Shown: positions 1-64,000 of the stretch, one piece after another
Layout of the letters: the number at the start of each line of letters is the position of its first letter
Position numbering within the stretch: the stretch's first letter is position 1
Assembly (NCBI RefSeq): GCF_038049925.1
Contig: NZ_CP145809.1
Location: 3,940,599 to 4,004,598 of the forward strand
Length of the DNA stretch: 64,000 nucleotides
Reading direction: 5' to 3'
DNA from: Georgenia sp. M64
Lineage (GTDB): Bacteria; Actinomycetota; Actinomycetes; Actinomycetales; Actinomycetaceae
The notes under the pieces: model-generated
The model's database searches: none
Told to the model about the DNA's origin: nothing
The model's input: the letters and a program-made list of their open reading frames with translations, nothing else
Program-made: the position numbers and the translations under genes

Positions 1-2052
1 GGCAACCCGGGGCGTCGGCAGCTGCTCCACGCCTCGGCGGACCTCGTGCGCAACGCCGACGGCGCCTGGACCGTCCTCGCGGACACCACCGACGTGCCGG
101 CGGGGCTGGGGTACGCGATGGCCGACCGGCGCGTCGTCTCCGAGATCCTCGCCGGCCTCTACCGCCAGTCACGCACCCGCCGTGTGGGGCCCTTCTTCCA
201 GGCCCTGGCCCTGGCGCTCCGCGAGGCCGCACCGAGCGCCGCCGGCGACGCCCCGCACGCCGCCGTCCTGGCCCCTGGTCCGAGCGACCCGTCGGCGTTC
301 GACCACGCCTACCTCTCGGCGATGCTGGGGCTGCCGCTCGTGCAGGGCAGCGACCTCGTCGTCGCCGACGGCCACGTGTGGAGCCGCTCCCTGGGCGGGC
401 GGGAGCGGGTCGACGTCCTCCTGCGCGGGGTGCCGGCCGCGAGCACCGACCCCCTCGAGCTCGACCGCACCTCGCGCGTGGGAACCCCGGGCCTGCTGCA
501 CGCCGCCCGGACCGGGGCGGTGACGATCGTCAACACCCTCGGCGCGGGAGTGCTGGAGAACCCGGCCCTGCTCACCTACCTCCCGCGGCTGTCCCGGGCC
601 CTGCGCGACGAGGAGCTCGCGCTGCCCTCGGCCCTGACGTACTGGTGCGGGGACCGGGCGATGTGCTCGCACGTCATCGCCAACCTCGGCCGGCTCGTCG
701 TGCGGTCGACGTCCGGCCACGAGCCTCCCGTGCTCGGCTGGCTCCTCTCACTCGGCGAGCGGGCCGACCTCGCCGCGCGCATCTCGGCCCACCCCTCGGC
801 GTGGGTGGGCCAGGAGCCGGTGGAGGCCTCGACCACGCCCACGGTCTCCGAGGGCTCCCTCGTACCCCGGCGCACCTCCCTGCGCACCTTCGCCGTCGCC
901 GCGGGCGAGGGCTACGCGGTCATGAGCGGCGGCGTGGGCCGGGTGGGCCCGGACCCGCAGGCCGCCGCGGGCATCCCGGGCCTGAGCGGGACCGCCAAGG
1001 ACGTGTGGGTCCTCGCCTCGGAGCCCGAGACCGCGCCGGTGCTGCTGCAGCCGTTGCGCCCGGGGGTGGCGACCATCTCGCCGCGCGCCGCGGCGGACCT
1101 GTTCCGGCTCGGTCGCCTCACCGAGCGTGCCGAGTCCACCGTGCGCCTGCTCCTCGCCGTCGCCGACCGCTGGGACGACTACCACGCCCGGCCGGGCGCC
1201 CCGGCCGGCTCACCCGGCGAGGCGGCCCTCACGGTGCTCCTGGGCGCCCTGCACGAGACGACGGCGGACGCCCCGCTGCCGATGCTCGTCTCCGACGCGG
1301 CGCTGGACGGGTCGGTGGCCTGGTGCGTGGCGCGCATGGGGCGCAGCGCCGCGGCCGTGCGTGACAACCTCACCCCCGACGTGTGGCTGGCGCTGTCCTC
1401 CCTCGAGCGCACGCTGCGCCGTGAGCGCACCCGCCGGCGCGACGACGAGTCCGGCCTCGGCACGGTCCTCGGCCGCCTGCTCGAGGGGCTCCTCGCCCTC
1501 CACGGCATCTACGCCGAGTCGCTCGTCCGCGACGCCGGCTGGCACCTGCTGGAGGTGGGCCGCCGGCTCGAGCGGGCCCAGCGCCTCGTCGCCACGCTCG
1601 AGGCGACCGTCACCGAGCGCCGCGAGACCGCCGTCGCCGAGCTCGTGTCGGAGTCCGTCCTCATCGCGAACGAGTCGATCATCACCTTCCGCCGACGCCA
1701 CCCCGGCGGCGGCGTCGGCGAGCTGGTCCAGCTCCTCCTCCTGGACCGGTCCAACCCGCGTGCGCTGGCCTACCAGCTCGACTCCCTCGCCGGCCACCTC
1801 GCCGCGCTGCCCGCCCTGGTCACCGGCGCCGCCGGGCGCGACCAGCTCCTCCAGGAGGTCCTCGACCTCCTCGACGAGCTCGACCCCGCCCGGGTCGACG
1901 GTCACCAGGACGCCGTGGCCCGCCGCGTCCAGCTCGCGCAGACGCTGGAGTCGATGCGCTGGCGCCTCGGCGAGCTCACCACGGAGATCACCCGGGTCCA
2001 CCTCGCCCAGCCCGTGCCCGTCCGGTGGAGCGAGGAGGGGTGGGAGCGATGA
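1..2052 (+). CDS. Circularly permuted ATP-grasp / alpha-E domain fusion protein (5' end outside window)
   Basis: The reading frame is open from base 1, so the first internal GTG (46) is not taken as the start; 683 residues are visible. The N-terminal half matches circularly permuted ATP-grasp proteins of the DUF404/DUF407 type, with the segment LPSALTYWCGDRAMCSHV. From about residue 375 it becomes an all-helical alpha-E (DUF403) domain, opening with LGRLTERAE and containing a second ERAQRL-type helix. Families of this kind are known to travel with a transglutaminase-like peptidase, which follows here with a 4-bp overlap. They are predicted amide-bond-forming enzymes that add or make small peptides, but no substrate is established. 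The two domains are usually separate genes or a fusion; here they are fused. Family confident, reaction unknown. Confidence 0.85.
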   Translation, partial: GNPGRRQLLHASADLVRNADGAWTVLADTTDVPAGLGYAMADRRVVSEILAGLYRQSRTRRVGPFFQALALALREAAPSAAGDAPHAAVLAPGPSDPSAFDHAYLSAMLGLPLVQGSDLVVADGHVWSRSLGGRERVDVLLRGVPAASTDPLELDRTSRVGTPGLLHAARTGAVTIVNTLGAGVLENPALLTYLPRLSRALRDEELALPSALTYWCGDRAMCSHVIANLGRLVVRSTSGHEPPVLGWLLSLGERADLAARISAHPSAWVGQEPVEASTTPTVSEGSLVPRRTSLRTFAVAAGEGYAVMSGGVGRVGPDPQAAAGIPGLSGTAKDVWVLASEPETAPVLLQPLRPGVATISPRAAADLFRLGRLTERAESTVRLLLAVADRWDDYHARPGAPAGSPGEAALTVLLGALHETTADAPLPMLVSDAALDGSVAWCVARMGRSAAAVRDNLTPDVWLALSSLERTLRRERTRRRDDESGLGTVLGRLLEGLLALHGIYAESLVRDAGWHLLEVGRRLERAQRLVATLEATVTERRETAVAELVSESVLIANESIITFRRRHPGGGVGELVQLLLLDRSNPRALAYQLDSLAGHLAALPALVTGAAGRDQLLQEVLDLLDELDPARVDGHQDAVARRVQLAQTLESMRWRLGELTTEITRVHLAQPVPVRWSEEGWER

Positions 2053-3041
2053 GCGGCGAGCGCGGCCGGTCCGAGCAGGAGCGGCACTACCGGCTGGTGC
2101 ACCGCACCCTCTACCGCTACCCCGAGACGGTCACGAGCTCGTACGGGCTCGCGACGCTGCTGCCCCGCGACGGGCACGGCCAACGGGTGCACGCGGCCGG
2201 CCTCACGGTCACCCCGACGCCGGCCGAGACCGCGGGGCACGTCGACATCCACGGCAACCGCTCCACGTGGTTCCACGTCACGCAGGAGCACACCGTGCTC
2301 GAGGTGGAGGCCGTCTCGCTCCTGACGGTCACCCGCCGCCGCCTCGACCCCACCAGCGTCCCGCAGGTGCCCTGGGAGCAGGCGGTCGCCGCGGTGAGCA
2401 GCATGCGCTCGACCGGTCACGGCGGTCAGGGCGAGGGACCGTCGTCGGTCCTCACGGTGGTCGAGTCGGCCCTGCCCTCCGAGCTCGTCGAGCCCGGCGA
2501 GGAGGCGCTGGAGTACGCCCTGCCCTCCTTCGGCCGCGGCACACCTCTCGTGCGCGCAGTCGCCGACCTCTCCCACCGCATCCGCACGGAGTTCACCTAC
2601 AGGCCCGGCGCGACCACGGTGCACACCCGGCTGCCGGAGCTGCTCGAGCGCCGCACCGGGGTCTGCCAGGACTTCGCGCACGTCATGATCGCCGGTCTGC
2701 GCTCGCTCGGCCTCGCCGCGCGGTACGTCTCGGGCTACATCGAGACGATCCCGGCGCCCGGAAAGGAGAAGCTCCGCGGCGTCGACGCCTCTCACGCCTG
2801 GGTCGCCGCCTGGATCCCGGGCGGCGGGTGGGTCCACATCGACCCCACCAACGACCAGTTCATCGACAACCGGTACGTCCTCCTCGGCTGGGGCCGGGAC
2901 TTCCGCGACGTCTCGCCCCTGCGGGGCATCGTCTACTCCTCCGGCGGGGGCGCCCGCCCGGAGGTCGGGGTGGACCTGTGGCCGCTGACCGCCGGCGAGC
3001 TGGCCGAGGAGCGGTCCGCCGGGCTCGCCGTCCCGCGCTGA
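2049..3041 (+). CDS. Transglutaminase-like cysteine peptidase
   Basis: This 330-residue protein has an N-terminal bacterial transglutaminase N domain (about residues 15-100) and a transglutaminase core. The catalytic Cys is in GVCQDFAHVM, the His in DASHAWVAAW and the Asp in WVHIDPTND. The ATG at 2049 overlaps the upstream stop as ATGA and has GAGGAGG a few bases before it, so it is preferred over the in-frame GTG at 2025. Overlap with the ATP-grasp/alpha-E gene implies co-translation. In such pairs the peptidase is thought to cleave or transfer the amide bond that the ATP-grasp enzyme forms. No signal peptide is visible, so a cytoplasmic location is likely. Family call secure; the natural substrate is unknown. 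Confidence 0.88.
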   Translation: MSGERGRSEQERHYRLVHRTLYRYPETVTSSYGLATLLPRDGHGQRVHAAGLTVTPTPAETAGHVDIHGNRSTWFHVTQEHTVLEVEAVSLLTVTRRRLDPTSVPQVPWEQAVAAVSSMRSTGHGGQGEGPSSVLTVVESALPSELVEPGEEALEYALPSFGRGTPLVRAVADLSHRIRTEFTYRPGATTVHTRLPELLERRTGVCQDFAHVMIAGLRSLGLAARYVSGYIETIPAPGKEKLRGVDASHAWVAAWIPGGGWVHIDPTNDQFIDNRYVLLGWGRDFRDVSPLRGIVYSSGGGARPEVGVDLWPLTAGELAEERSAGLAVPR

Positions 3042-3087
3042 GCGCCCGTGACCGCACCGCGCTGAGCGGCTGGCTACCCTCGACGTC

Positions 3088-3522
3088 ATGGACCGTCCCC
3101 GCAAGCTCGTCGTCGCCGCGGCGATCGTGGACTCCCTCGACCGGCCCACCCGGACGCTGTGCGCGCGGCGCTCCGCCCCGGCCGACCTCGCCGGCCGGTG
3201 GGAGCTCCCCGGCGGGAAGGTCGAGCCGGACGAGACGCCGGCCGACGCCCTGCACCGCGAGCTCGCGGAGGAGCTCGGCGTGCGGGTCCGGCTCGGGGAC
3301 GTCCTCCCGGGCCCCGACGACGGCGACTGGCCGATCCTGCACCACCTCACCATGCGGGTGTGGCTGGCCGAGCTGGTGGCCGGGACCCCCGAGCCGCTCC
3401 AGGACCACGCCGAGGTCCGCTGGGTGGGTCACGCGGCGCTCGACGACCTCGACTGGCTGGACCCCGACCGGCCCATCGTCGCCGCCCTGCGTGCGACCAC
3501 CGCCGCGCACGTCACCCCATGA
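3088..3522 (+). CDS. NUDIX hydrolase, MutT-like (8-oxo-dGTP/dNTP pyrophosphatase)
   Basis: 144 residues, the normal size of a single NUDIX domain. The Nudix box is complete: GGKVEPDET followed by HRELAEELG, supplying the metal-binding REXXEE glutamates. An RWELPGGK strand precedes it, as in MutT proteins that clean oxidised nucleotides from the pool. A TACCCT hexamer sits at 3075-3080, exactly 7 nt before the ATG, with no Shine-Dalgarno sequence, which suggests a leaderless mRNA. The 3' end overlaps the convergent gene by 11 bp. Substrate specificity within the MutT group cannot be read from the sequence. Confidence 0.85.
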   Translation: MDRPRKLVVAAAIVDSLDRPTRTLCARRSAPADLAGRWELPGGKVEPDETPADALHRELAEELGVRVRLGDVLPGPDDGDWPILHHLTMRVWLAELVAGTPEPLQDHAEVRWVGHAALDDLDWLDPDRPIVAALRATTAAHVTP

Positions 3523-4462
3523 CGTCGACGCACCACTCCTCGGTGCCGGGGAAGCGGCCGCCGCACGAGGCGCCGAACTCCTCGTACTCGGAGTCGATCG
3601 GGGACTCCTGGAACAGGTCGTCGCACGCCTGGGCGTCACCGTTCTCGCACGAGTCCCACAGCGCGTCGAAGTAGGGGTCGTCGCCGTAGGCGAACGCGTC
3701 GGGCGAGCCGCTCGCCGGTGCGTCGGTGGCAACCGGTCCGGTGGGGCCGGGCGCCGGGTCCGCCGCACGGCCGAGCATGACCGCCACGAGGACCACGACC
3801 GCGATCACGGCCACCGCGCCGACGACGATCCACCGCACGACGCCGCGGCCGGCGCGCTCCGGGGTCGCCGTCTCCCACGGCGCCTGGGAGCCGCCGTAGC
3901 CCGCACCGTCGTAGCCGGGGCTGCCGGGGTAGGGGCCGCCGGGGTAAGGACCGCCGGGGTAGCTGGCCTCTCCGGCGGCATACGCCCCTCCCGTGTGGGT
4001 CCCGGTTGGGTGCCCGTCCCCCGGGTAGGTACCCGGGCCGCGCGGGTAGGTACCTTCCCCGCCCAGGTAGGTCCCGGCGCCGCCCGGGGCACCGGGCGGC
4101 GCCCCGTACGGGTCCCGCACGTCGGGAGCGGCGGGGTCACGGTCCCCCGGGTAGGAGCTCCCGGGGGCATAGGGGTTCCGGGGCCCCGCGGGATACCCGC
4201 CGGGCGGGGGTGGCGCGACGGGCAGGCGGGTGGTGGGCGAGACCGCGAACGTCTCGGTGAGCCCGGCCCGCCGGCGCAGCGCCGCGTCCACGGCGACGTC
4301 GCCGAGCGCCCCCAGGCTCGCCAGCACCTCCGGCGGCGTCGCGGGGTTCGCAGCCACGAGGACGCGCAGGTCGGGGCGCAGCTCGGCCATCCGGGCCAGC
4401 TCGGCCGGCTGGGTGCCGGGGTCCGCCGCGTCGTAGGCGGAGAAGTCCTCGGGCCTGGTCAT
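3512..4462 (-). CDS. Variant leucine-rich-repeat N-domain protein with Gly/Pro/Tyr linker and one membrane segment
   Basis: 316 residues. The first about 60 residues (AADPGTQPAELARMAELRPD, then VAANPATPPEVLASLG) form a short helical repeat domain also found in the gene at 18340-19746. A long low-complexity linker follows, built from GTYP, GGPYPGG and PGSPGYD-type units. Next comes one hydrophobic helix (about residues 205-230) and a C-terminal domain of about 70 residues with four cysteines, probably outside the membrane. The ATG has GAGGGG upstream and a TACGCT -10 candidate at 4492-4497 (minus strand). Function unknown; a cell-envelope sensor or anchor role is only an inference from topology. 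Confidence 0.7.
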   Translation of the reverse strand: MTRPEDFSAYDAADPGTQPAELARMAELRPDLRVLVAANPATPPEVLASLGALGDVAVDAALRRRAGLTETFAVSPTTRLPVAPPPPGGYPAGPRNPYAPGSSYPGDRDPAAPDVRDPYGAPPGAPGGAGTYLGGEGTYPRGPGTYPGDGHPTGTHTGGAYAAGEASYPGGPYPGGPYPGSPGYDGAGYGGSQAPWETATPERAGRGVVRWIVVGAVAVIAVVVLVAVMLGRAADPAPGPTGPVATDAPASGSPDAFAYGDDPYFDALWDSCENGDAQACDDLFQESPIDSEYEEFGASCGGRFPGTEEWCVDVMG

Positions 4463-4627
4463 CGTGTCCCCTCACCGTGGTGCTCAGGCTGAGCGTAGGC
4501 CAGCGCCGCGCCCCCCCGCGGGGCCTCCCGCCCCCTCGCTCCCCGCCCACGGCCGGGCCGGCCGACACCCGTCGGGCACTTTCACGACGATTCACCGCCG
4601 GGCGTCAGCAAGTGGCATCATGGTGCG

Positions 4628-5242
4628 GTGCCCAAGATCATCGGAAGCTCCCTCGCGGAGCACCGCGAGCGGACCCGCAGCGCCCTGTTCGCCTCCCTCT
4701 CGCGGCTCATGCGCGAGCGGGGCTTCGACGCGATCTCCCTCGCGGACATCGCGGGCGACGCCGGGATCGGACGCACCGCGGTGTACAACCACTTCCCCGA
4801 CAAGGAGTCGATGCTGCTGGCGTTCATCGAGCACGAGACCTCGGTGTACGTCGACGCGCTGACCCAGGCGCTCGCCGAGGTCGACGAACCCGTCGAGCAG
4901 CTGCGGGTGTACGTGCGCGAGCAGCTGCGCCTCGAGCGCTCCTACCACCTGGCGCCCGGTCCGGACCTGCGTGAGGTCGTCTCCCACGACGCCGCCCACC
5001 GGCTGCGCTCGCACGTCGGTCAGGTCGAGACCGTGCTCCGCGACATCCTGGCGCGGGCGATCGCCGCCGGTGACGTCCCGCGCCAGCACCTCGACGCCGT
5101 CGTCCAGCTCGTCCACGCCTGCCTCAGCGGCCGTCGGGTCCCCCGCGAGGAGCCCGCCCGGTCGGACTTCATCGACGCCACCGAGCTCTTCGTCCTGCGT
5201 GCCGTCGGCGCGGCGGCTCCGCTGCGGGCCGGGGCCGCCTGA
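4628..5242 (+). CDS. TetR-family transcriptional regulator
   Basis: 204 residues. The N-terminal helix-turn-helix is typical of TetR proteins: RGFDAISLADIAGDAGIG followed by TAVYNHFPDKESML. The C-terminal two thirds are a divergent ligand-binding helical domain, so the inducer cannot be inferred. The GTG start lies 6 nt after a CATCAT hexamer (4616-4621), with no Shine-Dalgarno sequence, suggesting leaderless transcription. The gene ends 1 bp before the convergent end of the Bat-like operon and is divergent from the 3512-4462 gene, which is its most likely neighbour target, though no clear palindrome was found in the gap. Confidence 0.9.
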   Translation: MPKIIGSSLAEHRERTRSALFASLSRLMRERGFDAISLADIAGDAGIGRTAVYNHFPDKESMLLAFIEHETSVYVDALTQALAEVDEPVEQLRVYVREQLRLERSYHLAPGPDLREVVSHDAAHRLRSHVGQVETVLRDILARAIAAGDVPRQHLDAVVQLVHACLSGRRVPREEPARSDFIDATELFVLRAVGAAAPLRAGAA

Positions 5243-5243
5243 G

Positions 5244-6254
5244 TCACCAGCTCTGGCCCCCGCCGGACCCGCCGCCCTGCCGCTGCTGCTGCTCCTGCCG
5301 GTCCCGCTCGGCGTCCTGGTTGCGCTGCTCGAGCTCGCGCTGCTGCGGGTCCGGCGGTGGCGCCGGGGCCTCCTGGCCGCCGCTCCCGTCGTCGGAGGGG
5401 GGCGGTGGTGGTGAGCGCCGTTCCTCCTCGGCCCGGGCGGCCTTGTCCTTGAGCCGCTCCTCGGCGGTGTCGGCCGGGCCCGTGGGCTGCTCGCCGGGCT
5501 CCGTCGGCTCCTCGGCCGGGTCGGTGGGTTGCTCGCTCGATCGCGGGTCCGACGGCTCGGTGCCTGGTTCCGTCGGCTCGTCGCTCGGGTCACCCGAGGG
5601 CTCGTCGCTCGGGTCACCCGAGGGCTCGTCGCTCGGCGGTCCGGTGGGCTCCTCCGTGGGCTCCTCGGTCGGCTCCTCGGTCGGCTCCTCCGGGGGCTCG
5701 GCCGCTGACTCGCCGTCCGAGGTGCAGGGGCCGATGACGTCCATCGCCTCGGTGTAGCGCAGTACCGCCATCGCCGGATCCCCCTGGGCGATCGCCTCGT
5801 CGCCCATGGTCTCGAGGGCGAGCGCGAGGTTGGTCCGGACCCGGCACTCCGGTGTCGCGGGGTCCGGGGCACCGTCGTCACCGGTCGTCCCGGCCGGGAC
5901 CCGGACCAGCGCGCCGCGCAGCTCCTCGGTGGCCGCGAACGCCTCCCCGGCGCGCAGGGTCGCGGTGCCCGTGTTGAACCATGCCTTCCACGGCTCGACC
6001 ACCACGGCGGTGAGGGGCTTGAGCCGGTCGTACCTCGCCGCGGCGACGGTGTGGTCTCCCGCGTCGTAGGCGGTGCGCGCCAGGGCGCTCGCGAGGCTGA
6101 CCCCCACCAGCAGGCTGCCGGCGAGCAGGAGCAGGAGGACCAGCGGGGCCGACCAGGCCAGCATCCGCCGTCGCCGCCGGGCGAGGTGTGCCGCCGTGCC
6201 ACCGCCTCGTGCGGCCGGGGGCACCGGTGCGCCGCCGGGCACGGACGGCCTCAC
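5244..6254 (-). CDS. Membrane protein with tetratricopeptide-like domain and acidic Pro/Thr-rich tail (last gene of Bat-like operon)
   Basis: 336 residues. The GTG start overlaps the previous stop as GTGA (6251-6254). After an Arg-rich N-terminus there is one membrane helix (about residues 32-54) and then a helical domain resembling TPR repeats: TAYDAGDHTVAAARYDRL, and later QGDPAMAVLRYTEAMD. The C-terminal half is low complexity: tandem EEPT units, SDEPSGDP units, then Glu/Gln-rich and Gly-rich stretches. In aerotolerance (Bat) operons the last gene is often a BatC/BatE-like TPR protein, and this one holds the same place. The repetitive tail looks like a flexible extracellular or periplasm-like extension and is poorly conserved in kind. 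Exact role unknown. Confidence 0.7.
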   Translation of the reverse strand: MRPSVPGGAPVPPAARGGGTAAHLARRRRRMLAWSAPLVLLLLLAGSLLVGVSLASALARTAYDAGDHTVAAARYDRLKPLTAVVVEPWKAWFNTGTATLRAGEAFAATEELRGALVRVPAGTTGDDGAPDPATPECRVRTNLALALETMGDEAIAQGDPAMAVLRYTEAMDVIGPCTSDGESAAEPPEEPTEEPTEEPTEEPTGPPSDEPSGDPSDEPSGDPSDEPTEPGTEPSDPRSSEQPTDPAEEPTEPGEQPTGPADTAEERLKDKAARAEEERRSPPPPPSDDGSGGQEAPAPPPDPQQRELEQRNQDAERDRQEQQQRQGGGSGGGQSW

Positions 6255-7267
6255 GGGGCCACCGCCGGTCGCAGCCGCCGCCAGCGCGCAGCCAGGGCGT
6301 ACGCCTCCCACGCGAGGAGCCCGGCCAGGACGAGCGCGACCGGCCACGTGACGTCGCGGTAGGTGCTGATGTCGCGGCGACCGTCGGCGGCGAGCTCCTC
6401 GACGTCGACGCCGGCCACCAGGTCGGCGAGGCCGCCCGGGCCCACGCGGTGGGTGTACGGGACGCCGAGGGCCGCGGCGAGGCGGCGCAGGTTGTCCTCG
6501 TCGATCCGGGAGACGGCGGGCGGGGAGCCGGGCCGGGTCTGGTCGAGGATGAACGGCGCGTCGGTGCCGGCGCCCGTTGTCGCGGTGCCGTCGTAGGAGC
6601 GCATCCGCCCGCCCTGCGCGGTGCCGTACCCCAGCACGGCCCCGGCGTCGACCAGCGGCGCCAGCGCCTCGTAGCCGGCCGCGGCGGTGGGTGGCGCGCC
6701 GTCGGTGTTCTCGCCGTCGGTGAGGAGGAAGACGAGCCGGACGTTGGCCGGGTTGCGCTCGGCGGCCCCCTCCAGCGCCTCGGTGAGCGCGGGCAGGGGG
6801 CGGTCGAGCGAGGAGCCCGCGGAGTAGGCGGTGATCTCCTGGCGGAGGGTCTGGGTCCACGTCCGCACCGCCCGCGCGTCGGTGGTCAGCGGGAGCTGGC
6901 GGGCGGCCTGGGAGTCGAACCCGATGATCGAGTAGCGCGCCGCGGGGAGCGCCTCGACCAGCGCGGCGACGTCCTCCCGCACGCCGTCCAGCCGCGGCCG
7001 GGCGCCGTCGTGGTCCTCCGCGGCCATCGAGCCGGTCCGGTCGACGACGAAGAAGACCTCCGCGTTGGTCTCGACGGTGCGGGTCTCGGCCGGCACCGCC
7101 GGGGCGAGGCCGATGACGACGGTCGCGAGCACGATGGCGCCGCGGCGCGGCCACGCACCGGGGTCGCCACCGCGGCGCGCCCCGAGCCAGCCGGCCAGGA
7201 CGACGCCGACGAGCGGGGTGAGGACGAGGACGAGGGCCCACACCGGCCACACCAGACGCAGGATCAT
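6251..7267 (-). CDS. VWA-domain membrane protein (BatA/BatB-like), second copy
   Basis: 338 residues. Two N-terminal hydrophobic helices are followed by a von Willebrand A domain whose metal site begins FVVDRTGSM. The second strand region contains LVFLLTDGEN, and a final membrane helix lies near the C-terminus. The ATG overlaps the stop of the upstream VWA gene (ATGA at 7264-7267), so the two are translated together. In Bat-type operons paired VWA proteins are thought to work with a MoxR AAA ATPase as a metal-dependent chaperone or assembly platform at the membrane. The MIDAS motif (DXTGS) is intact. Confidence 0.85.
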   Translation of the reverse strand: MILRLVWPVWALVLVLTPLVGVVLAGWLGARRGGDPGAWPRRGAIVLATVVIGLAPAVPAETRTVETNAEVFFVVDRTGSMAAEDHDGARPRLDGVREDVAALVEALPAARYSIIGFDSQAARQLPLTTDARAVRTWTQTLRQEITAYSAGSSLDRPLPALTEALEGAAERNPANVRLVFLLTDGENTDGAPPTAAAGYEALAPLVDAGAVLGYGTAQGGRMRSYDGTATTGAGTDAPFILDQTRPGSPPAVSRIDEDNLRRLAAALGVPYTHRVGPGGLADLVAGVDVEELAADGRRDISTYRDVTWPVALVLAGLLAWEAYALAARWRRLRPAVAP

Positions 7268-8280
7268 GCGCGCACCCGCCACAGCACGCCGAGGAGGACG
7301 AGCAGACCGGCCACGAGCCAGCCGTACCACCGGTCGGGCCGGTCGGTGACGACCACCTCGGGGTCGGCGTCGAGGTCGACCGCCTGCTGGGCGGTGATGT
7401 CGGCGATGATGCCGTCCACCGCGGAGGGGTCGTCCGCCTCGAAGAACAGCCCGCCGCCCCCGGTCGTGACCGCATCGAGCTCGTCCCGGGCCACGTCCGA
7501 GCCGGCGTCGTCGAGCGAGGCGTAGAGGGCGTGGACGGTGACGTCGCGCTCGGACGCGAGGTCGTGGGCCTCGAGGAGGGAGTAGATCGGTGTGCCCAGG
7601 ACAAGGTTGTCGGTGGCCAGGATGATCGAGCGGGAGCGGTCGGTCTCGGCCTCGTCGAAGGCCAGCGCGCAGGAGGCCAGCCCGTCGCCGACGAGCGAGG
7701 ACGACTCGTTGTCCAGCGACACCGTCCCGGTGAGGAAGCCCTCGAGCCGCGCGAGGGCCTCCGGGTCGTACACCCACGAGTCGAGGTCGAAGTCCAGGGC
7801 GGTCGCTGCCGCGTCGAGCTCCTCCTCGACCAGGGCGTAGTCGTCGGTGAGGGGGAAGACCGTGCGGGAGGTGTTGTTCCAGACGCTCAGCGCGATCCGC
7901 TCCCCCTCGAAGGAGTCGACCAGCCGGCCGAAGGTCCGCACGATCTCGCTGTCGAGCTCGATCATCGAGCCCGAGACGTCCAGGCAGAGCACGATGTCGC
8001 GGGTGGCGAGGATCTCCGACCGCACGTCCCGGTCCACGGGCCGGGCGCTGAGGGCCGCCGTGGCGACGGCGGCCAGGACCAGCCCGGCGGCCGCGACGGC
8101 GAGGCCGCCGCGCAGCACGCGCAGCCGCCGGGCGTAGCCGGGCAGGGCGCGCAGGTAGGCCGAGTTCGCCACCCAGGTCACGGCCCGGCCCGCCCCGCGC
8201 GCGGGGCGGCGGCCGAGCCACCCGGCGACGGCCGCGGCCGCGACGGCGGCGAGGACGAGCGGGACCAGCCACGGGCTCAC
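7264..8280 (-). CDS. VWA-domain membrane protein (BatA/BatB-like), first copy
   Basis: About 338 residues. It has a hydrophobic N-terminal segment, a second helix before residue 80, a VWA domain with a canonical MIDAS (IVLCLDVSGSM), and a C-terminal membrane helix (WYGWLVAGLLVLLGVLW). The GTG at 8280 overlaps the upstream stop as GTGA. A second GTG three bases earlier is possible. It is paralogous in layout to the next gene but distinct in sequence, as in batA-batB pairs. Its place between the MoxR/DUF58 genes and the TPR-like gene supports a role in the same membrane complex. Confidence 0.85.
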   Translation of the reverse strand: MSPWLVPLVLAAVAAAAVAGWLGRRPARGAGRAVTWVANSAYLRALPGYARRLRVLRGGLAVAAAGLVLAAVATAALSARPVDRDVRSEILATRDIVLCLDVSGSMIELDSEIVRTFGRLVDSFEGERIALSVWNNTSRTVFPLTDDYALVEEELDAAATALDFDLDSWVYDPEALARLEGFLTGTVSLDNESSSLVGDGLASCALAFDEAETDRSRSIILATDNLVLGTPIYSLLEAHDLASERDVTVHALYASLDDAGSDVARDELDAVTTGGGGLFFEADDPSAVDGIIADITAQQAVDLDADPEVVVTDRPDRWYGWLVAGLLVLLGVLWRVRA

Positions 8281-8723
8281 CACCGGCGGATCACCTCCCG
8301 GGCGCGGGCGGCGGAGGTGGCGGCCTCGGCGTCCGAGCGGCGGGCGAAGCTGGGCTCCTCCCAGGTGGCCAGGAGGGAGCCGACCCGGCGGGTGGGGTCG
8401 TACCCGGAGACCTCCCGGCGGGTCCAGGCCCGCACGTCGGTGCCGATACGCTCGGACGCGAACGCCCGCATGGTGCGGGCGAGCTCGAGGTGGAGCACCC
8501 GCAGGTCGTGCTCACCGGCGCGGTAGCGGGCGTACTCGGCCTCGACGGCCTCCTCGTACCGGCGCCGCAGCCCGGCCGGCATCTCGGGCGCCGGCGCGGG
8601 CCGCGGCCGGGTCAGCCGGTGGACGAGCCAGTACCAGAGCGCGACGGCGAGGAGGAGGACCACCCCGACCACCGGCACCCACCAGTGGTAGGCCTCGGGC
8701 GGGAGGACGTCACCGGCGGGCAC
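8277..8723 (-). CDS. Small single-pass membrane protein of the Bat-like operon (DUF4381-like)
   Basis: 148 residues with one membrane helix at about residues 15-35 and a basic, helical cytoplasmic part containing RRRYEEAVEAEYARY and an RRWTRREVSG-like region. Size, topology and position between the DUF58 and VWA genes match the small proteins commonly found there. The GTG start at 8723 has GGGAGG about 9 nt upstream and lies inside the end of the DUF58 gene (14-bp overlap). Its own 3' end overlaps the first VWA gene. It probably helps assemble the MoxR/VWA complex; there is no enzymatic motif. Confidence 0.7.
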   Translation of the reverse strand: MPAGDVLPPEAYHWWVPVVGVVLLLAVALWYWLVHRLTRPRPAPAPEMPAGLRRRYEEAVEAEYARYRAGEHDLRVLHLELARTMRAFASERIGTDVRAWTRREVSGYDPTRRVGSLLATWEEPSFARRSDAEAATSAARAREVIRRW

Positions 8724-9597
8724 GGCGCTGCCTCCCGAGGAGCTCGACGAGCCGGTCCACGACCTCGCCGGTGCCGTTGACGCTCACGTGCTCGATGCCC
8801 CGGCGGCGCAGCACCGCGGCGACGGCGGCCCGGCGCCGGGCGGCGGTCGCCACCGCCTCCTCGTGCAGACGCGGGTCCACGCGCAGGAACGCCGGCAGGG
8901 GCTCCCCGCCGTCGACGTCGAGCACGGCGCCCGCGCCCGGGGCCGTGGCGGGCAGGTCGGCCACGGCGACGACGATGACCTCGTGCCGGGTGCGCAGCCG
9001 GCGCAGCGCCTCCTCGTGGGCGGGCTCCGGGCGCGCCTCGTCGGTGATGACGACGACGAGCGAGCGGCGGGTGAACCACGTCAGCACCCGGTCGAGCACC
9101 CGGCCGAGGTCCGACGCGGGGGCCGCCAGGGTGAGGTCGCGCTCGAGCAGGCGCAGGAGCATCTCCAGGTGGGCGGTGCCGTGCCGGCCGGGGACCTGGG
9201 TGAGCCGCCCGGCGTCGCCGGCGACGAGGGCGACGGAGTCCCCGCGGGTGCGCGCGAGGTAGGCCACGACGTCGGCGACGAGGAGGGCCACGGCGGCCTT
9301 GGGCTCGCCCGAGGGGGCGGCGGCCGCCATGTTCCGGCCGGTGTCGACCGCGAGGACCATCGCGAGGTTGGACTCGCGGACGAACCGCCGGATGATCGGG
9401 ATCCCCGCCCGGGCGGAGGACTTCCAGTCGATGTCGGTGACGTCGTCCCCGGGGCGGTACTCGACCTGGTCGTCGAAGTCCTGGCCGTGGCCGGAGAAGA
9501 CCGAGCGGTGACGGCCGTCGAGGAGCCCGGTCGCCCGGCGCACCGTCGGCAGGTCGATGCGGGCCCGGACCATCGCCAGACGCGAGGCGGTCGACAC
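8710..9597 (-). CDS. DUF58 domain protein (VWA-fold partner of MoxR)
   Basis: 295 residues from the GTG at 9597. The hallmark DUF58 segment is present: HRSVFSGHGQDFDDQVEYRP followed by DVTDIDWKSSAR. A VWA-like fold follows, with LAVDTGRNM and VVVITDEARPE. The start lies 5 bp after the MoxR stop. An ATG at 9573 is the alternative, and neither has a clear ribosome binding site, so coupling to moxR is likely. DUF58 proteins almost always sit directly after moxR and are thought to be clients or adaptors of that ATPase. The protein lacks membrane helices, unlike many DUF58 members. Confidence 0.85.
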   Translation of the reverse strand: MSTASRLAMVRARIDLPTVRRATGLLDGRHRSVFSGHGQDFDDQVEYRPGDDVTDIDWKSSARAGIPIIRRFVRESNLAMVLAVDTGRNMAAAAPSGEPKAAVALLVADVVAYLARTRGDSVALVAGDAGRLTQVPGRHGTAHLEMLLRLLERDLTLAAPASDLGRVLDRVLTWFTRRSLVVVITDEARPEPAHEEALRRLRTRHEVIVVAVADLPATAPGAGAVLDVDGGEPLPAFLRVDPRLHEEAVATAARRRAAVAAVLRRRGIEHVSVNGTGEVVDRLVELLGRQRRARR

Positions 9598-9602
9598 GGC
9601 CG

Positions 9603-10658
9603 TCAGGGGGTGGGCACCGTGGCGAAGACGGCGTCGACGAGGGACTCGGGGGCGACGTCGTCGGCGAGGGCGTCGTAGGTGCGCACGAGGCGGTGGCGCA
9701 GGACGGCGTGCCGCAGCCGCTTGACGTCGTCCGGGACGACGTAGGTGCGTCCCTCCTGGACCGCCACGGCCTGGGCGACCCGCATGAGCGCGATGGCCCC
9801 GCGCGGGGAGGCACCGACCCGGACGTGGTCGCTCCAGCCCGGCAGGGGCCGCGGCCCGCCGCCGCGGGTGGTGTTGACGAGGGCGACGACGTACTGCTTG
9901 ATCGAGGTGTCCACGTACACCCGGTCGGTGAGGTCCTGGAGGAAGGCGACGTCCTCCAGAGCGATCGGCTCCCGGGCGGCGGCCGGGCTGCGGCCGCCGA
10001 CGACCATGTCGAGGATCTCCACCTCCTCGCCCGGCTCGGGGTAGGTGAGCACCTCCTTCATGAGGAAGCGGTCCATCTGCGCCTCGGGCAGGACGTACGT
10101 GCCCTCCTCCTCGATGGGGTTCTGGGTGGCGAGGACCATGAAGGGGCGCGGGACGGGGTAGATCTCCCCGCCGATCGACGTCTGGCGCTCCTGCATCGCC
10201 TCGAGCATCGCCGACTGGGTCTTGGCCGAGGAGCGGTTGATCTCGTCCAGGAGGACGAAGTTGGCGTGGACGGGGCCCAGCTGGGTGGTGAACTCCCCGG
10301 TGGCGTAGTTGTAGATCTGGGTGCCCACGATGTCGTTGGGCATGAGGTCCGGGGTGCACTGGATCCGGTGGAAGCGGGCCGAGACGGCACCGGCGAGGGT
10401 CTGCGCCGCGGTGGTCTTGGCCAGGCCCGGCACCGACTCCAGGAGGACGTGCCCCCCGGCGAGGAGGGTCGAGACGAGCGCGGTGCGCAGCCCCTCCTGC
10501 CCCACCACGTGCCGGCGGAAGATCGCCGTCACCCGGTCGAGGAGCTCGGCCGCCCGCTCGGTCTCGACCCCGGTGATCGTCCCGCCCTGGAGCTGGGTGC
10601 GGTGCTGCTGCGCGGGCTGGGCGCGCCAGGAGGGCGGGCCGGGCGCGGGATCGGTCAT
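9603..10658 (-). CDS. MoxR-family AAA+ ATPase
   Basis: 351 residues. Walker A-like SVPGLAKTT, Walker B FVLLDEINR, and a sensor region with LATQNPIEEEGTY are all present, typical of MoxR. The C-terminal lid contains the GASPRGAIALMRVAQA helix. It is the first gene of a six-gene minus-strand operon (DUF58, small membrane protein, two VWA proteins, TPR-like protein). The ATG is preceded by AAGGGGAG. MoxR ATPases act as chaperones in maturation of metal- or cofactor-containing complexes; the client here is not evident. It is divergent from the CopD-CtaG gene 84 bp away. Confidence 0.93.
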   Translation of the reverse strand: MTDPAPGPPSWRAQPAQQHRTQLQGGTITGVETERAAELLDRVTAIFRRHVVGQEGLRTALVSTLLAGGHVLLESVPGLAKTTAAQTLAGAVSARFHRIQCTPDLMPNDIVGTQIYNYATGEFTTQLGPVHANFVLLDEINRSSAKTQSAMLEAMQERQTSIGGEIYPVPRPFMVLATQNPIEEEGTYVLPEAQMDRFLMKEVLTYPEPGEEVEILDMVVGGRSPAAAREPIALEDVAFLQDLTDRVYVDTSIKQYVVALVNTTRGGGPRPLPGWSDHVRVGASPRGAIALMRVAQAVAVQEGRTYVVPDDVKRLRHAVLRHRLVRTYDALADDVAPESLVDAVFATVPTP

Positions 10659-10742
10659 GGCACTCCCCTTCTCGCTGTGTGGCGAGACTACGTCAGGACG
10701 CCCCCACCACGCCGGGCCGCCGGGACGACCTACCCTGGAGCC

Positions 10743-12740
10743 GTGGTCCCTGCCGTCCCCGTCCCGCGCACCTGGTGGTACGTCGCGGGCGCCCTCCCGG
10801 CCGCCCTGCTCGCCCTGGTCGCCGGTCTCGCGACCACCGGGGCGGCGGCCCCGCAGGCCCTCTTCGACCCCGGCGCCCTGGTGCGGTGGGGTCTGCCGGT
10901 CGTCACGGTCGTCAGCCACGCGGCGGCCGCCCTCACCGTGGGGGCCTTCGCCCTGGCCGCCGTCGTCCTGCCGGCCGGCCCCGCCCGGTCCCGCGCGGTG
11001 CGGACCGGGGCCGTGGCGGCCGTGGTGTGGGCGCCGGCGCAGCTCCTGCACCTGCTGCTCACGCACGCCTCGGTCATCGGCACCGGCCTGGGCGGCCCGG
11101 GCTACGGCGAGCAGCTCGTGCAGTTCGTCACCCAGATCGAGCTCGGCACGATCCTGGCGTGGTCGACGGCCCTCACCGCGCTCGTCGCGCTCGTGGCCGT
11201 GGCGGTCACCGGGCCCACCGGTGCGGCGTGGGCGGGCGTGCTGGCCCTCGTGGCCATGGTGCCCCTGGCCCTGACCGGGCACGCGGCCGGCGCCGCGAAC
11301 CACAACCTGGCGGTCTCGTCGTGGTGGATGCACCTGGCCGGGGTGACCCTCTGGGCCGGCGGGCTGGCCGTGCTGTGCCTCGTGGCCCCCCGGGCCGGCC
11401 GGGACCTGCCGGCCTCGGTCGAGCGCTACTCGGCCCTGGCCCTGTGGGCGTACGTCCTGGTCGCCGGCTCCGGCCTGGCGGGCTCCGTCCTGCGCCTGTC
11501 CACCCCGGCCGAGCTCGTCACCCACCCCTACGGCCGGCTGCTCCTGGCCAAGGTGGTGCTCACCGTGGCGCTCGGGCTGGCCGGCTGGGCGCACCGGCGC
11601 GCCACCATCCCGGCGCTGCGCGCGGCCGCGGCGGCGGGCAGCACCCGGCCCGGCGGCGCCTTCTGGCGCCTGGCCGGCGTCGAGGTGGTCGTCATGGCGG
11701 CGGTGGTGGGGGTCGCGGTCGCCCTGGGGTCCTCCGCCCCACCGGTCCCCCAGGACGCGCCGCCGGACGCGACCCCGGTCTACCTCCTCACCGGCTACCC
11801 CGAGCCGCCCTTCCCCACCGCCCTGACCTACCTCACCCAGTGGCGTCCCGAGCCGCTGACGGCGACCCTCGCCGTCGTCGCGGTCGGGGTCTACCTGGCG
11901 TGGGTCCGGCGGCTGCGCCGGCGGGGGGACGCCTGGTCGCTGTGGCGGGCCGCCTCCTGGGTGAGCGGGTTCGTGCTCTTCGCGTGGGTGACCAACGGCG
12001 GTCCCGCCGTCTACGGCTCGGTCCTGTTCAGCGCCCACATGGTCCAGCACATGCTCCTGGCGATGGTCGTGCCGATCTTCCTCGTCGTCGGCGCCCCGGT
12101 GACGCTGGCGGTCCGCGCCCTGCCGCACCGGCGCGACGGCTCGCGCGGGCCGCGGGAGTGGCTCCTCGCGGTGGTGCACTCGGGGTGGGCCCGCTTCTTC
12201 GCCCACCCGGTGGTCGCGGCCGTGAACTTCGCCGGGTCGCTCGTCGTCTTCTACTACACGGGTCTCTTCGAGCTGGCGCTGACCACCCACGTGGGCCACC
12301 TGGCGATGGTCGCCCACTTCACCCTCGCCGGGTACCTCTTCGCGAACGCCCTCATCGGCGTCGACCCGGGCCCGACCCGGCCCGGGTACCCCCTGCGCCT
12401 GCTGCTGCTGTTCGGCACCATGGCCTTCCACGCGTTCTTCGGGATCTCCCTCATCTCCCTCACCTCGCTGCTGGCAGCGGACCACTTCGGCCGCCTGGGG
12501 CTGTCCTGGTGGGTCGACGCCCTGGCCGACCAGGAGAAGGGCGGGGCCATCACCTGGGGCATCGGCGAGATCCCCACCCTCGCCCTCGCCGTCGCCGTGG
12601 CCCTGAGCTGGGCGCGCGACGACGAGCGGGTCGCGCGGCGCACGGACCGGCGCGCCGACCGCGACGACGACGCCGAGCTGCGCGCGTACAACGAGATGCT
12701 CGCGTCCCGCGCCGGCCGCCGGGACGAGACCGGGCGGTGA
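10743..12740 (+). CDS. CopD-CtaG fusion: copper import / cytochrome c oxidase assembly membrane protein
   Basis: 665 residues, almost entirely membrane helices. Residues 1 to about 330 resemble the CopD copper-resistance family, with QIELGTILAW and LLLAKVVLTVALGLAGW. The second half is the caa3-type CtaG family, with the histidine-rich segment SAHMVQHMLLAMVVPIFL and TMAFHAFFGISL. Such fusions are common in actinobacteria and are thought to move copper toward cytochrome c oxidase. The GTG start follows TACCCT (10731-10736) by 6 nt, with no Shine-Dalgarno sequence. The gene stands alone here, 42 kb from the copper operon at 54.9 kb. Confidence 0.88.
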   Translation: MVPAVPVPRTWWYVAGALPAALLALVAGLATTGAAAPQALFDPGALVRWGLPVVTVVSHAAAALTVGAFALAAVVLPAGPARSRAVRTGAVAAVVWAPAQLLHLLLTHASVIGTGLGGPGYGEQLVQFVTQIELGTILAWSTALTALVALVAVAVTGPTGAAWAGVLALVAMVPLALTGHAAGAANHNLAVSSWWMHLAGVTLWAGGLAVLCLVAPRAGRDLPASVERYSALALWAYVLVAGSGLAGSVLRLSTPAELVTHPYGRLLLAKVVLTVALGLAGWAHRRATIPALRAAAAAGSTRPGGAFWRLAGVEVVVMAAVVGVAVALGSSAPPVPQDAPPDATPVYLLTGYPEPPFPTALTYLTQWRPEPLTATLAVVAVGVYLAWVRRLRRRGDAWSLWRAASWVSGFVLFAWVTNGGPAVYGSVLFSAHMVQHMLLAMVVPIFLVVGAPVTLAVRALPHRRDGSRGPREWLLAVVHSGWARFFAHPVVAAVNFAGSLVVFYYTGLFELALTTHVGHLAMVAHFTLAGYLFANALIGVDPGPTRPGYPLRLLLLFGTMAFHAFFGISLISLTSLLAADHFGRLGLSWWVDALADQEKGGAITWGIGEIPTLALAVAVALSWARDDERVARRTDRRADRDDDAELRAYNEMLASRAGRRDETGR

Positions 12741-12762
12741 CCCGGGCCCTCGCCGGGACCCG

Positions 12763-13701
12763 CTAGTCCCACTCCCACGTGAAGCCGACGACCGAGTGCT
12801 CCAGGAGCGGGACGTAGCGGTGCACGTCGTGGTCCGGGGTGAGGGTGACCTCCTCCAGGGTCGACGGCGCCTGCGCCTGGACGGACTCCCAGTGCCCCCA
12901 CCAGACGCGCGCGGGCAGGGCGTCTGGGTGGAACTGGAGGTTCATCTCGAGGTTCCGCAGGCGGGTGAGCACCCCGCGACGGAACTCCGGCGGCGGGGCG
13001 GAGGTGTAGCTGAGGATGGTGCGGTACTCGATCGACGCCGTCTCCCCCGGTGCGAGGGGCCGGCTCAGGTGCACCTGGACGCCGTAGATCCCGGGGAACG
13101 GCGAGCGCCGCACCGGGCCCGCCGTGCCGCCGCGGACCACCTCGACGACCGCGGCGTTCGTGTCGAACTGGTAGAGGTAGCGGTCCATCGGCTCCAGCGC
13201 GCGGATGACCTGGAGGGTGCGGTGCTCGACCGGCATCCGGTCGCTCCCCATCCGGTGGAACTCGTGGACGGCGAGCGCCTCGTGCGCCGTCGGCGGCGGG
13301 AGCACCGGCTCACCGGTGTCGAGGGTGGCACGCAGCACCGCGAGGTCGTCGGAGCCGGCGTGCATGAACAGCGCCCAGAGCTGGTTCGCGTCCGCCCGGC
13401 TCATGTCGAACGCCTCGATGAACAGGCGCAGGGTCGCCGGCGCGATGAGGCTGCCGTTGAGCGCCCGGCCGACCCGGTCCTTGAGCCGGCGCGGGAGGTC
13501 GGTCTCGGTCTCCGGCGCCTCGCCGGTCTCCCAGAGGTACTGGGCGAGGACCTGGGCGACCGCCCCCTGGTGGATGTCCTGCCGGCTGTCCCGGCGCACG
13601 TACACCTGCCACTGGGCCCGGTAGGCGGGGCTGGTGGCCAGCAGGGAGCGCAGGTGCAGGCAGGCGAGGGCGGAGTGGTCGCTCTCCCGCTCCGCCTGCA
13701 T
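12763..13701 (-). CDS. Conserved-looking protein of unknown function next to a two-component system
   Basis: 312 residues; not recognised. The N-terminal third is helical and could hold a DNA- or protein-binding bundle (RRLKDRVGRALNGSLIAPAT, then FDMSRADANQLWALF). The C-terminal two thirds look like beta strands rich in aromatic residues (YLYQFDTNAAVVEV, GIYGVQVHLSRPL, FTWEWD at the end). No signal peptide or membrane helix is present. The ATG lies 6 nt after CAGGAT (minus strand, 13708-13713) with no Shine-Dalgarno sequence. It is divergent from a response-regulator gene across 124 bp, which suggests shared control and perhaps a role as an effector or partner of that regulator. Confidence 0.6.
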   Translation of the reverse strand: MQAERESDHSALACLHLRSLLATSPAYRAQWQVYVRRDSRQDIHQGAVAQVLAQYLWETGEAPETETDLPRRLKDRVGRALNGSLIAPATLRLFIEAFDMSRADANQLWALFMHAGSDDLAVLRATLDTGEPVLPPPTAHEALAVHEFHRMGSDRMPVEHRTLQVIRALEPMDRYLYQFDTNAAVVEVVRGGTAGPVRRSPFPGIYGVQVHLSRPLAPGETASIEYRTILSYTSAPPPEFRRGVLTRLRNLEMNLQFHPDALPARVWWGHWESVQAQAPSTLEEVTLTPDHDVHRYVPLLEHSVVGFTWEWD

Positions 13702-13825
13702 GGAGCCATCCTGGCGCAGCCGACCCCGGTTCGTGGGACCTTCCACACACTCGTGCGACACATGCGCGACACAACGGCGGTGTGATGACCTCCAACCACC
13801 GCGCCGCTGCACCCGGGAGGCACCC
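13702..13825. promoter_or_regulatory. Divergent promoter region between unknown gene and response regulator
   Basis: This 124-bp gap separates two outward-facing genes. It contains two near-identical direct units, TGCGACACA and CGCGACACA, about 11 bp apart around 13755-13776, which could be tandem binding sites. A TGTGAT hexamer at about 13780 could serve as -10 for the plus-strand gene, and GGGAGG precedes its ATG. On the minus strand a CAGGAT -10 lies next to the start codon. Binding of the adjacent response regulator is an inference. Confidence 0.4.
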
Positions 13826-14521
13826 ATGAGCGTCACCACCCCGCCGCGCGCCCGCACGGTGGTCCCGCCCCCCACCACGACGACGGTGACCGTCGCCGCC
13901 GTCGAGGACCACCCCGTCGTGGTGCTCGGCCTGCAGCAGATGCTCGGCGACGCGCCCGGCCTGCGGATGCTCGGGGGCTTCCCGACCGTGGAGGCGCTGC
14001 TGGCCGCCCCGGAGCGGGCGGACGTGGTCCTGCTCGACCTCATGCTCGCCGACCGCAGCGCCCCGGCCGAGAACGTCTCCAGGCTGCGGGCCGCCGGCGC
14101 ACGCGTGGTCGCCTACACCGCGGGTGAGAGCCGCTACCTCCTGCGCCTGGCGGCCGAGGCCGGCGTCCACGGCGTCGTCCTCAAGAGCGCCGGGCGCGAC
14201 GTGCTCCTCGACGCCGTGGCGGCCGCCGCCCGCGGTGACGTGGTGGTCGCTCCGCCGCGGCGCCGGACCGGGCCCTCCGGCGAGTACGTCGCGATCCTCT
14301 CCCGCCGCGAGCGCGAGACCCTCGCGCTGTACGCCTCCGGGGAGAAGTCCGAGACGGTGGCCGAGCGCCTGGGCATCTCCCAGGAGACCGTGAACGACTA
14401 CGTCGGCCGGATCCGTGCGAAGTACCGGCGGGCCGGCCGGGCCGCCGACACCAAGATCGACCTGTACAAGCGTGCCGTGGAGGACGGGATCCTGCCCGCC
14501 CCTGGCTTCGACGCGGGGTGA
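13826..14521 (+). CDS. LuxR/NarL-type response regulator (copy A)
   Basis: 231 residues. The receiver domain starts after a 22-residue basic/proline lead-in, with VAAVEDHPVVVLGLQQML. The phosphoacceptor Asp is in VVLLDLMLAD and the conserved Lys in GVVLKSAG. The C-terminal LuxR helix-turn-helix contains LSRRERETLALYASGEKS and GISQETVNDYVGRIR. Its last 30 residues (KYRRAGRAADTKIDLYKRAV) closely match the second regulator at 17619-18257. Start ATG has GGGAGG 5 nt upstream. The stop overlaps the kinase gene (GTGA), so the two form an operon. Target genes are unknown; the divergent gene upstream is a candidate. Confidence 0.88.
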   Translation: MSVTTPPRARTVVPPPTTTTVTVAAVEDHPVVVLGLQQMLGDAPGLRMLGGFPTVEALLAAPERADVVLLDLMLADRSAPAENVSRLRAAGARVVAYTAGESRYLLRLAAEAGVHGVVLKSAGRDVLLDAVAAAARGDVVVAPPRRRTGPSGEYVAILSRRERETLALYASGEKSETVAERLGISQETVNDYVGRIRAKYRRAGRAADTKIDLYKRAVEDGILPAPGFDAG

Positions 14522-15690
14522 CCGGGCCGGGGGACCGACGGGCCGTCCGCGAGACGGTCCGCCTGCTCGCCGTGCTGGTGGGCGCCGGCGGTCTGGCGTT
14601 CTCGCTCACCAGCGTGCCCCTGCTCCGCGGGCAGACGACCACCACCCCGTCGTGGTGGACCGTCTCGACCATCACGGCGCTGCTCGGCATGCTCGTCCTC
14701 CTCGTCCTCGCCGGGGCCTTGCCGCGGGTCAGCACCGCGACCCTGCGCCGCCTGGCCGGGACCTTCGCCGTCCTGTTCCTCCTCGTGCTCGCCTCCTACC
14801 CGCTCGTGCTCATCGAGCCGGTCCCGGACGGCCAGGCGCCCTGGATGCGCGGGTTCGTCGGAGCCGCCGCGGCGGCCGGCGCGACGGCGTGGCGAGCGTC
14901 GGCCGCGCTGGCGAACATCGTCGCCGGGACGCTCCTGTGGGGGCTGTCCCGGTGGTGGGCGCTCGGCGCCGAGCGTCCGCTGCTGGCCGTGCAGGACGCG
15001 GCGGTCTCGCTCGCCTTCGGCGTGACCCTGGCCGTGATCATCTGGGTGCTGCTGCGCAGCGCCCGCGCCGTCGACGACGTCGCCGCCGGCTCCGCGGCGA
15101 ACGCGGTCCGTGAGGCGCAGGTGGCCTCGCGTGAGGCCGAGCGGGCGTGGGTGGCCGCGTTCGCGCACGACGGCGTCCTGGCCACGATCCGGTCGGCCTC
15201 CCAGGGCGGGCCCGAGGCGGCGCCGGCCGTCCGGCGCGAGGCCCGGCAGGCCCTGGACGACCTCGACGAGCTGCGCCAGCCGGCGGCGGACGACGGCGAG
15301 CTCCCCGCCGCCCTTCTCGTCGAACGGCTGCGGCTGCGCGCCGAGCTGGCCGGTGAGGGCACGAGCGTCGAGGCCACGGTCACGCGGGAGGGGGCGATCC
15401 CGGAACCGGTGGCCGTGAAGGTCGTCGCCGCCGCCGCCGAGGCGCTGCGCAACAGCGCGCGGCACGCGCCGGGCGCGACACGCCGCGTCGTCGTCCGGGC
15501 CGGCGCATCGGGGCTCGAGGTCCGGGTCGCCGACGACGGGCCGGGATTCGACCCCGCCGACGTGCCCGCCGACCGGCTGGGCCTGACCAGGAGCATCCTG
15601 GAGCGCATGAACACCCTTCCAGGCGGTCACGCCCGGGTCGAGTCCGCCCCCGGGCACGGCACCGTCGTCACCCTCGGGTGGCGGGGGTGA
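14518..15690 (+). CDS. Membrane sensor histidine kinase (NarL-system type)
   Basis: 390 residues. Five or so membrane helices occupy residues 1-190. A short dimerisation region follows with AFAHDGVLATIR, where the His is the likely phosphoacceptor. The C-terminal ATPase domain has an N-box region with EALRNSARHAPGA, a G1 box VADDGPGFDP and GHGTVVTL. Start GTG overlaps the response regulator stop. There is no extracellular sensing domain beyond short loops, so the signal is probably sensed in or at the membrane. It should phosphorylate the regulator at 13826-14521 and may also serve the regulator at 17619. Confidence 0.88.
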   Translation: MTGPGDRRAVRETVRLLAVLVGAGGLAFSLTSVPLLRGQTTTTPSWWTVSTITALLGMLVLLVLAGALPRVSTATLRRLAGTFAVLFLLVLASYPLVLIEPVPDGQAPWMRGFVGAAAAAGATAWRASAALANIVAGTLLWGLSRWWALGAERPLLAVQDAAVSLAFGVTLAVIIWVLLRSARAVDDVAAGSAANAVREAQVASREAERAWVAAFAHDGVLATIRSASQGGPEAAPAVRREARQALDDLDELRQPAADDGELPAALLVERLRLRAELAGEGTSVEATVTREGAIPEPVAVKVVAAAAEALRNSARHAPGATRRVVVRAGASGLEVRVADDGPGFDPADVPADRLGLTRSILERMNTLPGGHARVESAPGHGTVVTLGWRG

Positions 15691-16793
15691 GCCGGGCCCG
15701 GCGCGGAGACGTCCGCGCGCTCGCCTCCGCGGCCTCGGCGGCACTCCTCGCCGAGATCCGCGGACCGCTCGGCTGGGCGGTGATCGCGACGTTCACCGCC
15801 GTCAACGTCTTCCTCGCGGTGAGCACCCGTCACGACGTGCGGGTCTTCTGGCCCACCGCACTGGCCCTCGTGCTCTTCGTCGCCGCCATGCCGCCCGCGG
15901 TGCGCAACCCCGGACCCCGGCAGAGGACGACGACCACGTGGCTCGTGGCGGCCACGCCCGCCCTGCTCGCGCTGCTCGTGTCCTGGCAGCTGCCGATCGA
16001 CCGGTCGCCCGGGTACGCCTCGTGGCACATCGGCGCCGGCTCCTTCCTCCTGTTCTTCCTCGCCGTCGGGTACCGATGGGTGGCCGCATGGACCGGCTTC
16101 GCGGCCATGGTCACGGTCACGGCGGCCTGGGCCCTGTCCACCGGGCAGGGCTGGGGGACGGTCCTGTCCCTGTCCGGCACCCACGCGGTGCTCATCGCCC
16201 TCGGGACGACCGTGGGACTGGCGGTGCGACGCAACGACCGGACCATCCGGAGCCTCATCGCCCAGGACGAGGCCCGCGCCGTCGAGCAGGCAAAGCGGCT
16301 GGCCCGGGCCGCCGAGCGCGACCGGCACCAGGCCGAGCTCGACCACGCCACCCGCCCGGTGCTCGAGCGTCTCGCGGCCGGCGACCCCCTCTCCGCCGAG
16401 GAGCGGGCGCGGCTCGCGGTGCTCGAGGCCGACCTGCGCGACCGGCTGCGGTCGCCGGTCCTCGCCGCCCCGGTGCTGGCCCGGGCGGTCACGCAGGCCC
16501 GCCGGCGCGGGGTGCGCGTCCAGCTGCTCGACGACGGCGCCCTGTCGGGTGCCGGCGCCGACGAGCTCGACGCGGCGCTCGGCCCGGTGGCGCAGATCGT
16601 CGCCGGGATCGACGCCGGCGAGGTCGTGGTCCGCATCCTGCCGCGCGGCCGCCCGGACCTCGTCACCGTGGTCGTCGAGGGGCCTCAGGGCTGGCGCCGG
16701 ACGACCTTCGCCGCCGACGGCTCGCGCCGGGAGACCGGCGAGGACGGCGACGGCCTGGTCACGGCTCGGACAGCACCACGTCGGAGCCGGTGA
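15687..16793 (+). CDS. Degenerate histidine-kinase-like membrane protein
   Basis: 368 residues from the GTG that overlaps the kinase stop (GTGA); a GTG at 15678 is also possible. Five or six membrane helices fill residues 15-185, followed by a coiled segment (RTIRSLIAQDEARAVEQAKR) and a region that resembles a kinase ATPase domain in layout. It lacks the recognisable asparagine N-box and the DXGXG box: the matching place reads GVRVQLLDDGALSGAG. A conserved phosphoacceptor His is also uncertain. The tail overlaps the convergent gene by 35 bp. It may act as a non-catalytic partner of the preceding kinase; this is inference from position and decay of motifs. Confidence 0.65.
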   Translation: MSRARRGDVRALASAASAALLAEIRGPLGWAVIATFTAVNVFLAVSTRHDVRVFWPTALALVLFVAAMPPAVRNPGPRQRTTTTWLVAATPALLALLVSWQLPIDRSPGYASWHIGAGSFLLFFLAVGYRWVAAWTGFAAMVTVTAAWALSTGQGWGTVLSLSGTHAVLIALGTTVGLAVRRNDRTIRSLIAQDEARAVEQAKRLARAAERDRHQAELDHATRPVLERLAAGDPLSAEERARLAVLEADLRDRLRSPVLAAPVLARAVTQARRRGVRVQLLDDGALSGAGADELDAALGPVAQIVAGIDAGEVVVRILPRGRPDLVTVVVEGPQGWRRTTFAADGSRRETGEDGDGLVTARTAPRRSR

Positions 16794-17442
16794 GGGTCAG
16801 CCGCACGCCGCCGTCCTGCGGGGCCACCGAGGCGAGCCGCAGGCCGAGAGGCAGGTCCGGGACCGCCAGGTCGACCGTGAGCTGGTCCTCGCCCAGCAGG
16901 GGCGCGAGCTCGGCGGCGCCGACCTCGACGCCGCCGAGCGTCACGGTGCGCACCTCCAGCCGGAGCGACTCACCGACCACGACCGGGTCGACGGTCAGGG
17001 CCACCTCGAGACCGAGGACCTCCGTGGCCGCCTCGAGGCCGTCGGCGCGGGCGACCAGCGTGAGGTCGAGCTCGCTCTGGTCGTCCACCAGCCGCTGGAG
17101 CGCAGCCTCGTCGAGGGTGCCCCGGACCTCGAGCTCACCCACCCGGGCCGGCTCCTCCAGCGTCACCCGGAGCGCCTGGGCCTCGACGTCGCGCAGCTCG
17201 ACCCCCTCGCTCCCGGCGGCGGGCGCGGTGGCGTCCACCCGGCGGAGCTCCCCGGCGAGGAGCTGGGTGAGGAACGGGAACCCGGCGATGGTGACCTCGG
17301 GCCGGCCCGAGACGTCCAGGTAGGCGTCCAGCTGGTCGACGACCCGCGCCTCCGCGCGGGAGAGCATCACCCGGTCCGCGACGAGCGCTGCCGCGAGGAC
17401 GACGAGGACCGTCAGGACGAGGGCGGTGAGGAGCCGGCGCAC
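16759..17442 (-). CDS. DUF2993 (LmeA-like) lipid-binding domain protein
   Basis: 227 residues starting at a GTG that lies 7 nt after TACCGT (minus strand, 17450-17455). One N-terminal membrane helix (LLTALVLTVLVVLAAALVA) precedes the body. The body shows the DUF2993 signature of alternating strands: VTIAGFPFLTQLLAGELRRV, then VDPVVVGESLRLEVRTV. Family members in actinobacteria are envelope proteins; the mycobacterial LmeA binds phospholipids and affects lipomannan elongation. It is likely anchored outside the membrane. The longer open frame to 17529 is Arg/Pro-rich and unlike a protein start. Confidence 0.8.
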   Translation of the reverse strand: MRRLLTALVLTVLVVLAAALVADRVMLSRAEARVVDQLDAYLDVSGRPEVTIAGFPFLTQLLAGELRRVDATAPAAGSEGVELRDVEAQALRVTLEEPARVGELEVRGTLDEAALQRLVDDQSELDLTLVARADGLEAATEVLGLEVALTVDPVVVGESLRLEVRTVTLGGVEVGAAELAPLLGEDQLTVDLAVPDLPLGLRLASVAPQDGGVRLTLTGSDVVLSEP

Positions 17443-17618
17443 CTGCCCCACGGTACGGGTGCGGGCACCCGGCGGCCCGCGACGCCGTGTGGCCGGGGGA
17501 CCTGGTGCCGCCCGCGTGGCCGGGGGCACCCGGTGCCGCCCGCGCGGCGCGTTCGAGGGGCAGGGACGGCCGACGGGGTGGACAATGCCCCCCGGGGGGA
17601 GAGGTGAGGAACTGACCG

Positions 17619-18257
17619 ATGCGTGTCGGGATGATCGACGACCACGAGTCCGTGTCCGTCGGGGTTCGCAGCGCCCTCGCGCACGAGCCCGGTTGTGACG
17701 TCGTAGGCACCGCGCGGACGGTGACCGAGTGGGAGGAGCGGGACCTGGACGCCGACGTCGTCGTCCTGGACCTCAGCCTCGCGGACCGCTCGGAGCCCGC
17801 GGAGAACGTCCGTACCCTGCGGGCCCGCGGCAGCCAGGTGCTCGTCTACACCGCCGGCGACGACGCCCACGCGATCCGCCAGGCGGCCCGCGCCGGCGTG
17901 GTCGGGGTGGTCCTCAAGACCGCGCCGCTGCGCGAGCTGGTGGCCGCGGTCCTCGCGGCGGGGAGCGGCCAGCCGGTCCCGACGGTGAGCTGGGCCGCCG
18001 CCCTGGACGCCGACCCGGGCCTGGACTCGGCGGGCCTCTCGCCGCGCGAGGCCGAGGTCCTCGCGCTGTACGCGGCGGGCGAGAAGACGGTCCGGGTGGC
18101 CCGCGAGCTGGGCATCAGCGAGCACACGGTCATCGAGCACCTCCGCTCGATCCGGGCCAAGTACGAGCGGGCCGGCCGCAGCGCCCCGACCAAGGTCGAC
18201 CTGTACCAGCGGGCCGTCGAGGACGGCTTCCTGCCCGCCCCGCGCCGCCGGCAGTAG
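17619..18257 (+). CDS. LuxR/NarL-type response regulator (copy B)
   Basis: 212 residues. Receiver domain begins at residue 2 (RVGMIDDHESVSVGVRSAL) with phosphoacceptor in VVVLDLSLAD and Lys in GVVLKTAPL. The LuxR domain has LSPREAEVLALYAAGEKT and GISEHTVIEHLRSIR, ending in KYERAGRSAPTKVDLYQRAV, very like copy A at 13826-14521. A GAGGTGAGG ribosome binding site lies before the ATG, and a GACAAT -10 candidate is at 17581-17586, giving a short leader. No kinase follows it, so it is an orphan or shares the kinase at 14518. The two copies probably arose by duplication. Confidence 0.88.
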   Translation: MRVGMIDDHESVSVGVRSALAHEPGCDVVGTARTVTEWEERDLDADVVVLDLSLADRSEPAENVRTLRARGSQVLVYTAGDDAHAIRQAARAGVVGVVLKTAPLRELVAAVLAAGSGQPVPTVSWAAALDADPGLDSAGLSPREAEVLALYAAGEKTVRVARELGISEHTVIEHLRSIRAKYERAGRSAPTKVDLYQRAVEDGFLPAPRRRQ

Positions 18258-18339
18258 CGCCACCGTGCGGGCTGCCGGGACGCGACCTCGCGGACGGGCT
18301 GTGTAGGGTCGGGGCGCGGACCCAGGGAGGAGCACCGAC

Positions 18340-19746
18340 GTGGTTGACGACGACGCGCTGGCCAGGCAGGCGGCCGACCCCGGCACCCCGCTGGCCACGC
18401 TCCAGGACCTCGCCGCGCACCACCCCCGCCTCCGGCCCACGATCGCCGCCAACCCCTCGACCTACCCCGACCTGCTCGAGTGGCTCGGACGCCTCGGCGA
18501 CCCCGACGTCGACGAAGCCCTGGCCGCGCGGGGCGGACCGGCGACCGCCGAGTACCCCGCCGTCCCCGCGGCCGCGCCGGCCACGGTGGAGCAGCCCGCG
18601 ATGGACGAGCTCGCGCAGGAAGAGCAGCCGGCGCAGGACGGGCCGCCGGCGCAGGAGGAGCCGTACACCGAGGTCCTGCCGGCACCGCGCGCTCCCACGG
18701 CGCCCCCGCCGGTCATCCCCCCGGCGACGGTGGCCCCGCGACCTGGGTCCCCCCGGCGCACCTCCGTCATGGGTCGCACGCCCGGGCCCGGTCATCCGCC
18801 CGCCGCTGCCCCCACCCGCGCAGCCCCGGCCGCGGGCACGAGCACCACCACGTCGGTCTCCACCCCCGCCGGCGCCGCCGCTCTCGGGGCCGACCGGGGG
18901 CCGGCCCGCGAGGCCCGGGGGCGGCCCGCGTGGGCCCTGGTGGCCCTCGCCGTCGTGCTCGCCCTCGCCCTGGTCTGGGCGCTGACGCAGCGGTCGCCGG
19001 ACCCCGGGCCGACGTCCGCACCCACGGCCGGTGCCCCGTCGGGGCCCACCGCCCCGGACACGGCCGCCCCGGACACCGCCGAGCCCACCACGGCCGCCCC
19101 GGACGACGGCGCCCAGGAGCTCCAGGCGGCCCGCGAGGCCCTCACCTCGCTGCCCGCGGCCTCCGCCTGCACGGACCCCGGGGCGGACGCCGGCGTGTTC
19201 GACGCGTTCGCCGCCGCGGCGGCCCCCGACGGCGCATGGACCGACCCGGCGGACGGGGACGCCGTCCTGGCGGCGCTCACCGGGCTGCAGGACGCCTGCG
19301 GAGCGCCCCACGCCGTGGCGGTCAGCGACGCCCTGGCCGACGGCTCGCCGGCGATCGTCGCGACCCTCGCGGCCGCCCCCGACTGGGTCACCGTGGCGCG
19401 CCCGGCCCCGCCGGGCGCGCAGCAGCGCGCGAGCTTCGTCAGCCCGTCGGGGAACATCGCCTGCAGCCTCGGCGAGGGCTCGGCGACCTGCACGATCAAC
19501 GACCGGACGTTCGCCGACCCGGCGACGTGCGGTCCGGGACCGGTCACCCTCGTGGTCGGGCTCGGCGGCGACGCCCGGAGCGACTGCGCGGCCGCCCCGG
19601 CGGCCGGCAACGGCACCCTGGAGTACGGCCAGTCGGCCACCTCCGGACGGTTCGCCTGCACGAGCGAGGAGAGCGGCGTGACGTGCTGGTCGACGCTGTC
19701 CGGCCGGGGGTTCACCGTGGCCCGTGCGGCCATCCAGACCTTCTGA
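18340..19746 (+). CDS. Variant leucine-rich-repeat N-domain membrane protein, longer paralogue
   Basis: 468 residues. Residues 1-60 (AADPGTPLATLQDLAAHHPR, then IAANPSTYPDLLEWLGRLGD) match the N-domain of the protein at 3512-4462. A long Ala/Pro/Glu linker follows (VEQPAMDELAQEEQPA), then one membrane helix at about residues 205-225 and a Thr/Pro/Ala linker. The C-terminal extracellular-type domain (about 250-468) has eight or so cysteines, with NIACSLGEGSATCTIND and FACTSEESGVTCWST. GTG start with AGGGAGG upstream and a TAGGGT -10 candidate at 18304-18309. It probably links a cytoplasmic repeat domain to a disulphide-bonded outer domain. Function unknown. Confidence 0.75.
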   Translation: MVDDDALARQAADPGTPLATLQDLAAHHPRLRPTIAANPSTYPDLLEWLGRLGDPDVDEALAARGGPATAEYPAVPAAAPATVEQPAMDELAQEEQPAQDGPPAQEEPYTEVLPAPRAPTAPPPVIPPATVAPRPGSPRRTSVMGRTPGPGHPPAAAPTRAAPAAGTSTTTSVSTPAGAAALGADRGPAREARGRPAWALVALAVVLALALVWALTQRSPDPGPTSAPTAGAPSGPTAPDTAAPDTAEPTTAAPDDGAQELQAAREALTSLPAASACTDPGADAGVFDAFAAAAAPDGAWTDPADGDAVLAALTGLQDACGAPHAVAVSDALADGSPAIVATLAAAPDWVTVARPAPPGAQQRASFVSPSGNIACSLGEGSATCTINDRTFADPATCGPGPVTLVVGLGGDARSDCAAAPAAGNGTLEYGQSATSGRFACTSEESGVTCWSTLSGRGFTVARAAIQTF

Positions 19747-19749
19747 CGC

Positions 19750-20613
19750 TCAGCTCCCGGCGGCCCACTCGCGGATCCCCGCGGCGACGGCCTCGGCGTA
19801 CCGGCGGCGCCCCTCCTCCGACTCGATGAGCGCGGCCTCCCCGGGGTTGCGCATCTCGGCGAGCTCGAGGAGCACGGCCGGGCGCTCGGCCCAGTTCAGC
19901 GTGCCGAGGTCCGCCCGTTCGCTCAGGGCACCGGGGTAGCTCGACGACGGCGCGAAGCCGGCGGCGCCGAGGGCGGCCAGCAGGTCGGCCGCGAGCGCAC
20001 GGGAGGGCTCCGCCTGGGCGTCGTTGAGCGGGGGCTCGGAGACGATCGCGAAGTAGCCGCGCACTGCCGGGTCCGCGGCGCCGTCGGCGTGGATCGAGAC
20101 CAGCACGTCGGCGCCGGCCGTCTGGGCCGCCTGCCCGCGCTCGTCGACGCACGGCCCGACGCCGGTGTCGTCCTCGCGGGTGAGGGTGACCGTGGCTCCG
20201 TCGGCGACCAGGATCTCGCGCGCACGCTGGGCGACGTCGAAGGTGAAGGCGTGCTCGGGGTAGCCCGACGTGGTGCTGGAGCCCACGGTGTTGCAGGCCT
20301 TGCTCCCGCCCCGGCCGTCACCGACGAGGGCGTTGATCTCGGCCGGCGCGGCCGCGTTGCCGCCGTTGTGGCCAGGGTCGAGCACCACGTGGAGGTCGGC
20401 CAGGGGGCCGGGCTCCTCGGTGGGGTCGGGCGTGGGCGTCGTGGGCGCGGGCGTGGAGGTCAGCGGCGGTTCGGTCGCCCGGACCACCGGTTCGTCCGGA
20501 CCGAGCGGGCGCGCGCCGAGGACGAGACCGAGGGCGGCGACCGCCAGGACGGCGAGCGCGCCGAGGGCCACGAGCAGGGAGCGCGCACGAGCCGACACGC
20601 GGCCCATCCTCAC
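19750..20613 (-). CDS. N-acetylmuramoyl-L-alanine amidase (Amidase_3 family)
   Basis: 287 residues with an N-terminal membrane anchor or signal (ARSLLVALGALAVLAVAALG), a Thr/Pro linker, and a zinc amidase domain from about residue 72. Zinc and catalytic residues are visible: His in VVLDPGHNGGN, Glu in SGYPEHAFTFD, His in VLVSIHADGA, and the catalytic Glu in VLLELAEMRNP. It should cut the bond between muramic acid and the peptide stem, acting outside the membrane in wall remodelling. Start is GTG (20613) or ATG (20607); neither has a good ribosome binding site. It ends 3 bp from the convergent envelope-protein gene. Confidence 0.9.
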   Translation of the reverse strand: MRMGRVSARARSLLVALGALAVLAVAALGLVLGARPLGPDEPVVRATEPPLTSTPAPTTPTPDPTEEPGPLADLHVVLDPGHNGGNAAAPAEINALVGDGRGGSKACNTVGSSTTSGYPEHAFTFDVAQRAREILVADGATVTLTREDDTGVGPCVDERGQAAQTAGADVLVSIHADGAADPAVRGYFAIVSEPPLNDAQAEPSRALAADLLAALGAAGFAPSSSYPGALSERADLGTLNWAERPAVLLELAEMRNPGEAALIESEEGRRRYAEAVAAGIREWAAGS

Positions 20614-20683
20614 ACCGCGGCGGCCACCCGTGCGCGCGGGAGCGACGGGTCACCGCACGTGCGGGCGCTCAGAGAACGCGCGA

Positions 20684-20718
20684 ACGTGGTGCGGGCGCTC
20701 AACGCACCCGCACCACGT
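20684..20718 (-). terminator. Strong hairpin downstream of the small peptide gene
   Basis: A 12-bp perfect inverted repeat (ACGTGGTGCGGG at 20684-20695 and its complement at 20707-20718) surrounds an 11-nt loop, 27 bp after the peptide gene stop. There is no T-tract, as is common in GC-rich genomes. It probably ends the short peptide transcript or protects its 3' end. It also separates the peptide gene from the amidase gene, which is read in the same direction. Confidence 0.6.
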
Positions 20719-20744
20719 GAACCGGTCCGGCCGTGGCCGGCTGA

Positions 20745-20882
20745 CTACTTCGCGCCGGGCGTCGGCCAGCACATCACGCACATCGTGCGCATCGCACCGT
20801 CGGACGCCGCCGTGGCGGGCGCCACCGACACGCCGACGAGAGCCGCCGCCAGGAGCACGCTGGCACCGAGCTTCTTGATCAT
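20745..20882 (-). CDS. Small secreted peptide precursor with a CXXC-containing C-terminus
   Basis: 45 residues; not recognised as a known family. The ATG at 20882 has GGGGAGGGGAG 6 nt upstream, one of the best ribosome binding sites in the window. The N-terminus is a Sec-type signal sequence: Lys-Lys after residue 2, a hydrophobic core (GASVLLAAALVGVSV) and a likely cleavage site after APATA. The mature part would be about 20 residues and contains MRTMCVMCWPTPGAK, with two cysteines three apart and a single Trp. It is divergent from a TrmB/LuxR-type regulator and shares a promoter dyad with the lanC-like/methyltransferase genes. It could be a secreted signal peptide or a substrate for the neighbouring enzymes; both are inference. 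Confidence 0.7.
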   Translation of the reverse strand: MIKKLGASVLLAAALVGVSVAPATAASDGAMRTMCVMCWPTPGAK

Positions 20883-21147
20883 GTTGTCTCCCCTCCCCGA
20901 AACTGCATGAGGCCCACGGCCTCCTTCCCTGATCATCGGGCCAGAAGCGGCCGGGAGCCGCACCGGGGCGGTGGCAACTTCCGGTCATGGCACAAAGTTC
21001 CCGCACATCTCCGTATCTTGGCGGGACCTCCGGCCTCCGTCGGCGCCGCCGGAGCGGCCCGGGGACGCGCGGGTCGCCACCCGCCTGACCCCGGCCACGG
21101 ACCGAGCCCCGTACCATCTCGACCAGAAGGCGCACGTCAGGAGAGCC
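20883..21147. promoter_or_regulatory. Divergent regulatory region with dyad operator (peptide gene / luxR-type gene)
   Basis: The operator is an interrupted dyad at 20976-20999, centred at 20987.5: outer arms AACTT and AAGTT with the core TCATGGCAC. Eight of twelve paired positions match. For the peptide gene (minus strand) a GATGAT -10 candidate lies at 20932-20937, so the dyad centre is about 62 bp upstream of the expected start. For the regulator (plus strand) TATCTT at 21014-21019 is a possible -10 and the dyad sits where a -35 would be. The core CATGGCAC recurs in front of the lanC-like gene. The rest of the gap holds nothing else recognisable. Confidence 0.5.
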
Positions 21148-22122
21148 ATGTTCGAGCCACTCGGTCTCGATGAGACCGCGATCGCGGTCTACCGCGCGCT
21201 CCTCACCTCGCCGCGCCTCACCCCGCAGGGCCTCACGGTCGCCACCGGTCTCAACCCCGCCCAGGTGCTCGCCGTGCTGGACCTTCTGGAGGAGAAGGGC
21301 TTCCTCCGACGCTCGCACAACGACCCGGGCGAGCTGCGCACCGAGTCCCCCCTCGTCGCGTTCGAACGCCTCATCGGCCGCCACGAGGAGGTGCTGCACC
21401 GCTCCCAGGAGCAGCTGAGCTCGATGCGGGCGGGCTCGGCCGAGCTCGTGGAGGAGTACCACCGCGTGCTCGAGCGCACCCGCCTCGGCCAGATCGAGCA
21501 CATCGTCGAGACCGACGAGATCGTCGCTCGGGTCCTCGAGCTCGGACAGAACGCGGAGCGGTCCGTCGATTCGCTGCTGACGACGTCGCCCACCCAGCAC
21601 CAGATCGAGCAGGCGAAGAGCGATGAAGCCGCCATGCTCGCCCGCGGTATGCGTCTCCGCTCGATCATTCCGGCTGCCGGTCGGCACGTCGATGGCGTCG
21701 TCGAATACGCCGCTTGGCTGCAGGAGCGCGGCGGCGCCGCACGGACGGTGCTATCGGTGCCGAACCAAACTCTCCTCTACGACGGCGAGGTCGCCGTCCT
21801 CATGTTCAACCACGCCGACTTCACCCGAGGGGCCATCGTCCTGTCCGCGCCGGGAGCCGTGGTCGCGCTGCAATCCCTCTTCGACCTGCTGTGGGAGTCC
21901 GGCACGGACCTCGTCGAGCCGCCCAGCATGGACGAGCTCCGGCCGGAGGAGCGTGAGCTGCTCCAGCTCCTCGGCCGCGGGATGAAGGACGAGGCCGTGG
22001 CGCGCGCCCTCGGTATCTCCATCCGCACGGTCCGGCGGATGATCAACATCCTCAGCGAGCGCCTCGACGCACCGAGCCGGTTCACCCTCGGGGCCCGCGC
22101 CCACGAGCGCGGACTCATCTAG
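21148..22122 (+). CDS. TrmB-like N-domain / LuxR-type C-terminal helix-turn-helix regulator
   Basis: 324 residues from the ATG at 21148 (AGGAGAG just upstream). Residues 1-70 form a winged-helix TrmB-like domain: LGLDETAIAVYRALLTSPRL and VLDLLEEKGFLRRS. The middle resembles a phospholipase-D-like or ligand-binding region (VEYAAWLQERGGAARTVL). The last 65 residues are a LuxR helix-turn-helix (ERELLQLLGRGMKDEAVARA, SIRTVRRMINILSERL). Proteins of this build are common in actinobacteria beside biosynthetic or small-peptide genes and act as activators. It overlaps the end of the convergent methyltransferase by 4 bp. Likely regulator of the peptide and lanC-like transcripts through the shared dyad. 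Confidence 0.85.
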   Translation: MFEPLGLDETAIAVYRALLTSPRLTPQGLTVATGLNPAQVLAVLDLLEEKGFLRRSHNDPGELRTESPLVAFERLIGRHEEVLHRSQEQLSSMRAGSAELVEEYHRVLERTRLGQIEHIVETDEIVARVLELGQNAERSVDSLLTTSPTQHQIEQAKSDEAAMLARGMRLRSIIPAAGRHVDGVVEYAAWLQERGGAARTVLSVPNQTLLYDGEVAVLMFNHADFTRGAIVLSAPGAVVALQSLFDLLWESGTDLVEPPSMDELRPEERELLQLLGRGMKDEAVARALGISIRTVRRMINILSERLDAPSRFTLGARAHERGLI

Positions 22123-23000
22123 CCGCGCTCGCCGAGGAGCTCCTCCATCCGGTCACGCGGTCCCTCGGAGCGCGCCGCCTCGACGAGGACCTGCGGGTGG
22201 CGCGGGCCGGCGTCGGTGACGCGGTGGCGGGCGACGACGTCGAACCCGGCCGCACGGAGCTCACGCACGACGGTGGCGACGGTGACCACCCGCAGGCGCG
22301 AGGTGCACACCACGACGTCCTCGGCGCCCTGCTCGATCGGCAGCACGGTCAACCGCCAGGTCGGCGAGCCGGGCTCCCAGTACTCGTGGACGCGGAAGAC
22401 CCGGCCGCTCGGTGCGACGACGACGCGCTCGACCTCCACCGGCAGGTCCTCGGCGCCGTGGTCGACGGCGCTCACGACGAGCCGGCCGTCGGGGAGGAGG
22501 TGGCGGCGGGCGCAGGCGAACATCGACGCGCGCGCCGCGGGCTCGTACGAGCCCAGGGTGGGCGAGGCCACGACGATCGCCCCGAAGCCCGCCTCGAGGG
22601 CGTAGGTCCAGGGGTCCGCCCGGACCACGTCGAAGGACGAGCGCAGCCGGGCCGGGCCGAGGGCCACCCGTCGGCGCACCGCGTCGAGGACGGCCTCCGA
22701 CCGGTCGAGCGCGGTCACGCGGCGGCCGAGCGAGAGCAGGGGCACGCTGAGGCGGCCCGCACCGACGGCGAGGTCGAGCACGGGCCCGTCGACGCCGAGC
22801 ACCACCCGCAGCAGGGCGTGGATCTCCCGGAGGTCGCCGTCGGCGACGTCGCCCAGGGTCAGCGCCCCCACGTCGTCGGTCAGCTCACGGACGTCGATGC
22901 TCCCGCCGAGGGAGGCGACGATGCGCCCGGCGTGGCCGGGGATGCCGTGCGCCGCCGCGCCGGGGTGGTGATAGGTACGAGCAACGGTCGGGACGGCCAT
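22119..23000 (-). CDS. Class I SAM-dependent methyltransferase of the peptide/LanC locus
   Basis: 293 residues. The Rossmann core starts at about residue 72 with GPVLDLAVGAGRLSVPLLSL (motif I), then VTALDRSEAV (motif II) and IVVASPTLGSYEP (motif IV region). The N-terminal 70 residues and the strand-rich C-terminus probably shape the substrate site. The start ATG follows a perfect AGGAGG, 41 bp after the LanC-like stop, so both are one transcript. Related enzymes methylate small molecules or ribosomal peptides; the substrate is not readable. Placement beside a LanC-like protein and a peptide gene favours a peptide-linked role, but this remains inference. Confidence 0.8.
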   Translation of the reverse strand: MAVPTVARTYHHPGAAAHGIPGHAGRIVASLGGSIDVRELTDDVGALTLGDVADGDLREIHALLRVVLGVDGPVLDLAVGAGRLSVPLLSLGRRVTALDRSEAVLDAVRRRVALGPARLRSSFDVVRADPWTYALEAGFGAIVVASPTLGSYEPAARASMFACARRHLLPDGRLVVSAVDHGAEDLPVEVERVVVAPSGRVFRVHEYWEPGSPTWRLTVLPIEQGAEDVVVCTSRLRVVTVATVVRELRAAGFDVVARHRVTDAGPRHPQVLVEAARSEGPRDRMEELLGERG

Positions 23001-23041
23001 GTCGGCACCTCCTCTCGGCCGGGCGGACCCGGCGGACGGCT

Positions 23042-24277
23042 CTACCAGAAGAAGGGGACGCGGCGCTCCTCGGGACCCAGGAGGGTCTCGAGGGCGATGA
23101 GGATCCCGGCGGCGCCGGAGCTGAGGTCGACCCCGGTGCGGGAGACGTCCAGGTCGGTGCCGCCCAGGAGTCCGAGCCGCTCCAGGTGGGGGCGCATGAG
23201 CGCGCGTCGCTGGACGGCGGTGTCCCACGGGGTGCGGCGCAGGTGCCACAGCGCGACGGCGGTGCCCGCCGCCCCGTCGAGGAGACCGGGCCGCTCGGGG
23301 ACGTAGCACTCGCAGGCCGTGGCGATCCACTCCTGCGCGTCGCCGAGCCAACCGGCGTCCAGGTGGCCCGCGGCCTCGCGCAGCACCATGGCGAGCCCGG
23401 CGCTGCCGTTGCCGAGGAGCGGCTCCTGCCACCACAGCGGGGAGGCGTTCGCGTCGCTGAGCGGGCCCCAGCCCAGGAGGGCCAGGTCGTGCAGGAGCGC
23501 GACCTCGATGGGGGCGAGGAGCGACTCGTCCTCGGACACCTCGTACAGGTCGAGCAGGAACAGGGCGGCTCCGGCGCCACCGCGGAGCACTCCGGCACCG
23601 TGCCGGCCGGCGCCGAGCCGGACCGTGAGCTCGCCGGCGATCGAGGCCAGGCGGTCCATGAGGGCGCTCTCGTCCAGGATCGGGGCGCGCTCGAGCAGGG
23701 CGAGGCCGAGACCGGGCAGGCCCCGGGCCACCGAGACGTCCAGCGGCCCCAACGGTGCGGTGTCGACCGTGCGCCACAGCTCCTCGGCGGCGTCCGCGCG
23801 ACCGAGACGGGACAGCGCCAGGGCCACGCCGCTCGCGCCGTCGAAGAGGCCGGGCCGACGCGGGTCCAGGCGGACGGCGGAGCGCTCGAGCCAGTCCACG
23901 AGCTCCGCCGGGACCTCGACGCCGGACTCGGCGAGGGCCCACAGCACGCCGGCGGCGCCGCGACCGAACGTCACCGCCGCCTCGCCCGACGGGCCGGGGA
24001 AGAGCCGGTCGGACCGTTCGGGGGTGGCGGTGGCGAGGATCTGCCGCACGAGGCGGTCCCGGGTCGAGCGGTAGGCGGGGGCACCGCGGTCGGTGAGGTC
24101 GACCACGGTGCCCCGCCCGCCCCGGCGGACCGGCGACCGGACCGGCTCACGCGTGAGCAGGTCGATCACCTCGCCGGAAGCAGCCCCGGACGGGACCACG
24201 AGATTCGCCATGCGGGTGCGCGACCCCGTCACCGCTGCACGGCGCTGCTCGAACGGGTGCGTCCTGGCCTCGATCAT
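23042..24277 (-). CDS. Stand-alone LanC-like domain protein (derived from class III/IV lanthipeptide synthetase C-terminus)
   Basis: 411 residues. Residues 80-95 read ILATATPERSDRLFPG, the linker that precedes the cyclase domain in LanKC synthetases. The LanC toroid follows: GRGAAGVLWALAESG, GLFDGASGVALALSRLGRAD, GLPGLGLALLER, and GLLDGAAGTAVALWHL. The kinase and lyase domains of a full synthetase (about 850 residues) are absent; residues 1-60 have no similarity I recognise. The zinc-ligand Cys and Cys-His of true LanC are replaced (QEPLLGNGSAG and GLLDGAAG), as in class III enzymes. Start ATG has GAGGGGG upstream. It heads the unit with the methyltransferase. It may bind or shape a peptide rather than catalyse zinc-dependent cyclisation. 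Confidence 0.8.
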   Translation of the reverse strand: MIEARTHPFEQRRAAVTGSRTRMANLVVPSGAASGEVIDLLTREPVRSPVRRGGRGTVVDLTDRGAPAYRSTRDRLVRQILATATPERSDRLFPGPSGEAAVTFGRGAAGVLWALAESGVEVPAELVDWLERSAVRLDPRRPGLFDGASGVALALSRLGRADAAEELWRTVDTAPLGPLDVSVARGLPGLGLALLERAPILDESALMDRLASIAGELTVRLGAGRHGAGVLRGGAGAALFLLDLYEVSEDESLLAPIEVALLHDLALLGWGPLSDANASPLWWQEPLLGNGSAGLAMVLREAAGHLDAGWLGDAQEWIATACECYVPERPGLLDGAAGTAVALWHLRRTPWDTAVQRRALMRPHLERLGLLGGTDLDVSRTGVDLSSGAAGILIALETLLGPEERRVPFFW

Positions 24278-24348
24278 GGCGGGCCCCCTCTCGTGTTCCT
24301 CGTCCGGGTGATCGCCCCGGACCCCTCCAGATCAGGTGCGACACATCG

Positions 24349-24418
24349 AAACTACGAGGCGGGGAGAGCAGGTACCAGCCCTGGACGAGGCACGTCCGTG
24401 CCATGGCACGTTCATGCC
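24349..24418 (-). promoter_or_regulatory. Activator-type promoter of the lanC-like/methyltransferase unit
   Basis: A -10 candidate TAGTTT lies on the minus strand at 24354-24349, about 72 bp before the start codon. Upstream is a run of four alternating 6-bp half-sites separated by 2 bp: GGCACG (24389), CGTGCC (24397), GGCACG (24405) and CATGCC (24413). The central pair forms a perfect 14-bp palindrome at 24397-24410, centred about 61 bp upstream of the expected transcript start. Its core CATGGCAC is shared with the peptide-gene promoter at nearly the same distance from the -10. This spacing is typical of activators that contact the RNA polymerase alpha subunit. Confidence 0.55.
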
Positions 24419-24420
24419 AC

Positions 24421-24447
24421 GGCCGGGCCCCCGCGGGAGGCCCGGCC
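24421..24447 (-). terminator. Hairpin after the 2-oxoacid dehydrogenase operon
   Basis: Nine-base perfect arms, GGCCGGGCC at 24421-24429 and GGCCCGGCC at 24439-24447, enclose a GC-rich loop 20 bp after the E2 stop. No T-tract. It is well placed to end the E1a-E1b-E2 transcript before the lanC promoter. Confidence 0.6.
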
Positions 24448-24467
24448 GCGACCCGGCGAGGGGACCG

Positions 24468-25973
24468 TCAGCCCCAGACGAGAACCTGGGCGGGGTCCTC
24501 GAGGACGCGCGCGACGTCGGCGAGCAGCCGGGAGCCGAGGGCGCCGTCCACGAGGCGGTGGTCCATCGACAGCGCCAGCTGGGTGACCCAGCGGGGCCGG
24601 ACCTTGCCCTTGTGGACCCACGGCTGGCGCCTGACCGAGCCGAACGCCAGGATCACCGACTCCCCCGGGTTGAGGATCGGGGTGCCGGTGTCGATGCCGA
24701 AGACGCCGACGTTGGTGATGGAGATCGTCCCGTCCGACATGTCCTGCGGCGTGGTCTTGCCGGCCCGGGCGGTCGCGGTGAGGTCGGCGAGCGCCACGGC
24801 GAGGTCGTGGAGCTTCATCCGGTTGGCGTTCTTGATGTTGGGCACGACCAGGCCCCGTGGCGTGGAGGCCGCGATCCCGAGGTTCATGTAGTGCTTGTAG
24901 ACGATCTCCTTGGTCTGGTCGTCCCAGCTGGCGTTGACCTCCGGGTGGCGGCGGACCCCGTGGATGAACGCCTTCATGACGATGAGCAGCGGGGTGACCC
25001 GCACGTCGGCGAACTCCCGGTCGGCCCGCAGGCGCTCGACGAGCTTCATGGTCTTGGTGACGTCGACGGTCTGGAACACGGTCACGTGCGGGGCGGTGAA
25101 GGCGGAGGAGACCATCGCCTCGGCCGTGCGGCGCCGGACGGCCTTGGCCGGCACCCGGGTCTGCCGCCCGTCCTCGGAGACCGTCCCGCCCGCGAGCCAC
25201 GGCTCCTCGTCGCCGGGGTAGGTGGCCAACGGCCTGGCCTCGGTCTTGGCCTGCTGGGCGACGACGTCCTCGCGGGTCACGATGCCGCCGGGCCCGGAGC
25301 CCCGGACCACCGTGAGGTCGACGCCGAGGTCCTTGGCGAGCTTGCGCACCGGCGGCTTCGCCAGGACGCGCAGCCCGGCGGGGCCGCCCGCCGCGGGCGG
25401 CGTGGCCGCGGTCCGCTGCGTGGCCGACGCCGGGCGTGCCGGGGCAGCCGGTGCGGCCTGCCCGGGCGCCGGTGCAGGAGTGGGTACCGGTGCAGGCGCC
25501 GGTGCTTGGGCCTGCGCAGGTGCCGGTGCCGGTGCCGGTGCCGGTGCAGGTGCCGCAACCGACTGGTCGGGGGCCGCCGCGCGACGGGGCCGTCGCGCCG
25601 CCGTCGCCCCCTTGGTGCCGTACCCGACCAGCACGCTGCCGGAGCCGTCCCCCGCCGCCTCGCCGGCCTGCGGGGTCCCGGACGTCTGCGCCGGCCGGTC
25701 GGTGGACGGCTCGCCCGGGGAACCCCCGGGGTCGGTGTCGATGACGATGATCGGCGTCCCGACGTCCACCGTCGCCCCCTCGGGGACGAGGAGCTCGTGG
25801 ACGAGCCCGGCGTAGGGGCTGGGGAGCTCGACGACCGACTTGGCCGTCTCGATCTCGCACAGCTGCTGGTCGACGGCGACGGTGTCGCCCACCGCGACCG
25901 CCCAGGTGACCAGGTCGGCCTCGGTCAGGCCCTCACCGACGTCGGGGAGTCGGAACTGCTGGTAGCTCGGCAC
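24468..25973 (-). CDS. bkdC: Dihydrolipoyl acyltransferase, E2 of a 2-oxoacid (branched-chain) dehydrogenase
   Basis: 501 residues. An N-terminal lipoyl domain holds the lipoylated Lys in EIETAKSVVELPSPY. A long Ala/Pro linker follows, then an E1/E3-binding domain (PVRKLAKDLGVDLTVV, GPGGIVTREDV) and the acyltransferase domain with the catalytic SMDHRLVDGA near the C-terminus. GTG start with AAGGAG upstream, 10 bp after the E1 beta stop. In actinobacteria pyruvate is mainly handled by AceE-type E1, so a two-subunit E1 plus this E2 points to branched-chain 2-oxoacids, needed for branched fatty acids and Val/Leu/Ile breakdown. No E3 gene is in the operon. Confidence 0.85.
   Translation of the reverse strand: MPSYQQFRLPDVGEGLTEADLVTWAVAVGDTVAVDQQLCEIETAKSVVELPSPYAGLVHELLVPEGATVDVGTPIIVIDTDPGGSPGEPSTDRPAQTSGTPQAGEAAGDGSGSVLVGYGTKGATAARRPRRAAAPDQSVAAPAPAPAPAPAPAQAQAPAPAPVPTPAPAPGQAAPAAPARPASATQRTAATPPAAGGPAGLRVLAKPPVRKLAKDLGVDLTVVRGSGPGGIVTREDVVAQQAKTEARPLATYPGDEEPWLAGGTVSEDGRQTRVPAKAVRRRTAEAMVSSAFTAPHVTVFQTVDVTKTMKLVERLRADREFADVRVTPLLIVMKAFIHGVRRHPEVNASWDDQTKEIVYKHYMNLGIAASTPRGLVVPNIKNANRMKLHDLAVALADLTATARAGKTTPQDMSDGTISITNVGVFGIDTGTPILNPGESVILAFGSVRRQPWVHKGKVRPRWVTQLALSMDHRLVDGALGSRLLADVARVLEDPAQVLVWG
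25519..25554 (+). repeat. GGTGCC hexanucleotide repeat in the E2 linker
   Basis: Six tandem hexamers, five GGTGCC and one GGTGCA, encode part of the alternating Ala-Pro linker of the E2 protein on the minus strand. Length changes here would be in frame and harmless, altering only linker reach. Confidence 0.8.
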
Positions 25974-25983
25974 ACGTGCTCCT

Positions 25984-26982
25984 TCAGTAGGCGAGGGCCC
26001 GGTCCACGGCGTCGAGGACGCGGTCCAGACCGGGGAGGTAGGCCTCCTCGTTCGCGCTCGCCGGGTAGGGGGTGTGGTACCCGCCCACCCGGAGCACGGG
26101 GGCCTCGAGGGAGTAGAAGCAGCGCTCGGCGACCCGGGCGGCGATCTCGGCGCCGGGGCCGAAGAACACCGGGGCCTCGTGGACGACCACGAGCCGGCCG
26201 GTGCGGGTGACCGAGGCCTCGACGGCGCCGAAGTCGACCGGCGAGATCGAGCGCAGGTCGATGACCTCGAGCTCGTGGCCCTCCTGCGCGGCCACCTCGG
26301 CGGCGGTGAGCATCGTGCGCACGGCAGGGCCGTACCCGACGAGGGTGAGGTCGCGTCCGGGCCGCACGGTCCGGGCGGAGTGGAGCCCGGTCGTCAGGGC
26401 CTCGCCGCCCAGGTCGACCTCGGCGTCGAGGTCGACCTCGCCCTTCTCCCAGTAGCGGGCCTTGGGCTCGAGGAAGAGCACCGGGTCGGGCGAGGCGATG
26501 GCCTGCTGGATCATCGTGTAGCCGTCCGCGGCGGTGGCGGGGCTGACGATCCGCAGGCCGGCGGTGTGCGCGAAGAGCGCCTCGGGCGACTCGCTGTGGT
26601 GCTCCACCGCGCCGATCCCGCCGCCGTAGGGCACGCGGATGACCACGGGCATGGACAGGTCCCCGCCCGAGCGGTACGTGAGCTTGGCCAGCTGGGTGGT
26701 GATCTGGTCGAAGGCGGGGAAGATGAAGCCGTCGAACTGGATCTCGCAGACCGGTCGGTACCCGGCCATGGCCAGCCCGATGGCGGTGCCGATGATCCCC
26801 GACTCGGCCAGGGGAGTGTCGACCACCCGGTCGGGCCCGAAGTCCTTCTGCAGGCCGTCGGTCACGCGGAAGACCCCGCCGAGGGGGCCAATGTCCTCAC
26901 CCATGAGGAGGACCTTGTCGTCGCGCTCCAGGGCGCGGCGCAGGCCGGCGTTGATCGCCCTCGCCAGGACCGTCGTGCTCAT
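25984..26982 (-). CDS. bkdB: 2-oxoacid (branched-chain) dehydrogenase E1 beta subunit
   Basis: 332 residues, normal length. The N-terminal pyrimidine-binding part has VLLMGEDIGPLGGVFRVT and DTPLAESGIIGTAIGLAMAG. The middle shows the RVPYGGGIGAVEHHSES segment that closes the thiamine site. The C-terminal transketolase domain ends with VLRVGGYHTPYPASANEEAY. The ATG overlaps the E1 alpha stop (ATGA). With E1 alpha it forms the alpha2beta2 decarboxylase that hands acyl groups to the lipoyl arm of E2. Confidence 0.9.
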   Translation of the reverse strand: MSTTVLARAINAGLRRALERDDKVLLMGEDIGPLGGVFRVTDGLQKDFGPDRVVDTPLAESGIIGTAIGLAMAGYRPVCEIQFDGFIFPAFDQITTQLAKLTYRSGGDLSMPVVIRVPYGGGIGAVEHHSESPEALFAHTAGLRIVSPATAADGYTMIQQAIASPDPVLFLEPKARYWEKGEVDLDAEVDLGGEALTTGLHSARTVRPGRDLTLVGYGPAVRTMLTAAEVAAQEGHELEVIDLRSISPVDFGAVEASVTRTGRLVVVHEAPVFFGPGAEIAARVAERCFYSLEAPVLRVGGYHTPYPASANEEAYLPGLDRVLDAVDRALAY

Positions 26983-28118
26983 CGGGTCTCCTCGAAGGCG
27001 GCCTCGAAGGCCTCCGCCTCGGCGCGCTCGGCCGCGACCAGGGGGTGGTCGGCGGTGTAGACGTGGTCGAACATCGCGCCCGTGGGCGGCGCCTCGAGCC
27101 CCCGGCAGAAGGCCCGGGCGGCGTCGGCCACGGCGTGGGCCTCGTCCTCGACGTCGGCGAGGAAGGCGTCGTCCGCCAGTCCCTCGGCGCGCAGGTGGAC
27201 CCGCATCCGTGCGATCGGGTCACGCTCACGCCACAGGTCCTCCTCGGCGCGGTCGCGGTAGCGCGTGGGGTCGTCGGAGGTGGTGTGGGCGCCCATCCGG
27301 TAGGTGACCGCCTCGACGAAGGTCGGTCCCGAGCCCGAGCGGGCCCGCTCCAGGGCCGCGCGGGTCACGGCGTAGCAGGCGAGCACGTCGTTGCCGTCGA
27401 CCCGCACCGACGGGATCCCGAACCCGGCGCCGCGCTGGACGAGCGGGACGCGGCTCTGGGTCGTGGTCGGCACGGAGATCGCCCAGTGGTTGTTCTGGAG
27501 GAAGAAGACCACCGGGGCGTTGTTCGAGGCCGCGAAGACCAGCGCCTCGTTCGTGTCGCCCTGGGACGTGGCGCCGTCGCCGAAGTAGACCACCGCCGCC
27601 CGGTCCCGGGCGGGGTCCCCGGTGCCGACGTCGCCGTCGCGCTGGATGCCCAGCGCGTAGCCGACGGCGTGCAGGGTGTGCGCGCCGATGACGAAGGTGT
27701 AGATGTTGAAGTTGTGCGCGGCGGGGTCCCAGCCGCCGTGCCGCACGCCGCGGAAGACCGGCAGGAGCTCGCCGAGGTCGAGCCCCCGGACCCGGGCGAC
27801 CCCGTGCTCGCGGTAGGCCGGGAAGACGAAGTCGCGCGCGGCGAGGGCGTGGGCGGAACCGACCTGCGCACCCTCCTGCCCCAGGGAGGGGGGCCACAGC
27901 CCCAGCTCGCCCTGGCGCTGCAGCGCGGTGGCGGTGTTGTCGAAGGCGCGGGTGACGACCATGTCGCGGTACATGGTCCGCAGGGCCTCCGCGTCGAGGT
28001 CCGCGACGAGCGGCGAGTACGTGGGGTCCTCCACGCGTCGGCCACGGGGGTCGAGGAGCTGGACGGTGCCGGGTTCGGCCTCGTGGGCCCCGGCAAGGGC
28101 GGTGAGCGGCTCGGTCAA
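26979..28118 (-). CDS. bkdA: 2-oxoacid (branched-chain) dehydrogenase E1 alpha subunit, TTG start
   Basis: 379 residues from a TTG at 28118, which has GAGGAGGG about 6 nt upstream. The longer open frame to 28313 is Arg/Pro-rich and reads through promoter palindromes, so it is rejected. The thiamine diphosphate motif is complete: VVYFGDGATSQGDTNEAL and VVFFLQNNHWAIS. The phosphorylation-loop region YRMGAHTTSDDPTRY is of the branched-chain/pyruvate E1 alpha type. First gene of the E1a-E1b-E2 operon. Confidence 0.9.
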   Translation of the reverse strand: MTEPLTALAGAHEAEPGTVQLLDPRGRRVEDPTYSPLVADLDAEALRTMYRDMVVTRAFDNTATALQRQGELGLWPPSLGQEGAQVGSAHALAARDFVFPAYREHGVARVRGLDLGELLPVFRGVRHGGWDPAAHNFNIYTFVIGAHTLHAVGYALGIQRDGDVGTGDPARDRAAVVYFGDGATSQGDTNEALVFAASNNAPVVFFLQNNHWAISVPTTTQSRVPLVQRGAGFGIPSVRVDGNDVLACYAVTRAALERARSGSGPTFVEAVTYRMGAHTTSDDPTRYRDRAEEDLWRERDPIARMRVHLRAEGLADDAFLADVEDEAHAVADAARAFCRGLEAPPTGAMFDHVYTADHPLVAAERAEAEAFEAAFEETR

Positions 28119-28447
28119 ACGAAACCCTCCTCGAGCGACGGCGCACGGTGCGCCGCACGGTACACCGGGTCGGTCCGCCGCGCCCGCCCCAGGGGTGGCG
28201 GGTCGGGCGCGGCGGCGGTCCGGTACCGCATGGTGACGGTCCCCGGACGGACCTACGCCAGCGTAGGCTACGGAACCGTAACCTCGTCTTTGAGGAAACC
28301 TCCAACGATCCACCGCCTGGGCTGGTTACGACCCCCAAGAAGTGTGGAGTTCCACAGTGCCAGGGCGCCTGGGCGCGCACAGATCCCGCGGCCGGCCGGG
28401 ACCAGGGTCCCGGACCGCAGCACCCGCGCAGCTGGTAGACGTGGCGC
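28119..28447. promoter_or_regulatory. Gene-free region with three palindromes upstream of the bkd operon
   Basis: Two adjacent dyads, CTACGCCAGCGTAG (28253-28266) and TACGGAACCGTA (28269-28280), lie about 140-160 bp before the E1 alpha start, with a TACGCT -10 candidate inside the first (minus strand 28265-28260). A third dyad, TGTGGAGTTCCACA, is at 28343-28356, nearer the divergent YwiC-like gene. TACGGNNCCGTA-type sites are typical of TetR-family repressors of acyl metabolism. No regulator gene is adjacent. Nothing else was seen in this stretch. Confidence 0.5.
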
Positions 28448-29374
28448 GTGCGCACCCCCCGTCCCGCCACCCGGCCCGCCGACCGCCCCGGGACGACCAC
28501 CACCGACCCCGGCGGGCGACCACGACCGGCCCGCGGGCGGCGTCGCCCGCCCGGCTGGGTGCCGGACCAGCACGGCGCCTGGGCGATGATCGTCCTGCCC
28601 GTGGGGGTCGGCATCGCCCTGGCCGGCCCCACATGGACGCACGTCCCCCTCCTGGCGACCTGGTGGACCGGGTACTTCGCCTTCTACGCCACGGGCCTGT
28701 GGCTGCGCTCGCGGCGCCGGCCGCGCTACCTGCCGCCGGTGCGCGTGTACGGGACGGCGACGGCGGGGCTGGGGCTGGCCCTGCTGGTCCTCGCGCCTGA
28801 CCTCGCGTGGTGGGCGCTGCCCTTCGCGCCGCTGGTCGCGGTGACCCTGTGGTCCTCGGCGCACCGGCGCGACCGCTCGCTGCTGAACGGCGCCGTCACC
28901 GTCCTGGCCGCCGGGCTGACGACGGCGGTGGCCTACGACGCCGGGACCTTCGGTTCCGGTGGCCTGTGGGGCACCGGGTGGCTCGCGGCGGGCGCGACGA
29001 CGGCGCTGCCCGGCTCGTCCCCCGACGGCTCCCTCACCGGCTGGGCGTGGGCGTGGCTCGTCACGGCGCTGCTCACCGCGTACTTCCTCGGGACGGTCCT
29101 CTACGTCAAGACCAACATCCGCGAGCGCGGCAACCGGGCCTACCTCGTCGTCTCCGCCGGCTTCCACCTGCTGGGTGCGGCCGGGACGGCCGCGCTCGCC
29201 GCGGCCGGTTCCCTCACCGCCGCCCACGCGGCGGTGTGGGTCGCGCTCGCCATCCGGGCCGTCGCCGTGCCCGTGCTGGCGGCGCGCCGCGGACGTCCCG
29301 TGCGGCCGACGGCGCTCGGTCTGGGCGAGGTCGTCCTGTCCGTGCTGGTGGCGCTGACGCTGCTGCTGGGCTGA
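28448..29374 (+). CDS. YwiC-like family membrane protein
   Basis: 308 residues. A basic Pro/Arg-rich N-terminus (about 38 residues) precedes the family signature PDQHGAWAMIVLPVGVG. About eight membrane helices follow, with SSAHRRDRSLLNGAVTVLAA and TVLYVKTNIRERGN in loops. YwiC-like proteins are common in actinobacteria but have no assigned biochemical role. The GTG start has no Shine-Dalgarno sequence; a TAGACG hexamer lies 6 nt upstream. Confidence 0.8.
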   Translation: MRTPRPATRPADRPGTTTTDPGGRPRPARGRRRPPGWVPDQHGAWAMIVLPVGVGIALAGPTWTHVPLLATWWTGYFAFYATGLWLRSRRRPRYLPPVRVYGTATAGLGLALLVLAPDLAWWALPFAPLVAVTLWSSAHRRDRSLLNGAVTVLAAGLTTAVAYDAGTFGSGGLWGTGWLAAGATTALPGSSPDGSLTGWAWAWLVTALLTAYFLGTVLYVKTNIRERGNRAYLVVSAGFHLLGAAGTAALAAAGSLTAAHAAVWVALAIRAVAVPVLAARRGRPVRPTALGLGEVVLSVLVALTLLLG

Positions 29375-29396
29375 CGCTGCTGCCGGCCCGGGTTGC

Positions 29397-29416
29397 CGGC
29401 CCGGTTTGCCGGGCCG
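29397..29416. terminator. Bidirectional hairpin between convergent genes
   Basis: Eight-base arms CGGCCCGG (29397-29404) and CCGGGCCG (29409-29416) around a TTTG loop lie between the YwiC-like stop and the aminotransferase stop. The same GGCCCGG unit also occurs 15 bp upstream, so a longer structure is possible. Confidence 0.55.
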
Positions 29417-29422
29417 AGCAGG

Positions 29423-30529
29423 TCAGCGCGCCGCCGGGACGGCGGCGTCGACGCCGAGGTCCGCGAGCCAGTGCCCCGCCACCCTGAGGAAGAGGTCGTT
29501 GCCCTCCGGCTCGCCGACGGAGACCCGCACGCCGTCGCCCGCGAACGCGCGCACGAGGACGCCCTGCTGCCGGGCGGCGTCGGCGAACGCGGCGGCCTGC
29601 CGGCCGAGCGGCAGCCAGACGAAGTTGCCCTGCGCGTCGGGCACGTGCCAGCCCTGCTCGGACAGCCCCGCCAGGACCCGCTCGCGCTCGCGGACGACGT
29701 GCTCGACGCGCTCGCGGACCTCGTCGGCGGCGCGCAGGCCCGCCAGGGCCGCCGCCATCCCCATGACGTTGACGCCGAACGGGGTGGAGGCCGCCCGGAA
29801 GCCGCGGGTCAGGCGGCGCCGGGCGAGGGCGTACCCGACCCTCAGTCCGGCGAGGCCGTACGCCTTGGAGAACGTGCGCAGCACGACGAGGTTGCGGTGC
29901 CGGGCGAGCAGCGCGGGACCGTCGGTCGGGTCGGGCGTGCGGACGAACTCGATGTAGGCCTCGTCCAGGACCACGAGCACCGAGGGCGGGACGATCTCGA
30001 GGAGCTCCTCCACCTCGGTGGCGGTCAGGGCGGGGCCGGTGGGGTTGTTCGGGCTGCAGAGGATCAGCGCCCTGGTCCGTTCGGTGACGGCGGCCGCCAT
30101 CGCCTGCAGGTCGTGGCGGCCCTCGGCGTCGAGGGGCACGGCGACGGGCCGGGCCCCGGCGACCTGGACGGCGATGGGGTAGGCCTCGAAGGAGCGCCAC
30201 GCGAAGACCACCTCGTCACCGGGGGCGCACACGGCGGCGAGCACGTGGGCCAGGACGGCGACCGAGCCGTTGCCCACCGTCACCCGCTCGGCGCCGACGC
30301 CGTGCGCGGCCCCGAGGGCCTCGGTGAGCTCGGTGGCGTACATGTCCGGGTAGCGGTTGACCTCGGCGGCGGCGTCGTCCAGGGCCGCCACGACGGACGG
30401 CAGCGGCGGGAAGGGGATCTCGTTGCTCGACAGCTTGAACACCTGGCGTCCGGCCGCCGGCCGGGCGCCGGGGACGTACGCGGGCAGGGATTCGATGTCC
30501 GGCCGCAGGCCCGGACGCGAGGGCGCCAT
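29423..30529 (-). CDS. Class I/II aminotransferase, HisC/Pat type (aromatic or histidinol-phosphate)
   Basis: 368 residues. The PLP lysine is in TFSKAYGLAGLRVGYAL, and ILCSPNNPTGPA and VVLDEAYIEFV mark the fold type I core. FKLSSNEIPFPPLPSV at the N-terminus is closer to actinobacterial phenylalanine/aromatic aminotransferases (Pat) than to HisC encoded in his operons. No his genes are nearby, which supports Pat. The ATG follows CATCCT (minus strand 30541-30536) by 6 nt without a Shine-Dalgarno sequence. HisC activity cannot be excluded. Confidence 0.82.
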   Translation of the reverse strand: MAPSRPGLRPDIESLPAYVPGARPAAGRQVFKLSSNEIPFPPLPSVVAALDDAAAEVNRYPDMYATELTEALGAAHGVGAERVTVGNGSVAVLAHVLAAVCAPGDEVVFAWRSFEAYPIAVQVAGARPVAVPLDAEGRHDLQAMAAAVTERTRALILCSPNNPTGPALTATEVEELLEIVPPSVLVVLDEAYIEFVRTPDPTDGPALLARHRNLVVLRTFSKAYGLAGLRVGYALARRRLTRGFRAASTPFGVNVMGMAAALAGLRAADEVRERVEHVVRERERVLAGLSEQGWHVPDAQGNFVWLPLGRQAAAFADAARQQGVLVRAFAGDGVRVSVGEPEGNDLFLRVAGHWLADLGVDAAVPAAR

Positions 30530-30592
30530 GGCTCAAGGATGCACCACCGTGGCCCGCCCCGGCGGCACGCGTCCGGTGGCAGGATCGGTGCC

Positions 30593-30973
30593 ATGACCTT
30601 CCTCGTGCGCCTCGTGGTCAACGGCCTCGCGATCTGGCTGACGACGTTCATCATCGACGGGATCGACCTGCCCGCCGCGTCCACGACCGGTGAGCAGGTG
30701 CTGACCGTCGCCGTCGTCGCGCTGGTGTTCACGCTGGTGAACATGGTCGTCCGGCCGGTCGTCGCCCTGCTGTCGCTGCCGTTCTACATCCTCACGCTCG
30801 GCCTGTTCTTCGTGGTCGTCAACGCCCTCATGCTCATGCTCACGGGGTGGATCACCGGGTTCACGGACTTCGGCCTCGTCGTCGACGGCTTCGTTCCCGC
30901 GCTCCTGGGCGGCATCGTCATCGCGGTCGCGGCCTGGATCCTGCACGCCCTCATCCCGGGCGACCACCGCTGA
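30593..30973 (+). CDS. Phage-holin-4-like small membrane protein
   Basis: 126 residues with four membrane helices, including FTLVNMVVRPVVALLSLPFY and ILTLGLFFVVVNALMLML, the hallmark of the Phage_holin_4_2 family. Despite the name, these are ordinary chromosomal membrane proteins in most bacteria and no phage genes are nearby. ATG lies 7 nt after CAGGAT (30580-30585), suggesting a leaderless mRNA. Function unknown. Confidence 0.85.
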   Translation: MTFLVRLVVNGLAIWLTTFIIDGIDLPAASTTGEQVLTVAVVALVFTLVNMVVRPVVALLSLPFYILTLGLFFVVVNALMLMLTGWITGFTDFGLVVDGFVPALLGGIVIAVAAWILHALIPGDHR

Positions 30974-30977
30974 GGCC

Positions 30978-32522
30978 TCACCGCACGGTCCGCCAGGCCT
31001 CGAAGACGATCGACTCGGTCCGCGTCCCCGGCACCGCCACCGCACGGGCGGCCGCGTCCCGCTCCAGCCAGCGCCGGACCGCGGGGTCGTCGACCTCGTC
31101 GAGCCGCTCGGCCGAGCGCGCGTAGCCGTCCCGGTGGTGGGGCTCGTCCGCCCCGCCGTCGACGGCCACCGTGAGGTGGGCGTTGGGCTGGCCGTCGAGG
31201 CCGACGGTGATGTCGCGGACGTCCTCGAGGCTGAGCACCGACACCGCCTCGGGCACCCCCACCGGGCCGAGCGGGCTGCCTGCTGTGAGGACGGAGTCGA
31301 CGGTGAACCGGGCCGTGACGAGCGGGTCCGCGGCGAGGCGGGCGGCCACGAGCCCGCCCTGGCTGTGTCCGACGAGGCTGACGGGCTCGCCGGGCGCGAC
31401 GCCCGACCGGTCCAGGGCGGTGACGACGGCCCGCTCGACGTCGGTGCGCCGCCCGGCGAGCGCGAGGAGGTTCGTCGCGTTGTCCATGGGGTTCACCCCG
31501 CCGGCGAGGGGAGCCTGCGTGCCGGGGATGATGACCGTCCAGTGCCGGCGCCCAGCCGGCGTCGTGGTGCGCAGGACCTCGACGGCGCCGGTGCCACGAC
31601 GGCGGACGTCACGCTCGAGGGCGGCGAGCCGTCCGAGCAGGTCGGCCGGCGTGCGGGGCGGCTGCACGGGGCGGGCGAGGGTCGTCAGGTGCGCGACCGC
31701 ACCGAGCGTTCCCGGTGGCCCGACGGTGCCCCGTGGGCCGGGGGGCGCGGGGCCGCGCATCGGGACGACCGGTGCGGGAGCGACGGCGAGGCCGGACAGC
31801 CGCCGTCCGCCCTGGGCGACCAGGCCGACCGCGGAGAGCGGGCCGTAGGCGGCGAGCGCGGTCCGCTGGACCGGGGTGAGGCCGGCGACGGCCACCGGCT
31901 CGCCGTCGAGCAGCACGTGGCCGCGGGTGACGTCGTCGTCGAGGTACTGGGCGTACTGGGCGAACGCCGCCGTGTGGCGCTGCGCCACGACGGCGCCGGG
32001 GAGCGGGCCCGCCAGGGCCGCGGCCGCCGAGCCAGCATGGCCGACCAGGCGCAGCGCGTCGGCACCGACCACGACGGCGCCGGCCTGCCACGGCACGAGC
32101 CCGGGCGGCACGACCGCGCCGAGGACCCGCCACCAGGGCGGTGCGAGGAGCGTCGAGACCTCCCGCTCGGCCTCGGCGTACCAGACGCCCTGGAGGTCGA
32201 GGTCGGCGGCGAGCCCGCGCACCGCGCCGGCCAGCGCTGGGAGCGACCGGCCGACGCCGAGGACGTCCTCGAGGTGACGGCCGGCCTCGATCGCCGGGAG
32301 GACCGCGGCGGCGTGGTAGCGCATCACCTGCCCGGCGGCGACTGCGGCGTGCGCCCGGGACCGGTCGACCTCGGCCGCCGCGGAGCGCAGGAGCGCCGCT
32401 CGCTCCGCGAGCTCGTCGGTGTCCACGGCCACCCGCCCCCCGCCGGTGACCATGACCCGCGTGCGCCACGGGTGCGGGGTCCACGCCGGTGTGGTGTCGC
32501 CGTCGCGGGCGAGGACCCCCAC
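30978..32522 (-). CDS. Alpha/beta-hydrolase-like protein with WXG100-like N-terminal helical domain
   Basis: 514 residues. Residues 30-130 are helical (VDTDELAERAALLRSAAAEV and later VLPAIEAGRHLEDVLG) and resemble WXG100/ESX-type helical hairpins. The C-terminal half has a lipase-like core with VSLVGHSQGGLVAARLAADP, where Ser is the likely nucleophile, and VIIPGTQAP before it. The GTG starts directly after the stop of the small WXG100-like gene. The pair resembles secreted or surface esterase arrangements in actinobacteria. No signal peptide is visible. Substrate unknown. Confidence 0.7.
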   Translation of the reverse strand: MGVLARDGDTTPAWTPHPWRTRVMVTGGGRVAVDTDELAERAALLRSAAAEVDRSRAHAAVAAGQVMRYHAAAVLPAIEAGRHLEDVLGVGRSLPALAGAVRGLAADLDLQGVWYAEAEREVSTLLAPPWWRVLGAVVPPGLVPWQAGAVVVGADALRLVGHAGSAAAALAGPLPGAVVAQRHTAAFAQYAQYLDDDVTRGHVLLDGEPVAVAGLTPVQRTALAAYGPLSAVGLVAQGGRRLSGLAVAPAPVVPMRGPAPPGPRGTVGPPGTLGAVAHLTTLARPVQPPRTPADLLGRLAALERDVRRRGTGAVEVLRTTTPAGRRHWTVIIPGTQAPLAGGVNPMDNATNLLALAGRRTDVERAVVTALDRSGVAPGEPVSLVGHSQGGLVAARLAADPLVTARFTVDSVLTAGSPLGPVGVPEAVSVLSLEDVRDITVGLDGQPNAHLTVAVDGGADEPHHRDGYARSAERLDEVDDPAVRRWLERDAAARAVAVPGTRTESIVFEAWRTVR

Positions 32523-32771
32523 CTAGGACCACCGCGCCGCGAGGTCCGCGTCGGCGGCGCCGGCCGCGCGCTCGGCGGCGTCGAGCACGTGCCGGAGGGA
32601 CAGCGCCTCCAGCACCAGCCCCGTCACCGCCTCGGCGTAGGCCGCCGCACCCGGGCCCGTCCAGGCGGCCGGACCGGCGGCCCGGAGCAGGTCGATCGCC
32701 GCGTCGAGTGCGTCCCGGGCCAGGAGGATGTCGGTACGCAGCCCCGAGCCGGGGTCACAGACCAGCGCCAT
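32523..32771 (-). CDS. Small WXG100-like helical protein
   Basis: 82 residues, all predicted helix, with an AAWTGPGAAAYAEAV centre that resembles the WXG turn of ESX substrates and their partners. Directly abuts the hydrolase gene (stop at 32523, next start at 32522). The ATG is preceded by GAGGAGGGACG. It probably forms a helical partner for the N-domain of the hydrolase. No ESX secretion genes are in the window. Confidence 0.6.
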   Translation of the reverse strand: MALVCDPGSGLRTDILLARDALDAAIDLLRAAGPAAWTGPGAAAYAEAVTGLVLEALSLRHVLDAAERAAGAADADLAARWS

Positions 32772-32956
32772 CGTCCCTCCTCGTCCCGCGGCGCCTCACG
32801 CCCGCCGCACGCCTGACCTCGGCCGCACGCCTGCCCCTCCGCCGCACGCTAGGTGGGGCGGGCCACCGGCCCGGTCCGCGGCCCGCCCGGCCTGTTGACG
32901 ACGGCGACCGGCCCGCCCCTGTGCGGGGGCGGACCCCGGTGCGGGAGGATCCGGCG

Positions 32957-33787
32957 GTGGACACCTTCCTCAAGCGCGACCCCGGGCAGGCGGGAGCCAC
33001 CGGCTTCGAGGCCGCCGGGCTCCGCTGGCTCACCGAGGCCCCGGGCGGCGCGGACGTCGTCACGATCGTCGACGAGGGGCCCGGGTGGCTCGAGACCCGG
33101 AGGCTCACCGAGTCCGCGCCCGGTGCCGCCGACGCGGAGGCGTTCGGCCGCGCCCTGGCCCGCACGCACGCGGCCGGCGCCCCGCACCTGGGCTGCCGCC
33201 CGCCGGGGTGGTCCGGGAACGGGTACATGGGCCGCGCGCCCCTGCCGCTCCGGGACGCCCCGTCAGGTTCCGACGCCGCGCGGGCGCCGAGCGGGAACTC
33301 GTCCGGCTCGTGGGGCGAGTTCTACGCCGCCGACCGGGTCCTGCCGTACCTGCCCGCCGCCGTCGCGAACGGGTCGGTGGACCGCGACGGCGAGCGAACG
33401 CTCACCGTCCTGGCCGAGCGACTGTCCGAGGGTGTGCTCGACCACCCGCAGCCGGCGCTCGTCACCGGGCCGGCGGCGCGCCTCCACGGGGATCTCTGGG
33501 GCGGGAACGTCCTGTGGGCGGCGGCCCCCGGGGGCCGGGTGCGCGGCACGCTCATCGACCCGGCCGCCCACGGTGGCCACGCGGAGTCCGACCTCGCCCA
33601 GCTGGCGGTCTTCGGGGTGCCGCACCGGGAGCGGATCGTCGCGGCCTACGAGGAGGTCTCCCCGTTCGCACCCGGCCGGGTCGAGCGGGTGGGCCTGCAC
33701 CAGCTCCACATGCTGATCGTGCACGCCGCCCTCTTCGGCGGTGGGTACGGGCGCCGGACCGTCGCGGTGGCCGCCCGGTACCTGTGA
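32957..33787 (+). CDS. Fructosamine kinase family protein
   Basis: 276 residues. The kinase-like catalytic loop reads ARLHGDLWGGNVLW and the metal-binding Asp is in TLIDPAAHGGHAESDLAQL, both diagnostic of fructosamine/ketosamine-3-kinases. The N-terminal lobe is short, with FLKRDPGQAGATGFEAAGLR. Such enzymes phosphorylate sugar adducts on proteins and free amines so that they fall off. GTG start lies 6 nt after GAGGAT (32945-32950). Isolated gene between divergent and convergent neighbours. The 185-bp gap before it holds three copies of CCGCACGC spaced 18-19 bp. Confidence 0.88.
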   Translation: MDTFLKRDPGQAGATGFEAAGLRWLTEAPGGADVVTIVDEGPGWLETRRLTESAPGAADAEAFGRALARTHAAGAPHLGCRPPGWSGNGYMGRAPLPLRDAPSGSDAARAPSGNSSGSWGEFYAADRVLPYLPAAVANGSVDRDGERTLTVLAERLSEGVLDHPQPALVTGPAARLHGDLWGGNVLWAAAPGGRVRGTLIDPAAHGGHAESDLAQLAVFGVPHRERIVAAYEEVSPFAPGRVERVGLHQLHMLIVHAALFGGGYGRRTVAVAARYL

Positions 33788-33823
33788 GGCACCGGGCGGT
33801 CCGCGCTGTCAGGCGCGGGACCG

Positions 33824-34546
33824 TCAGGCGCGGGGCTGGCGCTCGGCCCAGTCGCCGAGCGCGACGCGCGGCCCGGTGTAGAACGGGATCTCCTCACGCA
33901 CGTGCCGGCGCGCACCCACGGGCCGCAGGTCGCGCATGAGGTCGACGATGCGGTGCAGCTCGGCCGCCTCGAACGCCAGGATCCACTCGTAGTCGCCCAG
34001 CGCGAACGCGGAGACGGTGTTGGCGCGCACGTCCGGGTAGTCCCGGGCGGCCATGCCGTGCTCGCGGAGCATGTCGCGCCGCTCCTCCTCCGGCAGGAGG
34101 TACCACTCGTACGACCGCACGAACGGGTACACGCACAGGTAGGCGCCGGGGTCCTCGCCGGCCAGGTACGCCGGGACGTGCCGCTTGTTGAACTCGGCCG
34201 GCCGGTGCAGTCCCACGACGGACCACACCGGCGCGAGGTGCGCGCCGAGGCCGGAGGCGAGGAGCCGGTGGTAGGCGTCCTGGACGGCCTCGACGGTCGG
34301 GGCGTGCCACCACACCATGAGGTCGGCGTCCGCGCGGAGCCCCGCGACGTCGTAGAAGCCCCGCAGCACCACGCCGGCCCCGGCGACGGCGGCCTCGGCG
34401 TCGGCGACGAGCGCCGACCGCTCGGCCGCGTCGTCGGGCAGGGGCTCGGCCGTGGCGAAGACCGACCACATCGTGTAGTCGATGCCGGCGTTGATGGTCT
34501 CGACGTCGGCGCCCTCGCCGATCCGTGCGGGGCTGGGCTGGCTCAT
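33824..34546 (-). CDS. hemQ: HemQ, coproheme decarboxylase (chlorite-dismutase family)
   Basis: 240 residues. The family core is intact: the catalytic Tyr region [14 protein letters not shown], the axial heme His in [14 protein letters not shown], and [17 protein letters not shown]. HemQ converts iron-coproporphyrin III to protoheme with peroxide, the last step of the coproporphyrin-dependent pathway. ATG has GAGGAG about 8 nt upstream. It is third in the hemA-hemH-hemQ transcript, 41 bp after hemH. Its presence fixes the cluster as the coproporphyrin rather than the protoporphyrin route. Confidence 0.93.
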
Positions 34547-34587
34547 GGGTCGGGCTCCTCGGGAAGGGTCGTGGTGGTCGGGTCGCC

Positions 34588-35784
34588 TCAGACGGCGGCG
34601 CGGGTGTCGGCCGGCGCGTCGTCCTGGCAGGCGGCGGGGACGCCGCTGTCGACGCCGGCCCGCAGGCGGCAGCACCCCGGCCGGCAGACGTCGCGCCACG
34701 GGCCGAGCGCCCCGACGGCGACCCGCTCGGGTGCGTCGCCCCGCACGGAGGCCGCACGCTCGAGCAGGAGGTCGGCCAGGCCCGCGACGAACTCCGGCGC
34801 CGTGCCCACCGTGGCGGCGCGCTCCATGCGCAGCCCCAGCTCGTCGGCGGTCTCGCGCGCCTCGACGTCGAGGTCGTAGATGACCTCCATGTGGTCGGAG
34901 ATGAAGCCGATCGGGGCCACGACCGCCGCCTCGGCGCCGTCGGCGTGCAGGGCGGTGAGCGTGCGGCTGACGTCGGGCTCGAGCCACGGTGTCACGGCGG
35001 TGCCGGAACGGGAGCAGTACGCCAGCTCCCAGGGCACCGGGCGGCCCAGCCGCTCGCCCACCTCCTTGGCGACGAGACCGGCGACGTCGAGGTGCTGAGC
35101 GGAATAGCTCGCGGCCGTCTCCACGCCCGAGCCCACCTCCATGGGGGTGGGGATGGAGTGGGTCACGAAGACCAGCGGTGCGGCCGGCCGGGGCCGTCGC
35201 CGCCCGTCACCGGCGGCGTCGCCCTCGCTGTCACCGCCACCGTCGCCATCGCCGAGGCGCTCGTACGCGGCGGCCACCGCCTCGACGTTCGCGGCGACGA
35301 AGCCCGGGTGGTTGAAGTAGGCGCGGACCTTGTCCACCTCGAGCTCGCGACCCTCCGCCGCGAGCGCGGCGAGCGAGGCGGCGATGTTCTCGCGGTACTG
35401 CCGGCAGCCCGAGTACGACCCGTAGGCGCTGGTGACGAGCGTGAGCACCCGGCGCGCGCCGGAGGCGTGCAGCTCACGCAGGGTGTCGGTGAGGAACGGG
35501 TCCCAGTTCCGGTTGCCCCAGACGACCGGGGTGTCGACGCCACGCCCGGCGAGATCCGCCTGCAACGCAGCCAGGAGCGCCTTGTTCTGGTCGTTGATGG
35601 GGCTGCGACCACCGAAGTGGTAGTAGTGCTCGCCCACCTCGGCGAGGCGCTCGTCAGGGATGCCGCGCCCCGCCGTGACGTTGCGCAGGAACGGCACGAC
35701 GTCCTCCGGCTTCTCCGGTCCCCCGAAGGAGAGCAGCAGCACGGCGTCGTAGGGGGACAGGGAGGGCATGGCGCTCGCTCTCAT
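34588..35784 (-). CDS. hemH: Coproporphyrin III ferrochelatase
   Basis: 398 residues, somewhat long. The ferrochelatase core shows [30 protein letters not shown] with the metal-site His, and the acid helix [14 protein letters not shown]. Between residues about 175 and 200 is a Gly/Asp/Arg-rich insert ([14 protein letters not shown]). A Cys in [10 protein letters not shown] plus the C-terminal CRPGCC match the [2Fe-2S] ligands known from actinobacterial ferrochelatases. A 25-residue tail follows the cluster. ATG overlaps the hemA stop (ATGA); an ATG five codons later is possible. Inserts iron into coproporphyrin III. Confidence 0.92.
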
Positions 35785-37178
35785 ACGTCAGCCGGCTGGG
35801 CCGGCAGGGGGAGGTGGGTGGCGGGCTCGTGCGGGTGTCCGGGGGCGTCCGCGACCGGGTGCACCGCGCCTGCGACCCCGGGCAGGCTCACGCCGAGGAC
35901 CTGCTCGAGGGCGAGCAGGTACTCCTCGCCGCGACCCTGGCGCCCGGCGGTGCGCGCCCGGACCGTCGGCTCGTGGAGCAGGCGCGCGGCGAGGCGGCGC
36001 AGGGCCTGGGCGGCCTTGTCCGCGGGGATGGCACCGTCGGCGGGCAGACGCTCGATCTCGGCGGCGACGGCGTCCGCCACCGACTCGCGCAGGGCCACCA
36101 CCGCCTGGTCCATGCGCCGGCCGGCGTGGTCCTCGAGGAGCTCGCGCACCGCGTCGTCGACGATCTGGCGGGCGCGGTCGATCTCGGCGGCGGTCGCGGC
36201 CGGGGCGTGCTCGCGCACGGTCGGCAGGTCGACGAGGAGGACGCCGTCGAGGTCGGCGACCTCCTCCTCGACGTCGCGGTGCAGGGCGAGGTCGACGACG
36301 ACGAGCGGCCCGTCCTCCGGCCGGCGGGCGGCGACCACGGCGGCGACGAGGTCGACCCGCAGGACCGGGGTGCCCGTGCCGCGCACGGTCACGACGAGGT
36401 CGACGCCGGTCAGCGCGGCGGCCAGGTCCTCCTCTGCGACGACGACGCCGTGGCCGGCGGCGAAGTCCCGCGCCCGCCCGGAGGCCGACCACACCGCGAC
36501 ATCGGTGACGCCGCGCTCGCGCAGCGCGGCGAGGGAGGCGCCGGCGTAGGAGCCGGTGCCGACGAGCAGGGTGCGACGCCCGGCCAGGGAGGCGCGCGGG
36601 ACGGCGGGGTCGTGGGGGTCGACGGGTGCCGCCTGCTCATGCTCGAGCGCGGCGGCGCGGGCGGCGGCGAGGTCGAGGGCGACCGAGACGACCGACAGCC
36701 CGGCCCGGGCCAGGTCCGTGGCGACCGCCACCTGGCGGGACGTGCGGGTGGCGCGCTGGAGGGTCTTCTCGAGCAGCGGCGAGGTCGTGCCCGCCTCGCG
36801 GGCGGCGCGCAGGGCCCGGCGCACCTGACCGGTGATCTCCCGCTCCCCCACCACCATCGAGTCCAGCCCGGCGGCGACCTCGAAGAGGTGACGGACCGCG
36901 GCATCGTCGGTCTCGGCCCGCATGAGCCGGGCGACCTCGGCCAGGTCGGTTCCCGAGGTGCGCGCCACCGCCTCCTGGGCGGCCCGGGCGGCCTCCTCGG
37001 GGCTCTCGGCCTCGACGTAGACCTCGAGCCGGTTGCACGTGGCCAGGACCACGGCGCCGGTCACGGCAGGGGAGGACGCCACGACCTGGGGGCCGACCTC
37101 GTGGGCACCCGTGCTCAACCGCTCGACGTCGGTGAGGTTCAGGTCGTGGTGATTCGCCGAGAGCATCAGGAGTACCAC
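35781..37178 (-). CDS. hemA: Glutamyl-tRNA reductase
   Basis: 465 residues from the GTG at 37178 (AGGGGGG upstream). The catalytic Cys is in VLATCNRLEVY (about residue 48), and EVAAGLDSMVVGEREITGQV marks the conserved tRNA-reductase helix. The NADPH domain has LLVGTGSYAGASLAAL, and the C-terminal dimerisation helix is present. First committed step: glutamyl-tRNA to glutamate-1-semialdehyde. First gene of hemA-hemH-hemQ and divergent from hemE by 47 bp. The C-terminal 40 residues are Pro/His-rich and variable. Confidence 0.94.
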   Translation of the reverse strand: MVLLMLSANHHDLNLTDVERLSTGAHEVGPQVVASSPAVTGAVVLATCNRLEVYVEAESPEEAARAAQEAVARTSGTDLAEVARLMRAETDDAAVRHLFEVAAGLDSMVVGEREITGQVRRALRAAREAGTTSPLLEKTLQRATRTSRQVAVATDLARAGLSVVSVALDLAAARAAALEHEQAAPVDPHDPAVPRASLAGRRTLLVGTGSYAGASLAALRERGVTDVAVWSASGRARDFAAGHGVVVAEEDLAAALTGVDLVVTVRGTGTPVLRVDLVAAVVAARRPEDGPLVVVDLALHRDVEEEVADLDGVLLVDLPTVREHAPAATAAEIDRARQIVDDAVRELLEDHAGRRMDQAVVALRESVADAVAAEIERLPADGAIPADKAAQALRRLAARLLHEPTVRARTAGRQGRGEEYLLALEQVLGVSLPGVAGAVHPVADAPGHPHEPATHLPLPAQPADV

Positions 37179-37225
37179 GTCCCCCCTAGTGAACCATTTC
37201 CCCGGGGGGCGGGCACAATGGTCCG
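37179..37225. promoter_or_regulatory. Compact divergent heme promoter (hemA / hemE)
   Basis: Only 47 bp separate the two start codons. For hemE a CACAAT -10 lies at 37214-37219, 6 nt before the GTG and without a Shine-Dalgarno sequence, so a leaderless transcript is likely. For hemA the AGGGGGG ribosome binding site lies at the other edge and its promoter must overlap hemE sequence. The two heme units can hardly be controlled independently at this site. Confidence 0.5.
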
Positions 37226-38278
37226 GTGACGGATTCGACGACCACGGCCCCCGCCCAGGAAATGATGACACCCGCCCTGCTCGAGGCCTATTCCGGACGA
37301 CGCCCGGAGCGTCTGCCGGTGTGGTTCATGCGCCAGGCCGGCCGCTCCCTCCCGGAGTACCGCGCCCTGCGCGAGGGGGTGGGGATGATCGAGTCGTGCC
37401 TGCGCCCGGACCTCGCGGCGGAGATCACGCTGCAGCCGGTGCGCCGTCACGGGGTGGACGCCGCGATCTTCTTCTCCGACATCATGGTGCCGCTGCACCT
37501 GGCCGGCGTCGACGTGACCATCCAGCCCGGGGTGGGGCCGGTCGTGGCCGAGCCGGTCCGCTCGGCGGCCGACGTCGACCGGCTCGTCGCCCACCAGCCC
37601 GGTGACGCCTCCGCCGTGGCCGAGGCCGTCAGGATCGTCGTGGCCGAGCTCGGCGAGACCCCGCTCATCGGCTTCGCGGGCGCCCCCTTCACCCTGGCGG
37701 CGTACCTCGTCGAGGGACGGCCATCGCGCGACCACCTCGCGGCCCGCACCCTCATGCACGCCGACCCCGAGTCCTGGCGGCGCCTCATGCGGTGGGCGGC
37801 GGACATCAGCGCCGACTTCGTGCGCACCCAGGTCCGCGCCGGCGCCCGCGCCGCCCAGCTGTTCGACTCCTGGGCGGGCGCGCTCTCCCTGGACGACTAC
37901 GCCTCCCACGCGGCGCCGTTCAGCGCCCGCACCCTGGCCCAGATCCGCTCCCTCGGTGTGCCGGTCGTGCACTTCGGCACCGGCACCGGTGAGCTGCTCG
38001 GGGCCATGCGGGACGCCGGCGCGGACGTCGTCGGGGTCGACTACCGCATCCCGCTGGACGAGGCGAGCCGCCGCCTCGGCGGCACCACGGTGCTGCAGGG
38101 CAACATCGACCCGGCGCTCCTCGACGCCCCGTGGGACGTCCTCGAGGCGCACGTGCGCGACGTCGTCGAACGCGGCCGCTCGGCGCCCGCCCACGTGGTC
38201 AACCTCGGCCACGGCGTGCCGCCGGGCACCGACCCCGACGTCCTGACCCGCCTCGTGGCCCTGGTCCACTCGCTGTGA
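37226..38278 (+). CDS. hemE: Uroporphyrinogen decarboxylase
   Basis: 350 residues. The signature PVWFMRQAGRSLPEYR is near the N-terminus with the conserved Arg pair, and IGFAGAPFTLAAYLVEG marks the second family motif. Removes four carboxyls from uroporphyrinogen III to give coproporphyrinogen III. GTG start, followed directly by cgoX with a GTGA overlap at 38275. First gene of the six-gene plus-strand heme unit. Confidence 0.95.
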   Translation: MTDSTTTAPAQEMMTPALLEAYSGRRPERLPVWFMRQAGRSLPEYRALREGVGMIESCLRPDLAAEITLQPVRRHGVDAAIFFSDIMVPLHLAGVDVTIQPGVGPVVAEPVRSAADVDRLVAHQPGDASAVAEAVRIVVAELGETPLIGFAGAPFTLAAYLVEGRPSRDHLAARTLMHADPESWRRLMRWAADISADFVRTQVRAGARAAQLFDSWAGALSLDDYASHAAPFSARTLAQIRSLGVPVVHFGTGTGELLGAMRDAGADVVGVDYRIPLDEASRRLGGTTVLQGNIDPALLDAPWDVLEAHVRDVVERGRSAPAHVVNLGHGVPPGTDPDVLTRLVALVHSL

Positions 38279-39732
38279 GGCGGGCGGTGCGCGGCGCCGC
38301 GGCCGGCCCGCCCGCCCGCCCGGACGAGCGCGCGGACGTCGTCGTCGTCGGCGGGGGGATGGCGGGGCTGAGCGCGGCGCACGCGTTCCTCGCCGAGGGC
38401 CTGCGCCCGGTGGTGCTCGAGGCGTCGTCCGCGGTCGGGGGTCTCGTGGGCTCCGGAGTCGTCGGCGGGTACGAGCTCGACCTCGGCGCCGAGGCCTTCG
38501 CCACCCGCCGGCCCGAGGTGGGCGACCTCGTCCGGTCCCTCGGGCTGGAGGTCGTCGAGCCCGGCGCCGGGTCCTGGGTGTGGACCCCCGAGCGGGCCTT
38601 CCGCATCCCCGTGCGGACCCTGCTCGGCGTACCGGCGGACCTCGGTGCGGCCGACGTCGTCGCCGCGCTCGGCCCCGAGGCCGCGGCGGCCGCGGCCGTG
38701 CGGGACCCCGGCCTGCCCGCCCACGTGGGCGCCGACGCCGCCGACCTCGCCACCCTCGTACGCACCCGGATGGGGCAGGTGGTCCTCGACCGGCTCGTCA
38801 CCCCGGTGGCGGGCGGCATCCACTCGGCCGACCCCGCCGACCTCGCCGTCGACTCCGTCATGCCCGGCCTGCGGGCCGCCCTCACCGAGCACGGCACCCT
38901 GGCCGCCGCCGTGGCGGCGCTCGTCGACGCCACCCCCGGCGCGGCCGCGGCCAGCACCGCCGGCGGGCTGTTCCGCCTGCCCCGCGCCCTCGCCGCGGCG
39001 GTGAGGGCCGGCGGTGGTGAGGTCCGCACCGGGGCCACCGTCACCGGTCTCCACGCGGTCGAGGGCGGGTGGACCGTCGATGTCGACGAGGCGGGTGGAC
39101 GGTCCCGCACCACCGCGGCCCACGTGGTCCTCGCCCTGCCCGAGGGCCCGGCACGGGAGCTCCTCGACGGTGTCCTGACCCTGCCCGACGCCCCCGCGGC
39201 GGGCGGGTCGACGATCACCCACGTCACCCTCGTCGTCGAGGCGCCGGCGCTCGACGCCGCCCCCCGCGGCTCCGGCCTGCTCGTGCCGCCGGGCGCGACG
39301 GGCGTGCGCGCGAAGGCGCTCACCCACGTCAGCGCGAAGTGGCCGTGGCTGCGTGAGGTCACCGGCCCGGGCGTCCACGTCCTGCGGGTCTCCTACGGCC
39401 GGCACGGCGAGCGCACCGACGACGTCGGTGCCGCGGCCGCGCTGGCCGACGCCACCACGCTCCTCGGCGTGCCCCTGGGCCGGGTCCTCGACCACCGGGT
39501 CGTGCGACGGACCGGGGTCCTCGCTGCCGCCACACCGGCCCACCGCGCGTACGTCACCACGGTCCGCGCCAGGGTCGCCGAGCGGCCGGGCCTGCACCTC
39601 GCCGGCGCCTGGGTCGCCGGCACGGGCCTGGCGGCGGTCGTCGCGCAGGCGCAGTCCCTGGCGCGGTCGGTCGCGACCGACCCGACGGGGCCGGTCGGCG
39701 TCGGGCGAGCGTCCGGCGGGGCCGAGGAATGA
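38275..39732 (+). CDS. hemG: Coproporphyrinogen III oxidase (HemY/HemG-type flavoprotein)
   Basis: 485 residues. An N-terminal FAD-binding motif reads VVVVGGGMAGLSAAHAFL, and the C-terminus has GLHLAGAWVAGTGLAAVV, both typical of protoporphyrinogen/coproporphyrinogen oxidases. With HemQ present the substrate should be coproporphyrinogen III. GTG start overlaps the hemE stop; an internal GTG at 38287 is possible. Also called cgoX in the coproporphyrin-pathway naming. Confidence 0.92.
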   Translation: MRRAVRGAAAGPPARPDERADVVVVGGGMAGLSAAHAFLAEGLRPVVLEASSAVGGLVGSGVVGGYELDLGAEAFATRRPEVGDLVRSLGLEVVEPGAGSWVWTPERAFRIPVRTLLGVPADLGAADVVAALGPEAAAAAAVRDPGLPAHVGADAADLATLVRTRMGQVVLDRLVTPVAGGIHSADPADLAVDSVMPGLRAALTEHGTLAAAVAALVDATPGAAAASTAGGLFRLPRALAAAVRAGGGEVRTGATVTGLHAVEGGWTVDVDEAGGRSRTTAAHVVLALPEGPARELLDGVLTLPDAPAAGGSTITHVTLVVEAPALDAAPRGSGLLVPPGATGVRAKALTHVSAKWPWLREVTGPGVHVLRVSYGRHGERTDDVGAAAALADATTLLGVPLGRVLDHRVVRRTGVLAAATPAHRAYVTTVRARVAERPGLHLAGAWVAGTGLAAVVAQAQSLARSVATDPTGPVGVGRASGGAEE

Positions 39733-39888
39733 CGTGCTGAACGGCATTTCCTGGAACGTCCCGGACGCCGTGGAGAAATGTGACGGAGGCCGCACATCAA
39801 AGGGTCGTGACAATCCGTCAGAAAACGAGATGACACCGTGCCAGAAAACCGCCTCGACAATTCCCCCGGCCCTGGTGACACTGGGGCG
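39733..39888 (+). promoter_or_regulatory. Gap between hemG and hemC with secondary promoter
   Basis: This 156-bp gap is visibly richer in A and T than its surroundings. A GACACT hexamer (39877-39882) lies 6 nt before the hemC GTG, so hemC and the genes after it may have a leaderless start of their own. An in-frame GTG at 39838 would give a longer HemC but has an atypical Asn/Pro-rich lead. No clear operator was found. Confidence 0.45.
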
Positions 39889-40839
39889 GTGAGCACGACC
39901 CTGCGCCTCGGCACCCGGGGCAGCGACCTCGCCCTCACCCAGTCCACGACGGTCGCGGAGGCGCTCGCCGCGAGCTCCGGTCTGGACGTGCGGCTCGTGC
40001 GCATCCGCACCGAGGGTGACCGCTCCACCGCGTCGCTGACCACCCTCGGGGGCACCGGCGTGTTCGCCGCGGCCCTGCGCGAGGCGCTCCTCGCCGGCGA
40101 CATCGACGTCGCCGTCCACTCCCTCAAGGACCTGCCCTCCGCCCCCCTGCCCGGGCTGGAGATCGCCGCGGTCCCCGTGCGCGAGGACCCTCGCGACGCC
40201 CTGTGCGCCCGCGAGGGCTGGACGCTGACGACCCTGCCCGTCGGCGCCCGGGTCGGCACCGGGTCCCCCCGCCGGGCCGCCCAGCTGCGCCTGGCCCGCC
40301 CGGACCTCGACGTCGTCGACATCCGCGGCAACGTGCCCACCCGGCTGGCCCGCGTGGCGCCGGGCGACCTCGACGCCGTCGTCCTGGCCGCCGCGGGGCT
40401 GAGCCGCCTCGGGCTCCTGGCCCATGTCACCGACCTGCTGCCCACCGACGTCATGCTCCCCGCCCCCGGCCAGGGGGCCCTGGCGGTCGAGTGCCGGGCC
40501 GAGGAGCACGCGCCGCCGCTCGCCGCCGCCCTGCGCGAGGTCGAGGACCCCGCCACCCGCCTGGCGGTCGTGGCCGAGCGGGAGGTGCTGCGCGTCCTCG
40601 AGGCCGGCTGCACCGCCCCCGTCGCCGCCCACGCCCGGGTCGACGACGCCGGCCGCCTCCTGCTGACCGCCGGCGTGTTCGGTGGTGACGGGCTCGTCCG
40701 GTCCGGTGCCGCGGACGCGGACGACCTGACCACCGCGCGCGAGCTCGGCGCCGCCCTCGCCCACGAGCTCCTCGACGCCGGGGCGGTCGAGCTCGCGGGC
40801 CTGCCCCCGCGCAGCGACGCCTCCTCGGGCCGGCTGTGA
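39889..40839 (+). CDS. hemC: Hydroxymethylbilane synthase (porphobilinogen deaminase)
   Basis: 316 residues. LRLGTRGSDLALTQS at the N-terminus, AVHSLKDLPSAPLPGL, and IRGNVPTRLARV are all conserved. The Cys that carries the dipyrromethane cofactor is in LEAGCTAPVAAHA. Joins four porphobilinogens into hydroxymethylbilane. hemD starts 10 bp downstream. Confidence 0.95.
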   Translation: MSTTLRLGTRGSDLALTQSTTVAEALAASSGLDVRLVRIRTEGDRSTASLTTLGGTGVFAAALREALLAGDIDVAVHSLKDLPSAPLPGLEIAAVPVREDPRDALCAREGWTLTTLPVGARVGTGSPRRAAQLRLARPDLDVVDIRGNVPTRLARVAPGDLDAVVLAAAGLSRLGLLAHVTDLLPTDVMLPAPGQGALAVECRAEEHAPPLAAALREVEDPATRLAVVAEREVLRVLEAGCTAPVAAHARVDDAGRLLLTAGVFGGDGLVRSGAADADDLTTARELGAALAHELLDAGAVELAGLPPRSDASSGRL

Positions 40840-40849
40840 GACACCGCTG

Positions 40850-41710
40850 ATGACCGACCTCGCCGGCGCGGTCGTCCTCGTGCCCCGCCCGGCGGTCGAC
40901 GACCCGTTCGTCCTGGCGGTGCGGGCGGCGGGCGGCCGGCCGCTGCCCACGCTCCTCGTCCGCACCGTCCCGACCCCGTCGACCGCGCTCGACGACGCCC
41001 TGCGGGCCCTGGCAACCGGCGCCCACACCTGGCTCGCGGTCACCTCGGCGGTGACCGTGGACGTGATCGCCGAGCGGGCCAGAGCCCTGGGGACCACCCC
41101 CGCGGAGCTCACCGCCGGCGCCCGCGTCGCCGCCGTCGGGCCGGCCACCGCGGAAGCGCTCGCGGCGGTGGGTGTCCGGACCGACCTCGTCCCCTCCCGC
41201 ACCGCGAGCGCCGACGCGCTCGTGGCAGCGTGGCCGGAGCCGGACGGCGGCTCCGTGCTGCTCCCCCGGTCCGCGCTCGCCGCGCCCACCCTCGTGCACG
41301 GGCTGCGGGCGCGCGGCTGGCGCGTCACCGACGTCGTCGCGTACACCACCGTCCCCACGTCCGAGCCGGACCCTGCCGTCGCCGCCGCCCTCACCGCGGA
41401 GCAGGTCGACGCCGTCCTGCTCACCTCGGGGTCGGTCGCCCGGGCGCTCGTGAGCCTGTACGGCCTCCCGCCGGCGCGGACGCTGATCTGCGCGATCGGC
41501 GCGAGCACGGCCGCCGCGGCCGCCGCCGCCGGCCTCACGGTCGCCGCCGTCGCCTCGGCGCAGACCCCGGCCGGGCTCGTCGACGCCGTCGCGGCCGCCC
41601 TGCACCCGACGCCCCCGACTGCCCCGCCGGCCCCGATGGCCCCGATAGCCCCGACAGCCCCCATTTCCCCGACCAGCCCTACCACCCCTACCCAGGAGGA
41701 GCCCCGGTGA
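40850..41710 (+). CDS. hemD: Uroporphyrinogen-III synthase with repetitive Pro/Thr tail
   Basis: 286 residues. Two-lobed HemD layout with [28 protein letters not shown], and [11 protein letters not shown]. HemD is poorly conserved and the call rests partly on position between hemC and hemB. The last 28 residues are repetitive ([17 protein letters not shown]) and contain the hemB ribosome binding site AGGAGG in their coding sequence. The stop overlaps the hemB GTG (GTGA). Confidence 0.88.
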
Positions 41711-42771
41711 CCACCCGCGAGGACCCCGCCCGTCCCCGGCCGCCCGCACCGGCACCGGACCCGGCCGCCGCTCACGCCGGCCGGCCGGCTGAGCCGCCCT
41801 ACCGTCCGGTCGAGCGGCCCCGGCGCCTGCGCGCGACGCCGGCCCTGCGGCGGCTCGTCGCCGAGACCCGGGTCGCCCCCGCCGACCTGGTCCTGCCGAT
41901 GTTCGTCCGTGAGGGGGTCACCGAGCCGGTGCCCATCGGGTCCATGCCCGGTGTCGTCCAGCACACGACGGACACGCTGCGGCGGGCCGCGGTCGAGGCG
42001 GCCGAGGCCGGCGTGGGCGGGGTCATGCTCTTCGGCGTCCCCGCGACCCGCGACGCCACGGGCACCTGCGCGACCGACGAGGACGGCATCCTCAACGCCG
42101 GACTGCGGGCGCTCGTGGCGGAGGTCGGCGACGCCGTCGTCGTCATGTCCGACCTGTGCCTCGACGAGTTCACCGACCACGGGCACTGCGGGGTGCTGGA
42201 CGCCGCGGGGCGGGTGGACAACGACGCGACCCTCGTGCGGTACCAGGAGATGGCGCTCGCGCAGGCCGCGACCGGTGCCCACGTGCTGGGCCTCAGCGGG
42301 ATGATGGACGGCCAGGTCGGCGCCGTACGTGAGGTGCTCGAGGGGGCCGGGTACACCGACACCGCGATCCTGGCCTACTCGGCCAAGTACGCCTCGGCGT
42401 TCTACGGCCCGTTCCGCGAGGCCGTCGACTCCCAGCTCCGCGGGGACCGCAAGACCTATCAGATGGACGTGGCCAACCGGCGGGAGGGCCTGCGCGAGGC
42501 CACGCTCGACCTCGCCGAGGGCGCCGACGTCGTCATGGTCAAGCCCGCGCTGGCCTACCTCGACGTCCTGGCCGAGGTCGCGGCGCTCTCCGAGGTGCCA
42601 GTGGCCGCCTACCAGGTCTCCGGGGAGTACGCGATGGTCGAGGCCGCCGCGGCTCAGGGCTGGCTCGACCGCCGGCGCACCATCGAGGAGACGGTCCTGT
42701 CCATCCGCCGCGCGGGCGCCGACGTCGTGCTGACCTACTGGGCCACCGAGCTGGCCCGCTGGCTACGGTGA
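41707..42771 (+). CDS. hemB: Delta-aminolevulinic acid dehydratase (porphobilinogen synthase)
   Basis: 354 residues. The Schiff-base lysines are in [16 protein letters not shown] and [12 protein letters not shown]. The metal region reads [15 protein letters not shown]: it keeps two of the three cysteines of zinc enzymes, the middle one being Asp. A 35-residue Pro/Ala-rich N-terminal extension precedes the catalytic domain. GTG start with AGGAGGAG upstream inside hemD. Condenses two 5-aminolevulinates. Confidence 0.95.
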
Positions 42772-42829
42772 GCCCGAGCACCGAGCACCGCCGCACCACC
42801 ACCACACACCCGTCCCGAGGAGCACGACC

Positions 42830-44188
42830 ATGACCGCCGACCCCACCCACGAGCTCTTCGAGCGGGCCCGCGCCGTCATCCCCGGCGGCGTGGACTCGCC
42901 CGTGCGCGCCTACGGATCGGTGGGGGGCGACCCGCGCTTCCTCGCCTCCGCGCGGGGCCCGTACGTCACCGACACCGAGGGACGCGAGTACGTCGACCTC
43001 GTCATGTCGTGGGGCCCGGCGCTCCTGGGCCACGCCCACCCCGAGGTCGTGGCCGCCGTGACCGCGGCGGCCGGCCGCGGCCTGTCCTTCGGCGCCCCTA
43101 CGCTCGCCGAGGTCGAGCTCGCGGAGGCGGTGCGCGGCCGGGTGCCCGCCGCGGCCAAGGTGCGGTTCGTCTCCACCGGGACCGAGGCGACGATGACGGC
43201 GGTCCGCCTGGCCCGCGGCGCCACCGGCCGCGACCTCATCGTGAAGTTCGCCGGCTGCTACCACGGGCACGTCGACGCCCTCCTCGCCGAGGCGGGCTCC
43301 GGCGTCGCGACCTTCGCCCTGCCGGGCTCGGCCGGGGTGACCGCGGCCAGCGCCGCGGAGACGCTCGTCCTGCCCTACAACGACGTCGCGGCCCTGGAGA
43401 CGGCCTTCGCCGAGCGCGGCAGCGAGATCGCCGCGGTCATCACCGAGGCCGCCCCGGCGAACATGGGCGTCGTGCCGCCGGTGCCCGGGTTCAACGCCGA
43501 GCTGCGCCGCATCACCGCCGACCACGGCTCCCTCATGATCCTCGACGAGGTCCTCACGGGCTTCCGCGTGGGCGCGTCGGGCTGGTGGGGCCTCGACGGC
43601 GTCCCGGCGGACGGCGGTCTGGGGGCGACGCTGCTCGGCGGGGAGGGCTGGGTGCCGGACCTGTTCACCTTCGGCAAGGTCGTCGGCGGCGGGATGCCCC
43701 TCGCCGCGCTGGGCGGTCGGGCGGACCTCATGGACCTCCTCGCGCCCGTCGGGCCGGTCTACCAGGCGGGCACCCTCTCGGGGAACCCGCTGGCGACCGC
43801 CGCCGGCCTGGCCACCCTGCGCCTGGCCGACGACGCCGTCTACGCCCACGTCGACGAGGCGGCCCGGGTGGTCGGCGAGGCCGCTAGCGCGGCCCTGACC
43901 GAGGCGGGTGTCGCGCACCGCCTCCAGCGGGCGGGCAACCTCTTCTCGGTGATGTTCGGCGAGGACGCCGCCACGGACGGGGTGCGGACGTACGCGCAGG
44001 CCCAGGCGCAGGACACGTTCCGGTACCCGCCGTTCTTCCACGCCATGCTCGACGCCGGGGTGGCCCTCCCGCCGAGCGTGTACGAGGCGTGGTTCCTCTC
44101 CGCCGCGCACGACGACGACGCGATCGGCCGCATCCTCGCGGCGCTGCCCGGTGCCGCGCGGGCGGCGGCCGCCGCCACCCCGGCCTGA
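42830..44188 (+). CDS. hemL: Glutamate-1-semialdehyde 2,1-aminomutase
   Basis: 452 residues. [20 protein letters not shown] at the N-terminus is the family signature. The PLP lysine is in [19 protein letters not shown]. Converts glutamate semialdehyde, the product of HemA, to 5-aminolevulinate. Last gene of the plus-strand heme unit, 58 bp after hemB, with GAGGAGC upstream. Ends 8 bp before the convergent LigD-type gene. Confidence 0.95.
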
Positions 44189-44196
44189 GCCGCGGG

Positions 44197-45159
44197 TCAG
44201 TCCGGTTCCGGTGGCGCGTCCGCGCCCTCGGCCTCGTCACGCTCCGCCCACGACAGGAGCGGGGCGAGGTCGAAGACGGCCTCGTCGATGCCCGCGTGGA
44301 GGTCGCCGCGCTCGGCGTAGCGAGCCGGCATCGTCGCGACCGTGAAGTCCCCCGGGTCGCAGTCGGGCACCTCGTCCCAGGCGAGCGGGGCGGAGACGGT
44401 GGCCTGCGGCGTGCCCCGCACCGAGTAGGCGCAGGCGATGGTGTGGTCGCGGGCGTTCTGGTTGAAGTCGACGAACACCTTCGCCGGGTCGCGGTCCTTG
44501 CGCCACCACGTGGTGGTCGCATCGCTCGGGGTGCGCCGCTCGACCTCGCGCGCGAAGGCCAGCGCCGCGCGGCGCACGTCGGTGAAGCCGTGCTCGGGCC
44601 TGATCCGCACGTAGACGTGCAGACCGTCCCCGCCGGTGGTCTTGGGGAACCCGGTGGCGCCGAGCTCGTCGAGCACCTCGTGGGCGACGGCTGCCACCCG
44701 CCGGACGGTCGCGAATTCGCACGCCTCGCCCGGGTCGAGGTCGACGCGCCACTCGTCCGGCCTCTCGACGTCGGCCCGCCGGCTGTTCCATGGGTGGAAC
44801 TCGACGGTCGACATCTGCACGGCCCAGATCACCTGGGCGAGCTCGGTGACGCACAGCTCGTCCGCGTCGCGGTCGTAGCGGGGGAAGTGCACGCGCACGG
44901 TCTCGACCCACGGCGGCGCGCCGTGCGGCAGCCGCTTCTGGTGCACCTTCTCCCCCTCGATCCCCTCGGGGAAGCGGTGCAGCATGCAGGGCCGCTCACG
45001 CAGGGCGTTCACCACGCCGTCGCCGACGGCGATGTCGTAGCGCGCGAGATCGAGCTTGGTGTGCCCGGGCCCCGGGAAGTACACGCGGTCGGGGTTGGAG
45101 ATCCGTACCGTGCGACCGCCGACCTCGAGCTCGGTCGCGGGCGCCGTCGCCTTGGCCAT
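44197..45159 (-). CDS. LigD-type polymerase/primase domain protein
   Basis: 320 residues. The archaeo-eukaryotic primase core is visible: RPCMLHRFPEGIEG, the catalytic Asp pair in EWRVDLDPGE, and GFPKTTGGDGLHVYVRI. Length fits the stand-alone polymerase domain of bacterial NHEJ ligase D; no ligase or nuclease domain is attached and no ku gene is in the window. It may add or fill in nucleotides (often ribonucleotides) at broken ends. The longer open frame to 46050 is a shadow of the phosphatase gene. ATG at 45159. Confidence 0.9.
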   Translation of the reverse strand: MAKATAPATELEVGGRTVRISNPDRVYFPGPGHTKLDLARYDIAVGDGVVNALRERPCMLHRFPEGIEGEKVHQKRLPHGAPPWVETVRVHFPRYDRDADELCVTELAQVIWAVQMSTVEFHPWNSRRADVERPDEWRVDLDPGEACEFATVRRVAAVAHEVLDELGATGFPKTTGGDGLHVYVRIRPEHGFTDVRRAALAFAREVERRTPSDATTTWWRKDRDPAKVFVDFNQNARDHTIACAYSVRGTPQATVSAPLAWDEVPDCDPGDFTVATMPARYAERGDLHAGIDEAVFDLAPLLSWAERDEAEGADAPPEPD

Positions 45160-45189
45160 GCACTCACTCCACCACGGACCGCGTCCGCC

Positions 45190-45295
45190 GTCGACCGTCC
45201 CGACGCCGTCGCCATCCCGCCCGTCGACCGTCCCGACGCCGTCGCCATCCCGCCCGTCGACCGTCCCGACGCCGTCGCCATCCCGCCCGTCGACC
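45190..45295 (+). repeat. 33-bp tandem repeat, 3 copies plus a partial copy
   Basis: Units start at 45190, 45223 and 45256 with GTCGACCGTCCCGACGCC and end with CGCCATCCCGCCC; a fourth begins at 45289 with GTCGACCG. The three copies are identical. It lies between the histidine phosphatase stop and the LigD-type start. Confidence 0.9.
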
Positions 45296-45308
45296 GGCGC
45301 CGCCACGC

Positions 45309-45899
45309 TCAGGCGTGCGGCGGCACGCCCCAGTGCTTGACGACCGGCGCGCCGCGCTTGTGGCCGAGGACCGCCCAGTGGGCGGCGTCGAGGAGGAAGT
45401 TCTCCCCGTACCGGGCGGGCAGCCCGAGCCATCGGACGACGAGCATGCGGGAGAGGTGGCTGTGCCCGACGACGAGCACGTCGCCGGAGTCGAGCAGCCG
45501 CTCGGCCCGCGCGATCACCCGGTCGACCCTGGCCGCGACGTCCTCGGCGCTCTCCCCGCCCGGGGCACCGTCGGTCCACAGGTTCCAGCTGCCGCGGCCC
45601 TCGGCCTCGCGCCGCTCGTTGTACTCGGCGGTCGTGACCCCCTCGAGCTCGCCGTAGTCCCACTCCACGAGGTCCTCGTCGATCTCGAAGTCGTCGATGC
45701 CGGCGAGCTCGGCGGTCCGACGTGCCCGCTGGTGCGGGCTGACGAGCACCTTGGCGAACTCCCGCTCGCCGAAGTTGTCCAGCAGCTCCCGCGCCTGCCG
45801 CTCGCCGCGCTCGGTGAGCGGGATGTCGGTGGTGCCGGTGTGCTGGCCGGAGAGGCTCCACTCCGTCTCCCCGTGCCGGACGACGATGAGGTCTGACAT
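45309..45899 (-). CDS. Histidine phosphatase (phosphoglycerate-mutase-like)
   Basis: 196 residues. The phosphohistidine motif is at the very start (IVVRHGETEWSLSGQHTG), Arg and Glu follow in VEWDYGELEG, and the second His is in VLVVGHSHLSRML. Likely a phosphatase rather than a glycolytic mutase, because it is short and the substrate loop is not of the dPGM type. ATG has AAGGAG about 8 nt upstream. Substrate unknown. Confidence 0.88.
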   Translation of the reverse strand: MSDLIVVRHGETEWSLSGQHTGTTDIPLTERGERQARELLDNFGEREFAKVLVSPHQRARRTAELAGIDDFEIDEDLVEWDYGELEGVTTAEYNERREAEGRGSWNLWTDGAPGGESAEDVAARVDRVIARAERLLDSGDVLVVGHSHLSRMLVVRWLGLPARYGENFLLDAAHWAVLGHKRGAPVVKHWGVPPHA

Positions 45900-46351
45900 G
45901 CCGCGCTCCTTCCGGACGTCCCGCCGACGAGCATGCCGCTCCCACCGGCCGGGCGCACCACGGGCGCGGGTTACCGTCCAGGCGTACGGGTGCGGGTGGC
46001 CGTCCTGGCGTCGCGCACCACGACCGTGGCCGCCCGAGGTCGCGCACCACGCCGATGGCGTCCTCGCGTCACCGCGTCACCGCGTCGTGCCGCGCCGGAG
46101 AGCTCCGTGCCCACTGAGCCCGGGGGTGTTGTTTCGGTGCCTGTTGGCCGCTCGGGAATCGTGCTCGCCCTGGTGATCGCGCGGCTCGTTCCGGTTGCAG
46201 GCGTTCGCTGCAGCTGCATGCGTTCGCTGTGGTTGCCCGCGTTCGATGTGCCGACGGGTGCGCATGGACCGGACGCGGATGGCGCCGGGTCGAACGGGAC
46301 GTCCGGTTTGCCAACAGTGCTCACACAAGGCTCGTGCCGGAGGCCTCGCCC
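45900..46351. other. 452-bp gene-free region with 19-bp triple repeat
   Basis: No open frame here has protein-like character. Three consecutive 19-bp units at 46194-46212, 46213-46231 and 46232-46250 share the core GCGTTCG at exact 19-bp steps. Base composition is visibly less GC-rich between about 46120 and 46260 than in the flanking genes. An earlier stretch (45960-46080) repeats short CGCACCACG and GCGTC motifs without order. Confidence 0.6.
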
Positions 46352-46897
46352 TCACTGCCCCGCGGGCGACCGCCAGCGGCGCTTCTGGCGTGTCCAACGC
46401 TTCCGGCGCCATCGGTTCTGGCGCTCCAGGTGTCTCGCGAGCGCCCGCCACGTGGCGCGCTCCTGGCGCCGGCCGAGGACGAGGAGCACGGGCGCCAGTG
46501 CGGCCGCGCGGCCGTGGAGGCGGACGTCCCAGTCCCAGCTCAGCCGGGTGCCGCCCTCGGCCGGGGTGAAGGTCAGGGCGCCCGACGTGTCCATCCAGCT
46601 CAGGTGCGCCCGCACGGCCAGCGACCGCAGAGGGTCGTACCCGGTGATCTCCGACGACATGTGCGCGGCCCGGCCGGGCATCCGCATCCGCTGGTGGAAG
46701 CGCGTTCCCGTGCCGACCGGTCCGGGGGTGACCTTCTCCGCCGACGCCATCCGGCGGTTGTACCTCGGCTCGTTCCGCATGTCGGCGACGAACGCGAAGA
46801 CCTCCACGAGCGGCCTGCGGACGACGACCTCGCCGGTCATCGTGCCGCCTCGCGGGGCGTCCGCCGTCCGTGCAGGTGTCCTCACGCTGGTGGGCAC
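46352..46897 (-). CDS. SRPBCC (polyketide-cyclase/START-like) family protein
   Basis: 181 residues from a GTG at 46897 with GAGGAGGAGG upstream. After about 20 residues the SRPBCC fold starts: VVVRRPLVEVFAFVADMRNE, MRMPGRAAHMSSEITGYD, and ALTFTPAEGGTRLSWDWDV. The C-terminus is strongly basic (NRWRRKRWTRQKRRWR). The fold makes a cavity for hydrophobic ligands; no ligand is inferred. The longer frame to 47092 overlaps the purB promoter and is rejected. Confidence 0.8.
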   Translation of the reverse strand: MPTSVRTPARTADAPRGGTMTGEVVVRRPLVEVFAFVADMRNEPRYNRRMASAEKVTPGPVGTGTRFHQRMRMPGRAAHMSSEITGYDPLRSLAVRAHLSWMDTSGALTFTPAEGGTRLSWDWDVRLHGRAAALAPVLLVLGRRQERATWRALARHLERQNRWRRKRWTRQKRRWRSPAGQ

Positions 46898-47060
46898 GAC
46901 GACCTCCTCCTCGACCGGCCGCGGGCACCCAGTGTCCCCCCGTGGTGACCCACCCCGCCAGGGCCCACGGTCCTCGACGGACGTGACCGACGGACGTGAC
47001 CGACGGGCCACGGGTGGACGTCGCGGACGCCCGGCGTGATCGGCTGGGATGATGGCGCCC

Positions 47061-48497
47061 ATGACCGACCGCGTCGACCTCGCCACGCTCACCCCGCCCG
47101 TCGCCCTCGGCGCCCTCGACGGCCGCTACCGCCGTGCCGTCGCCCCGCTGACGAACCACCTCTCCGAGGCGGCGCTGAACCGGGCACGGGTGCACGTCGA
47201 GGTCGAGTGGCTCATCCACCTGACGGACGAGGCCGTGCTGCCCGGCGCGCCCCGGCTGAGCGAGGACGACAAGGCGTACCTGCGCGGCGTGGTCGCCACG
47301 TTCGGTGCCGACGAGATCGCCGAGCTGGCCGAGATCGAGCGGGAGACGCTCCACGACGTCAAGGCCGTGGAGTACTTCCTCAAGCGCCGCCTCGACGCCG
47401 CGCCGGACGTGCTCGGCGAGGGCACCGTCCTGCCGCGGGTGCACGAGATCGTGCACATCTTCTGCACGAGCGAGGACATCAACAACCTGTCCTACGCGCT
47501 CACCGTCAAGGACGCGGTCACCGAGGTGTGGCTGCCCGCGGCCTCGGGCATGGTCGACGAGGTCGCCGACCTGGCCCGCGAGCACGCCGGCGCCGCCATG
47601 CTCTCCCGGACCCACGGCCAGCCGGCGACGCCGACCACGCTCGGCAAGGAGCTCGCCGTCCTGGCGCACCGCCTGCGCCGCCAGCTCCGACGGGTCACGT
47701 CGGCGGAGTACCTGGGGAAGATCAACGGCGCCACCGGCACCTACGGCGCCCACGCCGTCTCCGTCCCGGGCGCGGACTGGGAGGCGGTCGCCCGCTCCTT
47801 CGTCCAGCACCTCGGGCTGACCTGGAACCCCCTGACCACCCAGATCGAGTCCCACGACTGGCAGGCCGAGCTCTACGCCGACGTCGCCCGGTTCAACCGG
47901 GTCCTGCACAACCTCGCCACCGACGTGTGGACGTACATCTCGCTGGGGTACTTCCGCCAGCGGCTCTCGGCGCAGGGCTCGACCGGGTCCTCGACCATGC
48001 CGCACAAGGTCAACCCCATCCGCTTCGAGAACGCCGAGGCCAACCTCGAGATCTCCAGCGCGCTGCTCGACACCCTCGGCTCGACCCTGGTGACCTCCCG
48101 CCTCCAGCGAGACCTCACCGACTCCTCCACCCAGCGCAACATCGGCACCGCCTTCGGCCACTCGCTGCTGGCGATCGACAACGTCCGCCGGGGCCTGGCC
48201 GGCCTCGACGTCGACGGCGACGCGCTGGCGCGCGACCTCGACGGCAACTGGGAGGTGCTCGGCGAGGCGGTGCAGCAGGCGATGCGCGCGGCGTCGATCG
48301 CCGGTGCGACCGGCATGGAGGACCCCTACGAGCGGCTCAAGGACCTCACCCGCGGGCGCCGCGTGGACGGGCCGGGCATGCGCGAGTTCGTCGCGGGCCT
48401 GGGCCTCCCGGGCGACGTCGAGGCGCGGCTGCTCGCGCTCGAGCCGGGCACCTACACCGGCCTCGCCGAGCGCCTGGTGCGCCACCTCGACGCCTGA
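47061..48497 (+). CDS. purB: Adenylosuccinate lyase
   Basis: 478 residues. The fumarase-superfamily signature GSSTMPHKVNPIRFENAE is complete, and SRTHGQPATPTTLGKE and TSEDINNLSYAL are typical of the PurB subgroup of E. coli type. Acts twice in purine synthesis (SAICAR and adenylosuccinate cleavage). ATG at 47061 lies 7 nt after GATGAT (47048-47053), which contains the alternative in-frame ATG at 47049; a leaderless start is preferred. A short GGCTC-ACC-GAGCC hairpin follows the stop. Confidence 0.95.
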   Translation: MTDRVDLATLTPPVALGALDGRYRRAVAPLTNHLSEAALNRARVHVEVEWLIHLTDEAVLPGAPRLSEDDKAYLRGVVATFGADEIAELAEIERETLHDVKAVEYFLKRRLDAAPDVLGEGTVLPRVHEIVHIFCTSEDINNLSYALTVKDAVTEVWLPAASGMVDEVADLAREHAGAAMLSRTHGQPATPTTLGKELAVLAHRLRRQLRRVTSAEYLGKINGATGTYGAHAVSVPGADWEAVARSFVQHLGLTWNPLTTQIESHDWQAELYADVARFNRVLHNLATDVWTYISLGYFRQRLSAQGSTGSSTMPHKVNPIRFENAEANLEISSALLDTLGSTLVTSRLQRDLTDSSTQRNIGTAFGHSLLAIDNVRRGLAGLDVDGDALARDLDGNWEVLGEAVQQAMRAASIAGATGMEDPYERLKDLTRGRRVDGPGMREFVAGLGLPGDVEARLLALEPGTYTGLAERLVRHLDA

Positions 48498-48590
48498 TCC
48501 AAGGCTCACCGAGCCGGTCGTGTCCTGAGGCCGCCACGGTCTCCCGCCCTTGTGGCCGGGTGTCGTCGGGAATTCTCCGAGCGTCGACCT

Positions 48591-48612
48591 TGTTCATGCA
48601 AACACATGAACA
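48591..48612. promoter_or_regulatory. AT-rich dyad operator upstream of the SDR gene
   Basis: A perfect 8-bp inverted repeat, TGTTCATG (48591-48598) and CATGAACA (48605-48612), is split by CAAACA. It sits 48 bp before the SDR ATG and stands out in AT content. Size and symmetry fit a TetR- or MarR-type repressor. No such regulator is adjacent, so control would be in trans. Confidence 0.55.
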
Positions 48613-48659
48613 TGGGGGCCGCCACCAGGACGTCCCCCGCGCGAGAGGGAAGTCCGAGA

Positions 48660-49409
48660 ATGTCTACGTTCGACAGCAAGGTCGCAATCGTCACCGGCGC
48701 AGGCTCCGGCCTCGGCGCCGCCATCGCCGAGGAGCTCGCCGCCGGCGGGGCTCGGGTGGTCGCCTCCGACATCAACCTGGCGGCGGCCGAGGCCACCGTC
48801 GCGCGCATCGCCGAGGCCGGCGGGACGGCCACCGCGGTCGCGCAGGACACGGCCGTCGCCGCCGACTCCGAGAAGGTCGTACGGACCGCGCTCGAGACCT
48901 ACGGGCGCCTCGACCTGGCGGTGAACAACGCCGGCATCGGCGGCAAGGCTGCACCGACCGGGGAGATCGACCTCGAGGACTGGGCCCGGGTGATCGACAT
49001 CAACCTCAACGGCGTCCTGTACGGGCTGCGGCACCAGATCCCGGCCATGCTCGCCTCGGGCGGCGGCTCGATCGTCAACATGGCCTCGGTCCACGGCTCG
49101 GTCGCCGCACCCGGCAACACCGCCTACACCACCGCCAAGCACGGCGTCGTGGGGATGACCCGCAACGCCGCGGTCGAGTACGGGACCCAGAACGTGCGCA
49201 TCAACGCCGTCGGCCCCGGCTACATCGCGACCCCCCTGCTCGAGAACCTCCCGGCCGAGCACCGCGAGGCCCTCGCCGCCAAGCACGCGCTCGGCCGCCT
49301 CGGCCGCGCCGAGGAGGTCGCCCACCTGGTCGCCTTCCTGCTCAGCGACGACGCGTCGTTCCTCACCGGCGGCTACTACCTCGCCGACGGCGGCTACACC
49401 GCGAGCTGA
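48660..49409 (+). CDS. Short-chain dehydrogenase/reductase (classical SDR)
   Basis: 249 residues. Cofactor motif AIVTGAGSGLGAAIAEEL, LAVNNAGIGG, catalytic Ser in SIVNMASVHG, and the YXXXK pair in TAYTTAKHGVVGMT. The Asp at the end of strand 2 (VVASDINLAA) favours NAD over NADP. GAGAGGGAAG precedes the ATG. The 22-bp dyad upstream suggests the gene is induced by a substrate. Substrate cannot be assigned. Confidence 0.92.
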   Translation: MSTFDSKVAIVTGAGSGLGAAIAEELAAGGARVVASDINLAAAEATVARIAEAGGTATAVAQDTAVAADSEKVVRTALETYGRLDLAVNNAGIGGKAAPTGEIDLEDWARVIDINLNGVLYGLRHQIPAMLASGGGSIVNMASVHGSVAAPGNTAYTTAKHGVVGMTRNAAVEYGTQNVRINAVGPGYIATPLLENLPAEHREALAAKHALGRLGRAEEVAHLVAFLLSDDASFLTGGYYLADGGYTAS

Positions 49410-49600
49410 CCGCTCGCCCGCGAGTCGACCTCAGCCGGGTGGTCGCTCCCACTGTCCGGCTCCCGGCCCAGGTCCCGCTCCGCCCGTCCCGCGGGTGGGG
49501 CGGGACCGACTCGGTGGCACCGCACCTCCTCGCCGCGATGGGCAGCCTCACACCTCTCCACCGACGACAGACCTTCGGCTCCCACGTACCGTTGGGGACC

Positions 49601-50314
49601 GTGACCTTCCTGCCGCTGAGCTCCGCTGCCGCCTCCGACGCCCCCCTCGAGGGCGTCGCCGCCTGGGCGGTCAGCGTCATGGAGAGCCTCGGCGGCCTCG
49701 GCGCCGCGCTGCTCATCGGGCTGGAGAACCTCTTCCCCCCGCTGCCGAGCGAGATCATCCTGCCCCTGGCCGGGTTCACCGCGTCGCAGGGCACCCTCGG
49801 CCTGGTCGAGGTGATCATCTGGTGCACCGCCGGCTCCGTCGTCGGCGCCTGGGTCCTCTACGGCATCGGCGCCCTGCTGGGCCGGACCCGGACGCGGGCG
49901 CTCATGAGCTGGCTGCCGCTGGTCAAGATCGAGGACGTCGACCGCACGGAGGCGTGGTTCGACCGCCACGGTCGCGGGACGGTCTTCCTCGGGCGCATGA
50001 TCCCGATCTTCCGCTCGCTCATCTCCATCCCGGCCGGCGTCACCCGCATGCCGTTGCCGCTGTTCACGGCGCTGACCCTGACCGGCTCGCTCATCTGGAA
50101 CACCGTGCTCATCCTCGCCGGCTACTGGCTCGGCGAGCAGTGGCACGTGGTCGAGACCTACGTCGGCACGTTCTCCCGCATCGTCATCGTCGCCGTGCTG
50201 GCCGCTTTGGCGTGGTTCGTGGTCTCCCGCGTGCGGACGATGCGCATCGAGCGCCGCGCCGGGCGCGAGGCCGGTCGCGAGACCGGGCGCGAGCTGGGCG
50301 ACGACGCCGCCTGA
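49601..50314 (+). CDS. DedA-family membrane protein
   Basis: 237 residues. The DedA/VTT core shows GLENLFPPLPSEIILPLAGF, FLGRMIPIFRSLISIPAGV, and four to five membrane helices. DedA proteins are proposed lipid-carrier flippases or membrane-homeostasis factors. The GTG at 49601 lies 8 nt after TACCGT (49587-49592). The tail is charged with REAGRETGRE repeats. 191 bp before it holds no gene. NhaC-like gene starts 21 bp after. Confidence 0.88.
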   Translation: MTFLPLSSAAASDAPLEGVAAWAVSVMESLGGLGAALLIGLENLFPPLPSEIILPLAGFTASQGTLGLVEVIIWCTAGSVVGAWVLYGIGALLGRTRTRALMSWLPLVKIEDVDRTEAWFDRHGRGTVFLGRMIPIFRSLISIPAGVTRMPLPLFTALTLTGSLIWNTVLILAGYWLGEQWHVVETYVGTFSRIVIVAVLAALAWFVVSRVRTMRIERRAGREAGRETGRELGDDAA

Positions 50315-50335
50315 CCGACCGGAAGTGAGCAAGAC

Positions 50336-51952
50336 ATGACCGACACCGTCCTCGGACTGCCGTTCCTGCCGGTGGTGCCACCGCTGCTGGCCATCGCCAT
50401 GGTGATGCTCACCCGCAAGGTGCTGCTGAGCCTCGGCGTCGGGATCGTCACGGCGGCGCTGGTGGTCGCCGACCTCGACGTGGCCGGCGCGCTCCGCCTG
50501 GTGGCGGAGTCGTTCGCCGGCATCTTCTGGGCGGACGGCGGCGTCAACACCTGGAACGTCTACATCATCGCGTTCCTGCTGATCCTCGGCGTGCTCGCCG
50601 CGTTCATCCTGATGTCCGGCGGCAGCCGCGCGTTCGGGCGCTGGGCGATGGCCCGCGTCTCCACCCGCCGCGGCTCGCAGCTGCTGGCGGCCGCTCTCGG
50701 CATCGTGATCTTCATCGACGACTACTTCAACGCCCTCGCCGTCGGTCAGGTGGCCAAGCCGGTGACCGACCGCAACCGCGTGTCCCGGGCGAAGCTGGCC
50801 TACATCATCGACTCGACGTCGGCGCCCGTGTGCGTGGTGGCCCCGTTCTCCAGCTGGGGCGCGAGCATCATCGGGATCATCGCGCCGATCCTGCTGGCCG
50901 CGGGCATCAGCGAGGTCACGGCGTTCCAGGCGTTCGTGGCGATGATGCCGATGAACTACTACGTCTGGGCGGCCCTCGCCATGGTCCTCGCCGTCGCGGT
51001 GCTGCGGGTCGACGTCGGACCCATGCGACGCGAGGAGGTCCGCGCCCTCGCCGCGGGCCGGCCGTTCGACCCCACCAAGACGATCCCGGGCGAGCTCTCC
51101 GCGGACCTGCCCGTCCACCGGCCGGGCTCGATCAGCGCCATGGTGGTGCCGTTCGTCGCCCTGGTGGCAGGCGTCGTCGGCGCGATCGTGTGGACCGGGC
51201 ACAGCCAGTCCGGCTCGTGGGACCTGATCGAGATCTTCGCGAGCACGCTCGTGACCGAGTCGCTGGTGATCGGCGGCCTGCTGGGGCTCGGCGCGGCGCT
51301 GGTGTACTACGTCAAGGACACGCGGAGCAACGAGCGGTTCGGCTCCGGCACGTTCCGGGACGGCTGGGTCCAGGGCGTGCGCTCCATGCTCCCGGCCGTC
51401 TACATCCTCGTGCTGGCGTGGATGACCGTGTCCCTCATCGAGCAGCTGGGGACCGGCGAGTACCTCGCCGGCCTGGTGTCCGACGCCGGGCTCGAGCCGC
51501 GGTTCCTCATCCCGACGATGTTCGTCGTCGCCTCCCTCATGGCGTTCGCGACGGGCACCTCGTGGGGCTCCTTCGGCATCCTCCTGCCGATCGCCGGGCA
51601 GATCATGACCGAGGTGGGCAGCGCCGAGCTGCTCCTGCCGGCGCTCGCGGCGGTGCTGGGCGGCGCCGTCGTCGGCGACCACGTCTCCCCGATCTCGGAC
51701 ACCACGATCCTGTCCTCGACCGGCGCGGGCGCCAACCTCATGGACCACGTGCTGACCCAGCTGCCCTACGCCGCGGCCGCGGCAGCGGCGGCACTGGTGG
51801 GCTACGTCGTGCTGGCGGTGAGCGGCAGCACGTGGCTCGGCCTGCTCACGACCCTGGCCGGGGTGGCCGTGCTGGTGGCCGCCGCCCGGGCGGGGCGGCC
51901 GCCGGTGGAGGAGCACCCCGAGGTCGTGGAGAGCGTACGGGTCGCGGCCTGA
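50336..51952 (+). CDS. NhaC-family Na+/H+ antiporter-like transporter
   Basis: 538 residues with about twelve membrane helices. GIVIFIDDYFNALAVGQV and GDHVSPISDTTILSSTGAG are the conserved NhaC-type half-repeats with charged residues in the membrane. Likely exchanges Na+ or an organic solute for protons. Preceded by the ribosome binding site GGAAGTGAG, 21 bp after the DedA gene, so co-transcription is likely. Ends 5 bp before the convergent ppx gene. Confidence 0.88.
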   Translation: MTDTVLGLPFLPVVPPLLAIAMVMLTRKVLLSLGVGIVTAALVVADLDVAGALRLVAESFAGIFWADGGVNTWNVYIIAFLLILGVLAAFILMSGGSRAFGRWAMARVSTRRGSQLLAAALGIVIFIDDYFNALAVGQVAKPVTDRNRVSRAKLAYIIDSTSAPVCVVAPFSSWGASIIGIIAPILLAAGISEVTAFQAFVAMMPMNYYVWAALAMVLAVAVLRVDVGPMRREEVRALAAGRPFDPTKTIPGELSADLPVHRPGSISAMVVPFVALVAGVVGAIVWTGHSQSGSWDLIEIFASTLVTESLVIGGLLGLGAALVYYVKDTRSNERFGSGTFRDGWVQGVRSMLPAVYILVLAWMTVSLIEQLGTGEYLAGLVSDAGLEPRFLIPTMFVVASLMAFATGTSWGSFGILLPIAGQIMTEVGSAELLLPALAAVLGGAVVGDHVSPISDTTILSSTGAGANLMDHVLTQLPYAAAAAAAALVGYVVLAVSGSTWLGLLTTLAGVAVLVAAARAGRPPVEEHPEVVESVRVAA

Positions 51953-51957
51953 GGCCC

Positions 51958-52881
51958 TCAGCCCATGTGGTCCAGGCGCCGCAGCAGGACCCCCTCGCGC
52001 AGCGCCCACGGGCAGATCTCGAGCTCCTCGATCCCGAGGTCCTTCATCGCCCGCTGGGCCACGAGCCCGCCCGCGACGATCTGGTAGGTCCGCTCGGGGG
52101 TGATCCCGGGCAGCTCCATGCGCTGCTCGGCGGGGATCTTCGCCAGGCGCGGGGTCCAGTCCTTGAGGTCGGCGAGCTGCATGCGCCGGCGCTCCTGCGC
52201 CCCGACGACGGCGAACCGCTGGCCGGCCAGCCGCGCGAGCGAGCGGAACGTCTTGGAGGTCGCGACCACCCGGTCGGGCGAGGGCAGCTTCCCCAGCTCC
52301 TTCACCAGCGGGGCGAGGGTCTTCTTGATGTGGGACCTCAGGTCGTCGATCTCGTCGGGCTCGGGCGGGTCGGAGCGCAGGAACTCCTTCGTCAGCCGGC
52401 CCGCGCCGAGCGGCACCGACGCCGCGAACTCGGGCTTCTCGTCGATGCCCATGGCGATCTCGAGCGAGCCGCCACCGATGTCGAGGACGAGGAGGCGCCC
52501 GGCGGCCCAGCCGTGCCAGCGCCGGGCGGCGAGGAACGTCAGCTCCGCCTCCTGCTGCCCCGAGAGCACGCGCAGCGGCACGCCGGCGATCTCCTCGAGG
52601 TGGGCGAGCACCTCCGCACCGTTCGTCGCCTCACGGATGGCCGAGGTCGCGATGCCCATCATCTCCTCGGCGCCGTGCTTGCGGGCGGCCTTGGTGGCCC
52701 TCGCGACGGCGTCACCGAGCGCCTCCACCCCCTCGCTGGTGATCTCGCCGTCGTCGAGGTAGCGCATGAGACGCACCGTGGTGCGCTCGTCGACGGCGGG
52801 CGCCGGCCGTGCGTCCGGCTCGGCGTCGACGATGAGCAGGTGCACGGTGTTCGAGCCGATGTCCAGGACGCCCAGTCGCAT
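51958..52881 (-). CDS. Ppx/GppA exopolyphosphatase/pppGpp phosphohydrolase family protein
   Basis: 307 residues. MRLGVLDIGSNTVHLLIVDA is the ATPase-fold phosphate 1 motif, and LLVLDIGGGSLEIAMG is phosphate 2. Only the two-lobe core is present, as in actinobacterial Ppx1/Ppx2. ATG lies 7 nt after TACCGT (minus strand 52894-52889), so the longer frame to 52962 is rejected. Hydrolyses polyphosphate and/or pppGpp; specificity not readable. Confidence 0.9.
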   Translation of the reverse strand: MRLGVLDIGSNTVHLLIVDAEPDARPAPAVDERTTVRLMRYLDDGEITSEGVEALGDAVARATKAARKHGAEEMMGIATSAIREATNGAEVLAHLEEIAGVPLRVLSGQQEAELTFLAARRWHGWAAGRLLVLDIGGGSLEIAMGIDEKPEFAASVPLGAGRLTKEFLRSDPPEPDEIDDLRSHIKKTLAPLVKELGKLPSPDRVVATSKTFRSLARLAGQRFAVVGAQERRRMQLADLKDWTPRLAKIPAEQRMELPGITPERTYQIVAGGLVAQRAMKDLGIEELEICPWALREGVLLRRLDHMG

Positions 52882-53025
52882 GCCGGTCACGGTAGTGCCG
52901 TCCCCGGACCCGCGCCCGGGCGCCGCCGTCGCCCCCGCCGTCGCCGTCGCCGGCTTAGGCACCCGGGCGCCGACGACCTAGGCTCGTGACCGACCAGGCG
53001 ACCCCCACCGGAGATACCCCACCTC

Positions 53026-54591
53026 ATGAGCACCATGCTGCAGAAGGCCGTCACCCCGCAGATGTCCGCCGCCTACCTCGACCGGGGGCTGGACCGCGTC
53101 GCGGGCTACGTCGTCCCGGCGGCTGACGTCGCCGAGGTCACGACCACGCAGGGACTGTTCGAGCTCCACGGGCTCGGGTTCGCGGGCACGCCGTTCTCCC
53201 CGGACCGCCCGATCGACGTCCTGCACGTCCCCACGGCCCCCACGGCCGTCCTCGTCCCGGCCACCGGCGGCACGGACGAGGCCGGGCGACGCGCCACGGG
53301 CGGCACCTTCCTGGAGCGGCCGCCGTTCAACGGCACCGGGTTCGCCGGCACCGGCGACGTCGTCGCCCCCCTGTCCTGGCTCGAGCACACCCGCCTCACG
53401 CCCGGCGCGCGGCTGTGGCGCTTCCACCCCGGCGGCGCCGAGCCCGAGCTCATCGGATCCTACCACGGCGTCGCGTTCGGGTGGCAGAACCACCTCTCCG
53501 ACGACTCCTTCCACGCGCTCCTGCCGTCGAAGTACGTCGGGCCCGTGGCCAAGCTCGCCCTGGGCACGTTCGCGGCGGACGTGCGCGCCGACGACGACGG
53601 CGCACCCACCGTCGTCACGATCGTCACGGTCGCGAAGGACCCCGAGAAGCACGGCTTCAGCCGGACGAAGGCGGGCACCTGGGCCAAGCAGCTCGCCGCC
53701 GCCGAGGTGCCCGAGCTGTTCGAGATCCACGCCAGCGCCCGCTGGCACGGCATCCCGGTCCGGATCGTCGACCAGGGACCCGACAAGGACGGCCAGCAGA
53801 TGTGCCGGGTCACCTCCCTCGCCCACGACGCCGACGTCGCCGAGCGGCTGGGGATGGACAAGGTCGACGTCGGCGTCTACGAGACGACCGTGCCGCTCTC
53901 GGTCCTCACCGACGTCGTGTACGCCCAGCGCGTGCCGCGTGCCTGGGCAAAGGAGGGCCAGCTCGCGCAGGCCTCCTCGGCCGGGCCGGCGGACCCCGCG
54001 GGCGCTCCTGCCCGCACCGCGTCGGCGCCGCGGGTCAACGTCGGCACGCCCGTCGTCACCGTCGCGCCCGGGTCGCCCGAGGCGGACCACCCCATGGCGA
54101 AGTTCGCCGCGGAGCTCCAGCGCGTCGCCCAGGGGCTGGTCTCGGTCGCCCCCACCGGGTGGACGCGTGCACGGGTCCTGTGCCGCATGGTCGGCAGCCG
54201 CGGGGAGGTCATGGCCGCCGCCACCGGCGCCGAGGGCAAGGAGGTGCCGCTGCCTGGCCTGCCCGGCGACGTCGCGCGCGCCATGTCGGAGATGCGGCAC
54301 AAGGCCTTCGAACCGGGCAAGGGGACGTGGTTCACCGCCCTGGTCACCCTCGAGCGCAGCGGCAAGCTCTCCCTCAACCTCGACTACAACAACGAGCAGA
54401 AGTGGGGACGCCCGCTCGAGCCCGGGCAGTTCGCCGAGGACCTGCGGCGCTACCCCCGCGACGACGAGCACACGCCCGCCTGGCTGCGCGAGCGCCTCGC
54501 CGCGGACGCCGCCGCCCAGGCCGCCGACCAGCCCGGCACCGACGACGACGGCCCCACGGATCCGGCAGGCGACGCGACGCCGCGATCCTGA
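53026..54591 (+). CDS. Unknown 521-residue protein with YezG-like C-terminal segment
   Basis: Not recognised as a whole. Residues 1-340 contain a possible beta-rich domain (GTFLERPPFNGTGFAGTGDV, RLWRFHPGGAEPELIGSYHG) and a second part with FEIHASARWHGIPVRIVDQG. The C-terminal about 100 residues (MRHKAFEPGKGTWFTALVTL, then KLSLNLDYNNEQKW) resemble the YezG/DUF600 fold found in immunity proteins. No signal peptide or membrane helix. The final codons lie inside a 34-bp tandem repeat. A toxin/immunity-related origin is possible but unproven; no partner gene is adjacent. Confidence 0.6.
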   Translation: MSTMLQKAVTPQMSAAYLDRGLDRVAGYVVPAADVAEVTTTQGLFELHGLGFAGTPFSPDRPIDVLHVPTAPTAVLVPATGGTDEAGRRATGGTFLERPPFNGTGFAGTGDVVAPLSWLEHTRLTPGARLWRFHPGGAEPELIGSYHGVAFGWQNHLSDDSFHALLPSKYVGPVAKLALGTFAADVRADDDGAPTVVTIVTVAKDPEKHGFSRTKAGTWAKQLAAAEVPELFEIHASARWHGIPVRIVDQGPDKDGQQMCRVTSLAHDADVAERLGMDKVDVGVYETTVPLSVLTDVVYAQRVPRAWAKEGQLAQASSAGPADPAGAPARTASAPRVNVGTPVVTVAPGSPEADHPMAKFAAELQRVAQGLVSVAPTGWTRARVLCRMVGSRGEVMAAATGAEGKEVPLPGLPGDVARAMSEMRHKAFEPGKGTWFTALVTLERSGKLSLNLDYNNEQKWGRPLEPGQFAEDLRRYPRDDEHTPAWLRERLAADAAAQAADQPGTDDDGPTDPAGDATPRS

Positions 54592-54661
54592 CCCCGGCGG
54601 CGCTACGCCGCGGCACCGATCCTGACCACAGCGGCGCGACGCCGCGGCACCGATCCTGACC
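54574..54661 (+). repeat. 34-bp tandem repeat covering the stop codon
   Basis: GATCCTGACC occurs at 54584, 54618 and 54652, exactly 34 bp apart. The two full units (54594-54627 and 54628-54661) differ at three positions, and a partial copy lies at 54574-54593. The first copy contains the last codons and TGA of the 53026-54591 gene. Confidence 0.85.
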
Positions 54662-54686
54662 CGGCCGGCGGGACGCCCCCGGCCAG

Positions 54687-54735
54687 CGGAGCGCCCACGA
54701 CCAGCAGCCGGCGTCCCGGAGCGCCCACGACCAGC
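54687..54735 (+). repeat. 19-bp direct repeat at 30-bp period
   Basis: CGGAGCGCCCACGACCAGC occurs at 54687-54705 and again, identical, at 54717-54735. It follows the 34-bp repeat. Confidence 0.85.
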
Positions 54736-54758
54736 GGCACGCCCCCGACCACCACTCG

Positions 54759-54797
54759 CCGAAGATTCCGTCTGGATATCCCTGACAGATCTTTCGG
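54759..54797. terminator. Imperfect AT-rich hairpin before the copper operon
   Basis: Outer arms CCGAAGA (54759-54765) and TCTTTCGG (54790-54797) pair with one bulged T, and an inner TCTG/CAGA pair lies at 54771-54774 and 54786-54789. The loop holds GGATATCC. It is the most AT-rich stretch of the gap and could end the upstream transcript. Confidence 0.4.
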
Positions 54798-54875
54798 CCA
54801 GTGGGGGCTGCGGGGGCCGCTGCAGGCGCACGGCCCACCGCCCGCCGCCCGCAGGACCTTGGTCCCGGAGAGGAA

Positions 54876-54930
54876 TACCCCGGGCAGGTACTGTTCTCGG
54901 GTAGACGTCGATACCCCCTAGGGGTACGCT
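54876..54930 (+). promoter_or_regulatory. CsoR-type copper operator and csoR promoter
   Basis: The palindrome TACCCCCTAGGGGTA at 54912-54926 has the G/C-tract dyad bound by CsoR repressors. A TACGCT -10 candidate at 54925-54930 overlaps it, so bound CsoR would block polymerase. A weaker site of the same length, TACCCCGGGCAGGTA, lies at 54876-54890. Copper binding would release the repressor and turn on csoR-copZ-copA. Confidence 0.7.
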
Positions 54931-54987
54931 CTCGTACTGAGGCAGGAACGAGACCGGCCCGCGAGGGTCGACCGGAGGAGGTCCGTC

Positions 54988-55269
54988 ATGGCCGGCTACA
55001 GCGGGACGAAGGACCAGTACGCCAAGCGGTTGCGCCGCATCGAGGGCCAGGTGCGCGGTATCGCGCGCATGGTCGACGAGGACGTGTACTGCATCGACGT
55101 GCTGACCCAGATCTCTGCGGTCACCAAGGCCCTCCAGGCGGTCGGCATCGGGCTGGTCGAGGACCACCTCAACCACTGCGTCGTCGACGCCGCCAAGGCC
55201 TCGGACGAGGAGGGCCGGGAGAAGGTCACCGAGGCCGCAGAGGCCATCGCCCGTCTCGTCCGGTCCTGA
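54988..55269 (+). CDS. csoR: CsoR-type copper-sensing repressor
   Basis: 93 residues, normal length. The Cu(I) ligands are in register: C35 (DVYCIDVLTQ), H60 and C64 (EDHLNHCVVD). RLRRIEGQVRGIARMV is the family N-terminal helix that contacts DNA. ATG has GGAGGAGG upstream. Lies directly behind its own operator and 85 bp before copZ, so autoregulation is likely. Confidence 0.94.
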   Translation: MAGYSGTKDQYAKRLRRIEGQVRGIARMVDEDVYCIDVLTQISAVTKALQAVGIGLVEDHLNHCVVDAAKASDEEGREKVTEAAEAIARLVRS

Positions 55270-55354
55270 GACATCGTCCGGTCCTGACCCAGCGCACCGC
55301 ACCGCCCCCTGCCGGACCGCGGCAGGGCCCACGACCCACCACGAGGAGCACAGC

Positions 55355-55603
55355 ATGAGCACCACCGAGATCGAGCGCACCACCGTCATCGACGTCGAGG
55401 GCATGACCTGCGGGCACTGCGTCCACGCCGTCACCACCGAGCTCTCGGGCCTCGAGGGCGTCCGGAGCGTCTCCGTCGACCTCAACGCCGGCGGCGTCTC
55501 CCCGGTGACGGTCGTCTCCGGCTCCACCATCGACGACGACGCTCTCCGCGCCGCCGTGGACGAGGCCGGCTACGCCGTCACCGCCGTCCGCCGCGACGCC
55601 TGA
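55355..55603 (+). CDS. copZ: CopZ-like copper chaperone (heavy-metal-associated domain)
   Basis: 82 residues, a single HMA domain. The Cu-binding motif is GMTCGHC (C19, C22). Carries Cu(I) in the cytoplasm to the pump CopA encoded downstream. ACGAGGAG precedes the ATG. Confidence 0.93.
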   Translation: MSTTEIERTTVIDVEGMTCGHCVHAVTTELSGLEGVRSVSVDLNAGGVSPVTVVSGSTIDDDALRAAVDEAGYAVTAVRRDA

Positions 55604-55705
55604 GACACCCCGGTCCGCGGCCGCCGCGGGCGGCCGCGGACCACCAGCGGCGCACCCTTGCGCCGCCGCGCCGGCACCGGTCGGCATGAGAACGGGAAGG
55701 CACCA

Positions 55706-58447
55706 ATGACCACCGCCACCGAGCGCACCCCGCTGCCGATCGAGCCGATCGGCGAGGTCGACCTGACCGTCGAGGGCATGACCTGCTCCTCGTGCGTCAG
55801 CCGCGTCGAGAAGCGCCTCAACAAGGTCCCGGGCGTCCGGGCGACCGTCAACCTCGCCACCGAGACCGCCCACGTGAGCCTCGCGTCGGACGTCCCCGAC
55901 ACCGATCTCGTTGCCGCCGTCGAGGCCGCCGGATACACGGCGTCCGTGACCCGCCGGAAGGTGGCGACCGCACCCGTGGCACCAACCGGCGCAGCCGAGG
56001 CGGCCACCGCCGCGGCCCCGACGTTCCTGCGCGAGCTGGACCTCGCCGTCGAGGGCATGACGTGCTCCTCCTGCGTCGCGCGGGTGGAGAAGAAGCTCAA
56101 CAAGCTCCCCGGCGCGAGCGCGACGGTCAACCTCGCCACCGAGACGGCACACGTCACCCTCGCCGAGGACGTCCCCGAGGCGGACCTGCTCGCAGCCATC
56201 TCCGCGGCCGGCTACTCCGGGCGGGTCACCAAGGTCCGTGGCGGGACGCCCGAGGCGACCACCACCGGCCCGGCCGCGGCACCCGGCGCGGACGTGCCGG
56301 TCGCCCCGGGGAGCGACGCCACCACCGTCCCCACCGCCGCGCCCACCGCCGACGAGGCCGCCGACACCTCCTCCCCCGCCGAGCGGCGTGCGGCGGACCT
56401 GCTGCGCCGCCTGCGCGTCTCCGCCGTCCTGACCGTCCCGGTCGCGGCGCTGTCGATGGTCCCGGCCCTGCAGTTCCCCGGGTGGCAGTGGGTCGTCCTG
56501 GCCCTGGCCCTGCCCGTGGTCACGTGGGGCGCGTGGCCCTTCCACCTCGCCGCGTTCCGCGCCGGCCGCCACGGCTCCTCGACGATGGACACCCTCGTCT
56601 CGCTCGGCGTCATCGCCGCGACCCTGTGGTCGCTGTGGGCGATCACGCTCGGCGGCGCCGGCGAGATCGGCATGCGGATGCAGTTCCAGCTCTTCCCCGC
56701 CGCCGACGCCCCCCGGTCCCACATGCCCGAGCTCTACCTCGAGGTCGCGGCCGTCGTCACGACGTTCCTCCTCGCGGGCCGCTACGCCGAGTCCCGCTCG
56801 CGCCGCAGCGCCGGGGACGCCCTGCGCGCCCTGCTCTCCCTCGGTGCGAAGGACGTCGCCAGGGTGCGCCTCGACGCCGCGGGCAACCGCACCGAGACCC
56901 GCGTGCCCGTCGAGGCCCTCGTGACCGGCGACCTCTTCGCGGTGCGGCCCGGTGAGAAGGTCGCCACCGACGGCGTCGTCGTCGAGGGCACCTCGGCCCT
57001 GGACACCTCCCTGCTGACCGGCGAGCCGGTGCCCGTCGACGTCGGCCCCGGCGACGCCGTCACCGGCGCCACCGTCAACACCTCCGGCAGCCTGCTCGTG
57101 CGCGCCACCCGGGTCGGCGACGAGACGACGCTGGCCCAGATCGCCCGGCTCGTCACCCAGGCGCAGGCCGGCAAGGCCCCCGTCCAGCGCCTCGCGGACC
57201 GGATCTCGGCCGTCTTCGTCCCGATCGTCATCACGCTCGCCGTGGCGACCTTCGTGACATGGCTGGCGCTGGGCAACCCCCTGCAGTCGGCGTTCACCGC
57301 CGCCGTCGCCGTCCTCATCATCGCCTGCCCGTGCGCGCTCGGCCTGGCCACGCCGACCGCCCTGCTCGTGGGCACCGGCCGCGCCGCCCAGCTCGGCATC
57401 GTCATCAAGGGCCCCGAGATCCTCGAGTCCACCCGCCGGGTGGACACGATGGTCCTGGACAAGACCGGGACCGTGACCGAGGGACGCATGCGCCTGGCCG
57501 ACGTCCTCGCCCCCGCGGCGGCGGACGGCTCGGGCTACACCGACGGCACCCGCGCCGACGTCCTGCGCCTGGCCGGGTCGGTCGAGGCCGGCAGCGAGCA
57601 CCCCATCGCCCGCGCCGTCGCGGACGCCGCCCAGGAGGCGGCCCGGACAGCCGGCACCACCCTGCCGCAGGCCCGGGACTTCTCCAACCACGCCGGGCGC
57701 GGGGTCTCGGCCACGGTGGACGACGGCGGCACCGCCCGCGACGTCCTCGTCGGCCGTCCCTCCTGGCTGGCCGGGCAGGGCGTCGCGGGCACCGGCCCGG
57801 ACGACGACGTCACCCGTGCCCACGCCCACGCCGAGACCGACGGCGCGACCGCCGTCGTCGTCGCCTGGGAGGGCCGGGCCCGTGGCGTCCTCGTCCTGCG
57901 CGACGAGGTCAAGGCCACCTCGGCGCAGGCCGTCGCCCAGATCAAGGAGCTGGGCATCACCCCCTACCTCCTCACCGGCGACAACCGCGCCGCGGCCGAG
58001 CGGGTGGCCGGCGAGGTCGGGATCGCGCCCGAGCACGTCATCGCCGAGGTCCTCCCCGAGGACAAGCTCGACGTCGTGCGGTCGCTGCAGGACCGCGGCC
58101 GTGTCGTCGGGGTGGTCGGCGACGGCGTCAACGACGCCGCCGCTCTCGCCCAGGCGGGCCGGCAGGGCCTGGGCCTGGCCATGGGCACCGGCACCGACGC
58201 GGCGATCGAGGCCTCGGACATCACACTCGTGCGCGGCGACCTGCGCTCGGCCCCCACGGCGATCCGCATCTCCCGCAAGACCCTGCGGATCATCAAGCAG
58301 AACCTGTTCTGGGCGTTCGCGTACAACGTCGCGGCGATCCCGCTGGCGGCGTCCGGCCTGCTCAACCCGATGATCGCCGGGGCCGCGATGGCGGCGAGCT
58401 CGGTCATCGTCGTGACGAACTCGCTGCGGCTGCGCCGCGCCGGCTGA
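55706..58447 (+). CDS. copA: CopA-type copper-exporting P1B ATPase
   Basis: 913 residues with two N-terminal HMA domains (GMTCSSC at about 27-30 and 120-123). Membrane core contains ACPCALGLATP with the CPC metal site. The cytoplasmic loop has DKTGTVTEG (phosphorylated Asp), the HP motif GSEHPIARA and VVGDGVNDAAAL. Eight membrane helices expected. GGGAAGG precedes the ATG. Exports Cu(I). Third gene of the csoR operon. Confidence 0.95.
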   Translation: MTTATERTPLPIEPIGEVDLTVEGMTCSSCVSRVEKRLNKVPGVRATVNLATETAHVSLASDVPDTDLVAAVEAAGYTASVTRRKVATAPVAPTGAAEAATAAAPTFLRELDLAVEGMTCSSCVARVEKKLNKLPGASATVNLATETAHVTLAEDVPEADLLAAISAAGYSGRVTKVRGGTPEATTTGPAAAPGADVPVAPGSDATTVPTAAPTADEAADTSSPAERRAADLLRRLRVSAVLTVPVAALSMVPALQFPGWQWVVLALALPVVTWGAWPFHLAAFRAGRHGSSTMDTLVSLGVIAATLWSLWAITLGGAGEIGMRMQFQLFPAADAPRSHMPELYLEVAAVVTTFLLAGRYAESRSRRSAGDALRALLSLGAKDVARVRLDAAGNRTETRVPVEALVTGDLFAVRPGEKVATDGVVVEGTSALDTSLLTGEPVPVDVGPGDAVTGATVNTSGSLLVRATRVGDETTLAQIARLVTQAQAGKAPVQRLADRISAVFVPIVITLAVATFVTWLALGNPLQSAFTAAVAVLIIACPCALGLATPTALLVGTGRAAQLGIVIKGPEILESTRRVDTMVLDKTGTVTEGRMRLADVLAPAAADGSGYTDGTRADVLRLAGSVEAGSEHPIARAVADAAQEAARTAGTTLPQARDFSNHAGRGVSATVDDGGTARDVLVGRPSWLAGQGVAGTGPDDDVTRAHAHAETDGATAVVVAWEGRARGVLVLRDEVKATSAQAVAQIKELGITPYLLTGDNRAAAERVAGEVGIAPEHVIAEVLPEDKLDVVRSLQDRGRVVGVVGDGVNDAAALAQAGRQGLGLAMGTGTDAAIEASDITLVRGDLRSAPTAIRISRKTLRIIKQNLFWAFAYNVAAIPLAASGLLNPMIAGAAMAASSVIVVTNSLRLRRAG

Positions 58448-58456
58448 CGGGGTCAC

Positions 58457-58470
58457 GGCGCGGCCGCGCC
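58457..58470. terminator. Perfect palindrome between convergent copA and HAD gene
   Basis: GGCGCGGCCGCGCC is a 14-bp perfect palindrome 10 bp after copA, followed by GC-rich inverted segments and a GGGGGCGCCCGCCCC stretch at about 58496. It may terminate transcription from both sides; no T-tract is present. Confidence 0.35.
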
Positions 58471-58509
58471 GGGTCCCCGCGCCGCTGACAAGAGTGGGGG
58501 CGCCCGCCC

Positions 58510-59178
58510 CTACCGGGCGAGCGCCTCCACCCGCTCGACCGTCACCTCGTCCAGGCTGCCCAGGCGCACGGCGGCGAGCTCGAGGGCGTCCGGGGCGACG
58601 TCGTAGGCGTCGTGCGGGATGGCGATCACGCGCATCCCTGCCGCCGCGGCCGACCGGACGCCGTTGGAGGAGTCCTCGATGGCGACGGCGGCGGCGGGCT
58701 CGACGCCGAGGAGCTCGCACGCGCGCAGGTACCCGTCCGGGGAGGGCTTGCCTGCCGCGACCTCCTCGGTGGAGACCGTCGCGGCGAAGCGGTCGGTCAC
58801 CCCCAGCTCGGCCAGGACGGTGTCGATCAGCCGCCGCGGGCTGGACGAGGCCAGCCCGAGCGGCCACCGGGCGGAGAGGCGGTGGATCGCCTCGACCGCG
58901 CCGGGCATGAGCGGGACGCCGGCACGGTAGTGGGCGGCCATGCCGTCGATCGTGCGGCCGGCGAGCTCGCCGGGCTCACCCCGAAGACCGACCTCGCGCG
59001 CGAGGAACGTGGACCACTCCGGGGTGGACATGCCCATCATCGCCTCGGTGGCCCCCGCGGGCCACGGGACGCCGTCCTCGGCGGCCATGCCCCGGCGGAC
59101 CTCGTCCCAGAGCGTCTCGGTGTCGGTGATGATGCCGTCCATGTCCAGGACGACGGCGGCGATGGCGGCTGCGGTCAT
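58510..59178 (-). CDS. HAD-superfamily phosphatase (beta-phosphoglucomutase-like)
   Basis: 222 residues. Motif I VVLDMDGIITDTETLWDEV, motif II LASSSPRR, motif III Lys in AAGKPSPDGYLRACELLG, motif IV AIEDSSNGVRSAAAAGM. The cap domain is of the helical C1 type. ATG lies 7 nt after GATGAT (minus strand 59191-59186). Sugar-phosphate phosphatase or mutase; substrate open. The longer frame to 59271 is rejected. Confidence 0.9.
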   Translation of the reverse strand: MTAAAIAAVVLDMDGIITDTETLWDEVRRGMAAEDGVPWPAGATEAMMGMSTPEWSTFLAREVGLRGEPGELAGRTIDGMAAHYRAGVPLMPGAVEAIHRLSARWPLGLASSSPRRLIDTVLAELGVTDRFAATVSTEEVAAGKPSPDGYLRACELLGVEPAAAVAIEDSSNGVRSAAAAGMRVIAIPHDAYDVAPDALELAAVRLGSLDEVTVERVEALAR

Positions 59179-59246
59179 GGCACCCATCATCCCGCGCACC
59201 ACCGGCGCCGCTCGGTGACCGGCGCCCGGTCGGCGAGACTGGGGCG

Positions 59247-60029
59247 GTGGACACGACGACAACGACCGCACCGACGACGCGCCGACGCCTGCGTGGCGAG
59301 ATCCTCATCGTCCTGGGCCTCTCCCTGGGCGAGGCGGCCGTCTACGCGGTGGTCAACATCCTCGCCCGCCTCACCCTCACCACGCCGCTCGGCGAGCAGA
59401 CCACCGCCCTGAACCCCTCCCGCTCGCCGCGGCCGTACCTCGACCTCACCTACCAGCTCCTCGGCATCGGGTTCGCCCTCGTCCCCGTGGCCCTGGCCCT
59501 GTTCCTCCTGTCCGAGCCCGGCCGGCGGGCCACGGCGCGCATCGGCCTCGACGGCGCCCGGCCGTGGCGCGACCTCGCCGCGGGCGCGGGCCTCGCCGCC
59601 CTCATCGGTGTCCCGGGCCTCGGTCTGTACCTGCTCGGCCGCGCCCTGGGCGTGACCGTGGAGGTCCAGGCCTCGGCGCTCGCGGAGCACTGGTGGACCG
59701 TGCCCGTCCTGGTCCTCGCGGCGCTGAAGAACGCCCTCCTCGAGGAGGTCGTCGTGGCCGGGTACCTCATCGAGCGGCTCGAGCAGCTCGGCTGGGGGCC
59801 GCGCGCCGTTGTCGCCACGAGCGCGCTGGTGCGCGGGGCGTACCACCTGTACCAGGGCTTCGGACCGCTGCTGGGCAACGTCGTCATGGGCGTCGTGTTC
59901 GGCGAGTACTACCGCCGCCGACGGCGCACCATGCCGCTCGTCGTCGCGCACACCCTCATCGACGTGGTCGCCTTCGTCGGCTACGCCCTGCTCCCGGCCG
60001 CGGCGCTCGCCGCCCTCGGACTGGCCTGA
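59247..60029 (+). CDS. CPBP/Abi-type intramembrane protease family protein
   Basis: 260 residues with six to eight membrane helices. The EE motif is in NALLEEVVVAGYLIERL and the His motif in ALVRGAYHLYQGFGPLLGN and VVAHTLIDVVAF. The usual Arg of the EEXXXR motif is replaced by Ala. GTG start lies 6 nt after GAGACT (59235-59240). Members cleave prenyl or membrane substrates; target unknown. Confidence 0.85.
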   Translation: MDTTTTTAPTTRRRLRGEILIVLGLSLGEAAVYAVVNILARLTLTTPLGEQTTALNPSRSPRPYLDLTYQLLGIGFALVPVALALFLLSEPGRRATARIGLDGARPWRDLAAGAGLAALIGVPGLGLYLLGRALGVTVEVQASALAEHWWTVPVLVLAALKNALLEEVVVAGYLIERLEQLGWGPRAVVATSALVRGAYHLYQGFGPLLGNVVMGVVFGEYYRRRRRTMPLVVAHTLIDVVAFVGYALLPAAALAALGLA

Positions 60030-60084
60030 CTGTGGACGGGCCCGACCGCCGCCGAGGTGGACCGCCCGGACTGCCCGTCTGCCG

Positions 60085-60182
60085 CCCCGGGGAGCAACGC
60101 AGGAGCGGGTCCTGAGCAACGCCCCCGGGGAGCAACGCCGGAGCGGGGCCTGAGCAACGCCCCGGCGCGCTTCTGAGCAACC
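60085..60182 (+). repeat. 38-bp tandem repeat, two copies plus a partial copy
   Basis: Units 60085-60122 and 60123-60160 start CCCCGGGGAGCAACGC and contain GAGCAACG twice each. A third, partial unit with GAGCAACC follows to 60182. Located in the 244-bp gap between two membrane-protein genes. Confidence 0.85.
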
Positions 60183-60273
60183 GTTCCCCTGTCCGGTGCC
60201 GGTCGCGCCGCCCTACCGTTCGTGGCGGCCCGCCGACGGCGGCGGGTCCCGCCCGAGCAGAAGAGGTTGCCCC

Positions 60274-60741
60274 ATGACCGCCGCCCTCCGCGCCCTCGCC
60301 GGGGCCGCCGCCGCCCTCATGATCGGGGTTCTGGCCGGCGTCACCGCGCGTGTGCTCATGCGTCTCGTCGCCGTGGTCGCCGGCGGCGAGACGGGCTTCT
60401 CCCTCAGCGGCAGCCTCGCCATCGTCGCGCTCTTCGTCGTGGCCATGCTCCCCGGGGCGGTCGCCCTCGGGCTCGGCCGGCGCCGCACCGGTGCGGTCCT
60501 GCTGTGGACGGGCGCCGCCCTCCTGCTCTTCCAGAGCGCGGTGATCCCGCTCCAGGAGGACCGGGCGGCCCTGTTCGGGGCGGGCACCGTGACGACCGTC
60601 CTCGCCGTCGTGCTCCTCCTCTCCTTCCCCGCCCTCGTCCTCGCCCAGACGGTGGCGACCGCCCGGGCCGCCCGGCTGCTCGCGGCGCGGCTGGTCCCGG
60701 CCGCACCGAGGGCCGAGGCCACGGTCGGCGCGGCACGCTGA
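60274..60741 (+). CDS. Small four-helix membrane protein, unknown
   Basis: 155 residues, four membrane helices (LAGAAAALMIGVLAGVTARV, LAIVALFVVAMLPGAVALGL, AVLLWTGAALLLFQSAVI, VLAVVLLLSFPALVLAQTV). No family recognised. AGAGG lies 8 nt before the ATG, and a TACCGT hexamer 55 bp upstream is a possible -10. Codon use is like its neighbours. Confidence 0.6.
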   Translation: MTAALRALAGAAAALMIGVLAGVTARVLMRLVAVVAGGETGFSLSGSLAIVALFVVAMLPGAVALGLGRRRTGAVLLWTGAALLLFQSAVIPLQEDRAALFGAGTVTTVLAVVLLLSFPALVLAQTVATARAARLLAARLVPAAPRAEATVGAAR

Positions 60742-60757
60742 ACGGGGCGTGCCGGCG

Positions 60758-60793
60758 GGGGGCAACCGGCGCCACGGGGGCAACCGGCGCAAC
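60758..60793 (+). repeat. 18-bp tandem duplication
   Basis: GGGGGCAACCGGCGCCAC (60758-60775) is followed directly by GGGGGCAACCGGCGCAAC (60776-60793), one mismatch apart. Downstream, GCCGCCTAC occurs twice before the next gene end. Confidence 0.8.
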
Positions 60794-60844
60794 GCCGCCT
60801 ACGGTCCAGCGGGGTCACCACGGGCCCCACCGCTGCCACGCCGC

Positions 60845-61432
60845 CTACCGTCGCAGCCCGACCCACATCCGCCGCAGGCGCAGCCCCTCGGCGAGGTTCA
60901 CGGCACCGACGACGATCGCGAAGACCCCCACGAGCGCCGCCAGGGTCCCCACGACGGCGGCGGGCACGAGCAGCAGGACCACCCCGAAGACCGCGACGAC
61001 GACGACGCCGGCCGCCGACCACGTCCACACGGGCGAGAGGTCGCGTTGGCCCGTGGCGAGGACCACCGTGACCACGCCCACGACCACGGCCCCGAGCCCC
61101 GCGAGCACGAGCACCGCCTGGGCGGTCAGCGCCGGCTGGAGCAGGAGCAGCAGCCCGGCGCCCAGCCCGCCGACACCCTGCACGAGGAGCAGCCCGGCGC
61201 CGGGCCACCCCCAGGACCGCGCCGCACGCAGCACGCCGAGGACGCCGTCGAGCAGGACGAAGACCCCGAGGAGACGGACGAGGGCGACGACCGTGCCCAG
61301 CGGCGCGGCGACCGCGACGACGCCGAGGCCGACAGCCAGGAGCCCGCGCAGCACGGGGAACCACCACCGACGCGCGGTGTGGACCGCGAGCTCCTGGACG
61401 AGCCGCCGCCGGGGGTCCACCACCCGCACCAT
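60845..61432 (-). CDS. HdeD/DUF308-like membrane protein
   Basis: 195 residues with six membrane helices arranged as two repeats of three (FPVLRGLLAVGLGVVAVAAP and LLGVFVLLDGVLGVLRAARS). Both the size and the helix spacing match HdeD-family acid-resistance-like proteins, whose function in actinobacteria is unknown. ATG at 61432 has AGGCAGG upstream. The frame to 61564 overlaps the next gene and is rejected. Confidence 0.75.
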   Translation of the reverse strand: MVRVVDPRRRLVQELAVHTARRWWFPVLRGLLAVGLGVVAVAAPLGTVVALVRLLGVFVLLDGVLGVLRAARSWGWPGAGLLLVQGVGGLGAGLLLLLQPALTAQAVLVLAGLGAVVVGVVTVVLATGQRDLSPVWTWSAAGVVVVAVFGVVLLLVPAAVVGTLAALVGVFAIVVGAVNLAEGLRLRRMWVGLRR

Positions 61433-61552
61433 GACGCCTGCCTCGCGGTCCGTCCCATCGCCTCGGACCCACGATAGGCCCGCGCTGGCGCGGCCGCAGG
61501 CCACCGCCCCACCTGCCCGGCTGCGCGGGGGCCCGCACGTAGACTCCGAGCC

Positions 61553-64000
61553 ATGAGCCAGCACCCGGGGGAGAGCGGGTCAGCCGCGCCCTCGCGGCCC
61601 GACGACGCCTCCCCACGTCGCCAGGTGCTCCTCGTCGACGCCCCCCTGACGCGGGTGCGCCGGCCCGCGGACCTCGTCGCGCTCGTCATCGCCGTCCTCG
61701 CGATCGTCTTCGTGCTCCTGCTCGCCGTCTACGGCAACGCCACCACCCAGGGCGTCACCGAGGACGTCCAGTCCGCCGTCGCCAACGTCCTGCGCCAGGT
61801 CCTGCTCCTGCCCGTGACCGTCCTCGAGGGCCTGGTCACGTTCTTCCTGCCGATCGTGGTGCTGGTGGACCGTGTGATGCGCCGGAGCTGGCGCTCCGCC
61901 CTCGAGGCGCTCGCGACCGGGCTCGTCGCCGCACTCCTCGCGCAGGGGGCGCTGCTCGTCCTCGACACGATCGGCCCGAGCCCGCTCTCCTCCGGCCTGA
62001 CGATCACGAGCGAGGGCTCGCGCGTCATCGCGATGAACCCCTACGCCGCGGGCCTCGCCGGGCTCCTCACCGCCGTGGGCGACCGCTCCCACCACCGGCT
62101 CCTGCGCTGGTCGTGGTCGCTGCTGTGGGTCGTGCTGGGCCTGGCGATCGTCCAGGGCGACCAGACCCTGCCCGGCGCGCTGGTGGCGGTCCTCCTCGGG
62201 CGGGTGGCCGGCCTGGCGATGCGGTACGCCTCGGGGGTCCTCCACGAGCGCGCCACCGGGCTCGCCCTCGTCCGGGGGCTGCGCCGGGCGGGCATCGACG
62301 CCGTCACGGTGGTGCGGGTGGACCACCTGCCCGGCGACACCGCCGCCCGGTCGTGGCTGGTGACCACCTCCTCCCCCATCGGCTACACCGAGCAGCTGCG
62401 CGAGTCCTCGCACGCGGCGGCCGCCCTCGCGGAGCAGGACGAGCCCGCCCGGGCCGCCCACCACCCGCACCCGACCACCCCCGCCGACCTGCTGGCCGCC
62501 GTCGACCGTGAGGGCGAAAAGGGCGACGTCCTCGTCCCGGACCCGCTCACCGAGCCCGACGAGGCGATCGCCGGCGCCCGGGCGGGCCTGGCCGACATGC
62601 CGGACGGCGAGAGCGCCCACCGCCTCTACGCCGTCTGGGACGCGGCCGGGGCGCGGCGCGACCTCACCGTCCTCGACGGCGACCGGCACGTCGTCGGCGT
62701 GCTCGCCAGCCTCTGGGACAGCGCGCGGATGCGCGGGCTCGACCGGCGTCCGGCCACCAACCTGCGCGAGGCCGCCAACCGCGCGGTCCTCATGTCCCTC
62801 TCGGCCCGCTCGGCGGGGGTGCGGGTCCCCGAGCTCGTCGGCGTCACGGAGTCGCGCGACTCGGTCCTCATCGTCACCGAGCACGTCGACGGCGCCCGCC
62901 GCCTCGACCAGCTCGCACCGGAGGAGCTCGACGACGAGATGCTCGACCAGGTGTGGGCGCAGGTCCGTGCCGCGCACGCGGCGGGCCTGGCCCACCGGGA
63001 CCTCCACGCCGCCGCCGTGCTGGTCGACCCCGCCCGCCGGGTGTGGGTGCGCGACTGGGAGAACGGCGAGATCGTCTCCTCCGAGCTGAGCCGGCGCATC
63101 GACCTCGCCCAGCTCCTCGCCCTGGTGGCGGTCCTCGTGGGGACGGAGCGGGCCCTGTCGTCCGCGGGGCGGGTCCTCAGCCGCGACCAGCTCGCCTCCA
63201 TCGCGCCCCTGCTGCAGCCCGTCGCCCTGCCGAACCGGACGCGGGGCGCGGCGGCGAACCTCAAGGACCTCCTCGGCGACCTGCGTGAGGAGCTCATCGA
63301 GGTGGTGCCGACCGCCGACGTCGCCCCGGTGCAGCTGACCCGGTTCTCCGCCCGCACGGTCATCACCGCGACCCTGCTGGTGGTGGCCCTGTGGGTGCTG
63401 CTCTCCACCCTGAACTTCGAGGAGGTGGCCACGGCCATCGCGGGGGCCAGCCCCTGGCTCATGCTCGCCGCGTTCGCCGTCGGGCTCCTCACCTACGTCG
63501 GCTCGGGCCTGACGCTGGTGGCGTTCTCCCCGGAGAAGGTCGGGCTGTGGCAGGCCACGCTCGTCCAGGTCTCGGCGTCGGTCGTCGCCCTCGTCGCACC
63601 CGCGGGCATCGGGTACACCGCGCTGAACCTGCGCTTCCTCACCAAGAAGAAGGTCAGCACCCCCCTGGCCGTCGCCACCGTCGGCCTCACCCAGGTGACG
63701 CAGTTCGTCACGACCATCGTCATGCTCGTCGTGCTGGCCCTGGTGACCGGCTCCGCCGGAACCCTCAGCGCCCCCTCGGGCGCGGTGCTCGGGGCGGTCG
63801 CCGCCACCGTCGTCGCCCTCGGTGCGCTCATGCTCGTCCCGCGCCTGCGGACCTGGGTGTGGCACAAGCTCGCGCCGACCCTGCGCCAGGTGTGGCCACG
63901 CCTGGTGTGGGTGGCCTCCAGCCCGCGGCGCCTGCTCGTCGGCGTCGGCGGGGCCCTGCTCCTCACGGCCGGCTACGTCGCCGCGTTCGGGCTCTCGCTC
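61553..64000 (+). CDS. Large membrane protein: kinase-like segment plus LPG-synthase-type transmembrane domain (3' end outside window)
   Basis: 816 residues are visible and the frame runs off the window. Seven or so N-terminal helices (VALVIAVLAIVFVLLLAVYG onward) precede a cytoplasmic region with a kinase-like catalytic loop, AGLAHRDLHAAAVLVDP, and RVWVRDWENGEI. From about residue 600 the lysylphosphatidylglycerol-synthase-type membrane domain (UPF0104) begins, with VVALVAPAGIGYTALNLRFL. ATG lies 7 nt after TAGACT (61540-61545). The loop keeps His-Arg-Asp but has Ala where the metal-binding Asn is expected. Envelope role likely; catalysis uncertain. Confidence 0.85.
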   Translation, partial: MSQHPGESGSAAPSRPDDASPRRQVLLVDAPLTRVRRPADLVALVIAVLAIVFVLLLAVYGNATTQGVTEDVQSAVANVLRQVLLLPVTVLEGLVTFFLPIVVLVDRVMRRSWRSALEALATGLVAALLAQGALLVLDTIGPSPLSSGLTITSEGSRVIAMNPYAAGLAGLLTAVGDRSHHRLLRWSWSLLWVVLGLAIVQGDQTLPGALVAVLLGRVAGLAMRYASGVLHERATGLALVRGLRRAGIDAVTVVRVDHLPGDTAARSWLVTTSSPIGYTEQLRESSHAAAALAEQDEPARAAHHPHPTTPADLLAAVDREGEKGDVLVPDPLTEPDEAIAGARAGLADMPDGESAHRLYAVWDAAGARRDLTVLDGDRHVVGVLASLWDSARMRGLDRRPATNLREAANRAVLMSLSARSAGVRVPELVGVTESRDSVLIVTEHVDGARRLDQLAPEELDDEMLDQVWAQVRAAHAAGLAHRDLHAAAVLVDPARRVWVRDWENGEIVSSELSRRIDLAQLLALVAVLVGTERALSSAGRVLSRDQLASIAPLLQPVALPNRTRGAAANLKDLLGDLREELIEVVPTADVAPVQLTRFSARTVITATLLVVALWVLLSTLNFEEVATAIAGASPWLMLAAFAVGLLTYVGSGLTLVAFSPEKVGLWQATLVQVSASVVALVAPAGIGYTALNLRFLTKKKVSTPLAVATVGLTQVTQFVTTIVMLVVLALVTGSAGTLSAPSGAVLGAVAATVVALGALMLVPRLRTWVWHKLAPTLRQVWPRLVWVASSPRRLLVGVGGALLLTAGYVAAFGLSL

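What the first reader, a model, noticed from the sequence alone, without database searches (positions are those of the whole stretch)
20745..24277. Small secreted CXXC peptide, TrmB/LuxR-type regulator, methyltransferase and stand-alone LanC-like protein form one locus
Four genes that do not usually form a named pathway sit together: a 45-residue Sec-type precursor whose C-terminus holds MRTMCVMCWPTPGAK, a TrmB/LuxR-type regulator divergent from it, and a two-gene unit encoding a LanC-like domain and a SAM methyltransferase. No dehydratase, protease, transporter or immunity gene accompanies them, so it is not a standard lanthipeptide cluster. It could be a secreted peptide signal with its regulator, a reduced RiPP-like pathway, or two functions under one regulator. 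The peptide has Ser, Thr and two Cys in its mature part, the residues a lanthionine system would use.
Basis: partly seen in the sequence, partly recalled or inferred. Interest (0 to 1): 0.85.

Follow-up and report, generated by a model that had tools for sequence, protein, structure and literature searches.

The report
Secreted peptide switch beside LanC-like gene
A small secreted peptide and the gene regulator next to it look like a bacterial chemical-message pair that also seems to control a leftover pair of peptide-tailoring genes.

Summary
A 45-aa Sec-type precursor (PEP), a TrmB+LuxR-type regulator (REG), a LanC-like gene and a methyltransferase form one locus. PEP, REG and the LanC-like gene occur together in 9 of 9 Georgenia genomes and one related genus (methyltransferase in 7 of 10). 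C-x-x-C-W-P is invariant in the peptides, and the peptide frame is under purifying selection. A dyad with core CATGGCA lies between PEP and REG and again upstream of the LanC-like gene in all ten, and upstream of a second stand-alone LanC gene of the same genome. They look like one regulon. In 25 of 49 loci holding more distant REG relatives, a Sec-like precursor with a Trp motif lies within 1.5 kb; same-genome controls have almost none at the same strictness. I read PEP-REG as a peptide signal with its receptor; that step is inferred. The LanC-like protein is the cyclase part of a class III LanKC and the methyltransferase is daptide-type; in two related genera the same pair sits in daptide clusters. 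This genome has no LanKC or daptide dehydrogenase over cut-off, so lanthionine formation is unlikely. I found no such pair in the open papers searched.

The parts
20745..20882 (-). PEP: 45-aa Sec-type precursor; mature part (cleavage site guessed) about SDGAMRTMCVMCWPTPGAK, 2042 Da, or one Ala longer, 2114 Da
20973..21002 (.). operator-like site 1: GGCAACTTCCGGTCATGGCACAAAGTTCCC in the divergent PEP-REG region
21148..22122 (+). REG: winged HTH (TrmB type), coiled coil, low-confidence middle part, C-terminal LuxR-type HTH
22119..23000 (-). MT: SAM methyltransferase, NCBIfam daptide_MTase 190.6 bits (cut-off 175)
23042..24277 (-). LANC: stand-alone LanC-like protein; matches positions 478-833 of 833 of the class III LanKC model; about 60-residue N-terminus of very low model confidence
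24389..24418 (.). operator-like site 2: dyad GGCACGTCCGTGCCATGGCACGTTCATGCC, centre 126 bp upstream of the LANC start

Best explanation
PEP and REG are a secreted-peptide signal and its intracellular receptor/regulator. PEP is exported by Sec, trimmed to a short C-terminal peptide holding C-x-x-C-W-P (possibly disulphide-closed), accumulates outside, re-enters the cell, and changes the DNA binding of REG. REG acts at a dyad (roughly GGCA-n9-CATGGCA-n6-TGCC) in the PEP/REG divergent region and in the promoters of stand-alone LanC-like genes, so the signal controls its own production and the LANC(-MT) operon. LANC and MT derive from the LanKC + methyltransferase pair of daptide clusters; in Georgenia LANC lacks the lyase and kinase domains, so it probably acts as a peptide-binding protein rather than making lanthionine. 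Shown here: conservation, gene order, shared dyad, Trp-motif precursors beside many REG relatives, kinship with the daptide-cluster pair. Inferred: that REG binds the dyad, signalling, re-import, binding of PEP by REG, direction of regulation, direction of the LANC/MT descent, and the role of LANC and MT.
For: PEP, REG and LANC together in 10 of 10 genomes with the locus (9 Georgenia + G007); C-x-x-C-W-P invariant in the 9 aligned peptides, the tenth (G052) being identical to the window's. The dyad is in all 10 PEP-REG regions and all 10 LANC upstream regions. A matrix trained only on the 9 intergenic sites (own site left out) gives LANC promoters of 7 of the 9 tested main loci a score that at most 1 of 238 other upstream regions reaches, and scores the second LANC gene of this genome like a training site (34.9; training 31.5-42.5). 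The precursor-plus-REG arrangement recurs without LANC: 20 different Trp-motif precursors in 21 of 49 REG-relative loci, 145,884 bp of flanks, against 0 in 285,019 bp of control; 6 of the 20 hold the motif two or three times, as multi-copy pheromone precursors do. In one Streptomyces-like genome REG, a Trp-motif precursor (DDVTWGQ) and a full LanKC are consecutive. In a second family of the order, precursors ending in WP motifs occur, one divergent from an XRE-HTH + TPR protein, the RRNPP receptor layout.
Against: No binding or expression data. REG has no recognised peptide-binding domain and its middle part is modelled at low confidence. The Georgenia peptide itself does not satisfy the two Trp rules used elsewhere (its Trp is followed by Pro and lies 7th from the end), so its kinship with those peptides rests on the shared regulator family and a Trp near the C-terminus. 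24 of 49 REG-relative loci have no Trp-motif precursor by either rule. The motif rule was written after seeing the peptides, and laxer thresholds give only 3- to 4-fold enrichment. A general dyad test upstream of distant REG genes gave no excess: 11 of 49 with 9 or more paired positions against 67 of 239 control genes. In L055 and L056 the matrix scores the LANC site weakly (2.9, 1.1; 5 of 238 controls as high), and in L053, L054 and L056 its best window is offset by 16 bp from the CATGGCA core. 4 of 8 paralogous LANC loci lack the site.
Confidence: 0.55

Rival explanations
1. PEP is an effector, not a signal: a small secreted redox, metal-binding or antimicrobial peptide whose gene is one output of REG, which senses something else.
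For: C-x-x-C is a common thiol/metal motif (recalled); REG's middle part is unrecognised, and its best fold match, TrmBL2, is a chromatin protein.
Against: Beside REG relatives elsewhere the precursors mostly lack Cys in the mature part and carry a short Trp motif, in 6 of 20 repeated, which argues for recognition of a short sequence rather than chemistry.
Confidence: 0.25
2. Reduced RiPP pathway: PEP is the substrate of LANC and MT, which modify its Ser/Thr/Cys or N-terminus before Sec export; REG is an ordinary pathway regulator.
For: Shared dyad; LANC and MT are related to lanthipeptide/daptide enzymes; the mature part has Ser, Thr and two Cys.
Against: No LanKC over cut-off in this genome and no daptide dehydrogenase over cut-off in 9 of 9 genomes. 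MT is absent from 3 of 10 genomes that keep PEP. A Sec-like signal in place of a daptide-type precursor. Among 49 REG-relative loci only one shows LANC in the few kb fetched. Cyclase Asp not conserved.
Confidence: 0.15
3. LANC is a receptor or carrier for the peptide: its cyclase-domain cleft binds PEP in the cytoplasm, and REG responds to the LANC-bound state.
For: LANC is present in 10 of 10 loci while MT is not, and dyad-bearing LANC paralogues exist; ThurKC mutants suggest the cyclase domain contacts its peptide substrate (PMC10604976, passages).
Against: REG-peptide pairs occur without a nearby LANC in nearly all of the 49 loci.
Confidence: 0.05

Closest known systems
RRNPP peptide quorum sensing of Bacillota
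   Same: Small Sec-exported propeptide gene directly beside an intracellular regulator of 250-500 aa (signature read in passages of PMC10075063)
   Different: REG has no TPR hit but a TrmB-type and a LuxR-type HTH; it is actinobacterial; Trp / C-x-x-C-W-P motifs
Daptide biosynthetic clusters (DapBCDM, DapP, optional LanKC/LanJC)
   Same: MT passes NF041820; LANC matches the cyclase part of the LanKC found next to the same MT in daptide clusters of two related genera; LanKC in daptide clusters is described (passages of PMC10036551 and PMC12338566)
   Different: No daptide precursor or dehydrogenase recognised at the locus or (dehydrogenase) in the genome; LanKC reduced to its cyclase part; peptide is a Sec-type precursor
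Class III lanthipeptide synthetase LanKC (ThurKC, 8sao)
   Same: Cyclase part related by sequence; no zinc ligands
   Different: No lyase or kinase domain; the position of ThurKC Asp771 holds D, H or R in main-locus LANCs
LuxR solos of Actinobacteria
   Same: C-terminal LuxR-type HTH, no LuxI partner seen at the locus
   Different: N-terminal TrmB-type HTH and adjacent secreted peptide

Membership tests
RRNPP system | propeptide of 10-100 aa with Sec signal beside the receptor | tested here: met
   45 aa, hydrophobic signal (own heuristic, no SignalP), 265 bp from REG
RRNPP system | receptor with peptide-binding TPRs | tested here: not met
   no TPR family among the 25 Pfam hits shown for REG, of 28
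RRNPP system | mature peptide re-enters and binds the regulator | not testable with these tools
   bench experiment needed
Daptide cluster | daptide methyltransferase | tested here: met
   190.6 bits vs 175
Daptide cluster | daptide dehydrogenase (NF041822) | tested here: not met
   0 of 9 Georgenia genomes over cut-off; best 83 bits vs 300
Daptide cluster | precursor of daptide type, ending in Thr | tested here: not met
   PEP ends PTPGAK and has no NCBIfam hit; no genome-wide precursor search was made
Daptide cluster | aminotransferase and RRE protein | not tested
   none seen by eye at the locus; no profile search made
Class III lanthipeptide cluster | LanKC with lyase, kinase and cyclase domains | tested here: not met
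   only the cyclase part at the locus; 0 over cut-off in the own genome
LanC cyclase (zinc) | Cys, Cys, His zinc ligands | tested here: not met
   aligned positions hold Ser and Leu-Asp
TrmB family | TrmB HTH | tested here: met
   PF01978 28.1 bits vs 25.6; best fold match TrmBL2, E 5.4e-07 but TM 0.25
LuxR/GerE | C-terminal GerE HTH over the Pfam cut-off | tested here: inconclusive
   22.0 vs 23.5 bits in the window protein, 28.1 in relative L092; NarL DNA-binding structures are the best profile hits

The most novel reading that the evidence does not exclude
A broad, undescribed class of peptide signalling in Actinomycetota: Sec-exported precursors carrying one to three short Trp motifs, read by TrmB/LuxR two-headed regulators, some beside natural-product genes, with Georgenia using a C-x-x-C-W-P version to drive stand-alone LanC-like proteins.
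Probability: 0.4. Interest if true: 0.92.

Novelty: new variant of a known kind. Interest (0 to 1): 0.75.

Why it matters
A gene-encoded peptide signal next to regulators, some of them beside natural-product genes, would give a simple handle (a synthetic peptide of a few residues) to test what wakes silent clusters. Views in print differ: a passage of PMC10075063 says actinobacterial signals are typically enzyme-made small molecules, while passages of PMC4748050 and PMC3466318 speak of cyclic or modified peptides and butyrolactones; in the passages shown to me none describes this pair. The dyad also predicts which LanC-like genes answer.

Tried and rejected
Lanthionine peptide made by LANC: rejected as the main reading. 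CxxCW strings near REG in L092, L108 and L117 I read as the REG start region in a shifted frame (by eye, no separate call). The second own-genome PEP hit (G000:C1:3982541) lies within the frame region of other genes and has no REG in its 3 kb: taken as chance. Weak PEP hits (84 of 151 genomes at E <= 1): of the 29 loci given (L024-L052), 9 have REG and 20 do not; the 20 are dropped. General dyad excess upstream of distant REG genes: not found. A perfect dyad CGCTTTATGCCATGGCATAAAGCG upstream of REG in L126 is a single case picked from many. Many core hits are inside genes or look like terminators by eye. Models of REG (pLDDT 61.6, pTM 0.29) and LANC (61.6, 0.68) rest on 6 sequences each and support domain identity only. 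Five genomes with weaker LANC matches (G025, G027, G033, G063, G089) were not opened. Paper searches on such pairs (plus 33 and 57 on daptides) gave no description in the listings; seven papers were opened and only passages read; subscription papers are mostly not held.

Full report
What is there. The window is part of a 4.18-Mb single-contig genome. The close REG relatives found in named genomes (58-62% identical) are 5 of 5 Georgenia, so the host, and the nine genomes of its genus, are taken to be Georgenia. REG and MT converge with their ends overlapping by 4 bp; LANC and MT are 41 bp apart on one strand.

Conservation. I searched 151 genomes of the family for LANC (17 with a match) and for PEP (84 with a match at E <= 1, mostly chance) and fetched 20 regions. 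PEP, REG and LANC occur together in 10 genomes: 9 Georgenia and G007 of another genus (the G107 peptide was read from the sequence printed). MT is beside them in 7; no MT was found in the whole genomes of G107, G133 and G007 at E <= 1e-15. C-x-x-C-W-P is invariant in the 9 aligned peptides; the tenth, G052, is identical to the window's. In the 9 pairs computed pN/pS is 0.26-0.58, and against G052 there are 4 synonymous and 0 nonsynonymous differences.

Shared dyad. Each of the 10 PEP-REG regions carries a dyad around CATGGCA about 100 bp from the PEP start, and each of the 10 main-locus LANC genes has a related dyad upstream (in the 9 measured, centre 112-148 bp before the start). A weight matrix trained only on the 9 intergenic sites was tested on LANC promoters with each locus's own site left out, against 238 other upstream regions of the same loci. 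The window LANC scores 6.9; one control is higher (15.8, a TetR-like gene by eye, beside a LANC paralogue). Of the 9 main loci tested, 7 have 0 or 1 controls as high; L055 (2.9) and L056 (1.1) have 5. In L053, L054 and L056 the best window is offset 16 bp from the CATGGCA core. The second stand-alone LANC gene of this genome (66% identical) has a near-perfect site 116 bp upstream (34.9, within the training range 31.5-42.5). Of 8 paralogous LANC loci (L070, the sister of L061, not counted) 4 have the site. The pattern drawn from the two window sites has only those two exact matches in 4.18 Mb, by construction. The bare core occurs 39 times in 9 genomes against 10 for the reversed pattern (each palindromic site once); many of these lie inside genes. 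One more site in this genome lies 126 bp upstream of a secreted S8 peptidase.

What LANC and MT are. MT passes the daptide methyltransferase model (190.6 vs 175 bits). LANC matches only the last 43% of the class III LanKC model (191 bits; the cut-off for the full enzyme is 575). In two other genera of the family (L071, L072) relatives of both sit side by side as full LanKC (848 and 866 bits) and methyltransferase (267 and 265), in clusters with daptide dehydrogenase and intramembrane protease over cut-off and a 57-aa daptide-like precursor (25.4 vs cut-off 25 in L072; 18.9, below it, in L071). LanKC in daptide clusters is known (passages of PMC10036551 and PMC12338566). Georgenia's pair therefore looks derived from such a cluster; the direction is my inference. 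This genome has no LanKC over cut-off, and none of 9 Georgenia genomes has daptide dehydrogenase over cut-off. The Asp that ThurKC needs for cyclisation (Asp771; passages of PMC10604976) aligns with D in the window LANC and with H, R or D in the other main-locus LANCs.

Beyond Georgenia. REG relatives occur in 186 of 394 sampled genomes of the class at E <= 1e-15. I used 49 loci: the 29 best-per-genome ones held, and 20 of the next 22 rows without a locus; two of the 49 (L111, L135) overlap. Small ORFs with a Sec-like start (my own hydropathy rule, not SignalP) were listed within 1.5 kb. With a strict rule (score >= 3, Trp within 2 residues of the C-terminus) there are 16, 15 of them different, in 145,884 bp of flanks and 0 in 300,020 bp from the same genomes; at the laxest score the excess is 3- to 4-fold. 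With a motif rule written after seeing them, 20 different peptides in 21 of 49 loci against 0 in 285,019 bp (binomial p 4e-10, post hoc). That rule misses L092, L114, L124 and L137, which the first finds at score 2.7; together 25 of 49 loci have one and 24 have none. Six of the 20 have the motif two or three times (GDMGWQ twice, GFDWG three times, and so on); L092, L114, L124 and the plasmid locus L209 also repeat theirs by eye. L137 ends CIGCW, close to the Georgenia motif, but the Georgenia peptide itself fits neither rule. Of 61 plasmid records with a REG relative (59 Streptomyces) I opened eight: four carry such a peptide annotated as hypothetical (L209, L210, L211, L214), L209 and L211 beside ketosynthase-type genes. 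One Streptomyces-like genome (genus guessed) has REG, peptide and full LanKC (834 bits) in a row.

Mechanism. A secreted short-motif peptide recurring beside one regulator family, with a shared dyad in Georgenia, is what a peptide signal with its receptor predicts. That REG binds the dyad or the peptide, and that the peptide re-enters the cell, are inferences. REG looks like a TrmB-type protein with an added LuxR-type HTH, its middle part modelled with low confidence. LANC may bind the peptide or a product; no catalytic role is shown.

Limits.

Noticed in passing
L217, L218, L219, L221, L222, L224, L225 (order-level hits): In a second family of the order (Arthrobacter-like, a guess) Sec-like precursors end NWWPH, GWWPN, NWWPN, GYWPF, GWWPH, GWWPNSIGKF and a double IGNWPDPM: 7 of the 9 non-self hits; L220 and L223 look like chance. 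The profile match covers mostly the signal part. No REG in the 3 kb around them.
   Followed up: partly
L232:5896-7504: The double IGNWPDPM precursor is divergent (124 bp) from a 421-aa XRE-HTH + TPR protein, i.e. the RRNPP layout, in an actinobacterium.
   Followed up: partly
L227:5620-8930, L226:2661-6283: WWP precursors lie within about 2 kb of GGDEF-EAL proteins and, in L227, beside a TPR-like protein; L228 and L229 look similar by eye.
   Followed up: partly
L207, L210:4429-4728, L211:4463-4762, L212:6056-6343, L213, L214:4529-4873, L205:7352-7732, L206:8840-9139: A ~100-aa protein (MYLVHV...EHVSVH... type, by eye) sits near REG in 6 of 8 plasmid loci opened and in L205 and L206; no Pfam hit for the three scanned, no NCBIfam hit for the two scanned.
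   Followed up: partly
L193:2179-4001 (G000:C1 near 4112448): Secreted S8 peptidase with a CATGGCA dyad 126 bp upstream in the window's genome; it could process the peptide.
   Followed up: partly
L163/L178 (G000:C1:1580218-1580247): A strong dyad of the same type near an integrase-like gene (by eye), with no clear target gene.
   Followed up: partly
L071, L072: Daptide clusters with LanKC in two other genera of the family.
   Followed up: partly
L060:3006-6591 (G107): In G107 several biosynthetic-looking genes (by eye) sit between the dehydrogenase operon and LANC.
   Followed up: no
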